DNA from: a virus
Reading direction: 5' to 3' (one strand)
Virus record (IMG/VR): IMGVR_UViG_3300042355_000290
Location: 1 to 43,019 of that record
Length of the DNA stretch: 43,019 nt
This document shows, piece after piece, positions 1 to 43,019 of this stretch; the first letter of the stretch is position 1, and every line of letters begins with the position of its first letter. A program made the position numbers and the translations under genes. A model generated the notes under the pieces. That model saw only the letters and a list, made by a program, of their open reading frames with translations, was not told the DNA's origin and did not search any database.

Positions 1-26
1 ACGTTCACTGCAGAGTTATAACCTAC
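1..26. repeat. Fold-back inverted copy at contig start (likely artefact)
   Basis: The first 26 bases are the exact reverse complement of 96-121. Bases 25-26 also belong to the genuine sequence, so 24 bases are foreign with a 2-base microhomology at the junction. The contig's other end reads straight through the same locus inside a gene with different upstream sequence. This is best explained as a chimeric read or assembly-tip artefact. Confidence 0.85.
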
Positions 27-150
27 GTAGTCCTCAGCCGCGTTGGTCTTTCATTCTCAGTTGCCTTCCCTGCCGCTTCTGTTGTCGGCCTGATGGTAGG
101 TTATAACTCTGCAGTGAACGTAACTCACACTACTCCTGTTGTCGGTAAGA
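25..150. repeat. 126-bp terminal direct overlap, left copy
   Basis: Identical to 42894-43019. The repeat lies inside a single reading frame that continues across the join, so it marks closure of a circular (or circularly permuted) assembly rather than a physical genome end. The offset between copies is 42,869 bp, which gives the unit length. Confidence 0.95.
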
Positions 151-416
151 TGAGTAATTATGTGGGTGTTGGCCCTGTGCCTGTTGCCAACGTGGATGCT
201 GCTGCAACTCTGCCTACCGCACCAGTTCTTAATACTGTTATTGCTGCTGGTCTTACCGGTCTTATTACCACCAGCGTGTTCGACTCCTCGAATATTCTGG
301 AGCTGGAAGGCTGTATTATTCTTCCGCCGGGTGCCTATGCTGCTATCTACACCTCTACTGCATCTGGCGCTCTCGGCTTTATGGGTAGCTTCATGTGGGA
401 AGAAGTTCCGCTGTAA
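27..416 (+). CDS. Virion structural protein, 3' part (gene continues from contig end)
   Basis: This is the C-terminal part of the gene that starts at 42647. The frame read here from base 27 is the same as at 42896 onward. Joined, the product is about 212 aa. The protein is rich in Ala, Val, Thr and Gly with predicted beta strands, and ends in a segment with LPPGAYAAIYT followed by WEEVPL. It is the last gene of the late block and lies 47 bp before a strong terminator. I do not recognise a named family; a minor virion or tail component is inferred from position and composition. An internal ATG at 93 would give 107 aa, but the joined gene is the real one. Confidence 0.8.
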   Translation, partial: VVLSRVGLSFSVAFPAASVVGLMVGYNSAVNVTHTTPVVGKMSNYVGVGPVPVANVDAAATLPTAPVLNTVIAAGLTGLITTSVFDSSNILELEGCIILPPGAYAAIYTSTASGALGFMGSFMWEEVPL

Positions 417-463
417 TTCACACATACGGTAAGAAGAAGTAAAACTTTCTAAACTCTAGATGT

Positions 464-507
464 AATAATGCCCACCGCGCCGATTCAATTCGGGGGTGGG
501 CATTATT
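464..507 (+). terminator. Rho-independent terminator ending the late block
   Basis: A perfect 13-bp stem (464-476 with 495-507), GC-rich at the loop side, closes an 18-nt loop. The plus-strand transcript then reads TTG after a stem ending in ATTATT, which gives a U-rich tail. It sits between the converging late (+) and early (-) blocks and may also slow leftward transcripts. Confidence 0.85.
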
Positions 508-526
508 TTGTCCAGCTCTTAGTGCA

Positions 527-781
527 TCAATGAAGTAATATAATACCTGAGAGCTTCTGTTTCAACTTCCTTATCAACAGATCACACAATCCATCCAAAT
601 CAGCTGGTGTGTAATCCCCATCCAGAATCACATCACAGTAAGTTGCTATCTCTGCAATCTTGATTTCGAACTCAGCTGCTGGATGATTCGCCAGAAGCTT
701 TATAAGTTCTGGATGGTTATGCACTTCTCTAGCAAGTGCAATGCGAGACTCTGAGAAGTAATGTAGGTTCATCTTATTCAT
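527..781 (-). CDS. Small unknown protein, end of early operon
   Basis: Product of 84 aa starting MNKMNLHYFSES. The start at 781 is preferred because ATG overlaps the upstream exonuclease stop as ATGAATAA, the same arrangement as the exonuclease/dCTP deaminase junction; the longer open frame (to 838) lies inside the exonuclease gene. The protein is largely helical, with an acidic middle (VILDGDYTPADLDGLCDLL) and a basic Leu/Lys end. No family recognised. It is the last gene of the leftward block and is probably translated by coupling. Confidence 0.6.
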   Translation of the reverse strand: MNKMNLHYFSESRIALAREVHNHPELIKLLANHPAAEFEIKIAEIATYCDVILDGDYTPADLDGLCDLLIRKLKQKLSGIILLH

Positions 782-1322
782 AGAGATACTCAATCTTCTC
801 AAGAATCTTCTCTGCCCAACGTGCTTGGTGTCTTGCATCAGCTAGTGCATAGTGCTTGACCCCAGCGAACTCAGGCTCCACAACCAGCCCCAGATTCTTG
901 AGAGTTCTGAAACACATCTCGTTGTAGTACTTCCAAGGTACTGGAATCCCACAGGCTGCGTAAGCTGCTTCTAGAATCTTCAGATCAAAGGAAGCTGCAT
1001 TACCCCAGACGCGCACCTCAAACTTGCCATCTTCGATTTCCTTCAGCCACTCAGCGAACTGCCGCAGCGTCTCTTGAAGTATATCACTTCCGTATAGAGA
1101 TAACTCCTGAGCCTCTTTTGATTGTAAGTTCCACCAAGCTAAGGTGCTTGGGTCGAGGGTAAGACCAGCTACTGAGTTAGAGTACTTTGAGATATTGGAA
1201 TAGAAGAATGAGTTATCAGATGTACTAAACATAGATGCACCAATTGCAACGATTGCGCACCCAGGTTTTAGTCCCAGAGTTTCCAGATCAATCATTACAT
1301 TGATAACTGGTTTCTTATCCAT
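774..1322 (-). CDS. DEDDh 3'-5' exonuclease (Rv2179c/DUF5051-like)
   Basis: Product of 182 aa. It would remove nucleotides from 3' ends of RNA or DNA using two metal ions. Motifs visible: ExoI MIDLETLG (D12, E14), ExoII WGNAASFD (D113), ExoIII HYALADA (H157, D162). The order and the AWWNLQS segment between ExoI and ExoII resemble the Rv2179c-type exoribonuclease group common in phages. The start at 1322 gives an 8-nt ATGGATAA overlap with the dCTP deaminase stop; the longer frame to 1481 would lie inside that gene and add no domain. It may serve nucleotide salvage from host RNA or repair; the substrate is not shown by the sequence. Confidence 0.88.
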   Translation of the reverse strand: MDKKPVINVMIDLETLGLKPGCAIVAIGASMFSTSDNSFFYSNISKYSNSVAGLTLDPSTLAWWNLQSKEAQELSLYGSDILQETLRQFAEWLKEIEDGKFEVRVWGNAASFDLKILEAAYAACGIPVPWKYYNEMCFRTLKNLGLVVEPEFAGVKHYALADARHQARWAEKILEKIEYLYE

Positions 1323-1935
1323 TGCAAGCCTCGCATTCTTGTGGTGGTTCGTTGAACTTAGGGTCAGTGCGCAGTTCTTTCTTTGCTCCAGATACTTCTG
1401 TATCCTTATTGTATGTTCCTCGATTCGCATAGGAAGCTGCAATCGGAACCGGTGCATGTTTATAGAACACCATCTGACCAATCTTATCTCCCTGCTTAAG
1501 TTCGATCTCGTGATAAGTTGTCATGTTCCGAAGTTCGAGGGTGAGTACTGAACCATTCCAACCACTGTCTGCCCAACCTGCGTTCAGGTGTTCCAAACCA
1601 ACTCGTGCCATAGAGGACTTAAGTTTATACTCAGCTGATATATCGCAAGGTAGATTGAATATCTCTTGAGTCTGAGCTAAGATAAACTCACCTGGTTTCA
1701 GAACATACCCATTGGTTGAACGCATATCAACCTTACGAGTATTCAGAGGAGTTCGCTGAGCTAGACTCACTCTGTTAGGTGTGTAACCTCCGGCTAGGGA
1801 ATTCATCTGCTCTACTAGGATGTATCTTCCCAACGTCAGATCAACTGAGGATGAATTTACATGTTCAGCTTTACTTCCATCTATTACTCCCGCCTCAAGT
1901 AATTCAAGTAGCTGTGTGTAGGATAAGAGACTCAT
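1315..1935 (-). CDS. dcd: dCTP deaminase family protein
   Basis: Product of 206 aa, close to the bacterial Dcd length. It belongs to the DCD/dUTPase fold; the expected reaction is dCTP to dUTP plus ammonia, which feeds dTTP synthesis. Signatures: SSSVDLTLG near residue 28, KSSMARVGLEHLNAGWADSG from residue 106 (S108, R111 region), then LTLELRN with the presumed catalytic E134, and KQGDKIGQMVF. A bifunctional deaminase/dUTPase cannot be excluded by eye. The start ATG overlaps the preceding HNH gene stop (ATGA). It sits with replication genes, as expected of nucleotide-pool enzymes in lytic phages. Confidence 0.88.
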   Translation of the reverse strand: MSLLSYTQLLELLEAGVIDGSKAEHVNSSSVDLTLGRYILVEQMNSLAGGYTPNRVSLAQRTPLNTRKVDMRSTNGYVLKPGEFILAQTQEIFNLPCDISAEYKLKSSMARVGLEHLNAGWADSGWNGSVLTLELRNMTTYHEIELKQGDKIGQMVFYKHAPVPIAASYANRGTYNKDTEVSGAKKELRTDPKFNEPPQECEACNG

Positions 1936-2459
1936 TTAACTTCTTCCTTTCTAGATATGTGAAATGCGAACTGCTCGTGATAAAACTCAACAGCCTTTAG
2001 GTACGCTGCCTCTGCTTGCTCGACTGTCTTGAAATAACCTACCTGAATACGAGTTCCATTCCAAGATAACCTTACCTGATATGGATACCCAGGATTACTC
2101 TTTGCTCTACAGACTCCTTTAGGTAGTTTGGACTTCTTATCTTCGTGAGGCCTCGCATTCATCTGATTTTGTGCATTAGTACAGATACGTAGATTACACT
2201 TTCTATTATCTAATGTGTTGCCGTTGATGTGATCCACATACATATCAGCCGGTGGCTGTAGCAAGTGACGATGTAGTTTAACAGGCACTGAGTTTATACT
2301 CAAAGCAACGTATGATATACGTCCATCAGGTTTAACCACCACAGTGCTGATGTGCGCTTTGATGAATTTAAAATCCTCAGCATCGCAGATCAAGGTGAAC
2401 GACCCGTAACAAAAGGTAACTGCACTAGCTTCTACAGGTGTCCAGGATTCATGAGACAT
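1932..2459 (-). CDS. HNH homing endonuclease with AP2 DNA-binding domain (copy 1)
   Basis: Product of 175 aa. The N-terminal part ends in an HNH_3-type core: RHLLQPPADMYVDHINGN followed by DNRKCNLRIC (His-Asn-His metal finger, about residues 82-112). The C-terminal part is an AP2-like domain (KLPKGVCRAKSNPGYPYQVRLS, GYFKTVEQAEAAYLKAVEFY). Such free-standing genes promote their own spread by cutting alleles that lack them. The start overlaps the end of the DUF3987 gene by 11 nt and the stop overlaps dcd (ATGA), so it is fitted tightly between two host-phage genes without breaking either. A good GGAGGAG ribosome site precedes the start. Confidence 0.9.
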   Translation of the reverse strand: MSHESWTPVEASAVTFCYGSFTLICDAEDFKFIKAHISTVVVKPDGRISYVALSINSVPVKLHRHLLQPPADMYVDHINGNTLDNRKCNLRICTNAQNQMNARPHEDKKSKLPKGVCRAKSNPGYPYQVRLSWNGTRIQVGYFKTVEQAEAAYLKAVEFYHEQFAFHISRKEEVK

Positions 2460-3690
2460 ACTTACGCTCCTCCGCTGTTAAAAGTGTGAAATCTACCAGC
2501 CCATCTGATACTTCTTCAATCACTTTACGCCTCAACAAGAATCCAGTTGAGTGTTGAATGATCTTCTCAGCTGCTACAAGATTCCTGAGTATATCTGCTA
2601 AGTCACCCATTCGATCTAAGTCTGTATGTACATGAGTCCATAAATCCTTGAGAGACACAAGGCCTTGTGATGTCTCTAGAACTTGTAGAATCTTGTGACT
2701 TACATCAGAGTTGCGCGCCTTACCAAACGTACCTAGTGCTTGCGGCATTGAGTGTTCAGTGTGGGTGAGGATTGTGTTTGCAAGTATAACATCCTCTTCT
2801 TCAATTACAACACTGAGTCTTGCTGCACATACAATGATACAGAGTTTCAGCAGGTGTGTGAATCTACGATTCGAGTATGACTCAAAGCGAACATCACCAA
2901 TACCTGAGTGCCCACGATATATCTTATCTAACAAAGATTCTGCAGATAGTGTGAGTCTCAGGGTACCAACACACTCTCGGCGAATTGCAACCAGATGCTC
3001 CAGAATCGCAGCTGTTGCTTCTTGAGTTGGAGGTAATGGGAATGTTATCTTCTTACCAGATGTTTCGCCATGCACAAGAATGATGCGTGAGAATATACCC
3101 TGACCAATTGATTCTACAGGGAACGCAAGGCTGAAACCTGTTGGAGTATTACCTGCCAGTATAGATACTGTTGGGTCTTTTATCTCAACTGATTTCGAGT
3201 TCTTAACTCTGTTCTTGAATATGCCATCATAATCCCACAGCACGCCAAGCATAGATAGGAACTCTATATTACCATTACCTATGAAGCTATTGAATTCATC
3301 TGCTGCTATCATAATCTCAGCAGCATCACAGGTTTGCGCTCCGAATATATTTGCATCTAAGTCATCGGAAGGTGTAGCATGTTCATCAGGCTCTCCAGCT
3401 AAATCGAGAAGGAACTTCTCTTTGGTTGATCTATCGGCTGCAACTCTAGAATACCCCGCACCTATCAGTGTCTTAGATGCGATCTTAATTGCAGTGCTTT
3501 TGCGCGTACCTGGTGATCCCATTAACATAACATACATATTAGGTTTAACTTTAAAGTGACCCAAACCTAGTGAAAGATTCGGGCCAATCCAAGCTCCTAA
3601 TAAACTGAGAGCACTCCACCTGTGGAAGGTAGTTGGGCACTCAGTGTCTTGTGTGTAAGCTAAGTAATGAGAAAGAAAGTTCTCTTGCAT
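2449..3690 (-). CDS. DUF3987-type P-loop ATPase, putative primase-helicase/replication ATPase
   Basis: Product of 413 aa from the ATG at 3690 (MQENFLSHYLAYT). It begins like DUF3987 proteins (F..Y......CPTTFHRW..LSLLGAWIG, then VKPNMYVMLMG). Walker A is GSPGTRKST (58-66), Walker B IMIAADEFNSF (D131, E132), with a sensor-like AGNTP near 179 and a possible Arg finger in IFSRII. The C-terminal third resembles a winged-helix region. No primase domain is visible. The frame is open to 3903, but the added residues are low-complexity (Tyr/His/Asn/Gln) and unlike a protein domain, so the shorter start is chosen; GAGAG lies about 7 nt upstream. Its place after DNA polymerase supports a replication role. 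Confidence 0.78.
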   Translation of the reverse strand: MQENFLSHYLAYTQDTECPTTFHRWSALSLLGAWIGPNLSLGLGHFKVKPNMYVMLMGSPGTRKSTAIKIASKTLIGAGYSRVAADRSTKEKFLLDLAGEPDEHATPSDDLDANIFGAQTCDAAEIMIAADEFNSFIGNGNIEFLSMLGVLWDYDGIFKNRVKNSKSVEIKDPTVSILAGNTPTGFSLAFPVESIGQGIFSRIILVHGETSGKKITFPLPPTQEATAAILEHLVAIRRECVGTLRLTLSAESLLDKIYRGHSGIGDVRFESYSNRRFTHLLKLCIIVCAARLSVVIEEEDVILANTILTHTEHSMPQALGTFGKARNSDVSHKILQVLETSQGLVSLKDLWTHVHTDLDRMGDLADILRNLVAAEKIIQHSTGFLLRRKVIEEVSDGLVDFTLLTAEERKYVS

Positions 3691-3921
3691 TGCAAGTCTC
3701 TCATGTGAGCGGTGCGATGTATCTGACTTTCGTACAGAAAGTGTGGGAAATTCCAACTTTGATTTGTTTCTGTAGTGTGTTCCTTGCTGTGTGACATTCT
3801 TCTTGGGTTGGATAGTGTTTGTATGTGAGTTGTGGTATTGGTTTGGATTGTGTTTGAGTTGGTGATACCGATACCTTTGGGTTAAGTATGTATACAGATA
3901 CAAGGAGATAGGTGGTGATGA
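3691..3921 (-). other. Noncoding CA-rich leader between HNH copy 2 and the DUF3987 gene
   Basis: About 230 bp without a convincing gene. Read on the minus strand it is rich in CA/AC dinucleotides and poor in G. Two frames are open by composition, but both translate to low-complexity sequence. A small inverted repeat (3726-3731 with 3737-3742) lies within it. It may be an untranslated leader or a scar of HNH insertion. Confidence 0.45.
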
Positions 3922-4407
3922 TCATTCTGCTTCACTCCAGTTTTCCTTACCATCGTTGGTGGAGGAATCCCAGTAAGTCTGTACAACTTGCTTATACTTA
4001 GCCTCAGCTTTATCTATTGAAGTGAAATGTCCTAGGTACCTGTTTAATCCATTGATCTGAACACAAGCTCTATAACCGTCCCTCTCTTTATACACCCCTT
4101 TAGGTAAGCCTGACTTTTTATTACTGTTAACTTTCATGTTTAAGGCATTGCCAACTTTAGTGGTAACTCTAAGGTTAGCTCTTCTGTTATCCAGACCATT
4201 ACCGTTCTTGTGATCAACGATATGATTTGAATCAATTACACCCAACAAGACTCTGTGTAGGTATTGTTTGTAGTAAGGTTGGGTATTGATTGCTACGTGT
4301 TTTAGGTCTCCTCTTATTACCACACTTAACCCAAGAGTTGATACAAACTCAGCGTCAGTTTTATCTACGAGCAGTTCGTGCTCAGCTGCTATCCTAAATC
4401 GCTCCAC
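3922..4407 (-). CDS. HNH homing endonuclease with AP2 domain (copy 2)
   Basis: Product of 161 aa with a GTG start preceded by GGAGGTGAAAG. The HNH core is YLHRVLLGVIDSNHIVDHKN followed by GLDNRRANLRV (about residues 50-82). The AP2-like region is SGLPKGVYKERDGYRACVQI then RYLGHFTSIDKAEAKYKQ. It is diverged from copy 1 (1932-2459) but has the same domain order. Its first 19 nt overlap the end of the DNA polymerase gene, so the ribosome site lies inside the polymerase coding sequence. It is probably a mobile gene inserted at the 3' end of the polymerase gene. Confidence 0.9.
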   Translation of the reverse strand: MERFRIAAEHELLVDKTDAEFVSTLGLSVVIRGDLKHVAINTQPYYKQYLHRVLLGVIDSNHIVDHKNGNGLDNRRANLRVTTKVGNALNMKVNSNKKSGLPKGVYKERDGYRACVQINGLNRYLGHFTSIDKAEAKYKQVVQTYWDSSTNDGKENWSEAE

Positions 4408-6617
4408 CTTTCACCTCCGTATTTTGCTGCCGCAGGGACAGTGAATCTACGTTGTACCCCGTCATATCCCACTATGTCAATGGGGATTTCCATAAATTCT
4501 TTAACCTCATTGACTACGTGCTCATATCCGGTACGGTATTCAAATAGTATGCTATCGTGAATTTGCCCGAGTAGATGAAAGTTACCTACATAAGCTGGAT
4601 TTAATGCAATCTCATAGAACACTTTCATGAATGCGCGATTCAGTGTCATAGCATTCAAGGACTGTGGGCAGTGAGCAACATACGCATTAAGATCACGCTT
4701 ATTAGTATCAGGCTTACCAAAACAATACCGAGTCCATGCGCCTGTACCAACTACACGAGAGCGTAGCATATGCGTAAGCTTAATCTCATGCACAACTCCC
4801 TCATAGTACACTGATCTGAGGCGCGGATATGTTTTGTGAAACGCTGCGAGCAGATGTTCTGCAATCTGCTTAGGTAACCAGAGCTTAGGGAGATTGAGAA
4901 GCCTAGATGCTTCGTAAGTCTTCTCAAGTCCCATAGTTTCTACAAGAACTCCGGCACCCATGTTGTAGTTTGCACCGTGATTGACTCGCTTTGCCAAGTC
5001 TCTGAGCGACTTGTCTTTTGTTTTCCCGAGACTATCATCATAAATGCTTTCATAAGATTTGCCGAAGAATGCCGCAGCGTTAACCGAATGGAAGTCTCTT
5101 GTTCCCGAGACAGCTGATTGCATTGTCTCATCTCCAGAAATGAAAGCTGTATCTCTTGATTCTGCTTGCTCAAGGTCGACTTCAGCAAGTCTATAGCCTT
5201 CTCTGGCAACAAGAGTTCGCTTGACTTCCTTACCTCTTGGGATATTCTGAACTTGTAATCCACACCAGAAATGATGCTCTCTACTAGCAAGCCTTCCTGT
5301 GTCGGTTCCATGCGGATTGAGTGCGTAAAGGATTGTACCATTATATTCTTTCCCTTCTTCTAAGTAAGTTGATAGTAGCTTTCTGTATCCTCGCACACTG
5401 AGAATCTTATCAATGATTAGAGAATTGAGTGGATGACGATACGCTGCTTTGCTAAGATTCTTTTCATCAGCTGATTCCAGATCAGAGCACCCAAGAATCT
5501 TAAGTAATGCTTTCATCTGAATGGGTGAGTTGGTATTGAAGTTTGATACACCTAGCATTACATCTAATGAAGCTGAGTCAAGTGCTATCTTCTCTTTCAC
5601 ATCCTGTATTGCTTCCTTCTGTGCAGCTGAGTCTCTCTTGATACCTGTCATCTCACATAGATGTGCAGGGAACACGAGAGGAAACTCCATCAGGTAATTA
5701 TCTCTAGCGTACTGCGGGAGCGAGAGCATCATACTGATCCAACCATTTGCAGTTGCATGAGTATCTAGTGCATTGTACTTATAGTACTCTGCTAGATCAG
5801 ATGTGTTTGCTAGATCTTTCCAGTACATGCTGCGCCGCAATGTGTAACCCTGAATGAATGCCAAGTCTTTCGGGAGTTCTGAGTACCAGCAATGGAATAG
5901 ATTGATTGTATCCCAGAAGTAATGTGAGCAGGGCGCCGAGAATCTTGCAAGGTATGCGTGATCGTACTTACCATTCTGTAGAATTTTCGGGATAGGTAAT
6001 GAATTGAATCGGCGCATCCAAGTTACTGCATAGTCAGAGTCAACAGGAAGTACAGAACTGTGAGTACTAATTGTGCCGCTAACCATATCAAGAAAGATTG
6101 CCGTATAACCAATGCAAGTAATCGCAAGATTCTCTTTGGTAGTTTCGATATCCACTGCGATAGCGAATGCAGATTTATAGGTATCATACACTCTCTCACA
6201 ATTAGATGCAGTTAGAATATCCCAGACAAAGGGTGTTGATTCCACCCAGCTCTCAGGATCAGTAAGCTTGGAGATATATCTGCGCATCAGATGCTCACCG
6301 TATGTTACTGATATCAGGTGATCTAACGGATTAACAAATACAATAGTAAGACCATCACGCTCAAACAAAGAGCCAGCGTAATTAGAGATTGCTGGGTTCT
6401 TCTTCTCTGCTTGGCGATGAAGTAGGATTTTGAGAAGTGGTACGGATGTTGAGAATACAGAGGTAATTCCTCTCTTGGTACAATGATGCTTGAGTTCTGC
6501 GAAGGTGGAAATTGGTTCGAGAGAATATGATACTTGCGCGGAACCAACACAGGCTTTGAGTCGAGGTAGGTATGCAGTATCATGAGTTGTTCCTAAGAAG
6601 AATAGTTTATTATTCAT
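4389..6617 (-). CDS. Family A DNA polymerase with 3'-5' exonuclease domain
   Basis: Product of 742 aa, slightly longer than T7 gp5. Proofreading domain: ExoI AVDIETT (D156, E158), ExoII QNGKYDHAYL (N215, D219), ExoIII YNALDTHAT (Y281, D285). Polymerase domain: TGRLASREHHFWCGLQVQNI (440-459), motif A EVDLEQAESR (D481), motif B RDLAKRVNHGANYNMG (R539, K543, Y551), motif C QIHDSILFE (H687, D688). In motif C the residue after the catalytic Asp is Ser, where the usual form is HDE. No 5'-nuclease domain is present. It would replicate the phage genome with the DUF3987 ATPase and the SF1 helicase encoded in the same operon. The start at 6617 has GGAG upstream. Confidence 0.95.
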   Translation of the reverse strand: MNNKLFFLGTTHDTAYLPRLKACVGSAQVSYSLEPISTFAELKHHCTKRGITSVFSTSVPLLKILLHRQAEKKNPAISNYAGSLFERDGLTIVFVNPLDHLISVTYGEHLMRRYISKLTDPESWVESTPFVWDILTASNCERVYDTYKSAFAIAVDIETTKENLAITCIGYTAIFLDMVSGTISTHSSVLPVDSDYAVTWMRRFNSLPIPKILQNGKYDHAYLARFSAPCSHYFWDTINLFHCWYSELPKDLAFIQGYTLRRSMYWKDLANTSDLAEYYKYNALDTHATANGWISMMLSLPQYARDNYLMEFPLVFPAHLCEMTGIKRDSAAQKEAIQDVKEKIALDSASLDVMLGVSNFNTNSPIQMKALLKILGCSDLESADEKNLSKAAYRHPLNSLIIDKILSVRGYRKLLSTYLEEGKEYNGTILYALNPHGTDTGRLASREHHFWCGLQVQNIPRGKEVKRTLVAREGYRLAEVDLEQAESRDTAFISGDETMQSAVSGTRDFHSVNAAAFFGKSYESIYDDSLGKTKDKSLRDLAKRVNHGANYNMGAGVLVETMGLEKTYEASRLLNLPKLWLPKQIAEHLLAAFHKTYPRLRSVYYEGVVHEIKLTHMLRSRVVGTGAWTRYCFGKPDTNKRDLNAYVAHCPQSLNAMTLNRAFMKVFYEIALNPAYVGNFHLLGQIHDSILFEYRTGYEHVVNEVKEFMEIPIDIVGYDGVQRRFTVPAAAKYGGERWSDLG

Positions 6618-6635
6618 TTGATTATCGGCTCCATG

Positions 6636-6959
6636 CTAATCATGCTTCTCTCCTTCGAGTTCTGCTGCCAGTTCGTTCGCATAGTCACGGTGCTTTCCTC
6701 GGAACAGATCAAGCATTTGCTCACGGATTTCCGCATCATGCTTGCGTAGCCAGTCGGAAGGGGTGGCTGCGAGTGCTCGGCGTATCTTGTGTTCTCGGCA
6801 CTCTGTCAGTGTTTCGTAGCCGATGGGCCGACAGTCGATTGCTATCTCAAGCGCCTCACGCAGCATTGCGACTTGGGATTCAAGATGCCTAGTCTTTGCC
6901 GCCAGTCGTGCGTTCTCATACTCTTCAGGGCTTGCCGGCCCGCGTTCGTTAATATCCAC
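6636..6959 (-). CDS. Small helical unknown protein, GC-rich
   Basis: Product of 107 aa with a GTG start and AAGGA about 8 nt upstream. It is highly charged and helical; residues about 15-45 (ARLAAKTRHLESQVAMLREALE) could form a coiled coil. No family recognised. The gene is visibly richer in G+C and uses CGC/GCC/CGG codons more than its neighbours, which suggests acquisition from another source. It lies between the terminator at 7021-7051 and the polymerase gene, 18 bp before the polymerase start, so it needs read-through or a promoter I could not identify. Confidence 0.7.
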   Translation of the reverse strand: MDINERGPASPEEYENARLAAKTRHLESQVAMLREALEIAIDCRPIGYETLTECREHKIRRALAATPSDWLRKHDAEIREQMLDLFRGKHRDYANELAAELEGEKHD

Positions 6960-7020
6960 GCCAGTTTCCTTTCGTTGTAGTTACGCTTTGTTCAATCCAG
7001 TTATTTAAATACTTAGATCA

Positions 7021-7051
7021 AAGCCCCCTAACCTTGTGAGTTAAGAGGCTT
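7021..7051 (-). terminator. Stem-loop terminator after the SSB-like gene
   Basis: A 12-bp stem (7021-7032 with 7040-7051) with two G:U pairs in the minus-strand RNA and a 7-nt loop. The transcript then reads TGATCTAAGTATTT, so the U tail is weak. It lies 14 bp past the stop of the gene at 7066-7500 and likely limits read-through into the 107-aa and polymerase genes. Confidence 0.6.
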
Positions 7052-7065
7052 CTGAATCTAACTAC

Positions 7066-7500
7066 TTACAGCAGAATCTTTTTCACGTTGGTATAGCTCT
7101 GGCTCTTATCTTTGTTCTGACGAACATTGGTAACAACCGTAACTTCCATACCATTCGTAGCTTCGATGATACCGCTGATCGAACCTTGACCAGTCTCAGC
7201 TGCGAGAGGTTTCATCAATGCTTTCAGTGCGCCTTGACCGAATTCATTATCAAGCATGAACAGAACAGAACCTTCTGAACCTGCGCTGAGTGGTGCATCA
7301 GTTGGGTTAGCAAGCTCAACAGTTTCAATTGCGCGCATCTGGAGTTCAATACAAGGATGGTTATTCACCGTCTTGCTTTCCCACTTGATGCTAACCTTAT
7401 GGGTGCCAGCAGGGTAAGTACCAAACTCAGGCAGGTCAGCCAGATCATCCAGTTGTGCATCAAGCAAGGAGTTGATAGCGGAGTTGTTTGCATCGGACAT
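7066..7500 (-). CDS. Unknown early protein, possible ssDNA-binding protein
   Basis: Product of 144 aa, acidic at the N-terminus (LLDAQLDDLADLPEFGTYPAG) and then beta-rich (THKVSIKWESKTV, CIELQMRAIETVEL, SVLFMLDNEFGQG, MEVTVVTNVRQNKDKSQSYTNVKKI). I recognise no exact family. The beta-rich core, its own terminator and its location beside a Sak4-like ATPase and a RecB-like nuclease suggest a single-strand DNA-binding protein, but the acidic C-terminal tail typical of SSB is absent. A codon style unlike its neighbours (more GAA/GAT/ACC) suggests strong expression. This role is inference only. Confidence 0.75.
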   Translation of the reverse strand: MSDANNSAINSLLDAQLDDLADLPEFGTYPAGTHKVSIKWESKTVNNHPCIELQMRAIETVELANPTDAPLSAGSEGSVLFMLDNEFGQGALKALMKPLAAETGQGSISGIIEATNGMEVTVVTNVRQNKDKSQSYTNVKKILL

Positions 7501-7582
7501 GATTTTATTTCCTAATTAAGATTACATTGAGATTGAGTTACTTGGGATTGTCACACTAATGTTACTGCCGGTGTGACTCAGC

Positions 7583-7963
7583 TTAATACTTAGCACCTGA
7601 TAGTCCAGTTTCCCTCTCAGCTTGAGTTGCTGGGCGCCAATTACCTGACTTATTAGATTCTGCGCGAGGATCAGTTCCATAGAAGCTATGTTCAGCCTCT
7701 TCTTGATCCTGTACCAGTCTCTTATCTACCAGAGTTGCATAGCCTGCAATGTCATGCCATGAATCTGCATAGTTTGGATCACCATTCAGGATGCGACCAA
7801 TCTTGTGAGCAATCATTTCTAAACACTCACGCTGATCTGCTTGCAGCAATGCCCACTTAGGTGTTGCATACATCACATCTTTAAGTGTCTGTGTTATCTC
7901 TGCGTGATGAAGGAAGTTACCGTAGCGAGTACCACGTTCATCGAGAGTTGCTTCTACATTCAT
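7583..7963 (-). CDS. DUF6378 family protein
   Basis: Product of 126 aa. The core reads ERGTRYGNFLHHAEITQTLK, then QADQRECLEMIAHKIGRILN, then DPNYADSWHDIAGYATL, the pattern of the DUF6378 phage family (R-YG-F, MI..KI.R, DSW.DIAGY). The charged residues E/D/H in the last two helices recall all-alpha nucleotide pyrophosphatases such as MazG, but this is a resemblance, not evidence of activity. The start ATG is 1 nt past the Sak4-like gene stop, so translation is probably coupled; AAGAGG precedes it. Confidence 0.82.
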   Translation of the reverse strand: MNVEATLDERGTRYGNFLHHAEITQTLKDVMYATPKWALLQADQRECLEMIAHKIGRILNGDPNYADSWHDIAGYATLVDKRLVQDQEEAEHSFYGTDPRAESNKSGNWRPATQAERETGLSGAKY

Positions 7964-7964
7964 A

Positions 7965-8834
7965 TCATGACCTCTTAAGTTGCAGTTTCTGAAGGGCGGT
8001 GAGTGCTACTTCACCATTCGATTGATTGCTTACAGCTGGTGTAGCTGGTGTAGCTGGTGTTGATTTAAAGATCGAGAGCAATGTTGCTGCTGCTGTATCT
8101 TCAAGTCGCACATCAGTTCTGGAGCCTGTGAGAATATTATTCGCATAGGTAGTTGCTGATGCTGCAATGTGTTTCTTGTTCTTGAGTTCGCAATACACTA
8201 CATGATCAAAATACTTTGCAGTATTTCTGGATGACTTAGATGATCCACAAACTGGAACAATCTTGGAGCGCCCATCCTCCATTGTAACTTCTTCTTCATG
8301 CGAGATACATACAATGTTATACTTAGCTGCTTGCACATGAGAAAGAAACTTCTCTACTAGAGTTTTCAGGTTACCCCAATCAGAGAACTCCATCTTGTAA
8401 TCATCAGGTTGATTCTTTGTGATGTTTGCAATCGCTGAGTTGGTAAGCTGGGTAAGTGAATCAACTACAACAACAGTGGAATTAGGTAGAGAGTTGAGTT
8501 CAACTGCTGTAAATCCAAGTGAATCTTTCTTGCAAATTGCACAGCCAATCTTGCCATGTGAGTTACATATCTCAACGCGCATACCAAGCATCACCTTCAG
8601 CATGGTTTCAATTGCGATTGGGAAGCTGCGAGTATCAGGGATACTAATTAACTCTATCCGTTCTTGTTGCGCAGTAGGTAACTTAAGCAGAGTTGCGTAT
8701 CCATTCTCCAGATCAAACCAAAGCAGATCAAAGTCAGATGCAAGTGAAGCTGCAAGCTGAGTCTTACCTGCTTTAGGTGCGCCATAGATAAGAGTACGTT
8801 GAGTTACTGATGGTAGTTTGTGTGTGAGTTTCAT
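7965..8834 (-). CDS. Sak4-like RecA-type recombination ATPase
   Basis: Product of 289 aa. Walker A YGAPKAGKTQLA (18-25), an LLWFDLENG segment near 37-44, Walker B STVVVVDSLTQL (119-130), and a downstream CISHEEEV-type strand. This is the compact RecA core of phage Sak4/AAA_24 proteins, which support single-strand annealing recombination with an SSB partner. Unusual: between the core strands is a Cys-rich insert (C90, C98, C101 in CNSHGKIGCAICKK) that could bind zinc. The C-terminal tail holds an Ala/Thr/Pro repeat (TPATPATPAVS). It is followed at once by the DUF6378 gene and preceded by the PD-(D/E)XK nuclease, a common phage recombination set. Confidence 0.85.
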   Translation of the reverse strand: MKLTHKLPSVTQRTLIYGAPKAGKTQLAASLASDFDLLWFDLENGYATLLKLPTAQQERIELISIPDTRSFPIAIETMLKVMLGMRVEICNSHGKIGCAICKKDSLGFTAVELNSLPNSTVVVVDSLTQLTNSAIANITKNQPDDYKMEFSDWGNLKTLVEKFLSHVQAAKYNIVCISHEEEVTMEDGRSKIVPVCGSSKSSRNTAKYFDHVVYCELKNKKHIAASATTYANNILTGSRTDVRLEDTAAATLLSIFKSTPATPATPAVSNQSNGEVALTALQKLQLKRS

Positions 8835-8849
8835 TCTCTTCTTTCTGTA

Positions 8850-9767
8850 TCAAGTGTTCTTAGAAAGCTGTGAGTCGATCAGATCAGAGAGAGTGAGTTC
8901 AATCTGATACACTTCCACTTTGCGATCAGCTTCTTCTGGTTCAGGATCAACAAGATTTGCTGTGCTGAGAGTACATATCCCTAGATAATCACACTCTCGG
9001 TAGTAATTATAACATGATTCACCGTGCATTGGATAGATTTGAGCATCTTCATATAGCTTGATTGTTTCTATATCAAGCAAGAGTTCCCTAATCCAGAGCG
9101 CACGTTGCAGGTATGACTTCTCAAATGGAAGTTGCTCATACTCCATTGACTTTGTTTTGTATGCAAGGTACAGAACTTCATAAGATGAGAGTTCAGGAAA
9201 TAGATGATCCAGAACAACTGAATAACCAATAGCTTGCGCTGAGTTCTTGTAAGTTGCAGGGTTCAGGGAAGTTGCAGATGTTGTCTTGCATTCCAGAACC
9301 ATCACAGCCCCTGATACCTTGTGTTTCAATACAGCATCCACAAACCCACGATACTTGAATCCATCTGGGAATGTAATACGAAACGAGAGTTCAGTTGCTG
9401 GCACATCATCTATATAACAGAGTTCCCAATCAGCTAGATAACCTTGCTTATGCATGAGTGCGAACTTCTCAACTGCAAACATGGCATGCCAGAATGACTT
9501 AACTTGTTTGAGATTCTCTGCAAATAGATCAGGTTCCCATAGAAGGAACTCTGAGAAATAAACCTGATCAAGTGTGTGACCTTGCAGAATCTTCTGGATA
9601 CCTGAACCTACCAGATGCCCGAATGCGAATGTAACTGATGATTCGTAATCAACTTCTGGCCGCTCTGCTTGAAGTTTCTGCAATTGAAACAGGCGAGGAC
9701 AGGAATGGAGAGTTAGCAGACCTGAGTATGAGAGGTTTTGAATACGATGATCTATGGTGGGATTCAT
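8850..9767 (-). CDS. PD-(D/E)XK exonuclease, RecB/Cas4-like with 4-Cys cluster
   Basis: Product of 305 aa. RecB-family nuclease motifs: His motif FGHLVGSGIQ (H51), YRGFVDAVL (D144), VLECKTTSA (E159, K161) and QAIGYSVVL (Q178, Y182). Cys23 (HSCPRLFQ) together with C252, C259 and C265 (CYNYYRECDYLGIC) matches the layout of the Fe-S cluster in Cas4/AddB-type nucleases. It would resect DNA ends or process replication intermediates. The next gene downstream is the Sak4-like ATPase, so the pair is likely a recombination module. No cas genes or repeat array are nearby, so a CRISPR role is not supported. Confidence 0.87.
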   Translation of the reverse strand: MNPTIDHRIQNLSYSGLLTLHSCPRLFQLQKLQAERPEVDYESSVTFAFGHLVGSGIQKILQGHTLDQVYFSEFLLWEPDLFAENLKQVKSFWHAMFAVEKFALMHKQGYLADWELCYIDDVPATELSFRITFPDGFKYRGFVDAVLKHKVSGAVMVLECKTTSATSLNPATYKNSAQAIGYSVVLDHLFPELSSYEVLYLAYKTKSMEYEQLPFEKSYLQRALWIRELLLDIETIKLYEDAQIYPMHGESCYNYYRECDYLGICTLSTANLVDPEPEEADRKVEVYQIELTLSDLIDSQLSKNT

Positions 9768-9769
9768 GA

Positions 9770-9919
9770 TCAGAATCCTTTAAGCAGGATCATTGGGATT
9801 GTATAGAGAATCAGGCAGATGAATATTGCTGCACAGATTGGAGAGATAATGTTATCCTCGATCCAACTCCACACTCCCCAAGGTTGCTCGATTTCTGGTT
9901 TCTTGATTTGATTAGGCAT
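9770..9919 (-). CDS. Small single-pass membrane protein
   Basis: Product of 49 aa from the ATG at 9919 (MPNQIKKPEIEQPWGVWSWI). A hydrophilic N-terminus precedes one strong membrane segment (IISPICAAIFICLILYTIPMILL, about residues 24-46). The start is chosen because ATG overlaps the preceding gene's stop as ATGCCTAA, the same 8-nt form seen at 774-781 and 1315-1322; the longer frame to 9973 lies inside that gene. The stop is 2 nt before the nuclease start. An early membrane protein of unknown role; inhibition of a host membrane process is possible but not shown. Confidence 0.65.
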   Translation of the reverse strand: MPNQIKKPEIEQPWGVWSWIEDNIISPICAAIFICLILYTIPMILLKGF

Positions 9920-10226
9920 GATGTATCTCCTGTATTGAATGAAGTTCTTGATATATCTTGGATGGATGTTCATTGAGTAACTTGGCTATTTCATTTATCT
10001 CATAGGTGCAGAAATAGATGGGGACAAATATGTTCTGCTTCGTGGAGCGAGAGATGGGTGAGAGCCATTGGATTAACTCTCGCATTCCTTCGAACCAATT
10101 GAGGTACAGATGCTTTGGAGCTTTGGTGTATAGGATCAGAAGAGATTGCAGAGGGAATTCGCGGCAGTCCAGTTCCCTTGAGTTCTTCAATCTCTGCAAG
10201 TTGGAGAGGTGAGAGAGCTGGTTCAT
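9912..10226 (-). CDS. Unknown early protein, probably 3' part of a frameshifted gene
   Basis: The open frame encodes 104 aa, of which the last 75 or so look like a real protein (LLILYTKAPKHLYLNWFEGM, IYFCTYEINEIAKLLNEHPSKIYQEL). The first 27 residues (Leu/Ser/Arg-rich) look less natural, and no ribosome site precedes 10226. In the next frame a better N-terminus starts at 10242, coupled by TAATG to the gene before. The likely product joins that N-terminus to this C-terminus by a +1 shift near 10160-10168, giving about 110 aa. Either a sequence error, a mutation or a genuine frameshift could explain this. The function is unknown. Confidence 0.55.
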   Translation of the reverse strand: MNQLSHLSNLQRLKNSRELDCREFPLQSLLILYTKAPKHLYLNWFEGMRELIQWLSPISRSTKQNIFVPIYFCTYEINEIAKLLNEHPSKIYQELHSIQEIHHA

Positions 10227-10242
10227 AGAGATGTGATCTCAT
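10000..10242 (-). CDS. Alternative frame: likely N-terminus of the frameshifted gene
   Basis: The open frame gives 80 aa. Only the first 27 or so (MRSHLYEPALSPLQLAEIEE and the following LKGTGLP) look protein-like; the remainder (SSDPIHQSSKASVPQ...) resembles out-of-frame translation. ATG at 10242 shares its A with the TAA stop of the upstream gene (TAATG), typical of translational coupling. I infer that the real gene starts here and passes into the frame of 9912-10226. Confidence 0.35.
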   Translation of the reverse strand: MRSHLYEPALSPLQLAEIEELKGTGLPRIPSAISSDPIHQSSKASVPQLVRRNARVNPMALTHLSLHEAEHICPHLFLHL

Positions 10243-10529
10243 TACAAGTCTGAGACACCAATCGACTTGATTGACTTAGACTTTGACTTCGCAGTGCTTG
10301 TTGCGATTGCAGTCATAGTCTGGCGCTTCAATCCATTCACAATAGTTCCTACTTCTTCTTCACTGAGAACTGTGCAGAGAGTTGGATCAGCCTTGAGTTG
10401 GCGATGAATGGTTTGCAATAAGGTAGGCATTGCAGGGTGGGCAGAGAGCAGTTGATTCTGCAGAGTTAATACTGCTTCATGCAATTGATATGCTACTGGA
10501 TTCTCAGATGTTTGAGTTTGCATGTTCAT
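10242..10529 (-). CDS. Unknown early protein
   Basis: Product of 95 aa, helical, with the segment AYQLHEAVLTLQNQLLSAHP followed by LLQTIHRQLKADPTLCTVLSEEEVGTIVNGL. The C-terminus is Ser/Lys-rich (TAKSKSKSIKSIG). AGGAGAATTATAGTC precedes the ATG, which gives a good ribosome site. It lies 2 nt after the gene at 10532-10792 and is coupled to the next gene by TAATG. No family recognised; the compact position in the early operon suggests a DNA-metabolism accessory role, unproven. Confidence 0.75.
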   Translation of the reverse strand: MNMQTQTSENPVAYQLHEAVLTLQNQLLSAHPAMPTLLQTIHRQLKADPTLCTVLSEEEVGTIVNGLKRQTMTAIATSTAKSKSKSIKSIGVSDL

Positions 10530-10531
10530 GA

Positions 10532-10792
10532 CTATAATTCTCCTAGTCCGTTGAGATAATATGTTGATAGTTTGAAATGAATTACTGAGTCTTTGATTTC
10601 ATAGCTGAGATACTGTTTCTTACCAGCCTCAGATAACAGAAACTTGTGCGCTAGATCTTCATCTTTGCGTTTGATAACAGCTTTGATTAAGCGCCTGTGA
10701 AACGGTGGTGGAAGTGCAACAGACACATGCTTGTCTGCTTTAAGTTTATTCCAGATTGGGAGATACTTAGATACTGGATATACTTGTGCCAC
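10532..10792 (-). CDS. Unknown small basic protein
   Basis: Product of 86 aa with a GTG start. It is basic in the middle (RRLIKAVIKRKDEDLAHKFLL) and ends with a strand-rich segment (YEIKDSVIHFKLSTYYL). No family recognised. The ribosome site is weak. The gene begins just downstream of the stem-loop at 10824-10865, so its transcription depends on read-through from the 211-aa gene or on a promoter I do not see. Confidence 0.68.
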   Translation of the reverse strand: MAQVYPVSKYLPIWNKLKADKHVSVALPPPFHRRLIKAVIKRKDEDLAHKFLLSEAGKKQYLSYEIKDSVIHFKLSTYYLNGLGEL

Positions 10793-10823
10793 AGGGAACT
10801 CAATCAGGTTAATTACAAAACTA

Positions 10824-10865
10824 ATTGCCTCTCACACAATGTAACACATAGAGGTGAGAGGCAAT
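10824..10865 (-). terminator. Terminator after the 211-aa early gene
   Basis: A perfect 12-bp stem (10824-10835 with 10854-10865) around an 18-nt loop. In the minus-strand RNA it is followed by TAGTTTTGTAATT, a U-rich tail. It lies 22 bp past the stop of the gene at 10888-11523 and would leave that gene as a largely single-gene transcript from P11607. Confidence 0.75.
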
Positions 10866-10887
10866 GATGTTTTGAAACTAGAGAGAC

Positions 10888-11523
10888 TTACAGATTTGAA
10901 AGAAGTGCAGCTTCATCCGCATCGAGTAGCGTTTGGGCTTTCTGCATCAGGAACTCAACACAATCCGAGAACTGTTCAGCATTTGCACTGGAGTTCAGAT
11001 ACAGACCAAGTTGATTCTTAAGCAGCGAGATAACTGGCTTGTTCGACTTGACTGCACTGAACTTGTTCAGCAGGATCTTGGCTGCATTACCGACTTGTTC
11101 AGCAGACTTGCCAGTAACAGCAGGCATCGTTGCAATGTAATCCTTGCTGAAATCTTCCCAGATTTCTTTAGCAATACCACGGCCTTTGCGTTCTGCTTTC
11201 GGCAGGTTTGCAATAGCTTCCCAAGTAAGTTCAGCAAACGGGAAGTTATCTGCAGAGATGTCTTCCTTATCAGAGACAATTTCACGTGCACGATTGATAA
11301 CGATTTCTGCAACAGCTTCTTGCAGCAGTTCAAGTTGCTTACCACCAGCTTCCAGAATTGCGATGATACCTTCAACACTTGGAATCGGAATCGAAAGTTC
11401 AACAGAAGGACGCTTGCTTTCCAGACCAGTTGCTTCATCTTTCACGGTGCGGAAGTTGAACTTAACATCCTTAACGTCCACATTTTGATCGAAGTTTGCA
11501 TTGATGTTTTGATTGTCTGACAT
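10888..11523 (-). CDS. Strongly promoted unknown early protein (211 aa)
   Basis: Product of 211 aa with no recognised family. The N-terminus is Asn/Asp-rich (MSDNQNINANFDQNVDVKDV). The rest is helical (VEGIIAILEAGGKQLELLQE, EIVINRAREIVSD, RGIAKEIWEDFSKDYIATMP, AAKILLNKFSAVKSNKPVIS) and ends acidic. It has the best promoter in the window (11607-11635), a GGAG ribosome site at 9-nt spacing and its own terminator, so it is probably made in large amounts. An abundant DNA-binding or host take-over protein is possible; the sequence does not decide. Opposite-strand open frames of up to 195 aa are shadows of its codon pattern. Confidence 0.8.
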   Translation of the reverse strand: MSDNQNINANFDQNVDVKDVKFNFRTVKDEATGLESKRPSVELSIPIPSVEGIIAILEAGGKQLELLQEAVAEIVINRAREIVSDKEDISADNFPFAELTWEAIANLPKAERKGRGIAKEIWEDFSKDYIATMPAVTGKSAEQVGNAAKILLNKFSAVKSNKPVISLLKNQLGLYLNSSANAEQFSDCVEFLMQKAQTLLDADEAALLSNL

Positions 11524-11606
11524 GATTTAATTCTCCGGAGTGGATTCTTTTAGATAACAGAGAATCCGAACTGTTTAGAGCAAGGTTTTGCTCAGTGGGA
11601 GATTGC

Positions 11607-11635
11607 ATACTACAGGGATGCTGGTATGGTGTCAA
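11607..11635 (-). promoter_or_regulatory. Sigma70-like promoter for the 211-aa gene
   Basis: On the minus strand: -35 TTGACA (11630-11635), a 17-bp spacer and -10 TAGTAT (11607-11612). The expected start is near 11600. The leader carries a 6-bp hairpin (11578-11583 with 11588-11593). The exact -35 and ideal spacing support use by host RNA polymerase. Confidence 0.75.
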
Positions 11636-11649
11636 GTGCTGATTTTTTC

Positions 11650-11979
11650 TTAGGCTCCTGTTGAGTTCATTAGTTTAGATAGGTACTCAGCTTCTTCATC
11701 TGGTGTCATCTCTCCTGAGAGATAGCGAGTTTCTTGGATAGATGAACCAAGACTCTCTAGTGAGTGAGGCGAAGATCTAGGAGTCAGAGAGAGAGTTGAT
11801 GCAGGATTAACTAGATCATTCTGAATCTTGAATGCGAATAGCTTGAGTTTCTTGAGAAGATTGGAAGACTCTGGTACTCCTTTCTCAGAACTTAGGGTGA
11901 GTAGGGTGAGAAGGTGTGCAAGCTCAGATGATGTAAGATAAGGTCTGAACTGTTGTTTTGATTTGGGTGGGTGATTCAT
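11650..11979 (-). CDS. Unknown early protein
   Basis: Product of 109 aa, Ser/Leu-rich with a basic N-terminus (MNHPPKSKQQFRPYLTSSEL) and a C-terminal acidic helix (GEMTPDEEAEYLSKLMNS). No family recognised. The start overlaps the upstream gene's stop by 4 nt (ATGA) and follows the repeated early leader (GAGAGAAAGCGAGAATCAAT). It is the last gene before promoter P11607. Confidence 0.68.
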   Translation of the reverse strand: MNHPPKSKQQFRPYLTSSELAHLLTLLTLSSEKGVPESSNLLKKLKLFAFKIQNDLVNPASTLSLTPRSSPHSLESLGSSIQETRYLSGEMTPDEEAEYLSKLMNSTGA

Positions 11980-12326
11980 GATTGATTCTCGCTTTCTCTC
12001 GCACGATGGTACTTAATTAAAGATTCTAACCATTTGATTCTGGCTTGTGATCCATAGCCTATTGTTTTGGAAAGAGTCTCGGCCAGCTTATTAAGTGGGT
12101 CTCTTTTATTTTGCGCATCCAACTTAGATTTGATTGTCTTGAGTAGTCTTTCGCGGTGGAGATTGTACTCGTCATACTTTAGAAGGTATGAGTATTGGAC
12201 GATATTGCAGATGTATGATTTATCTTTATCAGTAATATCATTATATTTGATCTGATTGATTACAAGCTGTAAATACTCAGAGTATGAGACTAGCTTGGAT
12301 TTGGGTTTGGAGTTCAGAATACTCAT
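11976..12326 (-). CDS. Unknown early protein, basic and helical
   Basis: Product of 116 aa, Lys/Tyr/Leu-rich and mainly helical (YLQLVINQIKYNDITDKDKS, RERLLKTIKSKLDAQNKRDP, ARIKWLESLIKYHRARES). No family recognised; the high positive charge is compatible with nucleic-acid binding. It lies 17 nt after the SF1 helicase gene and follows the repeated early leader (GAGAAAGCGAGAATTGTA). Confidence 0.7.
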   Translation of the reverse strand: MSILNSKPKSKLVSYSEYLQLVINQIKYNDITDKDKSYICNIVQYSYLLKYDEYNLHRERLLKTIKSKLDAQNKRDPLNKLAETLSKTIGYGSQARIKWLESLIKYHRARESENQS

Positions 12327-12343
12327 TACAATTCTCGCTTTCT

Positions 12344-14020
12344 CTAGTCTAACTTGAATGAAGATGAACCTGCTGACATCTTACCCTTAAAGAACTCTGC
12401 TTTCTCTGCAAGAGTATCACCTTTGATTCTTTGTGCAATGATACCTTTCTCAAAGTGATCAGGCTCACAGATCACATAGAGTTCCTCGCGAGCTCTTGTT
12501 ATAGCTGTATAAAGAAGTTCTCTCTGAACCATTGTATTGTGTGATTGATGTAAGGTTAAGAATACCTTACGCCATTCAGAACCCTGAGCTTTATGAACTG
12601 TAAGTGCGTAAGCAAGTAACATGTTATTAACTTCTGATGCTGAATCAATAGAGACTTCTTCATCAGAATCAAGCATACGCACAGTTATGATATGTGATGC
12701 AGAAGTTACTCGTTCATCTGAGGAAATGGATGATGCTGCATCCAACATTGCATCAATTGAATCCAGATCGAATTCATTCACTTGATTCTGTTCAGATGAA
12801 TTGGAGTTATATCCCCAGTAATCTAGTGTGACTGATTCTTTCTGTGCAAGTTTCCCAGTGTGTCCTGCATTACGTACAATACGGATGATTTCCGCATCTT
12901 CCTTTTCAAATAGAACCTTATCGCCTACAGACATATAGTGTTTGTTATATCCTGCAACTACTTCAAACACCACACGTTGTTTTGATTTAGCGATATGATT
13001 TGCTATGTGTGCATTAAGTTCAATTGTACCAAATGCTTTGTTAAATGGACAGAGAATCATATCTTCTTCTGGATCATATGAACCTGCATTGTAAGCTGTG
13101 GTGAAGAACTTTGCAATGGTGAGAAGTGCAACTTCAGAGTGGAGTTTCTTTTTCCATGGATGGAGAGTTAGTTGATTCTCATATCTCCAAGCTGTGAATT
13201 CAGATTCAGGAATTGGAACACCGCTGAGAATACGGTGTGCGAGTCTAATGATGGGTGATTCAAGTGCTTGGCGATACACTTGTGTAAGTTCCACTACTTG
13301 GAGTTCATTCATTTTATATCCAAGTACCGCAGAGCCAAAAACGGGTGGGAGCTGTTGAATATCTCCAAGGAATATGAATTGAACTGCACCTCTGGTTTCG
13401 TAAGGTAATGCTTCCCAGATTTCTGTAAAGAGTTCAAGAGATACCATAGATGATTCATCTATGATGATAGTTCTGATTGCAGCTGGGAGAGGACGCCCTG
13501 CATTTCGAGTTGGTTCAAATTTCATTGTGTTGCGGTATGAACATGTTTCTGGATCATACACTTCATACTGAACTGGTGAATATTCCAGAAGTTTGTGAAT
13601 GGTGATGCAATTAGATTGTAGATCAGAACTCACCGCACGTCTGAGATTGCGTACTGCTCTGCGTGTAAAGCTACAGAGAATAACTCCGGGTGAGTTTTGA
13701 ATCAGATAGCGATGTGCATCTATATCTTGCATTGGTGGAATTGAAGCTGATTGCAAGAGAGATTGAACTGTTCCTTTCATGCAAGTTGTTTTACCTGTAC
13801 CTGCTGCACCGATTAGAACACAAGACTTGCGAGAAGTTGCAAGTTGAATGAACTGATTCTGTTCAGTGTTGTATGTGATACCTCCCTGAACAGAGATTTG
13901 TGCAGGAACTTCACAGATAGATGTTGCGATTGGGTTACGAACTATATTATGCTTCTTGAGAAGTTCAGCAAGTCTATTGACTGGAACTGGTTGAGTTGGT
14001 TGAGTTGGTTGAGTTGTCAT
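12344..14020 (-). CDS. SF1B DNA helicase, RecD/Dda-like
   Basis: Product of 558 aa. Motifs in order: TYNTEQNQFI (49-58), Walker A LIGAAGTGKTT (69-79), motif Ia CSFTRRAVRNL (116-126), motif II IIIDESSM (185-192), motif III FLGDIQQLPPVFG (217-229), motif IV TQVYR (246-250), motif V VHKAQGSEW (475-483) and motif VI YTAITRAREELYVI (504-517). These define a 5'-3' SF1B helicase close to RecD2 and T4 Dda. It likely unwinds DNA at phage replication or recombination forks. The N-terminus carries a TQPTQPTQP run encoded by three 9-bp repeats (13989-14015). The start overlaps the upstream gene by ATGA. Confidence 0.92.
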   Translation of the reverse strand: MTTQPTQPTQPVPVNRLAELLKKHNIVRNPIATSICEVPAQISVQGGITYNTEQNQFIQLATSRKSCVLIGAAGTGKTTCMKGTVQSLLQSASIPPMQDIDAHRYLIQNSPGVILCSFTRRAVRNLRRAVSSDLQSNCITIHKLLEYSPVQYEVYDPETCSYRNTMKFEPTRNAGRPLPAAIRTIIIDESSMVSLELFTEIWEALPYETRGAVQFIFLGDIQQLPPVFGSAVLGYKMNELQVVELTQVYRQALESPIIRLAHRILSGVPIPESEFTAWRYENQLTLHPWKKKLHSEVALLTIAKFFTTAYNAGSYDPEEDMILCPFNKAFGTIELNAHIANHIAKSKQRVVFEVVAGYNKHYMSVGDKVLFEKEDAEIIRIVRNAGHTGKLAQKESVTLDYWGYNSNSSEQNQVNEFDLDSIDAMLDAASSISSDERVTSASHIITVRMLDSDEEVSIDSASEVNNMLLAYALTVHKAQGSEWRKVFLTLHQSHNTMVQRELLYTAITRAREELYVICEPDHFEKGIIAQRIKGDTLAEKAEFFKGKMSAGSSSFKLD

Positions 14021-14343
14021 GATGGATTCCTTGGGAGATAAGTTAGGCTAGTTGCACCATCATATTCATGTATGAAATAGACAGTCTCTGGTGTCCATAT
14101 AATTATATCATGACAATCTATTGAACCGAATCCTGAATCATATTCATAATCTAAAAGATTCAGGATTCTTGTTGTATCATGACAGTGTGTTTCGCCTGCC
14201 ACCAAGTATGGAGAGTTTCTTGGCTCAGGATCACCGTATGAATAAGAATCTAATTCACTCAGAATTCTGATTGCCTGAATATCTTCAGCAGTTTCTTTGT
14301 TCTCTGCTAGAGATTGCAATATGTCTTGTTTAAAGTTTGACAT
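14017..14343 (-). CDS. Unknown acidic early protein
   Basis: Product of 108 aa, acidic and Asp/Glu/Tyr-rich, with a helical N-terminus (DILQSLAENKETAEDIQAIR) and a His/Cys-containing core (GETHCHDTTRIL, SIDCHDIIIWTPETVYFIHE). The repeated HCHD/DCHD patterns could bind metal, but no known family is evident. Its last codons include the SF1 helicase ribosome site and it overlaps that gene by 4 nt. Confidence 0.68.
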   Translation of the reverse strand: MSNFKQDILQSLAENKETAEDIQAIRILSELDSYSYGDPEPRNSPYLVAGETHCHDTTRILNLLDYEYDSGFGSIDCHDIIIWTPETVYFIHEYDGATSLTYLPRNPS

Positions 14344-14347
14344 GATT

Positions 14348-14635
14348 TCACCCTGCTTTCTGTTTGCGAGCTATGTGATTTGCACATAGATTGTAGGGTT
14401 TAACCCACTTAACTGAGCCTTCATGATCCGCTGTAAGCTTGGTACACTTGTACATCAGATGATGTGGTGGATGCGATTTGAATTGTGTGCAATTTGCACA
14501 AGCTGCACCAGCTTTCTTGAGATTCTGAATTGGAATTGCAACTGATTTAGTCTCTGTGAATACTTCTCTTAGCTCAACAAAACGTGCGATTGTGGATGCT
14601 TGGAGTTTGATTCTTGATGTATTGAAGTTTGACAT
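14348..14635 (-). CDS. Small Cys-rich protein, possible zinc ribbon
   Basis: Product of 95 aa. Four cysteines and nearby histidines form an array CANC...HHLMYKC...NLCANH (about residues 46-88), which fits a zinc-binding fold. The N-terminal half is basic/helical (NTSRIKLQASTIARFVELRE). No named family recognised. The first residues (MSNF) are shared with the neighbouring 108-aa protein, and the leader AGAAAGAATCTATATC belongs to the repeated early leader group. Confidence 0.7.
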   Translation of the reverse strand: MSNFNTSRIKLQASTIARFVELREVFTETKSVAIPIQNLKKAGAACANCTQFKSHPPHHLMYKCTKLTADHEGSVKWVKPYNLCANHIARKQKAG

Positions 14636-14649
14636 GATATAGATTCTTT

Positions 14650-14985
14650 CTATGAGAGAGATACAATTACATAATCAGGTAGATCATACTCAGGTTTAGC
14701 ACTGCGAAATGAGAGAATGAGTTGTGATTTAGCATTCAATGCGAACCAGCGAGTTAGAGATTGCTCATAGATAATCACATATTGGCGATCATCACGATAA
14801 TATATACCGCCATGTTGATTTGCAGCGAAATGTTCAGGTGTGCAATAGAGCATGTAATACTCTTGCATACACTGATCTATTCCAGATATATGTGGATAGT
14901 TTGTCAGTGCATGAAGTACCTGAGAGCGAGGAACACCGTAGAGTTTAAGAGACTTAATGGATGATAGATGAAGTGAGTTGTTCAT
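14650..14985 (-). CDS. Unknown early protein
   Basis: Product of 111 aa from the ATG at 14985 (MNNSLHLSSIKSLKLYGVPR). This start follows the repeated leader CGAGAATCTATC; the longer frame to 15129 would run into the 335-aa gene and adds a poor-quality N-terminus. The protein has many aromatic residues (QEYYMLYCTPEHF, GGIYYRDDRQYVIIYEQSL) and a beta-rich C-terminus. No family recognised. Confidence 0.68.
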   Translation of the reverse strand: MNNSLHLSSIKSLKLYGVPRSQVLHALTNYPHISGIDQCMQEYYMLYCTPEHFAANQHGGIYYRDDRQYVIIYEQSLTRWFALNAKSQLILSFRSAKPEYDLPDYVIVSLS

Positions 14986-15001
14986 GATAGATTCTCGATT
15001 C

Positions 15002-16009
15002 TTAAAGAGTTGAGTCAATATTAACTTCTTTGCGCATTTGATTCTGTACCATATCCCACTTAACTTTAGCTTTAAGCCAAGCAAAACGAGTAGGGTATTC
15101 AAGAATGGATGGTTCAGAAGTTGGCGCACCCATTAACATTGCAGAGAAGTTTGCTGTTTCTACTGTATCATCATCGCTCAGAATTCTGTATGCAAGTGAT
15201 GAAGATGCTAAATCCCAATCTCCCAGACCTAGAAAGTTTTTATTCTTATCCTTACCGCTTCTGAGCATCTCCATTAAAGTGTGTGCATAGATTGTTCCGT
15301 GAGGAATGTTTTCTTCACAGTGTTCAATCAGTTCTTGCAGATCATCTAGAGGTATAGCAAAGATAGCATCTTTGTTTATACACTTGCGAATGATTTGTTT
15401 CCAATATGCAGCCAAGCTGATCGGTGCATTGTTTACTAGAGTTTGAGATTGTGGGAAGTTACCTGCTATTTCTGCCCAATCTGCAATTTGAGTAGCTAAT
15501 TGAATCTCTCGATGCGGAGATTTAATTAGTTTCTCCAATGCATTCTCTCTCATAATGAGATCACGTGATTGATTATAAGATGCATAACCATCACGCCATT
15601 CTTCGATTGAGTGCTCCCAATTTGCAATCCAGTATTCTATATTGGAGAGATCACAAGTATCTGGAGTGATTGCAATGCGTGGTGCTTGGAAAGATGGATG
15701 TTTAATTAGATTCATCTTACCTATACAGATAGTAAGATCTTCCATTTGATTGTATACAATTCCAGATGTAATCGCAGTTCGTTTGCAAGGTACTCTGAAT
15801 TCAGCTAAGTCTGATGATGCAAGTAGAGCAACAAACAGAAGATATGAATCAGTTTCTGTAAGTTCACCTGCACTGAACTTAGGTATGAATGAGAGCAACT
15901 TTCGTTGAGATAGTGCAAAGATTGGGTGAGTTACTTCTCTGCTAGTTAGATACGCAGGGAAATGATCACAGGTAAATTCTATACCCGATATTCCGCATAA
16001 AATACGCAT
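15002..16009 (-). CDS. Unknown early protein (335 aa)
   Basis: Product of 335 aa, mostly helical, with no membrane segment, P-loop or nuclease motif that I can see. Segments include ILCGISGIEFTCDHFPAYL at the start, a Trp-rich middle (IEYWIANWEHSIEEWRDGY) and FAWLKAKVKWDMVQNQMR near the end. GAGGAATTAAA precedes the ATG; the HNH gene ends 10 nt upstream. Size and place near the candidate origin make a replication or loader role conceivable, but there is no direct evidence. Confidence 0.78.
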   Translation of the reverse strand: MRILCGISGIEFTCDHFPAYLTSREVTHPIFALSQRKLLSFIPKFSAGELTETDSYLLFVALLASSDLAEFRVPCKRTAITSGIVYNQMEDLTICIGKMNLIKHPSFQAPRIAITPDTCDLSNIEYWIANWEHSIEEWRDGYASYNQSRDLIMRENALEKLIKSPHREIQLATQIADWAEIAGNFPQSQTLVNNAPISLAAYWKQIIRKCINKDAIFAIPLDDLQELIEHCEENIPHGTIYAHTLMEMLRSGKDKNKNFLGLGDWDLASSSLAYRILSDDDTVETANFSAMLMGAPTSEPSILEYPTRFAWLKAKVKWDMVQNQMRKEVNIDSTL

Positions 16010-16019
16010 TTTAATTCCT

Positions 16020-16457
16020 CTACTTTAGTGTGTTTAATTTAGCAAACTCTCCAAAATACTTTAGAGCAGCTAAGTTGTAAGCTTTAGCTGCCTCTTCTGG
16101 AGAAAGATAGGTTCCTAATTGTATTACCTTGTAATTAACTGTTATACGTGCTTCCCACTTCTTTTTGTTTCTACTGCTGGTGCTTACTCCTTTATAACCT
16201 GTTTTACTATCTACTCTTATTTTTGAGTTGGCTGCATTTTGTGATCGCGTGCATATACGAAGGTTACACCTTCTGTTATCTGTACGTATGCCATTTATAT
16301 GATCTACATCCATACCCTCAGGACAATTCATTATAACTCTGTGTATTAGATATCTTACTTTGTTTCTTTCTAGCACAGCATAGTTATTACTATCTATAGA
16401 GTAGAACACCCGCAAGTGTTCATCTTCTGGATCAAGTAATACTGTTTTCATGTTCAT
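16020..16457 (-). CDS. HNH homing endonuclease with AP2 domain (copy 3)
   Basis: Product of 145 aa. The HNH core is LIHRVIMNCPEGMDVDHING then RTDNRRCNLRIC (about residues 37-68). The AP2-like domain is TGYKGVSTSSRNKKKWEARI then LGTYLSPEEAAKAYNLAALK. It is more compact and AT-rich than copies 1 and 2. It sits between the terminator at 16557-16594 and the 335-aa gene. GAGGGAATTCATC precedes the ATG, and the ATCATGAACATG start context is shared with the 240-aa early gene. Confidence 0.9.
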   Translation of the reverse strand: MNMKTVLLDPEDEHLRVFYSIDSNNYAVLERNKVRYLIHRVIMNCPEGMDVDHINGIRTDNRRCNLRICTRSQNAANSKIRVDSKTGYKGVSTSSRNKKKWEARITVNYKVIQLGTYLSPEEAAKAYNLAALKYFGEFAKLNTLK

Positions 16458-16556
16458 GATGAATTCCCTCTGTGGTTAATGTTAGGTCATATTGTATTAT
16501 TCTTGTAAGATAAACCACAGAAGGGATCAGGAGATTGATTGTAATTCTACAATCAG

Positions 16557-16594
16557 CAAAAACACACATTCATTTAATTGAATGTGTGTTTTTG
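16557..16594. terminator. Bidirectional terminator hairpin downstream of the 51-aa gene
   Basis: A perfect 16-bp stem (16557-16572 with 16579-16594) and a 6-nt loop (TTTAAT). The stem base is five A:T pairs, so either strand's RNA carries a U run. It lies 22 bp past the 51-aa gene stop. A second inverted repeat (16536-16543 with 16548-16555, 8 bp, loop ATTC) lies directly beside it. Confidence 0.75.
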
Positions 16595-16615
16595 AGGGTG
16601 GAATTCTGCAATCAA

Positions 16616-16771
16616 TTAGAATCTTACAGGTGAGCGCTGGAACATAACATAGTATGCCATACTAAAACTGACATTGCGATTTCTGAGCCAGCGCACAAAA
16701 CTATAAGAACCGATCTGATTGCGAAATGCGCGCAGTGATTCGAATGTGTAGAATTTGGATTGAATGAACAT
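16616..16771 (-). CDS. 51-aa basic protein
   Basis: ATG at 16771, stop TAA at 16616-16618. The product begins MFIQSKFYTFESLRAFRNQI and ends in FQRSPVRF. It is strongly basic (Arg/Lys) and aromatic, with no acidic residue except one Glu. Support: the repeated early leader (AAAGAAAGCGAGAATCTATT) stands directly before the ATG, and a perfect terminator follows the stop. Function unknown; the charge suggests nucleic-acid or membrane contact. It is the first gene leftward of the candidate origin. Confidence 0.65.
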   Translation of the reverse strand: MFIQSKFYTFESLRAFRNQIGSYSFVRWLRNRNVSFSMAYYVMFQRSPVRF

Positions 16772-16824
16772 AATAGATTCTCGCTTTCTTTGGTTATGTT
16801 GCTGGTTTGAATTAACTTAACTTG

Positions 16825-17242
16825 AAAATATGCGACACGGGCAGCGAGGCTGCACTACCTGAATGCCTGAATGCCTGAATGCCTGTATCATCATGCCCCT
16901 TGTTGGGGGTGCCGTCAAGCGGCATTTATTACTTACACAACTTGATGTATTCTCACCTAACCTAACATTGCATGTATGTGTCTGATACTTAATTATCTAC
17001 CCTCTCTCCCTTTCCTCACACTTTATAGGGTATCTTTAAAAATAAGAATATAAAAGATAGAGTGTGGTAGTTAGATATAGATATATAGATAGAGTTAGTT
17101 ATAGATAGTAATCATGATCTGGTAGTTAGATAGCAGTGAAAGTACTGTATGGAATCACAGTATGGGTGAGGGGTGGGGTCACAGGCATTCAGGCAGTGAG
17201 GCAGTGAGGCATTCAGGCAGTGCAGCCTGTGTCGCATATTTT
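16825..17242. other. Candidate replication origin / control region
   Basis: The intergenic stretch 16772-17316 has no gene. Its outer parts form an inverted repeat: 16825-16838 with 17229-17242 (14 bp, perfect) and 16847-16868 with 17207-17228 (22 bp, one mismatch). Inside the left arm CTGAATGC occurs three times in tandem; the right arm has alternating GGCAGTGA/GGCATTCA units. A GC-rich hairpin cluster lies at about 16893-16925 (for example TGCCG-TCAAG-CGGCA). The centre (about 17030-17115) is AT-rich with TAGATA repeats, and GGTAGTTAGATA recurs at 17066-17077 and 17121-17132. Iterated units, dyad symmetry and an AT-rich core are typical of replication origins; the function is inferred. Confidence 0.55.
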
Positions 17243-17264
17243 GCTGGAAGTTACAAAGCATACA

Positions 17265-17292
17265 TAAATCGCCCATATTTCAGAGCGATTTA
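17265..17292 (-). terminator. Stem-loop after the 240-aa early gene
   Basis: An 8-bp stem (17265-17272 with 17285-17292) and a 12-nt loop, 24 bp beyond the stop of the gene at 17317-18039. The U tail is short (ATTTA), so termination would be partial. Confidence 0.4.
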
Positions 17293-17316
17293 AATCTGAT
17301 CTGTTATCAGAGTGTA

Positions 17317-18039
17317 TTACAGCCCGAGTTCATCAATCACTGGAAGCGTAGCTGCTTGCAACTTCTCAAGCATCTTTTCCTCCAGTGCTGTGCCTGACAT
17401 AACATTAGCGAAAACCAGTTCAATCTTCGCCTTAACTTCATCCTTAAATGCTGGCTTGCGTTCAGCCAAGCTAACAATCAGGGGCTTATAGTTCATTGCG
17501 ATTTTGATGAATTGCAGACCTTGTTCCGAGTTCCAGAAGCCGTCAGAATCAATTGCGACACCACGACTCGAAGCAAGAAAGCTAGCAATCGAACCCTTAT
17601 TCAATTCAAACCATGCAGCGCAGCTTTCTTTAGTGACTCGGACAGTCACTGATTCTGCTGCACCGAGTTCAAATAGTGCTTCCATACTCACATCATGTTC
17701 AGTAGGCGAACGTTTGAATTCACGATACACGTTACTAACTGCTTTGTTCTGTAAGCTGGCGATGTAATCCATAACCAGCGCCATGCCGCGTTCTGAATTG
17801 GTGAATGCAGTAGCGAAACCATGTGAGACTTCTGGGAGTTGGCAATACTGAGATACCAGGCCGGTGTCAATAACATTGCCTTCCTTATCCTTCTGCGACT
17901 TCACAATGATCCGTACTTCTCTGTAGCCTGCTTTGATTGCATGACCTGCGGGAACTGCTGCAAGATCGGTCAGGCCATAGACAACGGTGTTTGCGGGAAT
18001 GATTGCGGGATTGTTCAGATTTTGATTAAGCATGTTCAT
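17317..18039 (-). CDS. First early gene, unknown protein (240 aa)
   Basis: Product of 240 aa from the ATG at 18039 (MNMLNQNLNNPAIIPANTVV); AAGGAATC lies upstream. The longer frame to 18099 would reach into the promoter. The protein has a beta-rich N-terminal half (VVYGLTDLAAVPAGHAIKAG, REVRIIVKSQKDKEGNVID) and a helical C-terminal half (IELVFANVMSGTALEEKMLE). No family recognised. It is the first gene of the leftward operon, directly behind promoter P18098, and its codon choice suggests good expression. First-expressed phage genes often act on the host; that is inference. Confidence 0.78.
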   Translation of the reverse strand: MNMLNQNLNNPAIIPANTVVYGLTDLAAVPAGHAIKAGYREVRIIVKSQKDKEGNVIDTGLVSQYCQLPEVSHGFATAFTNSERGMALVMDYIASLQNKAVSNVYREFKRSPTEHDVSMEALFELGAAESVTVRVTKESCAAWFELNKGSIASFLASSRGVAIDSDGFWNSEQGLQFIKIAMNYKPLIVSLAERKPAFKDEVKAKIELVFANVMSGTALEEKMLEKLQAATLPVIDELGL

Positions 18040-18097
18040 GATGATAGATTCCTTATGAGTTAAGTATCCGGCCAGCACTGCGCTAGCCAGTGACTCC

Positions 18098-18125
18098 ATT
18101 CTAGCACCTGCAAATTAAAAGTCAA
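18098..18125 (-). promoter_or_regulatory. Sigma70-like promoter of the early (leftward) block
   Basis: On the minus strand: -35 TTGACT (18120-18125), a 16-bp spacer and -10 TAGAAT (18098-18103). The expected start is near 18090, about 50 nt upstream of the ATG at 18039. The leader includes a small dyad (CACTG...CAGTG). Confidence 0.68.
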
Positions 18126-18196
18126 GGGAATTTCAAACTATTTTCATCCTTTATCGCATGTAGTGAATGATTCTCATTCAGTCTAACTTGTCAGAC

Positions 18197-18228
18197 AACC
18201 TGCTAACCTGCTAACCTGACAACCTACC
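18197..18228. repeat. Tandem 8-bp repeats with flanking dyad, possible operator
   Basis: Four consecutive 8-mers begin AACCT: AACCTGCT (18197), AACCTGCT (18205), AACCTGAC (18213) and AACCTACC (18221). The block is bracketed by an inverted pair TTGTCAG (18188-18194) and CTGACAA (18216-18222). It lies between the early promoter and the late start, a natural place for a regulator-binding site. A short GC-rich element (GGCGGGGGTAGGGGCC, then TTTTT) and an A/T run (about 18318-18342) follow. Confidence 0.5.
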
Positions 18229-18395
18229 TGCATTCATAACTCATAATTACAGGCGGGGGTAGGGGCCTTTTTAGTTGCTCGCGTGCAGTCCTTCTAATGT
18301 AACCTATCTCCTAAACCTAAAAATTTTTAAAAAATATTATACAAACACCGCAACACACCATTCACAGAGTGTGATCCCTGCAGCATTGTTTTGTA

Positions 18396-18423
18396 TTGCA
18401 TTGCTATATTGTGCATATACAAT
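18396..18423 (+). promoter_or_regulatory. Possible late promoter
   Basis: -10 TACAAT (18418-18423) with a poor -35 TTGCAT (18396-18401) and a 16-bp spacer, 23 nt before the ATG of the first late gene. The match to sigma70 is weak, which would fit an activated late promoter. No better candidate was seen upstream. Confidence 0.28.
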
Positions 18424-18446
18424 CACTTCCTGAAGGAGAGCGCGAG

Positions 18447-19010
18447 ATGGGCGCCACAAATAACTCAACTGAAGAGCGCGCACTCACCCTGTTAGGTTCT
18501 GGTGTTCCACCGGAATCGGTAGCAGCAGCCCTTGGAGTCTCTGCATCGCGAATTTCTCAGTTACTTTCCATGCCTGAATTCGCTGCGCAAGTTGCAGAGC
18601 TACGATTCAACTCATTGCAGAAACACAATGATCGCGATAACAAGTACGATTCACTAGAGGATCAGTTAGTAGATCGTATGCGCGATTGTTTGCCTCTGAT
18701 GATGCGCCCAATGGAGATTCTAAAAGCGATTCAGATCATTAATGCTGCAAAGCGTCGCGGCGCATCTACACCTGATTCAATCACAGCACAGCAAACTATT
18801 ATCTCACTCACAATACCAGTTCAAATCATTAATAAATTCCAAACAACAACCAATCAACAAGTTACCCATGCTGGAGACCAAGAGCTCCTAACTATCCAAG
18901 CTTCAACTTTACTGAAAGAGGTACAAGATGCCACCCCAGCTCTCGCAGCTCCTGACTCCCAAAAAGAGTACAGACACCGCGGATCGCAACGCAGCTCTCT
19001 TAATCTCTGA
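18447..19010 (+). CDS. Putative terminase small subunit (HTH protein)
   Basis: Product of 187 aa from the ATG at 18447, with AAGGAG 8 nt upstream. Residues about 10-45 form a helix-turn-helix (LLGSGVPPESVAAALGVSAS, RISQLLSMPEFA), as in small terminases and related DNA-binding proteins. A helical middle follows (LEDQLVDRMRDCLPLMMRPM, EILKAIQIINAAKRRG) and then a beta segment (QQTIISLTIPVQIINKF). It would recognise phage DNA and recruit the large terminase. The assignment rests on the HTH and its place two genes before TerL; the upstream in-frame ATG at 18396 has no ribosome site. Confidence 0.68.
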   Translation: MGATNNSTEERALTLLGSGVPPESVAAALGVSASRISQLLSMPEFAAQVAELRFNSLQKHNDRDNKYDSLEDQLVDRMRDCLPLMMRPMEILKAIQIINAAKRRGASTPDSITAQQTIISLTIPVQIINKFQTTTNQQVTHAGDQELLTIQASTLLKEVQDATPALAAPDSQKEYRHRGSQRSSLNL

Positions 19011-19134
19011 GCGCCATGTAGCTGCAAACAAAGCAGCTGCTGCATCAATATTACTTTCCATCAAGCGCACACTGGATGCAACTTCTCCAGTGGTTTCAAC
19101 TTCCCAAAAAGCAAGATCAATTTATGTCGAATGA
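18928..19134 (+). CDS. Small unknown protein bridging the terminase genes
   Basis: Product of 68 aa, Ala/Ser/Lys-rich (RNAALLISERHVAANKAAAA, SILLSIKRTLDATSPVVS). It overlaps the small terminase gene by 83 nt and TerL by 11 nt. AGAGG lies 7-8 nt before its ATG, and it fills the otherwise empty gap 19011-19123, which supports it being real. No family recognised. Confidence 0.5.
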   Translation: MPPQLSQLLTPKKSTDTADRNAALLISERHVAANKAAAASILLSIKRTLDATSPVVSTSQKARSIYVE

Positions 19135-20641
19135 CGCAGAGAATCTTGATGATTCTTATGGAAATCTAGAGGAAGCATCGTTCCACGCAACTGAAGTCAT
19201 AGAACTTGCCAAGTCATCTCTTGACTTCCTGGCAGCTATGGCCATGCCCACTGTTTTTAAATACTACTACCCACCAGTTTTCCTAGCTGTCTGGGAGTGG
19301 CTCACCTCATTCTCCACTAAGTCACGCGATTTCTCTCAACTAGCTCTGGGACTCCCGCGCGGATTTGGTAAGACAACTCTAATCAAGTTGTATGTTCTAT
19401 ATTGCATCTTATTCACGAATAAGAAGTTCATTCTCATCATCTCATCCACAGCAACTCTAGCTGAGAACTTCCTCAGTGACGTAATTGACATGCTGGATGA
19501 ACCTAATATTAAAAAGGTGTTTGGTGATTGGAGACTTGGGCTTGAAAAAGATACTCAATCAATTAAGAAGTTTGGGTTTCGTGGGCGCAACATCATCCTT
19601 GCTGGCCTTGGAGCTGGCACATCCTTACGTGGCCTGAACTTAAAGAATGAGCGGCCGGATGTAATGGTATTTGAAGATATTCAAACTCGTGAGAACGCGG
19701 ATTCTGCAGTGCAATCTGATGCTCTAGAGCGTTGGATGGTTGGTACAGCTATGAAAGCTAAGTCACCGGCTGGCTGCCAATACATCTTTGTAGCTAACAT
19801 GTACCCAACCAAGTATTCAATTCTCCGTAAGCTTAAAACGAACAATACTTGGATCAAGTTTATTGCTGGTGGGATACTTGCAGATGGCACATCACTCTGG
19901 GAAGATCTGCAACCAATCGCACAGCTCAAGGCTGAGTTCCGCAATGACCTCTCAATGGGTCACCCAGAAATCTTTTATGCAGAGGTTCTGAACGATGAAA
20001 ACGCTCATTCAAACAATCTTATTGATCTCTCTAAACTCCCTGATCTACCCTATCGCACCGGAGATATTGCGCAAGGCTCATTTATTATCATTGACCCCTC
20101 GGGCGCAAAGAAGGGTACAAGCGATAACACGGCTGTAGGTTACTGTGAAGTATATGATGCCAAGCCAGTCTTGCGATCCCTAGTAAACAAAGTTATGTCT
20201 CCTGGTGATACTATCGTCGAAGCACTTAACTTAGCTCTCACCAATAATTGCCGCTTAATTGTAATTGAATCTGTAGCATATCAAGCAACTCTGAGTTACT
20301 GGTTCAAGTTCATTTGCACGCAGCGTGGAATTTATGGGATAGAAGCAGTTGAAATCTATCCGGGAGGTTACTCCAAAAACTCTCGTATTCTCCAGATGCT
20401 TAAGTCTCTCGCAGCTGGTGAGATATTTGTGTCAGAAGAGTGCAAGGTTGAAACCTATCTTCAGATCACCCAGTGGAATCCACTTAAGACAGATAACGTA
20501 GATGACGTACTTGATTTGCTCTGTTATATGCCGAAAGTGATTGAACTGTATTCTGAGTTCATAACTTCCTGGGACTGTGTTATTCAGCAAGATAATGCAG
20601 CAATTGAGATTCTTCCAGATCATGCAACAAGTTGTTTCTAA
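19124..20641 (+). CDS. terL: Terminase large subunit
   Basis: Product of 505 aa. ATPase: Walker A LGLPRGFGKTTL (75-86), Walker B DVMVFEDIQ (179-187), and a coupling-like VANMYPT near 223. Nuclease (RNase H-like): IIIDPSGAKKGTSDNTAVGY (D324), LIVIESVAYQ (E382) and NVDDVLDLL (D460/D461). It cuts concatemers and pumps DNA into the prohead through the portal encoded next. The start at 19124 is used because it fits the family N-terminus; 19076 would lie in the overlapping small gene and has no ribosome site. This type resembles T7-like and other podovirus terminases. Confidence 0.92.
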   Translation: MSNDAENLDDSYGNLEEASFHATEVIELAKSSLDFLAAMAMPTVFKYYYPPVFLAVWEWLTSFSTKSRDFSQLALGLPRGFGKTTLIKLYVLYCILFTNKKFILIISSTATLAENFLSDVIDMLDEPNIKKVFGDWRLGLEKDTQSIKKFGFRGRNIILAGLGAGTSLRGLNLKNERPDVMVFEDIQTRENADSAVQSDALERWMVGTAMKAKSPAGCQYIFVANMYPTKYSILRKLKTNNTWIKFIAGGILADGTSLWEDLQPIAQLKAEFRNDLSMGHPEIFYAEVLNDENAHSNNLIDLSKLPDLPYRTGDIAQGSFIIIDPSGAKKGTSDNTAVGYCEVYDAKPVLRSLVNKVMSPGDTIVEALNLALTNNCRLIVIESVAYQATLSYWFKFICTQRGIYGIEAVEIYPGGYSKNSRILQMLKSLAAGEIFVSEECKVETYLQITQWNPLKTDNVDDVLDLLCYMPKVIELYSEFITSWDCVIQQDNAAIEILPDHATSCF

Positions 20642-20656
20642 CTAGGAATATTCCAA

Positions 20657-22678
20657 ATGGCCAGTGCAACCCCGATGATCATTCCCCGCAAGTCTCAGGA
20701 AGGTATAGTTCAATATGCCAAGTCCTGTTTCCAGCTCATGCAAACTCAAAATAACTTACGCTCCAATATGCGTAAGATTGATCTTGCGTACATGCGAGAG
20801 CAGGATCTTTCTGTAACTCACTCGCGCGCCAAGAATGCCAATGCTTATGGCGACAAATCTAAGTTCCAGAACATCACGGTTCCAGTTATCCTTCCGCAGG
20901 TTGAAGCCGCAGTTACATACCAATCTTCTGTGTTCCTAACTGGCACACCAATCTTCGGCGTAACTTCCTCACCTGCGCACATTGACGCTGCTCTCCAGAT
21001 GGAAACTCTCATTGAGGATCAATCAGTTCGCGGCGGGTGGGTTCAGCAACTTATGATGTTCTTCAGGGATGGATTTAAATATAACATCTCAGCTGTGGAA
21101 GTTAACTGGGACACATACACAACTGCAGCTCTAGATACTGATCTCGCATTCAGTGCTTCCCAAGCCAAACCGCGCGAAGTTATCTGGGAAGGTAACTGTC
21201 TCAAGCGGCTTGATATGTATAACACAGTCTGGGATATGCGAGTTAAGCCCACCGAAGTGTATTACAAAGGTGAGTTCGCAGGTTACACAGAGATTATGAG
21301 TCGCATTGCCCTCAAGTCTTTTATGGCAACTCTCCCAGATAAGATGGTAGATAACATCAAAGCTGCCTTCGAATCTGGTCTGGGTTCTGGAGGTTATGAA
21401 ACTTATCATACCCCTGACATCAATCCTAACTCAGTGGCTGGTAATGTCGATTCTCGCCAAGGTGGATTCAACTGGCTCAGTTGGGCAACACTTGAAAACA
21501 CAATCGGTAAGATTGCATACAAGGATACCTATGAAGTTACCACCCTGTACGGTAAGATTCTACCCTCTGACTTCGGTCTGCGCGTACCGTCAGCGAATAC
21601 TCCGCAAATCTGGAAGTTCATCATCGTCAATGGGCAGGTTCTTATCTACGCTGAGCGCCAAACTAATGCACACGGTTTCTTGCCGATTCTGTTTGGGCAA
21701 CCTCTGGAAGATGGACTAGGTTATCAAACTAAGTCTCTCGCAGAGAATGCACAAGGTTTCCAGGATATTGCATCTGCAATGTGGAACTCTGTGATTGCTG
21801 CTCGTCGCAGAGCTATTTCGGATCGCGGTATTTATGATCCTTCCCGCATTGATTCTGCGCAGATCAACTCAGATAATCCATCTGCTAAGATTCCAGTTCG
21901 CCCTGCAGCTTACGGTAAGCCAGTGAATGAAGCTTACTATCCTATTCCATTCCGTGATGATCAGTCAACTACACTGATGCAAGAGACTGAGCAAGTTCTG
22001 CGAATGGCTGATAAGGTGTCCGGCCAGAACCCTGCAAGGCAAGGTCAGTTTGTGAAGGGTAACAAGACTCAATCAGAGTTTAATACTGTGATGGGTAACG
22101 CAAACGGCAGGGATCAGCAAATTGCAATGCTGTACGAAGCTCAGCTATTCACACCACTCAAAGAGATTCTGAAGTACAACATTCTCCAGTATCAGGGTGG
22201 CACCAGTGTCTACAATCGCACTACTCAACAGGAAGTTGCAATTGATCCAGTAGCTCTACGCAAAGCATCCATTGAATTTAAGCTCTCAGATGGTCTTACA
22301 CCTTCTGATAAACTAATGGATGCAGACTCCTGGACAGTTGCAATGCAGATGATTGGTTCATCTCCCCAGATCAATCCTGCATATAACTTTGGCCAGCTGT
22401 TCTCGTATATGATGAAAACTAAAGGTGTTGATCTTACTCCATTCGAGAAGTCACCGCCGCAAGTTGCATACGAACAGGCAATGCAACAGTGGCAACAGAT
22501 GGCAATGGAACTTGCAAAGCTTGGGCAGCCTGTACCTCCGCAACCTCTACCGGAGCAGTTCGGTTATCAGCCTCAAGGTGTTGGCCCAAGTCAAGCAGCT
22601 ACTCCGCCGCCGCAAGCTCAGGTAACTAACACGACTCAGAACATCACCCGTAATGTGAGCAATCAAAATGCTAGCTAA
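20657..22678 (+). CDS. Portal protein
   Basis: Product of 673 aa, in the size range of podovirus portal (head-tail connector) proteins. It begins with a helical segment (YAKSCFQLMQTQNNLRSNMR), followed by FQNITVPVILPQVEAAVTYQ and SVFLTGTPIFGV, a pattern of phage portals. The C-terminal 70 residues are Gln/Pro-rich and disordered (PVPPQPLPEQFGYQPQGVGP). The portal forms the twelve-fold ring through which DNA passes. Its place between terL and the scaffold/capsid genes supports the call. AGGAATATTCCAA precedes the ATG. Confidence 0.85.
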   Translation: MASATPMIIPRKSQEGIVQYAKSCFQLMQTQNNLRSNMRKIDLAYMREQDLSVTHSRAKNANAYGDKSKFQNITVPVILPQVEAAVTYQSSVFLTGTPIFGVTSSPAHIDAALQMETLIEDQSVRGGWVQQLMMFFRDGFKYNISAVEVNWDTYTTAALDTDLAFSASQAKPREVIWEGNCLKRLDMYNTVWDMRVKPTEVYYKGEFAGYTEIMSRIALKSFMATLPDKMVDNIKAAFESGLGSGGYETYHTPDINPNSVAGNVDSRQGGFNWLSWATLENTIGKIAYKDTYEVTTLYGKILPSDFGLRVPSANTPQIWKFIIVNGQVLIYAERQTNAHGFLPILFGQPLEDGLGYQTKSLAENAQGFQDIASAMWNSVIAARRRAISDRGIYDPSRIDSAQINSDNPSAKIPVRPAAYGKPVNEAYYPIPFRDDQSTTLMQETEQVLRMADKVSGQNPARQGQFVKGNKTQSEFNTVMGNANGRDQQIAMLYEAQLFTPLKEILKYNILQYQGGTSVYNRTTQQEVAIDPVALRKASIEFKLSDGLTPSDKLMDADSWTVAMQMIGSSPQINPAYNFGQLFSYMMKTKGVDLTPFEKSPPQVAYEQAMQQWQQMAMELAKLGQPVPPQPLPEQFGYQPQGVGPSQAATPPPQAQVTNTTQNITRNVSNQNAS

Positions 22679-22928
22679 CCTTTCCTCCAGCTTCATAACT
22701 TACAACCTTACTCCCGCTCAGGTAGCAGCGGGTTCCACCTTTACGCTCGATCAGCGATTTGTAATTCAGAACTTAATTGCATCCGCTGCGGAGGAGAAGA
22801 TAGCACTTACATTCGATCCATCCAATCCAAATAGTTTCATCCAACGCGAAGCCGAACTAATGGGACAAATCGGCATTCTTAAGTATCTTCTGTCCCTTGA
22901 ATCATCCAACCTACCTGAGGAATCTTAA
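22668..22928 (+). CDS. Small unknown head-region protein
   Basis: Product of 86 aa. It overlaps the portal gene by 11 nt and ends 1 nt before the scaffold-like gene. It contains ITYNLTPAQVAAGSTFTLDQ followed by RFVIQNLIASAAEEKIALTF and IQREAELMGQIGILKYLLSL. It has no clear ribosome site and is probably coupled to portal translation. No family recognised; a minor assembly factor is likely from context. Confidence 0.68.
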   Translation: MLANLSSSFITYNLTPAQVAAGSTFTLDQRFVIQNLIASAAEEKIALTFDPSNPNSFIQREAELMGQIGILKYLLSLESSNLPEES

Positions 22929-22929
22929 C

Positions 22930-23667
22930 ATGAGTATCTTTGACAAACTGTTTGGGGCTGCAACTCCTGCACCAGCTGCCGCTCCTGCTGCACCAGCCGC
23001 TCCTGCTCCTGGGAACTTCAATCCAGATGCAACTCAAGCAGCTCCTGGTAATCCTACAGTACCAGCTGGTTCGCCACCTGCGCCTGCTGCATCCCCAATG
23101 GATCAATTTAATGAACTTTGGCAACCTCCAACTATTGATCCAGCAACCAATCAGCCGCTTATCAACATTGATCCGAAAGCTCTGGCTGAAGCTGCGCGCA
23201 AGACTGACTTTGCAAAGATCATTCAGCCAGAACTTATGGGGCGCGTGCAAGCTGGCGGTGAAGATGGTGCCGCAGCAATGATGCAGATGCTGAACCAAGT
23301 TGCACAAGGTGTTTATGCGCAATCAGCTTTCGCAAATAGCAAAATGGTTGAGCAAGCAGTTGCTAAGGCTCGCGAACAGTTTAACGCTGACATTCCAGCT
23401 CACGTTAAGAAGCTTCAAGTTTCAGATACTCTCAGACAAGAAAACCCAGTATTTAACCATCCTGCTTCATCTCCTATTCTTGGCGCCGTCGAGTCACAAC
23501 TCACCGTGAAATATCCTAACGCATCTGCGTCGGAGATCACAACAATGGCTAAGCAGTATCTCGAAGGTTTCGCTAATGCTGTTCTTGCTCCAGCTACCGC
23601 TAAGGCAGCGAGTGATGCAGCAGCAGTTAAATCCAAGACAGAAACTGACTGGTCTCAGTTTGGTTAA
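22930..23667 (+). CDS. Scaffold-like head assembly protein
   Basis: Product of 245 aa from the ATG at 22930, with GAGG 9 nt upstream; an ATG at 22897 lies inside the previous gene. Residues 10-55 are Ala/Pro-rich and disordered. The rest is helical (AEAARKTDFAKIIQPELMGR, MMQMLNQVAQGVYAQSAFAN, VEQAVAKAREQFNADIPAHV). This composition and the position between portal and major capsid are typical of scaffolding proteins, which guide prohead assembly and leave or are lost. No sequence family is certain. Confidence 0.65.
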   Translation: MSIFDKLFGAATPAPAAAPAAPAAPAPGNFNPDATQAAPGNPTVPAGSPPAPAASPMDQFNELWQPPTIDPATNQPLINIDPKALAEAARKTDFAKIIQPELMGRVQAGGEDGAAAMMQMLNQVAQGVYAQSAFANSKMVEQAVAKAREQFNADIPAHVKKLQVSDTLRQENPVFNHPASSPILGAVESQLTVKYPNASASEITTMAKQYLEGFANAVLAPATAKAASDAAAVKSKTETDWSQFG

Positions 23668-23704
23668 TTAAATCCTGTCTCAACTTTCTTTCTGGAGATT
23701 CATT

Positions 23705-24103
23705 ATGTCTTTTGTTCGTAATCTTGTTCGTCAATCTGGTACTCATCGCGAGGCTCGTACTGGTGATGGCATGTGTGCTCACCTCAAACCTGTGGTAGTT
23801 GCTACTGCTGGCGCACTCACTATCAGTGTTGATGCTATTCAGAACGGTGCCGCAGTTTTTACTGGTGCGGCCGGTGCAGTCGCCTACACGTTTCCGATTG
23901 CAACGCTGTTGATCGCAGCCTTCCCTGATATGGATATCGGTGATACTTACACCTTCATCATCTCTAACACGGCTGCTCAAGTTGCAACTCTCACCACTGC
24001 TGCTGGTATCACGCTGACTGGTAACGTTACCATCAACGCTGATGCTCGTATCTGTGTGCTTGAGAAGCTCTCGGCAACCACTGTCGGCATTCGCGCTCTG
24101 TAA
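23705..24103 (+). CDS. Small head structural protein, possible decoration protein
   Basis: Product of 132 aa with a basic N-terminus (SFVRNLVRQSGTHREARTGD) and a regular beta-rich body (GDTYTFIISNTAAQVATLTT, AAGITLTGNVTINADARICV). The codon choice is biased as in the capsid gene beside it, which suggests high expression. A capsid decoration or cement role is inferred from position and fold type. GGAG lies upstream. Confidence 0.68.
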   Translation: MSFVRNLVRQSGTHREARTGDGMCAHLKPVVVATAGALTISVDAIQNGAAVFTGAAGAVAYTFPIATLLIAAFPDMDIGDTYTFIISNTAAQVATLTTAAGITLTGNVTINADARICVLEKLSATTVGIRAL

Positions 24104-24146
24104 GTTACCTGTAACTCATCTTTTCAATTGAATAGGAATATAAATC

Positions 24147-25367
24147 ATGGCTACTGGTATCTTTAACACCGGTTCACTCACGACCGATTACGCAGCTAAA
24201 TCGTTTGCAGGGATGATTACTCGTCTCATGCCTAACGGTGCAGCTCCACTGTTCGGTATGACTGCGCAACTCCAATCGGAAACTGCTGTTGCAATCGAAC
24301 ACGGTTTCTTCACCAAAACGATGTTGTTCCCGGAAATGAACTTGGATGCAGCTGTTGCTAACGGCACTGATACGACCTTCACGGTTGCCAGTACCGCTAA
24401 CATTGTTCCAGGTATGATCTTCCGTGTTGACTCCACCGGCGAAAACGTGATTGTTAACTCGATCACCTCCAGCACTTCCGTTGTTGTTGGCCGTGGTATT
24501 GGTACCGTCGCTGCTGCTGCAATTGCAGATAACGTCAACTTGTATCAAGTTGGTAATGCGTACGAAGAAGCTTCGAACCGCCCGTCGGCTCAGCAAGTTC
24601 AGCCGGTTCGTATCACTAACCTTACGCAGATTTTCCGTAACACTTGGACTATCTCTGACACGGTTCGTGCTACGCAAGTTATCGCTGGTGATTCGAACAT
24701 CGCTGAGTCCCGTCAAGATTGTGCTGGCTTCCACGCAGCTGATATTGAGAAGGCTCTGTTCTTCGGTCAGAAGTCGCAAGGTACGCGTAACGGTCAGCCG
24801 TTCCGTACTATGGATGGTTTCATCAGTATCGTTGGTAACTTGACGTACTACCCATCCTCGTACTCTGCAGCTAACGTTACCACCCTCGGCGCAACGACGA
24901 CTTATACGCAACTTGAAGCTGCTCTCGATCCAGTCTTTAACCAGACCACCGATCCGAAAGTTGCTAACGAGCGTGTTCTGTTTGTTGGCGGTACTGCCAA
25001 GCGTGTGCTGAATAACATTGGCCGTCTGAACGGTACGTATCAGCTGGTGAATGGTAACACTTCGTACGGTCTGCAGTTCTCCACGTTCAGTACTTCGCGT
25101 GGTACGTTCCGTATGGTTGAGCATCCTTTGTTCAACACGAACTCCAGCTGGGCTAAGATGGGCGTCGCAGTTGATCTGACTTCGTTCAAGCTTGCTTACC
25201 TTGGCGATCGTAAGACGAAGAACGAAGAGTTCGGTGTTTCTGGTGAAGTTGCTGATCTGGGTCAAGATGCTGTTGGTGGTACGCTGACGACTGAAATGAC
25301 TTGTGTCATCAAGAACCCGCCAGCTAACGCAATTCTCCACAACTTCACCGCAGCTGCCGCCGGCTAA
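24147..25367 (+). CDS. Major capsid protein, DUF5309-like
   Basis: Product of 406 aa. The segment VRITNLTQIFRNTWTISDTV, followed by AESRQDCAGFHAADIEKALF and RTMDGFISIVGN, follows the DUF5309 capsid pattern. An inserted beta region lies at about residues 70-130 (TTFTVASTANIVPGMIFRVD). The codons are strongly biased (CGT, GGT, AAC, GTT), as expected of the most abundant virion protein. A long open frame on the opposite strand (24174-25340) is a shadow of this bias. AGGAATATAAATC precedes the ATG. Confidence 0.85.
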   Translation: MATGIFNTGSLTTDYAAKSFAGMITRLMPNGAAPLFGMTAQLQSETAVAIEHGFFTKTMLFPEMNLDAAVANGTDTTFTVASTANIVPGMIFRVDSTGENVIVNSITSSTSVVVGRGIGTVAAAAIADNVNLYQVGNAYEEASNRPSAQQVQPVRITNLTQIFRNTWTISDTVRATQVIAGDSNIAESRQDCAGFHAADIEKALFFGQKSQGTRNGQPFRTMDGFISIVGNLTYYPSSYSAANVTTLGATTTYTQLEAALDPVFNQTTDPKVANERVLFVGGTAKRVLNNIGRLNGTYQLVNGNTSYGLQFSTFSTSRGTFRMVEHPLFNTNSSWAKMGVAVDLTSFKLAYLGDRKTKNEEFGVSGEVADLGQDAVGGTLTTEMTCVIKNPPANAILHNFTAAAAG

Positions 25368-25430
25368 GCCTTTACTAACTTAGTCGAGATTTTCAACGGC
25401 TTAATACTATCCCACCGAAAGGAGATCAGT

Positions 25431-25871
25431 ATGTACTACGAACCTATAACAACCCCTTGTCAACTATCGCCCTACGCACCTAACTCAGATGGCTATGCTC
25501 ACGTGGAGAAGTTGGTTAACGGACGAAGAAAGTCTATTAAACATCATCGACTTGTGTACGCAGCGTTTCACAGGATGGGAATAGAGGAGATGAAAAACTT
25601 TGTTGTTATGCACAAGTGCGATAATAGACTGTGCATAAATCCTGAGCATCTTATGTTAGGAACTGTAGCAATGAACAACAAAGATAAATTAGGTAAGGGA
25701 AAGAATATAGGTTTTGCTCTCGGTAATAAAGTAGGCGCAACCAAGATGACAGCAGAAAAGGCAAACGAACTCCGTGCAGAAGTAAATGCCTCTCATAAAA
25801 CACTGGCAGAGAAGTATGGAATCAGTGTTGGCTTAGTGTCAATGATCATCAACGGAAAGCGCTGGAAATAA
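25431..25871 (+). CDS. HNH endonuclease with C-terminal HTH
   Basis: Product of 146 aa. The HNH_3-type core is HHRLVYAAFHRM followed by VVMHKCDNRLCINPEHLMLG (His-Asn-His; about residues 37-80). The C-terminus (ANELRAEVNASHKTLAEKYG, ISVGLVSMIINGKRW) is a helix-turn-helix that probably reads DNA. Unlike the three early copies it has no AP2 domain. It lies between the capsid gene and the next structural gene, with a strong AAGGAG site. It is probably a mobile free-standing endonuclease in the late operon. Confidence 0.88.
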   Translation: MYYEPITTPCQLSPYAPNSDGYAHVEKLVNGRRKSIKHHRLVYAAFHRMGIEEMKNFVVMHKCDNRLCINPEHLMLGTVAMNNKDKLGKGKNIGFALGNKVGATKMTAEKANELRAEVNASHKTLAEKYGISVGLVSMIINGKRWK

Positions 25872-25911
25872 TCCCTCCTGTAGTATCTAACCCACTTGAA
25901 AGACTCCTATC

Positions 25912-26268
25912 ATGGCAATGCTTAGACTGTACAAATCCTCCATCCTTTCTTGTAAGATGCACACACAGAGTGGTAAGGAACTTAACTTTGTGAAAGGCCG
26001 TTACGCAACTGGTAACGAAGCTGAAATCAAATTCCTTGATGCTGAAGTAGAAGCTGGTCATCCACATATCTATGTTGATAAGGGTGAGTCTGAAGTTGAT
26101 TCTGTTCAAGTTGATCCGCTAACTGCAATCCGAGCTAAAGCTGTTGCTGACTACATCGCAGAGCAAGAAGCTAAGGTTGGTATGGATACCGGTAACACGA
26201 CTCAAGTTAACAAGGTTGTAACATCTGCTGATGCACTCGCATCCGTAAAGTCGAATCTAGCTAAATAA
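25912..26268 (+). CDS. Unknown head-region protein
   Basis: Product of 118 aa, with a beta-like N-terminal half (MLRLYKSSILSCKMHTQSGK, ELNFVKGRYATGNEAEIKFL) and a helical C-terminus (DPLTAIRAKAVADYIAEQEA). No family is certain. Its location just after the capsid gene and before the connector-like gene suggests a head-completion or structural accessory role. The ribosome site is weak (GAAAGA). Confidence 0.68.
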   Translation: MAMLRLYKSSILSCKMHTQSGKELNFVKGRYATGNEAEIKFLDAEVEAGHPHIYVDKGESEVDSVQVDPLTAIRAKAVADYIAEQEAKVGMDTGNTTQVNKVVTSADALASVKSNLAK

Positions 26269-26287
26269 GCTATAAGGAGAATTAAGA

Positions 26288-26878
26288 GTGGCAACTTTCA
26301 CTGAACTCTGTGATGATGTATATACTCTCACAAACAGACCTGATCTGATAGCTGAGACTAAGCTTGCGGTGAAGGCTGCCACTCTTAAGATCCATCAATC
26401 TGATTTCTACTTCAAAGATATATATGAGACTGGTATCTCATTCTCAACAGCGGATTATAATCAGCAGATCGAGTATCGCACACTGATCTCTAGGTATCGC
26501 GGGCTCAAGTATATTCGTAAGACTGATGTGTCTGCAACTCCTGGTGACTTCCTCAGTATCATAACTCCTGCGCAGGTTCTTGATCAGTACGGAATTGCGA
26601 ACGAGGATATCTGTTATGTAGCTGGTGAAGTGATTCAAATCAAATCAAGTACAGAATTACAGTATGCGATTTTTGGTTGTTACTTAAATCCGAATTTGGT
26701 GGAAGCTTCATATAGTTCATGGGTTGCTCTAGATCACCCATATGCGATTATATATGAAGCAGCTACAACAGTGTTTAAAGCAATTGGTTACGATGAGCAA
26801 GCATCAGTGTTTACGAAACTTGCTGCTGAGCAACTGCAACTAGTGAGAGTGTCTAACATACAAGCGGAAGGATTTTAA
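26288..26878 (+). CDS. Head-tail connector-like protein
   Basis: Product of 196 aa with a GTG start and AAGGAG 8 nt upstream. The N-terminus (FTELCDDVYTLTNRPDLIAE, TKLAVKAATLKIHQSDFYFK) matches the helical adaptor pattern of podovirus gp4/gp11-type connector proteins; the C-terminus is helical (HPYAIIYEAATTVFKAIGYD). It is followed immediately by the tail-fibre gene. The function is inferred from this pattern and its place. Confidence 0.65.
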   Translation: MATFTELCDDVYTLTNRPDLIAETKLAVKAATLKIHQSDFYFKDIYETGISFSTADYNQQIEYRTLISRYRGLKYIRKTDVSATPGDFLSIITPAQVLDQYGIANEDICYVAGEVIQIKSSTELQYAIFGCYLNPNLVEASYSSWVALDHPYAIIYEAATTVFKAIGYDEQASVFTKLAAEQLQLVRVSNIQAEGF

Positions 26879-28642
26879 ATGAGTGCAAGTATCTGGGAAC
26901 CTGGTACTGTTGTACCAGTTGTTGATCCTAACTCCACTGTGAAGGTGGAGGCTTTTGTTGCAACTGCCGCGCAGACCTTATTTAACCTTACACTTTTCAC
27001 TTATGCTCCAAGTGCGGATGCTCTTGAGATATATAAGAATGGCCTCAAGTTGGCTAAGGCTGATGTTACTGAAACCTCAACCTCCTCATTCACTATTGCA
27101 GCTTGTACAGGCGGAGAAGTTATTGAGGCTGTAGGTAACACAGTGGTTGCATCTGCTTCTGGATCAGCCGCTGCTGCATTGGTGTCTGAGAATGCGGCTG
27201 CTGTTAGTGCGGCTGCTGCACTGGTATCTCAAGGAGCTGCTTCCAGTTCTGCTGCGGCCGCTGCTGCTTCTGCAGTTCTGTCTGTGATGACTTGGGAAAG
27301 TAACTGGGTAACTGCCACAGCTTATCAGATTAATGATGGTGTGAAAGCTACTGGCGGTTCTTATATCTGCCGAGTTGCACATACCTCTGGAACATTTGCT
27401 GCTGATCTGGCTGCTGTTAAGTGGCAATTACTTGCAGCTGATGGTACGAATGGTACTGGCGCAGGTGATATGCTTGCAGTTAATAACCTGAGTGATCTGA
27501 ATAACGTAGTTACTGCACGCTCGAACTTAGGTTTGGGTACGGCTGCTGTTGCAGCTTCGAGTACATTCGCTACTGCATTGAATCCAGTGATTACAGGTGT
27601 GTTGGAATTGCCTGATGGTTCTGCTGCTGCGCCCTCACTCACTAATACTGGCGATACAAACACCGGAGTTTATTTCCCCGCTGCTGATACTGTGGGTATT
27701 GCTACTGGTGGCGTAGCTGCTGTTCAAGTATCTGGTGGTGCGTCACCTAGAATTACTGGTGACTTCTCGAATGCGACGATTGCCAATCGGGTGATGTTTC
27801 AGACGAGTGTGGTGAATGGGGCTGCCACCTTGGGGGTTATTCCAAACGGAACGTCAGACACCGCGCTAGTTGTAGCCTACGGAGCGTCTGACCCGACCAA
27901 CACCTCTACGGCGGCAATACTTTCTCAACCTTCTGGTGGCAGCGGTACGGTTTCATTCCGATCTGGCATCACTGGCACCGGCACCTACCTCCCCATGACG
28001 TTCTACACAAGCGGCTCGGAGAGGATGCGGATTGATACGAGTGGGAATGTGGGTGTTGGTGGAGCGCCAACAAACAGACTGACAGTAAGCTCGCCGTTAG
28101 CAGGGGCTACCCCATTCTCAAATGTCATCGTACGAGTTCAGTCGGAGGCTACAGGGCGCGATGTTAGTGTGCAGTTCAGCGACAACGTCACGCACTCAGC
28201 CCACATCGGGATGATTGCCGGCAATCTGTACTTCGGTAACTACGGATCAGAGGCGTTCAGATTAGATGCGAATAAAAACTTGCTTGTCACATACCCATCT
28301 GGCCTCGGCTACGGCACAGGCGCAGGCGGTACGGTTACGCAGGCGACGAGTAAGAGTACGGCGGTGACGCTAGATAAGCCCTGCGGCGCGATAACAATGC
28401 ACAACGCTGCTTTGGCAGGAAATACGGCAGTCAGCTTTCAGTTTAACAACTCCAGGATTTCAAGCTCTGCTGACCACGTTTATGCGTATATCTCTGACAA
28501 CGCCACATCAAAAGCCTACATCGTAACCTCGGAGTACACCCGCGCTGGTTTGACACAAATTGTCCTGCGAAACATGACTGCAGGATCATTATCTGAAGCC
28601 GTCGTCATTAACTTCATTGTCATCAAAGGAAGCGCAACATGA
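26879..28642 (+). CDS. Tail fibre / receptor-binding protein
   Basis: Product of 587 aa. The N-terminal 90 residues resemble podovirus fibre anchor domains (TAAQTLFNLTLFTYAPSADA, LEIYKNGLKLAKADV). An Ala/Ser-rich coiled-coil stalk follows (about 93-140), then a carbohydrate-binding-like WVTATAYQINDGVKATGGSY segment, LGLGTAAV..., and SGSERMRIDTSGNVGVGG near residue 390, a usual fibre shaft motif. The second half (from about 27,770) is clearly richer in G+C than the first half, which suggests a swapped receptor-binding tip. No intramolecular chaperone motif is visible. Confidence 0.82.
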   Translation: MSASIWEPGTVVPVVDPNSTVKVEAFVATAAQTLFNLTLFTYAPSADALEIYKNGLKLAKADVTETSTSSFTIAACTGGEVIEAVGNTVVASASGSAAAALVSENAAAVSAAAALVSQGAASSSAAAAAASAVLSVMTWESNWVTATAYQINDGVKATGGSYICRVAHTSGTFAADLAAVKWQLLAADGTNGTGAGDMLAVNNLSDLNNVVTARSNLGLGTAAVAASSTFATALNPVITGVLELPDGSAAAPSLTNTGDTNTGVYFPAADTVGIATGGVAAVQVSGGASPRITGDFSNATIANRVMFQTSVVNGAATLGVIPNGTSDTALVVAYGASDPTNTSTAAILSQPSGGSGTVSFRSGITGTGTYLPMTFYTSGSERMRIDTSGNVGVGGAPTNRLTVSSPLAGATPFSNVIVRVQSEATGRDVSVQFSDNVTHSAHIGMIAGNLYFGNYGSEAFRLDANKNLLVTYPSGLGYGTGAGGTVTQATSKSTAVTLDKPCGAITMHNAALAGNTAVSFQFNNSRISSSADHVYAYISDNATSKAYIVTSEYTRAGLTQIVLRNMTAGSLSEAVVINFIVIKGSAT

Positions 28643-29145
28643 TCACCCTGAAAGAAGTGAAACACTATCCCGACACCAACTCTGTCGAAGCGACGTGGGT
28701 AGATCGTGTACAACTCCCTGATGTAGAAGTTGCTGAAGTTCCCGCAACCTTTGACGAAGAAGGCAATGAGCTGCCCGCTGCCGTACCGGCGCACACGGTT
28801 CCCGGCGAGGTCAAGGAAACGCAAATCCGCTGCCACTCCTACGCCGATGTGCAGATGGACATGCTCCGTGCTGACCTCGGTGCTGACGCTGCGGATTACG
28901 AAGCCCTGATTGCGCTGGTTGAAAGCAACATCAAGCCACCTGTGCCAAAGACAGATAAGCAACATAACGAGGAAGTGTTGGCGCAGATTGTATCTCTCGA
29001 AACTGCGCAGATGCTGCCTCGTGCTGTGCGTGAAGTGTTCTTGGAACTTCCTGGAGCTAGTGGTAAAGGCTGGCACGCCAAGGTCAAGAAGCTTGATGAC
29101 GACGTTGCTGCACTGAAAGCGCAGTTGAAAGTTATAGCTCCGTAA
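28639..29145 (+). CDS. Tail-fibre companion protein, possible assembly factor
   Basis: Product of 168 aa. The N-terminus is beta-like (EVKHYPDTNSVEATWVDRVQ); a helical charged C-terminus (VSLETAQMLPRAVREVFLEL, HAKVKKLDDDVAALKAQLKV) could form a coiled coil. ATG overlaps the fibre stop (ATGA) with AAGGAAG upstream. It shares the higher G+C of the fibre tip, so the two probably moved together. Genes in this place often encode fibre assembly chaperones; no specific family is claimed. Confidence 0.7.
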   Translation: MITLKEVKHYPDTNSVEATWVDRVQLPDVEVAEVPATFDEEGNELPAAVPAHTVPGEVKETQIRCHSYADVQMDMLRADLGADAADYEALIALVESNIKPPVPKTDKQHNEEVLAQIVSLETAQMLPRAVREVFLELPGASGKGWHAKVKKLDDDVAALKAQLKVIAP

Positions 29146-29188
29146 TCTTCGTAAGCATCTACATAATAATACACTAGGGAAAAGTGCT

Positions 29189-29467
29189 ATGGTCTACGAT
29201 CGCCGCAAATATGATCATCTTACGCTTGAGGAGAAGGTTGATGAAGCCCTCGCAATATTAGATAATTTAGCCAATGCTTTCCCTGATGGGCCGCTTAAGC
29301 ATCGAGAAGCTCATGAGTCTTGGATTGAAGCTAAGCACGCAGAGACTAAGTTCTGGCAAGAGTTAAAACTTGACATAGCTAAGAAAGGCATTGTGGGCAT
29401 GCTGGTTATAATTCTCGGCTTACTTGCTGTTGGTGTCTCAGTCAAGGCAGGAGTCTGGCTTAGATGA
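29189..29467 (+). CDS. One-TM protein, putative holin
   Basis: Product of 92 aa. A charged helical N-terminal part (LTLEEKVDEALAILDNLANA, HAETKFWQELKLDIAKKG) is followed by one membrane helix (IVGMLVIILGLLAVGVSVKA, about 69-88) and a short basic end. The next gene, overlapping by ATGA, is a DUF5675 protein, so the pair may be a lysis cassette. A spanin component or pinholin would also fit a single TM; the sequence does not decide. Confidence 0.62.
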   Translation: MVYDRRKYDHLTLEEKVDEALAILDNLANAFPDGPLKHREAHESWIEAKHAETKFWQELKLDIAKKGIVGMLVIILGLLAVGVSVKAGVWLR

Positions 29468-29886
29468 GTACGCCTCCACAGATCAAACTTCTCCTGATTC
29501 GAGATGTATTCACAGCTACCACCGCCCGAGGGAAGTTATATCTCAACGGTGCATTTCAGTGCTATACACTTGAAGACACAGATCGCAAGTTAGAACTGAA
29601 CCCTGAGGGGAAGATTCATGGGCAAACTGCTATACCTCGTGGCCTCTACAAAGTCATCCTCTCAGAGTCTTATCGCTTCAAGCGAATCTTACCGGAGGTT
29701 CTGGGTGTGTCCGGATTCCGTGGAATACGAATCCATCCCGGTAACTATGCTAAAGATACAGAAGGTTGCATACTTGTCGGGCGCATACCTGGGGTTGATT
29801 ATGTGGGTGAATCTAAACTTGCATTTGATGCTCTCTTTAAGCAACTCTCAAAACTCGGAGCTGAAATAACTCTGGAGGTTCAGTAG
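29464..29886 (+). CDS. DUF5675 family protein, putative lysis enzyme
   Basis: Product of 140 aa. Family marks: CYTLEDTDR near 32, AIPRGLYKVILSES near 57, and RIHPGNYAKDTEGCILVG near 91-108, in which His, Asp and Cys are conserved. The His...GC arrangement recalls L,D-transpeptidase-like folds; a peptidoglycan role is often suggested for the family but is not settled. No other endolysin is recognisable in the genome and this gene follows a putative holin, so it is the best endolysin candidate. AGGAG lies upstream. Confidence 0.75.
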   Translation: MSTPPQIKLLLIRDVFTATTARGKLYLNGAFQCYTLEDTDRKLELNPEGKIHGQTAIPRGLYKVILSESYRFKRILPEVLGVSGFRGIRIHPGNYAKDTEGCILVGRIPGVDYVGESKLAFDALFKQLSKLGAEITLEVQ

Positions 29887-29888
29887 CT

Positions 29889-30302
29889 ATGAATACACTC
29901 TATTACAGTGAAGGTTACAAGTATCAGCTAGAGAAAGAATTCAAGAAACAGACACCTATCACAGGTTCTTATGTTAATGATTTCTATTTCTTGCTTGAAC
30001 CTTCTGGGATGCTTACTGTCAGTAGAGGTTATGCTTGGGATGGCGCATCAGGGCCAACTTGGGATACCTCTTCAAGTATGGCAGCCTCGCTAGTGCATGA
30101 TGTGTTTTGCCAGATGGAACGAGATGGCAGGTTAGATTATGTCAAATGGCACAAGGTGGTTAATGAGTTCTTTGTAGAGATGTGCAGGGAAGATGGTATG
30201 TGGGCAGCCAGAGCTAACCTCTGGGGAGCGGCAGTTGAGTTCGCTAACGCTGGTGATCCTGCACAGGGCCCCGATAGAACTGTTATTTGCATAAACCAAT
30301 AG
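29889..30302 (+). CDS. DUF1353 family protein
   Basis: Product of 137 aa. The core pattern VSRGYAWDGASGPTWDTSS followed by MAASLVHDVF matches DUF1353, a small phage family with conserved Asp/His (WDGAS, HD). Function unknown; members often stand near lysis or tail genes, as here, right after the DUF5675 gene. GGAGGTTC precedes the start. Confidence 0.82.
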   Translation: MNTLYYSEGYKYQLEKEFKKQTPITGSYVNDFYFLLEPSGMLTVSRGYAWDGASGPTWDTSSSMAASLVHDVFCQMERDGRLDYVKWHKVVNEFFVEMCREDGMWAARANLWGAAVEFANAGDPAQGPDRTVICINQ

Positions 30303-30312
30303 GAGTCACCTG

Positions 30313-30579
30313 ATGGATGATATTGTTAAGTATGTTCTTGGTATCATGGGGGTTGGGAAGGCAGATGCTATGTCTCCTCGGGAGAGACTGGAGTATACTC
30401 GCGCAGTGGAGCCTGAGAAACTCATTGAGAATAAACCTGAACCAGAGATTGTACCTACTGAAGGTCAAGTTAACTTAAAGAACAATCGCCGCAGAGAAGA
30501 GTTAGGTGAAGCAGAGCTTGTAACTCTCCTTGCGCGTCAGAAAGCAATGGCTGATAAGGCTAAACGAGGAGGTTACTGA
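30313..30579 (+). CDS. Small unknown protein
   Basis: Product of 88 aa. A short hydrophobic N-terminus (MDDIVKYVLGIMGVGKADAM) precedes a charged helical region (RERLEYTRAVEPEKLIENKP, RREELGEAELVTLLARQKAM). It has no signal peptide or lipobox, so an Rz-like role is not supported. AGGAGTCACCTG precedes the ATG. It ends 1 nt before the next start, and its last codons include that gene's ribosome site. Confidence 0.68.
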   Translation: MDDIVKYVLGIMGVGKADAMSPRERLEYTRAVEPEKLIENKPEPEIVPTEGQVNLKNNRRREELGEAELVTLLARQKAMADKAKRGGY

Positions 30580-30580
30580 C

Positions 30581-32104
30581 ATGGCTGACGTGAGGTATCG
30601 TGCGAACCTTTCCACACCTTCCTTTCCTGTTGATCCCCTCACGTTTGGTCAAACTGTTATCGTCAAGGGGCAGGATCAGAACTACACACCTAATCTTGTA
30701 TCGAAACTGGATGCTGACAAGGATGCAGGTATTCCGCAAGTGTATTATATTGCGAATGCGCTTCCAACTGAGCAAGGTTACAGGTCTGTCGGATTTACCT
30801 ATACTGTGGATGCCTGCCCAGGTACTCCATATTTCGCATTTCCTGTTAGATCAGCTGATGAATCCACAACTCTGATCCATACGCGCGAAGGTTATATCTA
30901 CGAGAAGCGTGCAGATGCCTCCCCTCAGTTCAGGTATATTGGTACTTACGCTGGCTCCCTCACCTTTGCAACTGTGAGTGGAGTTACCTATCTTTATATA
31001 GGTGGCGTTGGGTGCTATGCATATAACTTCACAACTGAAGTGCTTGATCCAGTAGTTCTACTTGGACTTGATCCAGTATATACTCTAGGTATTGTAGGTG
31101 TCGGTGGTTATCTGCTTGCTTGGTCAACTGATTCGATTGTGTGGTCATCTATTCTGGATGCCACCGATTTCGTACCTTCTCTTGATACGGGCGCAGGTAT
31201 TGCTAGCGTGGAAGGGGCGCGCGGAGCTATAACTTACTGTGTCGCAAACACGCAAGGTGTATTTGTATTCACTGCACAGAACTGTGTGGCTGCATCTCTC
31301 TCAAACAACGCTAGATACCCTTTCAACTTCAAAGAGGTTGTGGGCTCATCCGGTGTTACTGACATTCAAGCAGTTACATTTGAAGGTAACCAGAATACAG
31401 CCTATGCTTACACAGTAGCTGGATTCCAGCAGATCAGTCAGAACTCAGCAAAGCCTGTATGGGCTGATCTTACTGACTCGGCCGCGGTGAGTCCTGTGTG
31501 GGATGAACTCACTGTAGTAGATCAGAATGTAGGTCTGGATAGAACACTGGTGGGTGCCAAGCTTACTGTAGCAGGTGCGCGCTATGTATGTGTATCCATT
31601 CAATCAGGTACGATAACAGTGCTGGGTCAAGTGTACCCTAAGTATCGTGATATTTGGGTATATGATCTGGCATTGCTTCGCTGGGGTAGAATTGTAGTTG
31701 ATCACTTGGAAGTGTTCTCTGATGAAACCGCAAAGCTATCTATCGTTGCATTGAATGGTCAGGTGATTACTTGCGATAACTCAAACACTGCAACCGAATC
31801 AACATATGTGCAGAGAGATGAAGCAATCATTGTGTTGGGTAAGTATCAATACACGCGCCAGAGATACCTAACCTTGCAGCAGATTGAACTCGATAATCTA
31901 TACAAGGTGACCAATGCCTCTGTAGATACCTATCCGACTGTGTGGACACTGGCTGCAGATGGTGCAAGCTGGGAAGCTACTACGCGCAGGGGAGAGAGTA
32001 CTTACCTGACCCGCAAGACTGCTCTTAACCACTCAATCATGGTGAAGGGTAACTTCCATCTCAACACAGCTGTGCTTACCTTTAACAACCACGGAGGTAG
32101 ATAG
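30581..32104 (+). CDS. Tail/virion protein, possible tail nozzle or stabilisation protein
   Basis: Product of 507 aa from the ATG at 30581, with AGGAGG 8 nt upstream; an earlier in-frame ATG lies in the previous gene. It is beta-rich throughout with repeated strand motifs (FTYTVDACPGTPYFAFPVRS, YIYEKRADASPQFRYIGTYA, GVGGYLLAWSTDSIVWSSI, RDIWVYDLALLRWGRIVV). These suggest a beta-propeller-like structure as in podovirus nozzle (gp12/gp10-type) proteins. The family is not certain from sequence alone. Confidence 0.68.
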   Translation: MADVRYRANLSTPSFPVDPLTFGQTVIVKGQDQNYTPNLVSKLDADKDAGIPQVYYIANALPTEQGYRSVGFTYTVDACPGTPYFAFPVRSADESTTLIHTREGYIYEKRADASPQFRYIGTYAGSLTFATVSGVTYLYIGGVGCYAYNFTTEVLDPVVLLGLDPVYTLGIVGVGGYLLAWSTDSIVWSSILDATDFVPSLDTGAGIASVEGARGAITYCVANTQGVFVFTAQNCVAASLSNNARYPFNFKEVVGSSGVTDIQAVTFEGNQNTAYAYTVAGFQQISQNSAKPVWADLTDSAAVSPVWDELTVVDQNVGLDRTLVGAKLTVAGARYVCVSIQSGTITVLGQVYPKYRDIWVYDLALLRWGRIVVDHLEVFSDETAKLSIVALNGQVITCDNSNTATESTYVQRDEAIIVLGKYQYTRQRYLTLQQIELDNLYKVTNASVDTYPTVWTLAADGASWEATTRRGESTYLTRKTALNHSIMVKGNFHLNTAVLTFNNHGGR

Positions 32105-32106
32105 CA

Positions 32107-32664
32107 ATGGCAAAGGAACTCTCGTTCTCTCTGGGAATTGGAGCTACGCCACTTTATGAGCCTGAAGATTCTGAACTCGCTAGTGAGTTATTCAGAATCT
32201 ATCAGGCTCTTAATGTACTTGCGGCCCAGCTTGATGCAAGTACTGGATCGCTTGTAGCCTCCATAGTAGATAGACCTTACACACTTGCATCCTCTGCATC
32301 CAAAGAAGTTAACCTGACTAGATGTTATGGGGAAGCTACAGTGGCTCTCACAGCTGGGGAAGTTGTGAGATTCAACGCGGCTGGTAAGATTATCAAGGCT
32401 CAATCAACAACTACTCACCTTCTCAAAGGGCAGATGGTTGTACTTGAGTCAACCCTTGCAGGAAGTTATGCTCCGCTCGCTATGAGAGGTGTTGTAAGAC
32501 TTTATACTGGACTCACACCTGGTGCAGATTACATGCTATCAACTACTGCAGGTGCAATTTCAGTGCTGGCTCCAGCAGCTACCAATACCTTACAGTATCT
32601 TGGGTTCGCTGTATCAAGCTCTGAACTCTACTTCGAGCCTGAACCGCGGCATTCAGTCGTATAA
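32107..32664 (+). CDS. Structural protein, beta-rich
   Basis: Product of 185 aa with GGAGG upstream. The N-terminal 60 residues are helical (ELASELFRIYQALNVLAAQL). The rest is a compact beta domain (ALTAGEVVRFNAAGKIIKAQ, RGVVRLYTGLTPGADYMLST, LQYLGFAVSSSELYFEPE) of a type often seen in phage decoration, spike or fibre-attachment proteins. It lies 2 nt after the nozzle-like gene and is probably part of the tail. Confidence 0.68.
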   Translation: MAKELSFSLGIGATPLYEPEDSELASELFRIYQALNVLAAQLDASTGSLVASIVDRPYTLASSASKEVNLTRCYGEATVALTAGEVVRFNAAGKIIKAQSTTTHLLKGQMVVLESTLAGSYAPLAMRGVVRLYTGLTPGADYMLSTTAGAISVLAPAATNTLQYLGFAVSSSELYFEPEPRHSVV

Positions 32665-32738
32665 TTACGTAATCCCTGCTGAGAGGTTTTGACGATACTC
32701 TCTATATTAGATACATCATTTCATGGAAGGAAACTATC

Positions 32739-33713
32739 ATGGCCACACAGCCTCAAGACATGCCATTGCAGTCAGAGCTAGGGTTAGTTAATTATCTTCG
32801 CAGTATTAGTGGAGTTGGCGGCGCAGGTAATGTCGCTGTTGGTTCTCAAGCTCAGGAGATTGACTCTGCTGGATTGAGTAATATCATGACAGATTGGCTG
32901 CGTAGTAATGGCCAGTTTCTGCAGAGTATGCAGCAGCAGAATCAAGCTGGATTGTATAACTCCAGTACGCGCCGATTGGTTGCTAATGATCTGACCGCAC
33001 AAGCTGCTCTTAAAGCTGCGGGCGCGAATCAGACAACTAGAATCAACAATGCTTCCAATCTCACCAATGCTTCTATTGAGAATGCTAAGCGTGGAGTTGC
33101 AGGTCAGTCAGGTAAGTCTAAGCTGACTGACCTTGCGCTTGCTGCTGCACTCAACGCATTTAATGGAAAGAACAATCCACTGAGTGCAGAGAATGCAGCT
33201 AAAAAAGCAGCTGGCAAACTGAAGACAAACATTCCGATGGGTGATCTAGCAATGTCTGCGGTAGGTGATGCAACTAGCTACACACCTCCTGAAGTATTCC
33301 AGAACACATCTGACCCATTCAGTGCGCAGGTAACTCCAGGTAACTCAGACTACAATGCAATGCTTGCACCAGACTTCTTATCTCAAGCATTCGATACTGG
33401 CCTGAATACAACTGCGCCCACTGACTTCAGTAACTTTAGCGCCTCAATCAATACCAATCCTTTCGGGCCAAGTGAAGGCTTTAACTTCGATGCGTTCGGC
33501 AGTGCTGGAGATTCTAACATCTACAACCCCACTGACTTCCAGATAGATACAGGTAGTGGTATTAATTTCGGCGGTGAGGACTTCTCATTCTCGTTGCCTG
33601 ATTTTAATGCTGATTTCGAAGCTGTAGATACTGGATCGTGGAGTTTACCTGAGTGGAATACGAACTCAGATTGGATGTTTGATACGGGCAGTGACTGGTC
33701 ATTTGACTGGTAA
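32739..33713 (+). CDS. Putative internal virion protein with acidic aromatic tail
   Basis: Product of 324 aa. The N-terminal half is Gln/Asn/Ala-rich and helical (IMTDWLRSNGQFLQSMQQQN, AQAALKAAGANQTTRINNAS). The last 120 residues are low-complexity, acidic and rich in Phe, Trp, Ser, Asn and Gly, with DTGS repeated (DTGSGINF, DTGSWSLPEW, DTGSDWSFDW). No family recognised. It begins the run of genes leading to the 1595-aa protein; podovirus ejection proteins are encoded in this place. The 74-bp gap before it has no clear gene or terminator. Confidence 0.65.
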   Translation: MATQPQDMPLQSELGLVNYLRSISGVGGAGNVAVGSQAQEIDSAGLSNIMTDWLRSNGQFLQSMQQQNQAGLYNSSTRRLVANDLTAQAALKAAGANQTTRINNASNLTNASIENAKRGVAGQSGKSKLTDLALAAALNAFNGKNNPLSAENAAKKAAGKLKTNIPMGDLAMSAVGDATSYTPPEVFQNTSDPFSAQVTPGNSDYNAMLAPDFLSQAFDTGLNTTAPTDFSNFSASINTNPFGPSEGFNFDAFGSAGDSNIYNPTDFQIDTGSGINFGGEDFSFSLPDFNADFEAVDTGSWSLPEWNTNSDWMFDTGSDWSFDW

Positions 33714-33730
33714 TCCTAGGAGTTACTAGT

Positions 33731-34684
33731 ATGGCACAGACTAACCCACTCATCTCATTGATGCGGAACTTGCAGGCAGGCAGAAGCTCTGGTGCTGCCA
33801 GAGTATTCCGCCCAACAGCAGCAATGTCTGATGTAGGACAACAGAGATCAACAGCTGCAACTACTTTCAACGCAGATATTGCATCTGCAAGAGAAGGTAT
33901 GGCTAGCCGTAAGGTTACCTATGATGATCTGATCGCAAACCTAACTGCTTCTGTAGGGAACGCAAAGACAGCTTATGAGTCCGCACTTCCTGGATTTAAT
34001 GAAGCTGCTCTCAAGGCGAAGGCTACAGCTACTGCCGGTGTAGCTGCGGCTGATAAATCTGTAACTGATGCTAGATATACATCAGTTTTATATGGATCCT
34101 TTCCAGGATACTCCGGAGCCTATGATACTGTTCGAGCCACGTTGAGTGCTGAAATTGCAGACACCTTAGATCACATCAAGAAGGGTTATACTGGCGCTTG
34201 GATTACTAATTACGAGAAACAGGTAGCTGCACTTAAGACCCTGAACACCCAGCGCAAGGCGACGATTGATTCTCGTAACACAGCTGCTACTGCTGCAGGT
34301 ACTGCATACAAGACTGCGATTGATCAAGTGAATGCTAACTCAAAGACTTCATTTGATACGTATCAAGGTACAATTCTGGATGCAAACAAGCAACAGCAAG
34401 AAGGTTATCAGGCATATGTAGGTCAGGAGAATACGCTACGTGATCGCTTCAACACAGAGCGTAATGCAATTGAAGGTCTAGGGTACTTAGCGCAAGCTGC
34501 ACCTACGCTTGATATGATCTCACCCTCCGCTTCATCTGCTCAAGATCAGCCTGATATCTACTCAACTGATATTGCAAATCTTATGCAAGGCAGGAAGCAA
34601 CTTGCTCAGTCCACCCGTGCTACATCACCTGAAGATGACTTGCTTACAGGCGCGATGCAGTCCTCAATATACTCCAGAACCTAA
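33731..34684 (+). CDS. Putative internal virion protein
   Basis: Product of 317 aa, Ala/Thr-rich and largely helical (STAATTFNADIASAREGMAS, LKAKATATAGVAAADKSVTD, YEKQVAALKTLNTQRKATID), with long coiled-coil-like stretches and no membrane segment. The C-terminus is Ser/Asp-rich and disordered. Composition and position are those of ejection proteins that leave the head with DNA. No named family. AGGAG lies upstream. Confidence 0.65.
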   Translation: MAQTNPLISLMRNLQAGRSSGAARVFRPTAAMSDVGQQRSTAATTFNADIASAREGMASRKVTYDDLIANLTASVGNAKTAYESALPGFNEAALKAKATATAGVAAADKSVTDARYTSVLYGSFPGYSGAYDTVRATLSAEIADTLDHIKKGYTGAWITNYEKQVAALKTLNTQRKATIDSRNTAATAAGTAYKTAIDQVNANSKTSFDTYQGTILDANKQQQEGYQAYVGQENTLRDRFNTERNAIEGLGYLAQAAPTLDMISPSASSAQDQPDIYSTDIANLMQGRKQLAQSTRATSPEDDLLTGAMQSSIYSRT

Positions 34685-34696
34685 GAGGTAACTAAT

Positions 34697-36373
34697 ATGG
34701 CAGGATTTAACCTAGCTGATATCCTTGCTCAGGCAGGAGAGATGCAGAGTATCATTCGCGGTGATACTAAGAAGACTGAGCAGACTCAAGAACAAACTCA
34801 GGCTTTGCGCGAAGAACAAGTTCAGGCAGCTCAATCTATGGTTGGCCTTTCTGTAGATCAAGCTCGGATTGAAGGTAAGCAGAAACTCCAGCTCGAAGCC
34901 CGTAAGAAGGCCACGATGGATACCTTCGGTGTTGATATACTTGACCCTGAGAATCGCATTGCTTATCTTGCTAGGGAACAAGCTGCTGCTGTGGATGAAA
35001 CCATAGCTAACTCGAAGCGCGCCGCTGAACTCAGAAACACCAGCCTGTATGACTCCCCGCTGGAGTACCTGATGGCACGTCCGTTTGCAAGTCGCAATGA
35101 TCTTGCAGCTGAGAATGCTACCCAGCGCGCAGTTGTGATTGACAAGGCACTGGATGATTTGAACAATCAAGTGCAATCTACTGTTAAAACCCAAGCTGCG
35201 ATTCAAGAGGCTTGGACTGTGGATCAGCAAACTAATCACCTAAGTCAAATTGCACTTACAGCTGCTGATAAAGTAAGACAGCTGCAGATCAATCAGAACA
35301 CTGCATACACAAATGATCTCAAAGTACTGAGGGATATGGGCGCTGAGGATATTAAGAACTCCACAAACGCTTACACTCTCAAGAGACAGGCTGAACAGTT
35401 TGATGCAATCAGAGCTGAGCACAGAGCTGCTCTTGAGGCACGCAAGTCTACCAAGAAAGCAGATGCTGCTAACTTGGAGGAATACATGCGCATGTATAAT
35501 CTGGGGGCTAAGGAACTCGGTAAGCAAACATTCACTGACCCTGCTCAGTTCACTGCACTGTTAAAGTATAACAAAGATATGGTTGAGGCAGTGGTGACTA
35601 AAGGTTCTGAGCGTGGGATTGATGTTAATAACCCAGATGCTCAAACAGTTCCGAGTTATGTTGCACGCTCGGCGGGTGAGAGTGTTATGGTGCTTGCTCA
35701 GGTTGGTGGAACTTTGCCTACGTCTGCTGAACGCACTGCCGCTTACCTCGCTGAGACTAGGAGTCTTACAGGTCAGAAGCTTACAAAGGAACAGGGCGGC
35801 AAGAAGATTACTGGTGATCAGATGGTTGGTGGGATTAATAGTTCCATCTACGGCTCAGTGACTGCAGATGAAAAAGGTAACAAAGTTACTACCTCTGGCT
35901 CATTAGCTCAGATGCAGCAGAATGTGGAGAATGATCTGAACGGTGGGCGTACTAAGAATATCTACCGTGCGCCTGATGTAGCTACAGTGGCAGCTGCTAC
36001 TCCACGACTTACACAAGAAAAGTGGTGGAAAGAGATCATTCAACCTGCCTCTCTTACTGCCCCGTCACCAACTGGTGATCAAGTTATGAAGCAGGCAAAG
36101 CTTGCTTTACAGTCTGGCACTCTTACCCCAGAAGAAGCAGCTGACGGTATCTCAACTTACTTTAAAGCAGCCACCCTTATCAACATAACAAACGAACAGT
36201 ATCAACGTGTTGGGTTACCTACGCCCAAAGCTTATCCAGTAATTGTTGACAAGGGGCCTAGTTACTTTATGCCTGGAGCACGGCGTATAGGTTCTATTGA
36301 TCTTATGGATGATAAGAAAGTATTACAGAACCTCATGGCTACGACTCCGCAGCGTGTCAATTTCAACAAGTAG
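34697..36373 (+). CDS. Putative internal virion/ejection protein (558 aa)
   Basis: Product of 558 aa, Gln/Ala/Lys-rich and helical (EQTQEQTQALREEQVQAAQS, ARIEGKQKLQLEARKKATMD, ADKVRQLQINQNTAYTNDLK), with few hydrophobic segments. The C-terminal region contains KWWKEIIQPASL and a Pro/Gly part. It is compatible with a T7 gp15-like position just before the giant protein, but no sequence family can be confirmed by eye. AAGAGG precedes the start. Confidence 0.68.
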   Translation: MAGFNLADILAQAGEMQSIIRGDTKKTEQTQEQTQALREEQVQAAQSMVGLSVDQARIEGKQKLQLEARKKATMDTFGVDILDPENRIAYLAREQAAAVDETIANSKRAAELRNTSLYDSPLEYLMARPFASRNDLAAENATQRAVVIDKALDDLNNQVQSTVKTQAAIQEAWTVDQQTNHLSQIALTAADKVRQLQINQNTAYTNDLKVLRDMGAEDIKNSTNAYTLKRQAEQFDAIRAEHRAALEARKSTKKADAANLEEYMRMYNLGAKELGKQTFTDPAQFTALLKYNKDMVEAVVTKGSERGIDVNNPDAQTVPSYVARSAGESVMVLAQVGGTLPTSAERTAAYLAETRSLTGQKLTKEQGGKKITGDQMVGGINSSIYGSVTADEKGNKVTTSGSLAQMQQNVENDLNGGRTKNIYRAPDVATVAAATPRLTQEKWWKEIIQPASLTAPSPTGDQVMKQAKLALQSGTLTPEEAADGISTYFKAATLINITNEQYQRVGLPTPKAYPVIVDKGPSYFMPGARRIGSIDLMDDKKVLQNLMATTPQRVNFNK

Positions 36374-36387
36374 ATTGAGAGAATCCC

Positions 36388-39300
36388 ATGGCATTTAATA
36401 TGAGCGATGAATTGCCTTCGTATATGTATGCAGCAGATGTGCATAACGTAGCGAATGGTAAGCCCAGTATTATCCCAGACTCAGAGTCTCAGGACTCTAC
36501 CTTAGATATGCTCACAAAAGGATCACTCTCAGTGATTGCACGCGCAGTCACGTCCACTGTGAATATCCTTCCTGCAGCTACTAACTGGGCAGGACTCACA
36601 GACACTACTGAGTGGAAGACTGAAGACTTGCTCTCTAGTTTCGATGATGATCTCTCAGCTTATTACTCACGTCACAGAGATACCGTTGATGTGGTAGGTG
36701 ATGTTGCATCTATGATGATTCCAGGTATGGCTGGAGTTAAAGCGTTGAATTTGGCTCAGGTAGGTTTGAAAGGATTGAGCCGTGGTAACGCAGGCAAGAA
36801 CATGCTGCAAAGTATCGGTGCGTTGCCTGACGTAACCAGCAAGTATGCCATGCTCTCTAAACAGAAGATGTTTGAGACTGGTAATACTTTCACGATGATT
36901 GAGTCCAACGCAGTTAAGGCATTTGCAGGTGCGTATGCGCAGAATGCTCTGGAGTTTGCAGCATTTGAAACGGCCGCTGCTGTTGCGCTTGGTGATCGCT
37001 CACCGATCTTTAAAGACCACACAGCAACTGATATTATTTACAACGCTGCTCTGGGTGGAGGGGTTGTTGGTGCTGGTATTCTTGGTACAGTAAGTGCAGT
37101 TCAAACTTACGGTGCTCTCAAGATTGCTAGAGATGTAGTTACTCGTGCACTTAATCCGATGCGACATGTTGCTGAACCTGTTGAAGGTACGGCAGATTTC
37201 GTGCAACTGCTTGCTAAGAAAGCTCAGCTTGATAACCCACCAGTGTTTGATGCCTCTAAGGTAGGCACCTTACCTGCTGGTACAGATGTAACTAAGATGG
37301 AACAAGCAGCAGCCAGAACTCTGGAGAAGCGTCAGCGTGATCTGGGGTTAGAGGTGCAGGTGATTGCAACTCGCATGGCGGGTGGAGACTCCGAGATTGG
37401 CAGACTGTTTGCAGACTCTCTTAAGGGTCTGGAACATGATGCAGCTTGGGCAGCTACGTTGCATATGAAAGAAGTTGGGCGCGCCGGTACCATACTCAAG
37501 GCTGATGTTATAGCTAAGAGTATTGAAGATGCGCGCTTTGCTCTCGTAGATACCACCGGCCTGAGCGCAAGTAAGATTGCAGGTCTGAATAAGACTGCAG
37601 CTCTCGGTGAGGTGCAAGCTGTGAAGTATCTCACCATTGCTGGAGAGAATGCAGGTAATGTATCCCACTCAGCTCCTGCTGCTCTGGGGCTTGCAGATTT
37701 GTATGGCGCTAAGGAAGTTTCTGAGCGCGTGAGGACTCTAGTAGGTAAGAACACTGAGCCAAGTTCTGTGTGGTCACCGCGCGGTAAGTCTCTGGAAGAA
37801 GTTGAGGCTCAGTACATTCATATGGCTGAACTCAAGATGGTTGAAGGTCAGCTTCTGCACGGTGAGAACTTACCTGCACTTGAGGCTGCTTATAACAAAG
37901 GACTGCAGAGAGTTGTTGTAGATGGTCTTGAACTTGACTCAACTCAACTGCTTCGTCATATCAAAGAAGTCAAGAGTGACATGCTGGGTCTGGAGTACGC
38001 AGATGCGCTGATCACTCCTGGAAGTTCTACACTTGCAATCTCTCGTAAACTTAATGTGAGTGAGAAGCTTGTGGAGGGTGGCCATAAGGGTGATGGCTCT
38101 GAGTTCTTCCGAGTTACTGATGGTGCAGAACTCCGTAACCCATCGGTTCTCAAGGTGGCTTACGCAAGTAACCCTGAAATTGCGGGTGTGAGTGGTGATG
38201 TGCTATCTGGCATGGCTACTATCAAACAGCTTCAGGAAGTTGCGATTCAGAACAACGCAGTTGCAGTCACTGGATTGTTCGGCGAAGAAGTAGTTGCAGC
38301 TATGCCTAGGCTTATGGATGGTGAAGTGCTTGCTGCAACTTCCGCAGGTGCTGGCGCCGGCTTGGCTACATTCGCATCTGGCGCATACAACACTCTCGCC
38401 TCCAAGGTTGAGTGGATCGGTAAGCTCACCAATAAACTCAAGACTCAATTCAGAACTGAAACTTCTGATACCTTGCAGCCGTTCATGTATAAGCTGCTAC
38501 AGAATCCTGAGGCTAGTAATGAGATTGCAGTAATCCGGCACAAGCTTCTGAGCACCGGTGAGAAGTATATCCTAGTGGATGGTCAGCTGGTTCGTAAGTC
38601 TGTTGCAGAATACGATGCTAGTGCTGAGGCTGCGCGCGTACAAGGTAAGGTATTCAAGGGTGCTGAACCTACGCCAGTTGCAGGTGTTGATGATTACATT
38701 GCAGTTAACAATGCAGAGACTCGTGACTTCTTGGCAGCTTGGGTTGGACACAATGACAAGTTTGTTGGGAATCAACGCAACCTGAATGCAGCAATCGGTA
38801 AGGGATATACACCTAAGGAAGGTGAAGTTTATTTCCCGCAACCTGATTCGAAGAAGTTCCCGTTCTTCAGTATGGTAGTTCCGAAGAATCCAGAACTTAA
38901 AGAACAGGTGCAGATGCTGTGGGCTGAGTCAGCTGAACATCTTGCTGGCTTGGAGTCTAAGGTGGGCATGGATTATACCATTCTCCGCAAGACTGATACT
39001 GAACTGTATCATAAGGCTATCAAAGATTATGATTATGATTTAGGATTCCACGCAGGTCAGATTGTGCAGGATATGAAGCGTACTGGTGTTGCTGCTCCTG
39101 TGTTCCCTAAGACAGATGCACACACACTTATGCAAGAGATGCTTGAATGGAGACATAGGGCTTCAGACGCGCAGGTGCGTTCAGGTGTTACGTTGCATAA
39201 CCAAGTTGCATTCTCTGAACTGCGCCGCTTGGATGCAGATTACAATGCGCTGCAACTCTCCACTAAGAAAGCTGGAGCTACAACTGACTCACCGTTTGGT

Positions 39301-41175
39301 TCGTACGTATCCACTGCACTTGATATTCCTCGCGCATCTCATGTGCCTGTGTGGACTGCGTTTAACAATCTTGCAGAGAATGTGTATAGCAATGCCCATC
39401 GCGCGATTGTTGGTACCTTCGGCAAACTGAAAGGGGAGGAACAAGTTGCAGAGATGACTAAGCATCTGGAAGCTTCAGGCATTCGTGGGTTCAAGGATGC
39501 TGCAACTGAGATGCTTGCTAATCACCCTGCAGGTGGTAAGGAACTTAGCAAGTTTGTGCAGACTATGAACTCTGCCTTGAGTACACTGATTCTCCGTACT
39601 GATCCAATGAACGCTGTTAACAACGGGCTTGGTTCGCTGGTGATTACAGGTGCTGAACTCTCTAGCTTGATTAAGGGAATCAAAGGGGCGGGTGGGAACT
39701 TCGAGACTGAACTCTTACAGAAAGCCTTTGTAGGTGTGCCAGGATCGAAAACTGCAGCTCTCTCTCCTGTGAAACTCATTGGTTCTGCTTACACTGATTA
39801 CTTCAAGATGATGGCAGGTAATCCAGAACTCAAAGCATTGAGAGATAGGTTCGACAGAGCTGGCTTCATGCCAAGTATGATGGATCAGAACAAACTAATT
39901 CTGGATCATGCAACTCTCTCTGGCTTTGAGACTGCTGGCGAGCTTGCAGGTAAGTCAAAAGCAATGATGACTGATCTAGGTAATCTGCTTGAGAAGGTAT
40001 CTCTGAACAAGAACGTTGAGGAGATGAACAGGTTTGTCTCTGCGCATATTGCCGATTCAATCTCGGAACTTGCAGTGCGTGCAGGTACTATGAACCCTGC
40101 AGATCAGTTTGCGTTCATCAATACCTTTGTGAATAGAACCCAAGGTAACTATCTTGCGAGCCAGAGACCTCTGATGTTTCAGGGGCCGGTGGGTTCTGCA
40201 ATCTCTCTATTTCAGACCTATTCATTCAACATGATGCAACATATCTTTAGGCGTATTGAGTCTGGAGATAAGAAGCAACTTGCAGTACTGCTTGGTTTGC
40301 AAACATCTTTGTATGGTATGAATGGCTTGCCTGCATTTGATTTCATGAATAGAAATCTAGTTGGTATGGCTGCAGGTAATACAGGGTTCAAGGATATTCC
40401 AGGTACATTTGGTGGAATGACTGATACCGGAGCTGATGTAGGTAACTGGTTACTTTACGGTGGGCTGAGTAATGCAACTGGGTTGGGTTTGTATTCACGC
40501 GGTGACTTGAATCCACGGCATCTTACAATCTTACCATCTTCTCTTGGTGATGTTCCATTTATCTCAGCAACTCGCACAGCTCTTGGTAGTATGGTGAATG
40601 CAGGTGCAGAGATGATGGCAGGTGCTGATATCGGTTCTACATTCCTGCGAGGTATTGAACATGCAGGTTTATCCAGACCGCTTGCAGGACTGGCAACTAC
40701 CATGCAAGGGTTCGGTACTGCTAGTGGGCAAGGATTCACAACCACAGGTAAGAACGGTATCATGCAGGCGTATGATATGTACTCACTTCAAACACTTGGT
40801 AGAATTGCAGGTGCTAGGCCGCTTGATGAAGCATTGACTCGTGATGCATATCACAGAGTACAAGTGTATGATTCACATCGCCAAGCTCAGGTTGCTACTG
40901 TAGGATCTGCAATTAGAGACAAGGTGCGCGGCGGTGCTGAACTCACTGAGGAAGATACAGCTGGTTTCTTGCGTGAGTATGTTCACAAGGGAGGTGATCA
41001 GAAGTCATTCATCAAGTTCACACAGGATCAGATTAAGAAGGCGAATGTAAGTCAGGTGAATCAACTCACTGCACACTTACAGAAACCTGGGGCACAGTAT
41101 ATGCAAGGGTTTCTGCACGGTGCGCAGGTTGATGATCTTAAGAATCTTAATGCAGTTTCACAATCAACTGAATAG
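36388..41175 (+). CDS. Giant internal virion/ejection protein (1595 aa)
   Basis: Product of 1595 aa, the largest in the genome, similar in size and place to T7 gp16-type ejection proteins. Hydrophobic Gly/Ala-rich helices (for example YNAALGGGVVGAGILGTVSA near residue 220) could insert in membranes. A conserved-looking region near 1255 (PLMFQGPVGSAISLFQTYSF, then MMQHIFRRIESGDKKQLAVL and YGMNGLPAFDF) resembles segments in other large phage virion proteins. No lysozyme or transglycosylase motif is evident. It probably forms part of the DNA translocation channel across the cell envelope. Confidence 0.75.
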   Translation: MAFNMSDELPSYMYAADVHNVANGKPSIIPDSESQDSTLDMLTKGSLSVIARAVTSTVNILPAATNWAGLTDTTEWKTEDLLSSFDDDLSAYYSRHRDTVDVVGDVASMMIPGMAGVKALNLAQVGLKGLSRGNAGKNMLQSIGALPDVTSKYAMLSKQKMFETGNTFTMIESNAVKAFAGAYAQNALEFAAFETAAAVALGDRSPIFKDHTATDIIYNAALGGGVVGAGILGTVSAVQTYGALKIARDVVTRALNPMRHVAEPVEGTADFVQLLAKKAQLDNPPVFDASKVGTLPAGTDVTKMEQAAARTLEKRQRDLGLEVQVIATRMAGGDSEIGRLFADSLKGLEHDAAWAATLHMKEVGRAGTILKADVIAKSIEDARFALVDTTGLSASKIAGLNKTAALGEVQAVKYLTIAGENAGNVSHSAPAALGLADLYGAKEVSERVRTLVGKNTEPSSVWSPRGKSLEEVEAQYIHMAELKMVEGQLLHGENLPALEAAYNKGLQRVVVDGLELDSTQLLRHIKEVKSDMLGLEYADALITPGSSTLAISRKLNVSEKLVEGGHKGDGSEFFRVTDGAELRNPSVLKVAYASNPEIAGVSGDVLSGMATIKQLQEVAIQNNAVAVTGLFGEEVVAAMPRLMDGEVLAATSAGAGAGLATFASGAYNTLASKVEWIGKLTNKLKTQFRTETSDTLQPFMYKLLQNPEASNEIAVIRHKLLSTGEKYILVDGQLVRKSVAEYDASAEAARVQGKVFKGAEPTPVAGVDDYIAVNNAETRDFLAAWVGHNDKFVGNQRNLNAAIGKGYTPKEGEVYFPQPDSKKFPFFSMVVPKNPELKEQVQMLWAESAEHLAGLESKVGMDYTILRKTDTELYHKAIKDYDYDLGFHAGQIVQDMKRTGVAAPVFPKTDAHTLMQEMLEWRHRASDAQVRSGVTLHNQVAFSELRRLDADYNALQLSTKKAGATTDSPFGSYVSTALDIPRASHVPVWTAFNNLAENVYSNAHRAIVGTFGKLKGEEQVAEMTKHLEASGIRGFKDAATEMLANHPAGGKELSKFVQTMNSALSTLILRTDPMNAVNNGLGSLVITGAELSSLIKGIKGAGGNFETELLQKAFVGVPGSKTAALSPVKLIGSAYTDYFKMMAGNPELKALRDRFDRAGFMPSMMDQNKLILDHATLSGFETAGELAGKSKAMMTDLGNLLEKVSLNKNVEEMNRFVSAHIADSISELAVRAGTMNPADQFAFINTFVNRTQGNYLASQRPLMFQGPVGSAISLFQTYSFNMMQHIFRRIESGDKKQLAVLLGLQTSLYGMNGLPAFDFMNRNLVGMAAGNTGFKDIPGTFGGMTDTGADVGNWLLYGGLSNATGLGLYSRGDLNPRHLTILPSSLGDVPFISATRTALGSMVNAGAEMMAGADIGSTFLRGIEHAGLSRPLAGLATTMQGFGTASGQGFTTTGKNGIMQAYDMYSLQTLGRIAGARPLDEALTRDAYHRVQVYDSHRQAQVATVGSAIRDKVRGGAELTEEDTAGFLREYVHKGGDQKSFIKFTQDQIKKANVSQVNQLTAHLQKPGAQYMQGFLHGAQVDDLKNLNAVSQSTE

Positions 41176-41184
41176 GAGAGTAAT

Positions 41185-41418
41185 GTGAAGATGCCAAGTT
41201 TTGACGAGATGGTTAAAGCTCTTAACTCAGACAAGGAAGCAAGTGAGAATCTCTCTACTGATCAGAAGATTGATGAAATCTTTTGTATTCTTAAAGAGGC
41301 TCAAGCTGCTGAGAAAGCTGAAGGTGTTGAGGAACAGGGTGAGATATTTGTTCCGATGGGCGGAGGTTCATCCTCCTCAGCACCTGCTGTGTTACCTGAC
41401 TCAGTTGCTCTTAACTAG
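41185..41418 (+). CDS. Small unknown late protein
   Basis: Product of 77 aa with a GTG start (AGGAG 6 nt upstream); an ATG two codons later is possible. Acidic and helical (FDEMVKALNSDKEASENLST, EIFCILKEAQAAEKAEGVEE), with a Gly/Ser-rich end (PMGGGSSSSAPAVLP). No family recognised; a minor structural or assembly part by context. Confidence 0.65.
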   Translation: MKMPSFDEMVKALNSDKEASENLSTDQKIDEIFCILKEAQAAEKAEGVEEQGEIFVPMGGGSSSSAPAVLPDSVALN

Positions 41419-41438
41419 AAATCAGAGGAGAGATAATA

Positions 41439-42635
41439 ATGGCAGAGGTTATTACAGTTAGTGGGGTTGGTGCTAGCATCGACTCTACTAACTATGCCAC
41501 TCTGGTCTGGCAACTTAGCGGATCATGGGTAGGAGTCTTTGAAGTTGAGATCTCTAATGATGGTTTGGTGTGGGATACTACGCAGATTCTCTCTGCTAAC
41601 TCTCCATATCCAAATGACTCTGCAGAATCTAATGGCGTGTATAGCACCCACTCAACTGCAAGGTATGCAAGATATAAAGTAAAAATTCAATCAGGCTCAC
41701 TTGAGTTGTCTGTGATTGGTAGGATTTGGGATGGTATGCGCGGTGCTGATATGGTGGCTGCGGCTCTTGATCCTGCTAATGATATTCAAATGTCTGTGAA
41801 ACTTGCTGGTATTCCTACAGATGCGCAGGGATCGTTGCTTCCTGCAGACTGCAAAGGGCCATACTTTATGAAGGGTACGGTTAACAATACTGTACTTCTT
41901 CTATTAGATACTACTGGTTATGCTGGACTTGCAGTACAATCAATTGGTGTGTGGGCTGGAGGTTTAACTGCATATGCATCTAACGATAAAGTAAGTTGGG
42001 TTCCAGTAGCTGGTGTATATACTCAAGGGTATCCATCAGCTACTGCTTACTCTCAAGGATACTTTATATACTATCCTTGTGTTGGTAAGTTCATTAGGGT
42101 GATGATAAGCTCATATACCTCTGGAACTGTGGAAGCTGTTGCTTATCTTAGATCAACTGTACCAACTGCTCAATACTCATTCAGCTCATTCAGCGCAATC
42201 GGTGGATCAGGTATTGTTCAGGAGGATACAGCTTATCCGGCGGCAGTTAACACCAACACTCCGATGCCTCTCCCTATTGGTGGTATCGCTCGCACACCAA
42301 CTTCGGCTCCATCAACCATTCTACTTAACGATGCTGTGCGCGCAGGTTTCACTCGTCAGGGTGCAATTCATACACAGACAGCTGCATACAATCAGATTGA
42401 TGTACCTGAGTACCAGAAACTTCTAGCTTATCAGTTAGGTAATCTACCAGCCATGCCTGTTGTGCTTGCCGATAAGGTTGAAGGTGTAGGTATGGTTGAG
42501 CTTCTAAGTCAGGTGGTGACTGAGCTTAAGATTATGAATCAACAGCTGTATGATTTACCAAGAGTTCTGAGTGCAGGATCAACTGCACTTGATACGCCCG
42601 AGCAGTACCGCAACGATCCAACATTTTTTAACTAA
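41439..42635 (+). CDS. Structural protein, beta-sandwich type
   Basis: Product of 398 aa. It is beta-rich, with two similar halves: EVEISNDGLVWDTTQIL and ARYARYKVKIQSGSLELSVI in the first, then AYASNDKVSWVPVAGVY and GKFIRVMISSYTSGTVEAVA in the second. Such repeats of strand-rich domains (SNDG/SNDK..W) occur in phage structural and carbohydrate-binding proteins. The last 100 residues are helical. AGGAG lies upstream. A virion surface or tail component is inferred. Confidence 0.68.
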   Translation: MAEVITVSGVGASIDSTNYATLVWQLSGSWVGVFEVEISNDGLVWDTTQILSANSPYPNDSAESNGVYSTHSTARYARYKVKIQSGSLELSVIGRIWDGMRGADMVAAALDPANDIQMSVKLAGIPTDAQGSLLPADCKGPYFMKGTVNNTVLLLLDTTGYAGLAVQSIGVWAGGLTAYASNDKVSWVPVAGVYTQGYPSATAYSQGYFIYYPCVGKFIRVMISSYTSGTVEAVAYLRSTVPTAQYSFSSFSAIGGSGIVQEDTAYPAAVNTNTPMPLPIGGIARTPTSAPSTILLNDAVRAGFTRQGAIHTQTAAYNQIDVPEYQKLLAYQLGNLPAMPVVLADKVEGVGMVELLSQVVTELKIMNQQLYDLPRVLSAGSTALDTPEQYRNDPTFFN

Positions 42636-42646
42636 GGAGCAATACA

Positions 42647-43019
42647 ATGCTTATGCAATCTCAAGTAGGGCCAATCGCAACCGCTCAGTCAATCACTCCT
42701 GGTACTATGGTGCCTGTGCGTGCTGGTCAGTTGGGGGAGACAATTGTAACTGATCTGCATGGTAAGTACTACGAGAATACTTATCGCCGTAACGTGTTCT
42801 CTGCTGCTAACGCTGCAGGTATTGCAACGTCAGTAGGTTTGGCAACTGCTTGCACTGGTTTGATTATCTCTAACCCTGTAGGCTCTACTGTTAACGTAGT
42901 CCTCAGCCGCGTTGGTCTTTCATTCTCAGTTGCCTTCCCTGCCGCTTCTGTTGTCGGCCTGATGGTAGGTTATAACTCTGCAGTGAACGTAACTCACACT
43001 ACTCCTGTTGTCGGTAAGA
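42647..43019 (+). CDS. Virion structural protein, 5' part (continues at contig start)
   Basis: The gene starts at 42647 (MLMQSQVGPIATAQSITPGT) with AAGGAG 7-8 nt upstream and is open to the window end. It joins in frame to 27-416, giving about 212 aa. The segment shown is beta-rich (PVRAGQLGETIVTDLHGKYY, LATACTGLIISNPVGSTVNV). No named family; the last gene of the late block and probably a virion protein. Confidence 0.85.
   Translation, partial: MLMQSQVGPIATAQSITPGTMVPVRAGQLGETIVTDLHGKYYENTYRRNVFSAANAAGIATSVGLATACTGLIISNPVGSTVNVVLSRVGLSFSVAFPAASVVGLMVGYNSAVNVTHTTPVVGK
42894..43019. repeat. 126-bp terminal direct overlap, right copy
   Basis: Exact copy of 25-150. Upstream of 42894 the sequence continues the gene, whereas upstream of 25 it is the fold-back artefact, so this copy shows the true context. 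Confidence 0.95.

Follow-up and report, generated by a model that had tools for sequence, protein, structure and literature searches.

A long-range dyad between operons as a candidate replication origin with a putative embedded early promoter in a group of environmental podoviruses

A 418-bp element built as a long-range dyad was characterized in a podovirus-like genome (IMG/VR virus record IMGVR_UViG_3300042355_000290; 43,019 bases, the whole of which is referred to here as the window), and among the readings considered the one ranked best is a replication origin fused to an early leftward promoter, to which we assign a probability of roughly 55%; a promoter/operator region alone ranks second. 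Comparison of sequences indicates that the plan of the element is kept in a fixed place across related phages while its letters turn over. The first-pass annotation of this DNA had proposed a phage replication origin here, and that proposal gains from the plan found in relatives, the iteron-like arrays around an AT-rich core, the inter-operon position and the weakening of a packaging role; it does not gain from the GC skew of the window, and it had overlooked an asymmetry of the dyad, a leftward promoter in the left arm, which is added by the present analysis.

The window closes into a circle through a 124-bp overlap (positions 27–150 equal 42896–43019); the first 26 bases of the contig are an inverted fold-back artefact. 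Leftward early genes, which encode a family A DNA polymerase, a DUF3987 primase/helicase-like protein, a Dda-like helicase, an AAA_24 ATPase and nucleases, are located on the left side of the element, and rightward late genes run from TerS/TerL onward on its right side. The replication genes belong to the operon adjoining the element. The window TerL is 32–38% identical to those of Aeromonas phage P5, Polaromonas phage Tiera and the Fredfastierviridae phages PaMx41, PaP2 and 119X. The two conserved genes flanking the element encode proteins of 335 aa (left) and 260 aa (right), neither of which shows a recognized initiator family or a useful fold match: the 335-aa protein belongs to no known family and its model (pLDDT 82) matches no solved fold, and the 260-aa protein, aligned with a total of 7 sequences, gave a poor structural model (pLDDT 69). 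A single family of HNH endonucleases, phrog_99, is represented by three genes, at 16020–16457, 1932–2459 and 3922–4407; the first sits between the 335-aa gene and the element and is probably a homing insertion, because it has no counterpart in the fetched loci. The gene-free stretch that holds the element had been given as 545 bp, a length that stands if a doubtful 51-aa ORF (16616–16771) is counted as a gene; otherwise, the gap extends from 16458 to 17316.

From the outside inward, the element is composed of 14-bp arms, inner arms carrying tandem units, a GC-rich segment on the left and a G-rich segment on the right, TAGATA-type repeats, and the core (Table 1). The inner arms contain a 22-bp pair with one mismatch (16847–16868 and 17207–17228), which is located inside a gapped pair of arms of 62–64 nt, and the 8-bp tandem units run in opposite orientations on the two sides of the element. 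A composite unit, GCCTGAATGCC, is found only in the element, with two copies on each side (0.01 expected per strand). The outermost arms are perfect yet not iterated. The 14-bp and 22-bp arm pairs, the 8-bp units and the GC-rich hairpins described in the first-pass annotation were all recovered, as were the AT-rich core with its TAGATA repeats and the direct repeat, which measured 13 bp (12 bp had been reported). The further statement that no other region is built in this way holds for the inverted repeat; shorter 8-bp tandem units (AACCTGCT) are also present at 18194–18225, in the divergent intergenic region beside a conserved site near TerS.

Table 1. Coordinates of the element, its parts and neighbouring features in the window.
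Feature	Position	Strand	Remarks
Whole element, long-range dyad	16825..17242	.	418 bp; early-operon side on the left, ORF1-type gene on the right
Outer left arm AAAATATGCGACAC	16825..16838	+	14 bp; perfect complement of 17229-17242
Outer right arm	17229..17242	-	14 bp; pairs with 16825-16838
Inner left arm with 8-bp units	16847..16885	+	CCTGAATG x3.5 at 16858-16885
Inner right arm with inverted 8-bp units	17182..17228	-	CAGGCATT/CAGGCAGT-type x5 at 17182-17221
Sigma70-like promoter TTGACG-N17-CATGAT	16890..16918	-	leftward; -10 side abuts left unit array; consensus match 9/12
Two short GC-rich hairpins CCCCTTGTTGGGG, TGCCGTCAAGCGGCA	about 16893..16927	.	within promoter region
AT-rich palindromic core CACACT..ATCTTT..AAAGAT..AGTGTG	17017..17066	.	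candidate unwinding region; corresponds to the CCCCACTTAAAA / GGGTGT cores of relatives
TAGATA-rich tract with 13-bp direct repeat TGGTAGTTAGATA	17065..17132	+	TAGATA repeats 17072-17107; TGGTAGTTAGATA at 17065 and 17120
G-rich tract ahead of right arm	17164..17184	+	
Bidirectional terminator-like hairpin	16556..16595	.	perfect stem; left of element
Terminator-like hairpin	17265..17292	-	between ORF1-type gene and element
335-aa conserved early protein gene	15002..16009	-	left neighbour of element; homologue in 28 loci
260-aa ORF1-type protein gene	17317..18099	-	3' end faces element; homologue at same position in relatives
Conserved TerS-side site	18255-18328 (approx.)		divergent region before TerS; GGGGGtrggagCCTTTTT-N~20-TCCTA-N~12-AATTTTnCTAAACTTTTT

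No other long-range inverted repeat of the 43-kb genome scores as high as the element: its ungapped score is 24, and the next unrelated place reaches 14. Six Markov simulations of 43 kb gave at most 13, and 100 simulations of 1 kb that kept the local composition gave at most 15. Its single-strand folding is likewise well beyond expectation (z = −8.1). It is present as a single copy in the window genome; searched as DNA, it had no counterpart among phage records, and its plasmid hits were confined to short repeat units.

Relatives were gathered by a TerL scan, which returned 80 loci of 60–84% identity, and the 40 loci with enough upstream DNA, the window counted in, were scanned for gapped inverted repeats, a score of 30 corresponding to the 95% level of simulations and 35 to the maximum of 120 simulations. 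In 26 of the 40 loci, the top-scoring inverted repeat exceeds 30 and is located 1.9–3.6 kb upstream of the TerL match; in 21 of them it exceeds 35. Wherever an ORF1-type gene is recognizable, it points its 3′ end at the element, with the 335-aa gene located further left. Relatives sharing the neighbouring genes thus have arms in the same place, kept as architecture and not as sequence. The unit sequences themselves (TTATCCCG, ATTGACCA, CTAGACCG, GCAGACTGT, TGCCAGAA, AATCAT and others) are unrelated except among near relatives; similar units of 6–9 bp are found in most, not all, relatives, and one of them (L025) has a perfect 32-bp arm pair without tandem units. A left arm scores a median of 41 against its own right arm and 16 against the right arms of other phages, and in 20 of 31 elements it finds no better partner than its own, most exceptions having their unit type in common. 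Across the 31 elements, the AT content averages 70% in the middle third versus 54% in the arms, and the purine skew of the left half is below that of the right half in 28. By inspection, the core stem is of the type CCCCAC...GTGG in some relatives and GGGTGT...ACACC in others, and the plan is also recognizable in Tiera, L022 and L058.

A counterpart in the Fredfastierviridae (PaMx41, PaP2 and 119X) likewise lies between ORF53 and ORF1 and contains opposed TCAAGGTA-type units and an AT/G-rich centre, but its pairing is weaker than that of the window element (fold z about −2); no experimental role for it was found in the papers that were accessible. No such inverted repeat was found in Aeromonas phage P5 (TerL 38%), and a search of viral contigs with the 260-aa neighbour or the arm pattern found nothing; relatives were obtained through TerL alone. 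In Tiera (OQ067478), a phage of Polaromonas sp. B16, the element occupies 43613–44085 of the record and has two head-to-tail copies of its right part (~43930–44075), a ~72-bp unit ending in GGGGATATAACGAAC. The related contigs L023 and L029 carry a second long inverted repeat (score 38–39) at about −1.5 to −1.2 kb from TerL, before TerS.

Promoters were called as consensus matches, not as mapped starts, and the 9/12 match in the window is not significant by itself. The sequence GTCAA (TTGAC on the minus strand) is present in the left half of 25 of the 31 elements versus 5 expected, and a sigma70-type pair with at least 10 of 12 matches points leftward from the left half in 15 of the 31 versus about 1.5 expected, the other three combinations of half and strand remaining at background level. 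Exact TTGACA occurs leftward in the left half of 18 of 28 elements and in none of them in each of the other three combinations (0, 0 and 0), and the relative L026 carries a perfect TTGACA-N17-TATAAT. In 11 of 24 loci, where 1.0 would be expected, a terminator facing ORF1 transcripts adjoins the element on its right. The promoter-like site and the flanking terminators suggest that the element is an operon boundary with an early-type promoter of its own.

Since the promoter is built into the left arm, early-gene control is either part of the function of the element or a real rival to it. If it were the whole function, a phage regulator bound to the units over the −10/start region and to the distant right array would form a DNA loop that shuts the leftward early operon, and the element would be no origin. 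The placement of the −10 side in or beside the unit array, the spacing of about 300–500 bp between the paired arrays and the position at an operon boundary all accord with this alternative, but it leaves the conserved AT-rich palindromic core, the symmetric C-rich/G-rich flanks and the non-iterated outer arms unexplained, and looping has no need of complementary outer arms; we consider it distinctly less probable than an origin with a promoter.

According to the preferred reading of an origin fused to an early promoter, an initiator encoded by the phage would bind the 8-bp units, oppositely oriented on the two sides, and thereby melt the AT-rich core between the arrays. Bidirectional loading of the phage replisome (the DUF3987 primase/helicase-like protein, the Dda-like helicase and the family A DNA polymerase) would follow at the melted core. 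Early genes would be expressed from the embedded leftward promoter, with transcription helping the DNA to open, and the terminators would hold outside transcripts off the element. Initiator binding alone is an insufficient explanation of the outermost arms, perfect but non-iterated as they are. A tentative and rather unlikely extension is that the origin is selected for foldback symmetry over sequence, its arms being kept complementary by template switching or by the need for a cruciform or hairpin; this would cover the private sequence of each phage species on one plan, the non-iterated outer arms and the swaps of C-runs and G-runs between sides.

Several known origins offer comparisons. The SV40-type origin combines inverted initiator sites, an AT tract and an early promoter in one control region; the analogy is one of working only, as the virus and its proteins are unrelated, and is offered as a lead. 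In phage P4, the short iterons of ori and crr, which are kilobases apart, occur in both orientations and are used by a primase-helicase initiator, whereas the element described here is compact and no P4 alpha protein was recognized among the proteins scanned. Two of the features by which iteron origins are known, tandem short repeats of near-constant period (8-bp units, 3.5 and 5 copies) and an adjoining AT-rich region (71% AT in the middle third), were found. Lambda-type phage origins are defined by iterons and an AT-rich region, and ori-lambda, with its O-protein iterons and AT-rich tract, resembles the element in having repeated initiator-type sites by an AT-rich region and a link to an early promoter (PMC7466680). 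In contrast to ori-lambda, the candidate is intergenic, its units are of 8 bp rather than 19 bp and form two inverted arrays about 300 bp apart, the unit sequence varies between related phages, and no O-like protein was found. Origins of RepA_N-type plasmids and of the Vibrio cholerae satellite PLE are likewise made of non-coding repeats that contain inverted sub-repeats, and those of PLE are required for replication (PMC7145576); they are, however, local semi-palindromic direct repeats rather than one giant dyad, and no RepA_N protein was seen in the window.

If the element is an origin, it provides a defined candidate replication start for the environmental podovirus group related to the Pseudomonas phages PaMx41, PaP2 and 119X. 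It would belong among the iteron-plus-AT-rich origins, in a new form, and would offer the uncommon situation of a conserved plan with changing letters, making co-evolution of origin and initiator testable across dozens of natural variants.

A role in packaging, in which the terminase would cut in the middle of the element and the arms would become inverted terminal repeats of the linear virion DNA, is improbable. The GenBank records of PaP2, 119X, PaMx41, PaMx46 and relatives have both their ends at the centre of the counterpart region, and several metagenome contigs begin within the element; contig breaks are, however, expected at repeats in any case, the other Jamesmcgillvirus records FBPa48, 20Aug470, Neko, TF17 and PaMx32 cross the centre without gap or duplication, and the window and many relatives assemble as closed circles. 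Moreover, the separate site on the TerS side is strongly conserved in sequence in about 30 relatives as well as in Tiera, PaMx41 and P5, the PaMx41 counterpart being at about 2040–2110. The genome ends of Tiera were sought with PhageTerm before the genome was rearranged (PMC9959647), and its record begins and ends inside this site, which is therefore a good candidate for the terminase cut site; Tiera also carries the element, at a distance of about 1.3–1.7 kb from it. Shea, a phage close to PaP2 with public reads (SRR35438347), is reported only as having terminally redundant ends (PMC13348215). Judged from sequences and record ends, there is a good, not final, case that the virion ends lie at the TerS-side site and not at the element, and the packaging role appears weakened; the separation of the element from the conserved site indicates where genome ends should be sought.

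The possibility that the arms pair in a transcript, forming one large stem of a structured RNA, was dropped after the strand tests. Nearly all of the elements fold better than shuffles, on both strands, and the two arms change together; in a transcript stem, however, G-U wobbles should outnumber A-C mismatches on one strand, and the arm mismatches show no strand bias (29 G.T versus 34 A.C), so that the symmetry probably works as DNA and not as RNA. Likewise, stability favours the plus strand in no more than 12 of 28 elements, and no Rfam family came near its gathering score for the element. In addition, no transcript need hold both arms, because the only recurrent promoter starts between the arms and proceeds leftward and a terminator is often present to the right of the element. 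We regard a structured RNA as very unlikely, and the same holds for a partition (centromere-like) or maintenance site of an extrachromosomal carrier state: Shea, a relative, reportedly persists in episomal form (PMC13348215) and the general shape of inverted arrays recalls that of partition sites, but no partition gene was recognized among the part of the window proteins that was scanned, and the early promoter and nearby replication genes fit replication better. A MITE-like mobile element, to which terminal inverted repeats without a large ORF might point, is scarcely credible and was rejected, given that the position is conserved without sequence conservation, the sequences at this fixed place in relatives being unrelated; the single copy, the empty DNA search of phage records (with plasmid hits to short repeat units alone) and the lack of an evident target-site duplication also speak against it.

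Cumulative GC skew had been suggested as a check on the origin. After detrending, 11 of 13 genomes have low values (0.03–0.35 of the range) at −2.2 kb from TerL; in the window, it reaches a level of 0.90 at the element, near the maximum, and the minimum is located elsewhere, ~6.4 kb downstream of the TerL start. Because genes switch direction nearby, the skew is confounded and cannot decide the matter. The DnaA-box cluster typical of a host DnaA-dependent origin is absent: the window element contains no DnaA box, and the element of the relative L010 contains one pair. This pair (L010:3321–3353) is inverted and DnaA-box-like, and a pair with the same 24-bp spacing is present in coding sequence of the window at 25606–25638. 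In another relative, six DnaA-box-like sites (TTATNCACA) are clustered within 212 bp in the divergent region before TerS (L069:4035–4247) and may represent a second or host-dependent origin.
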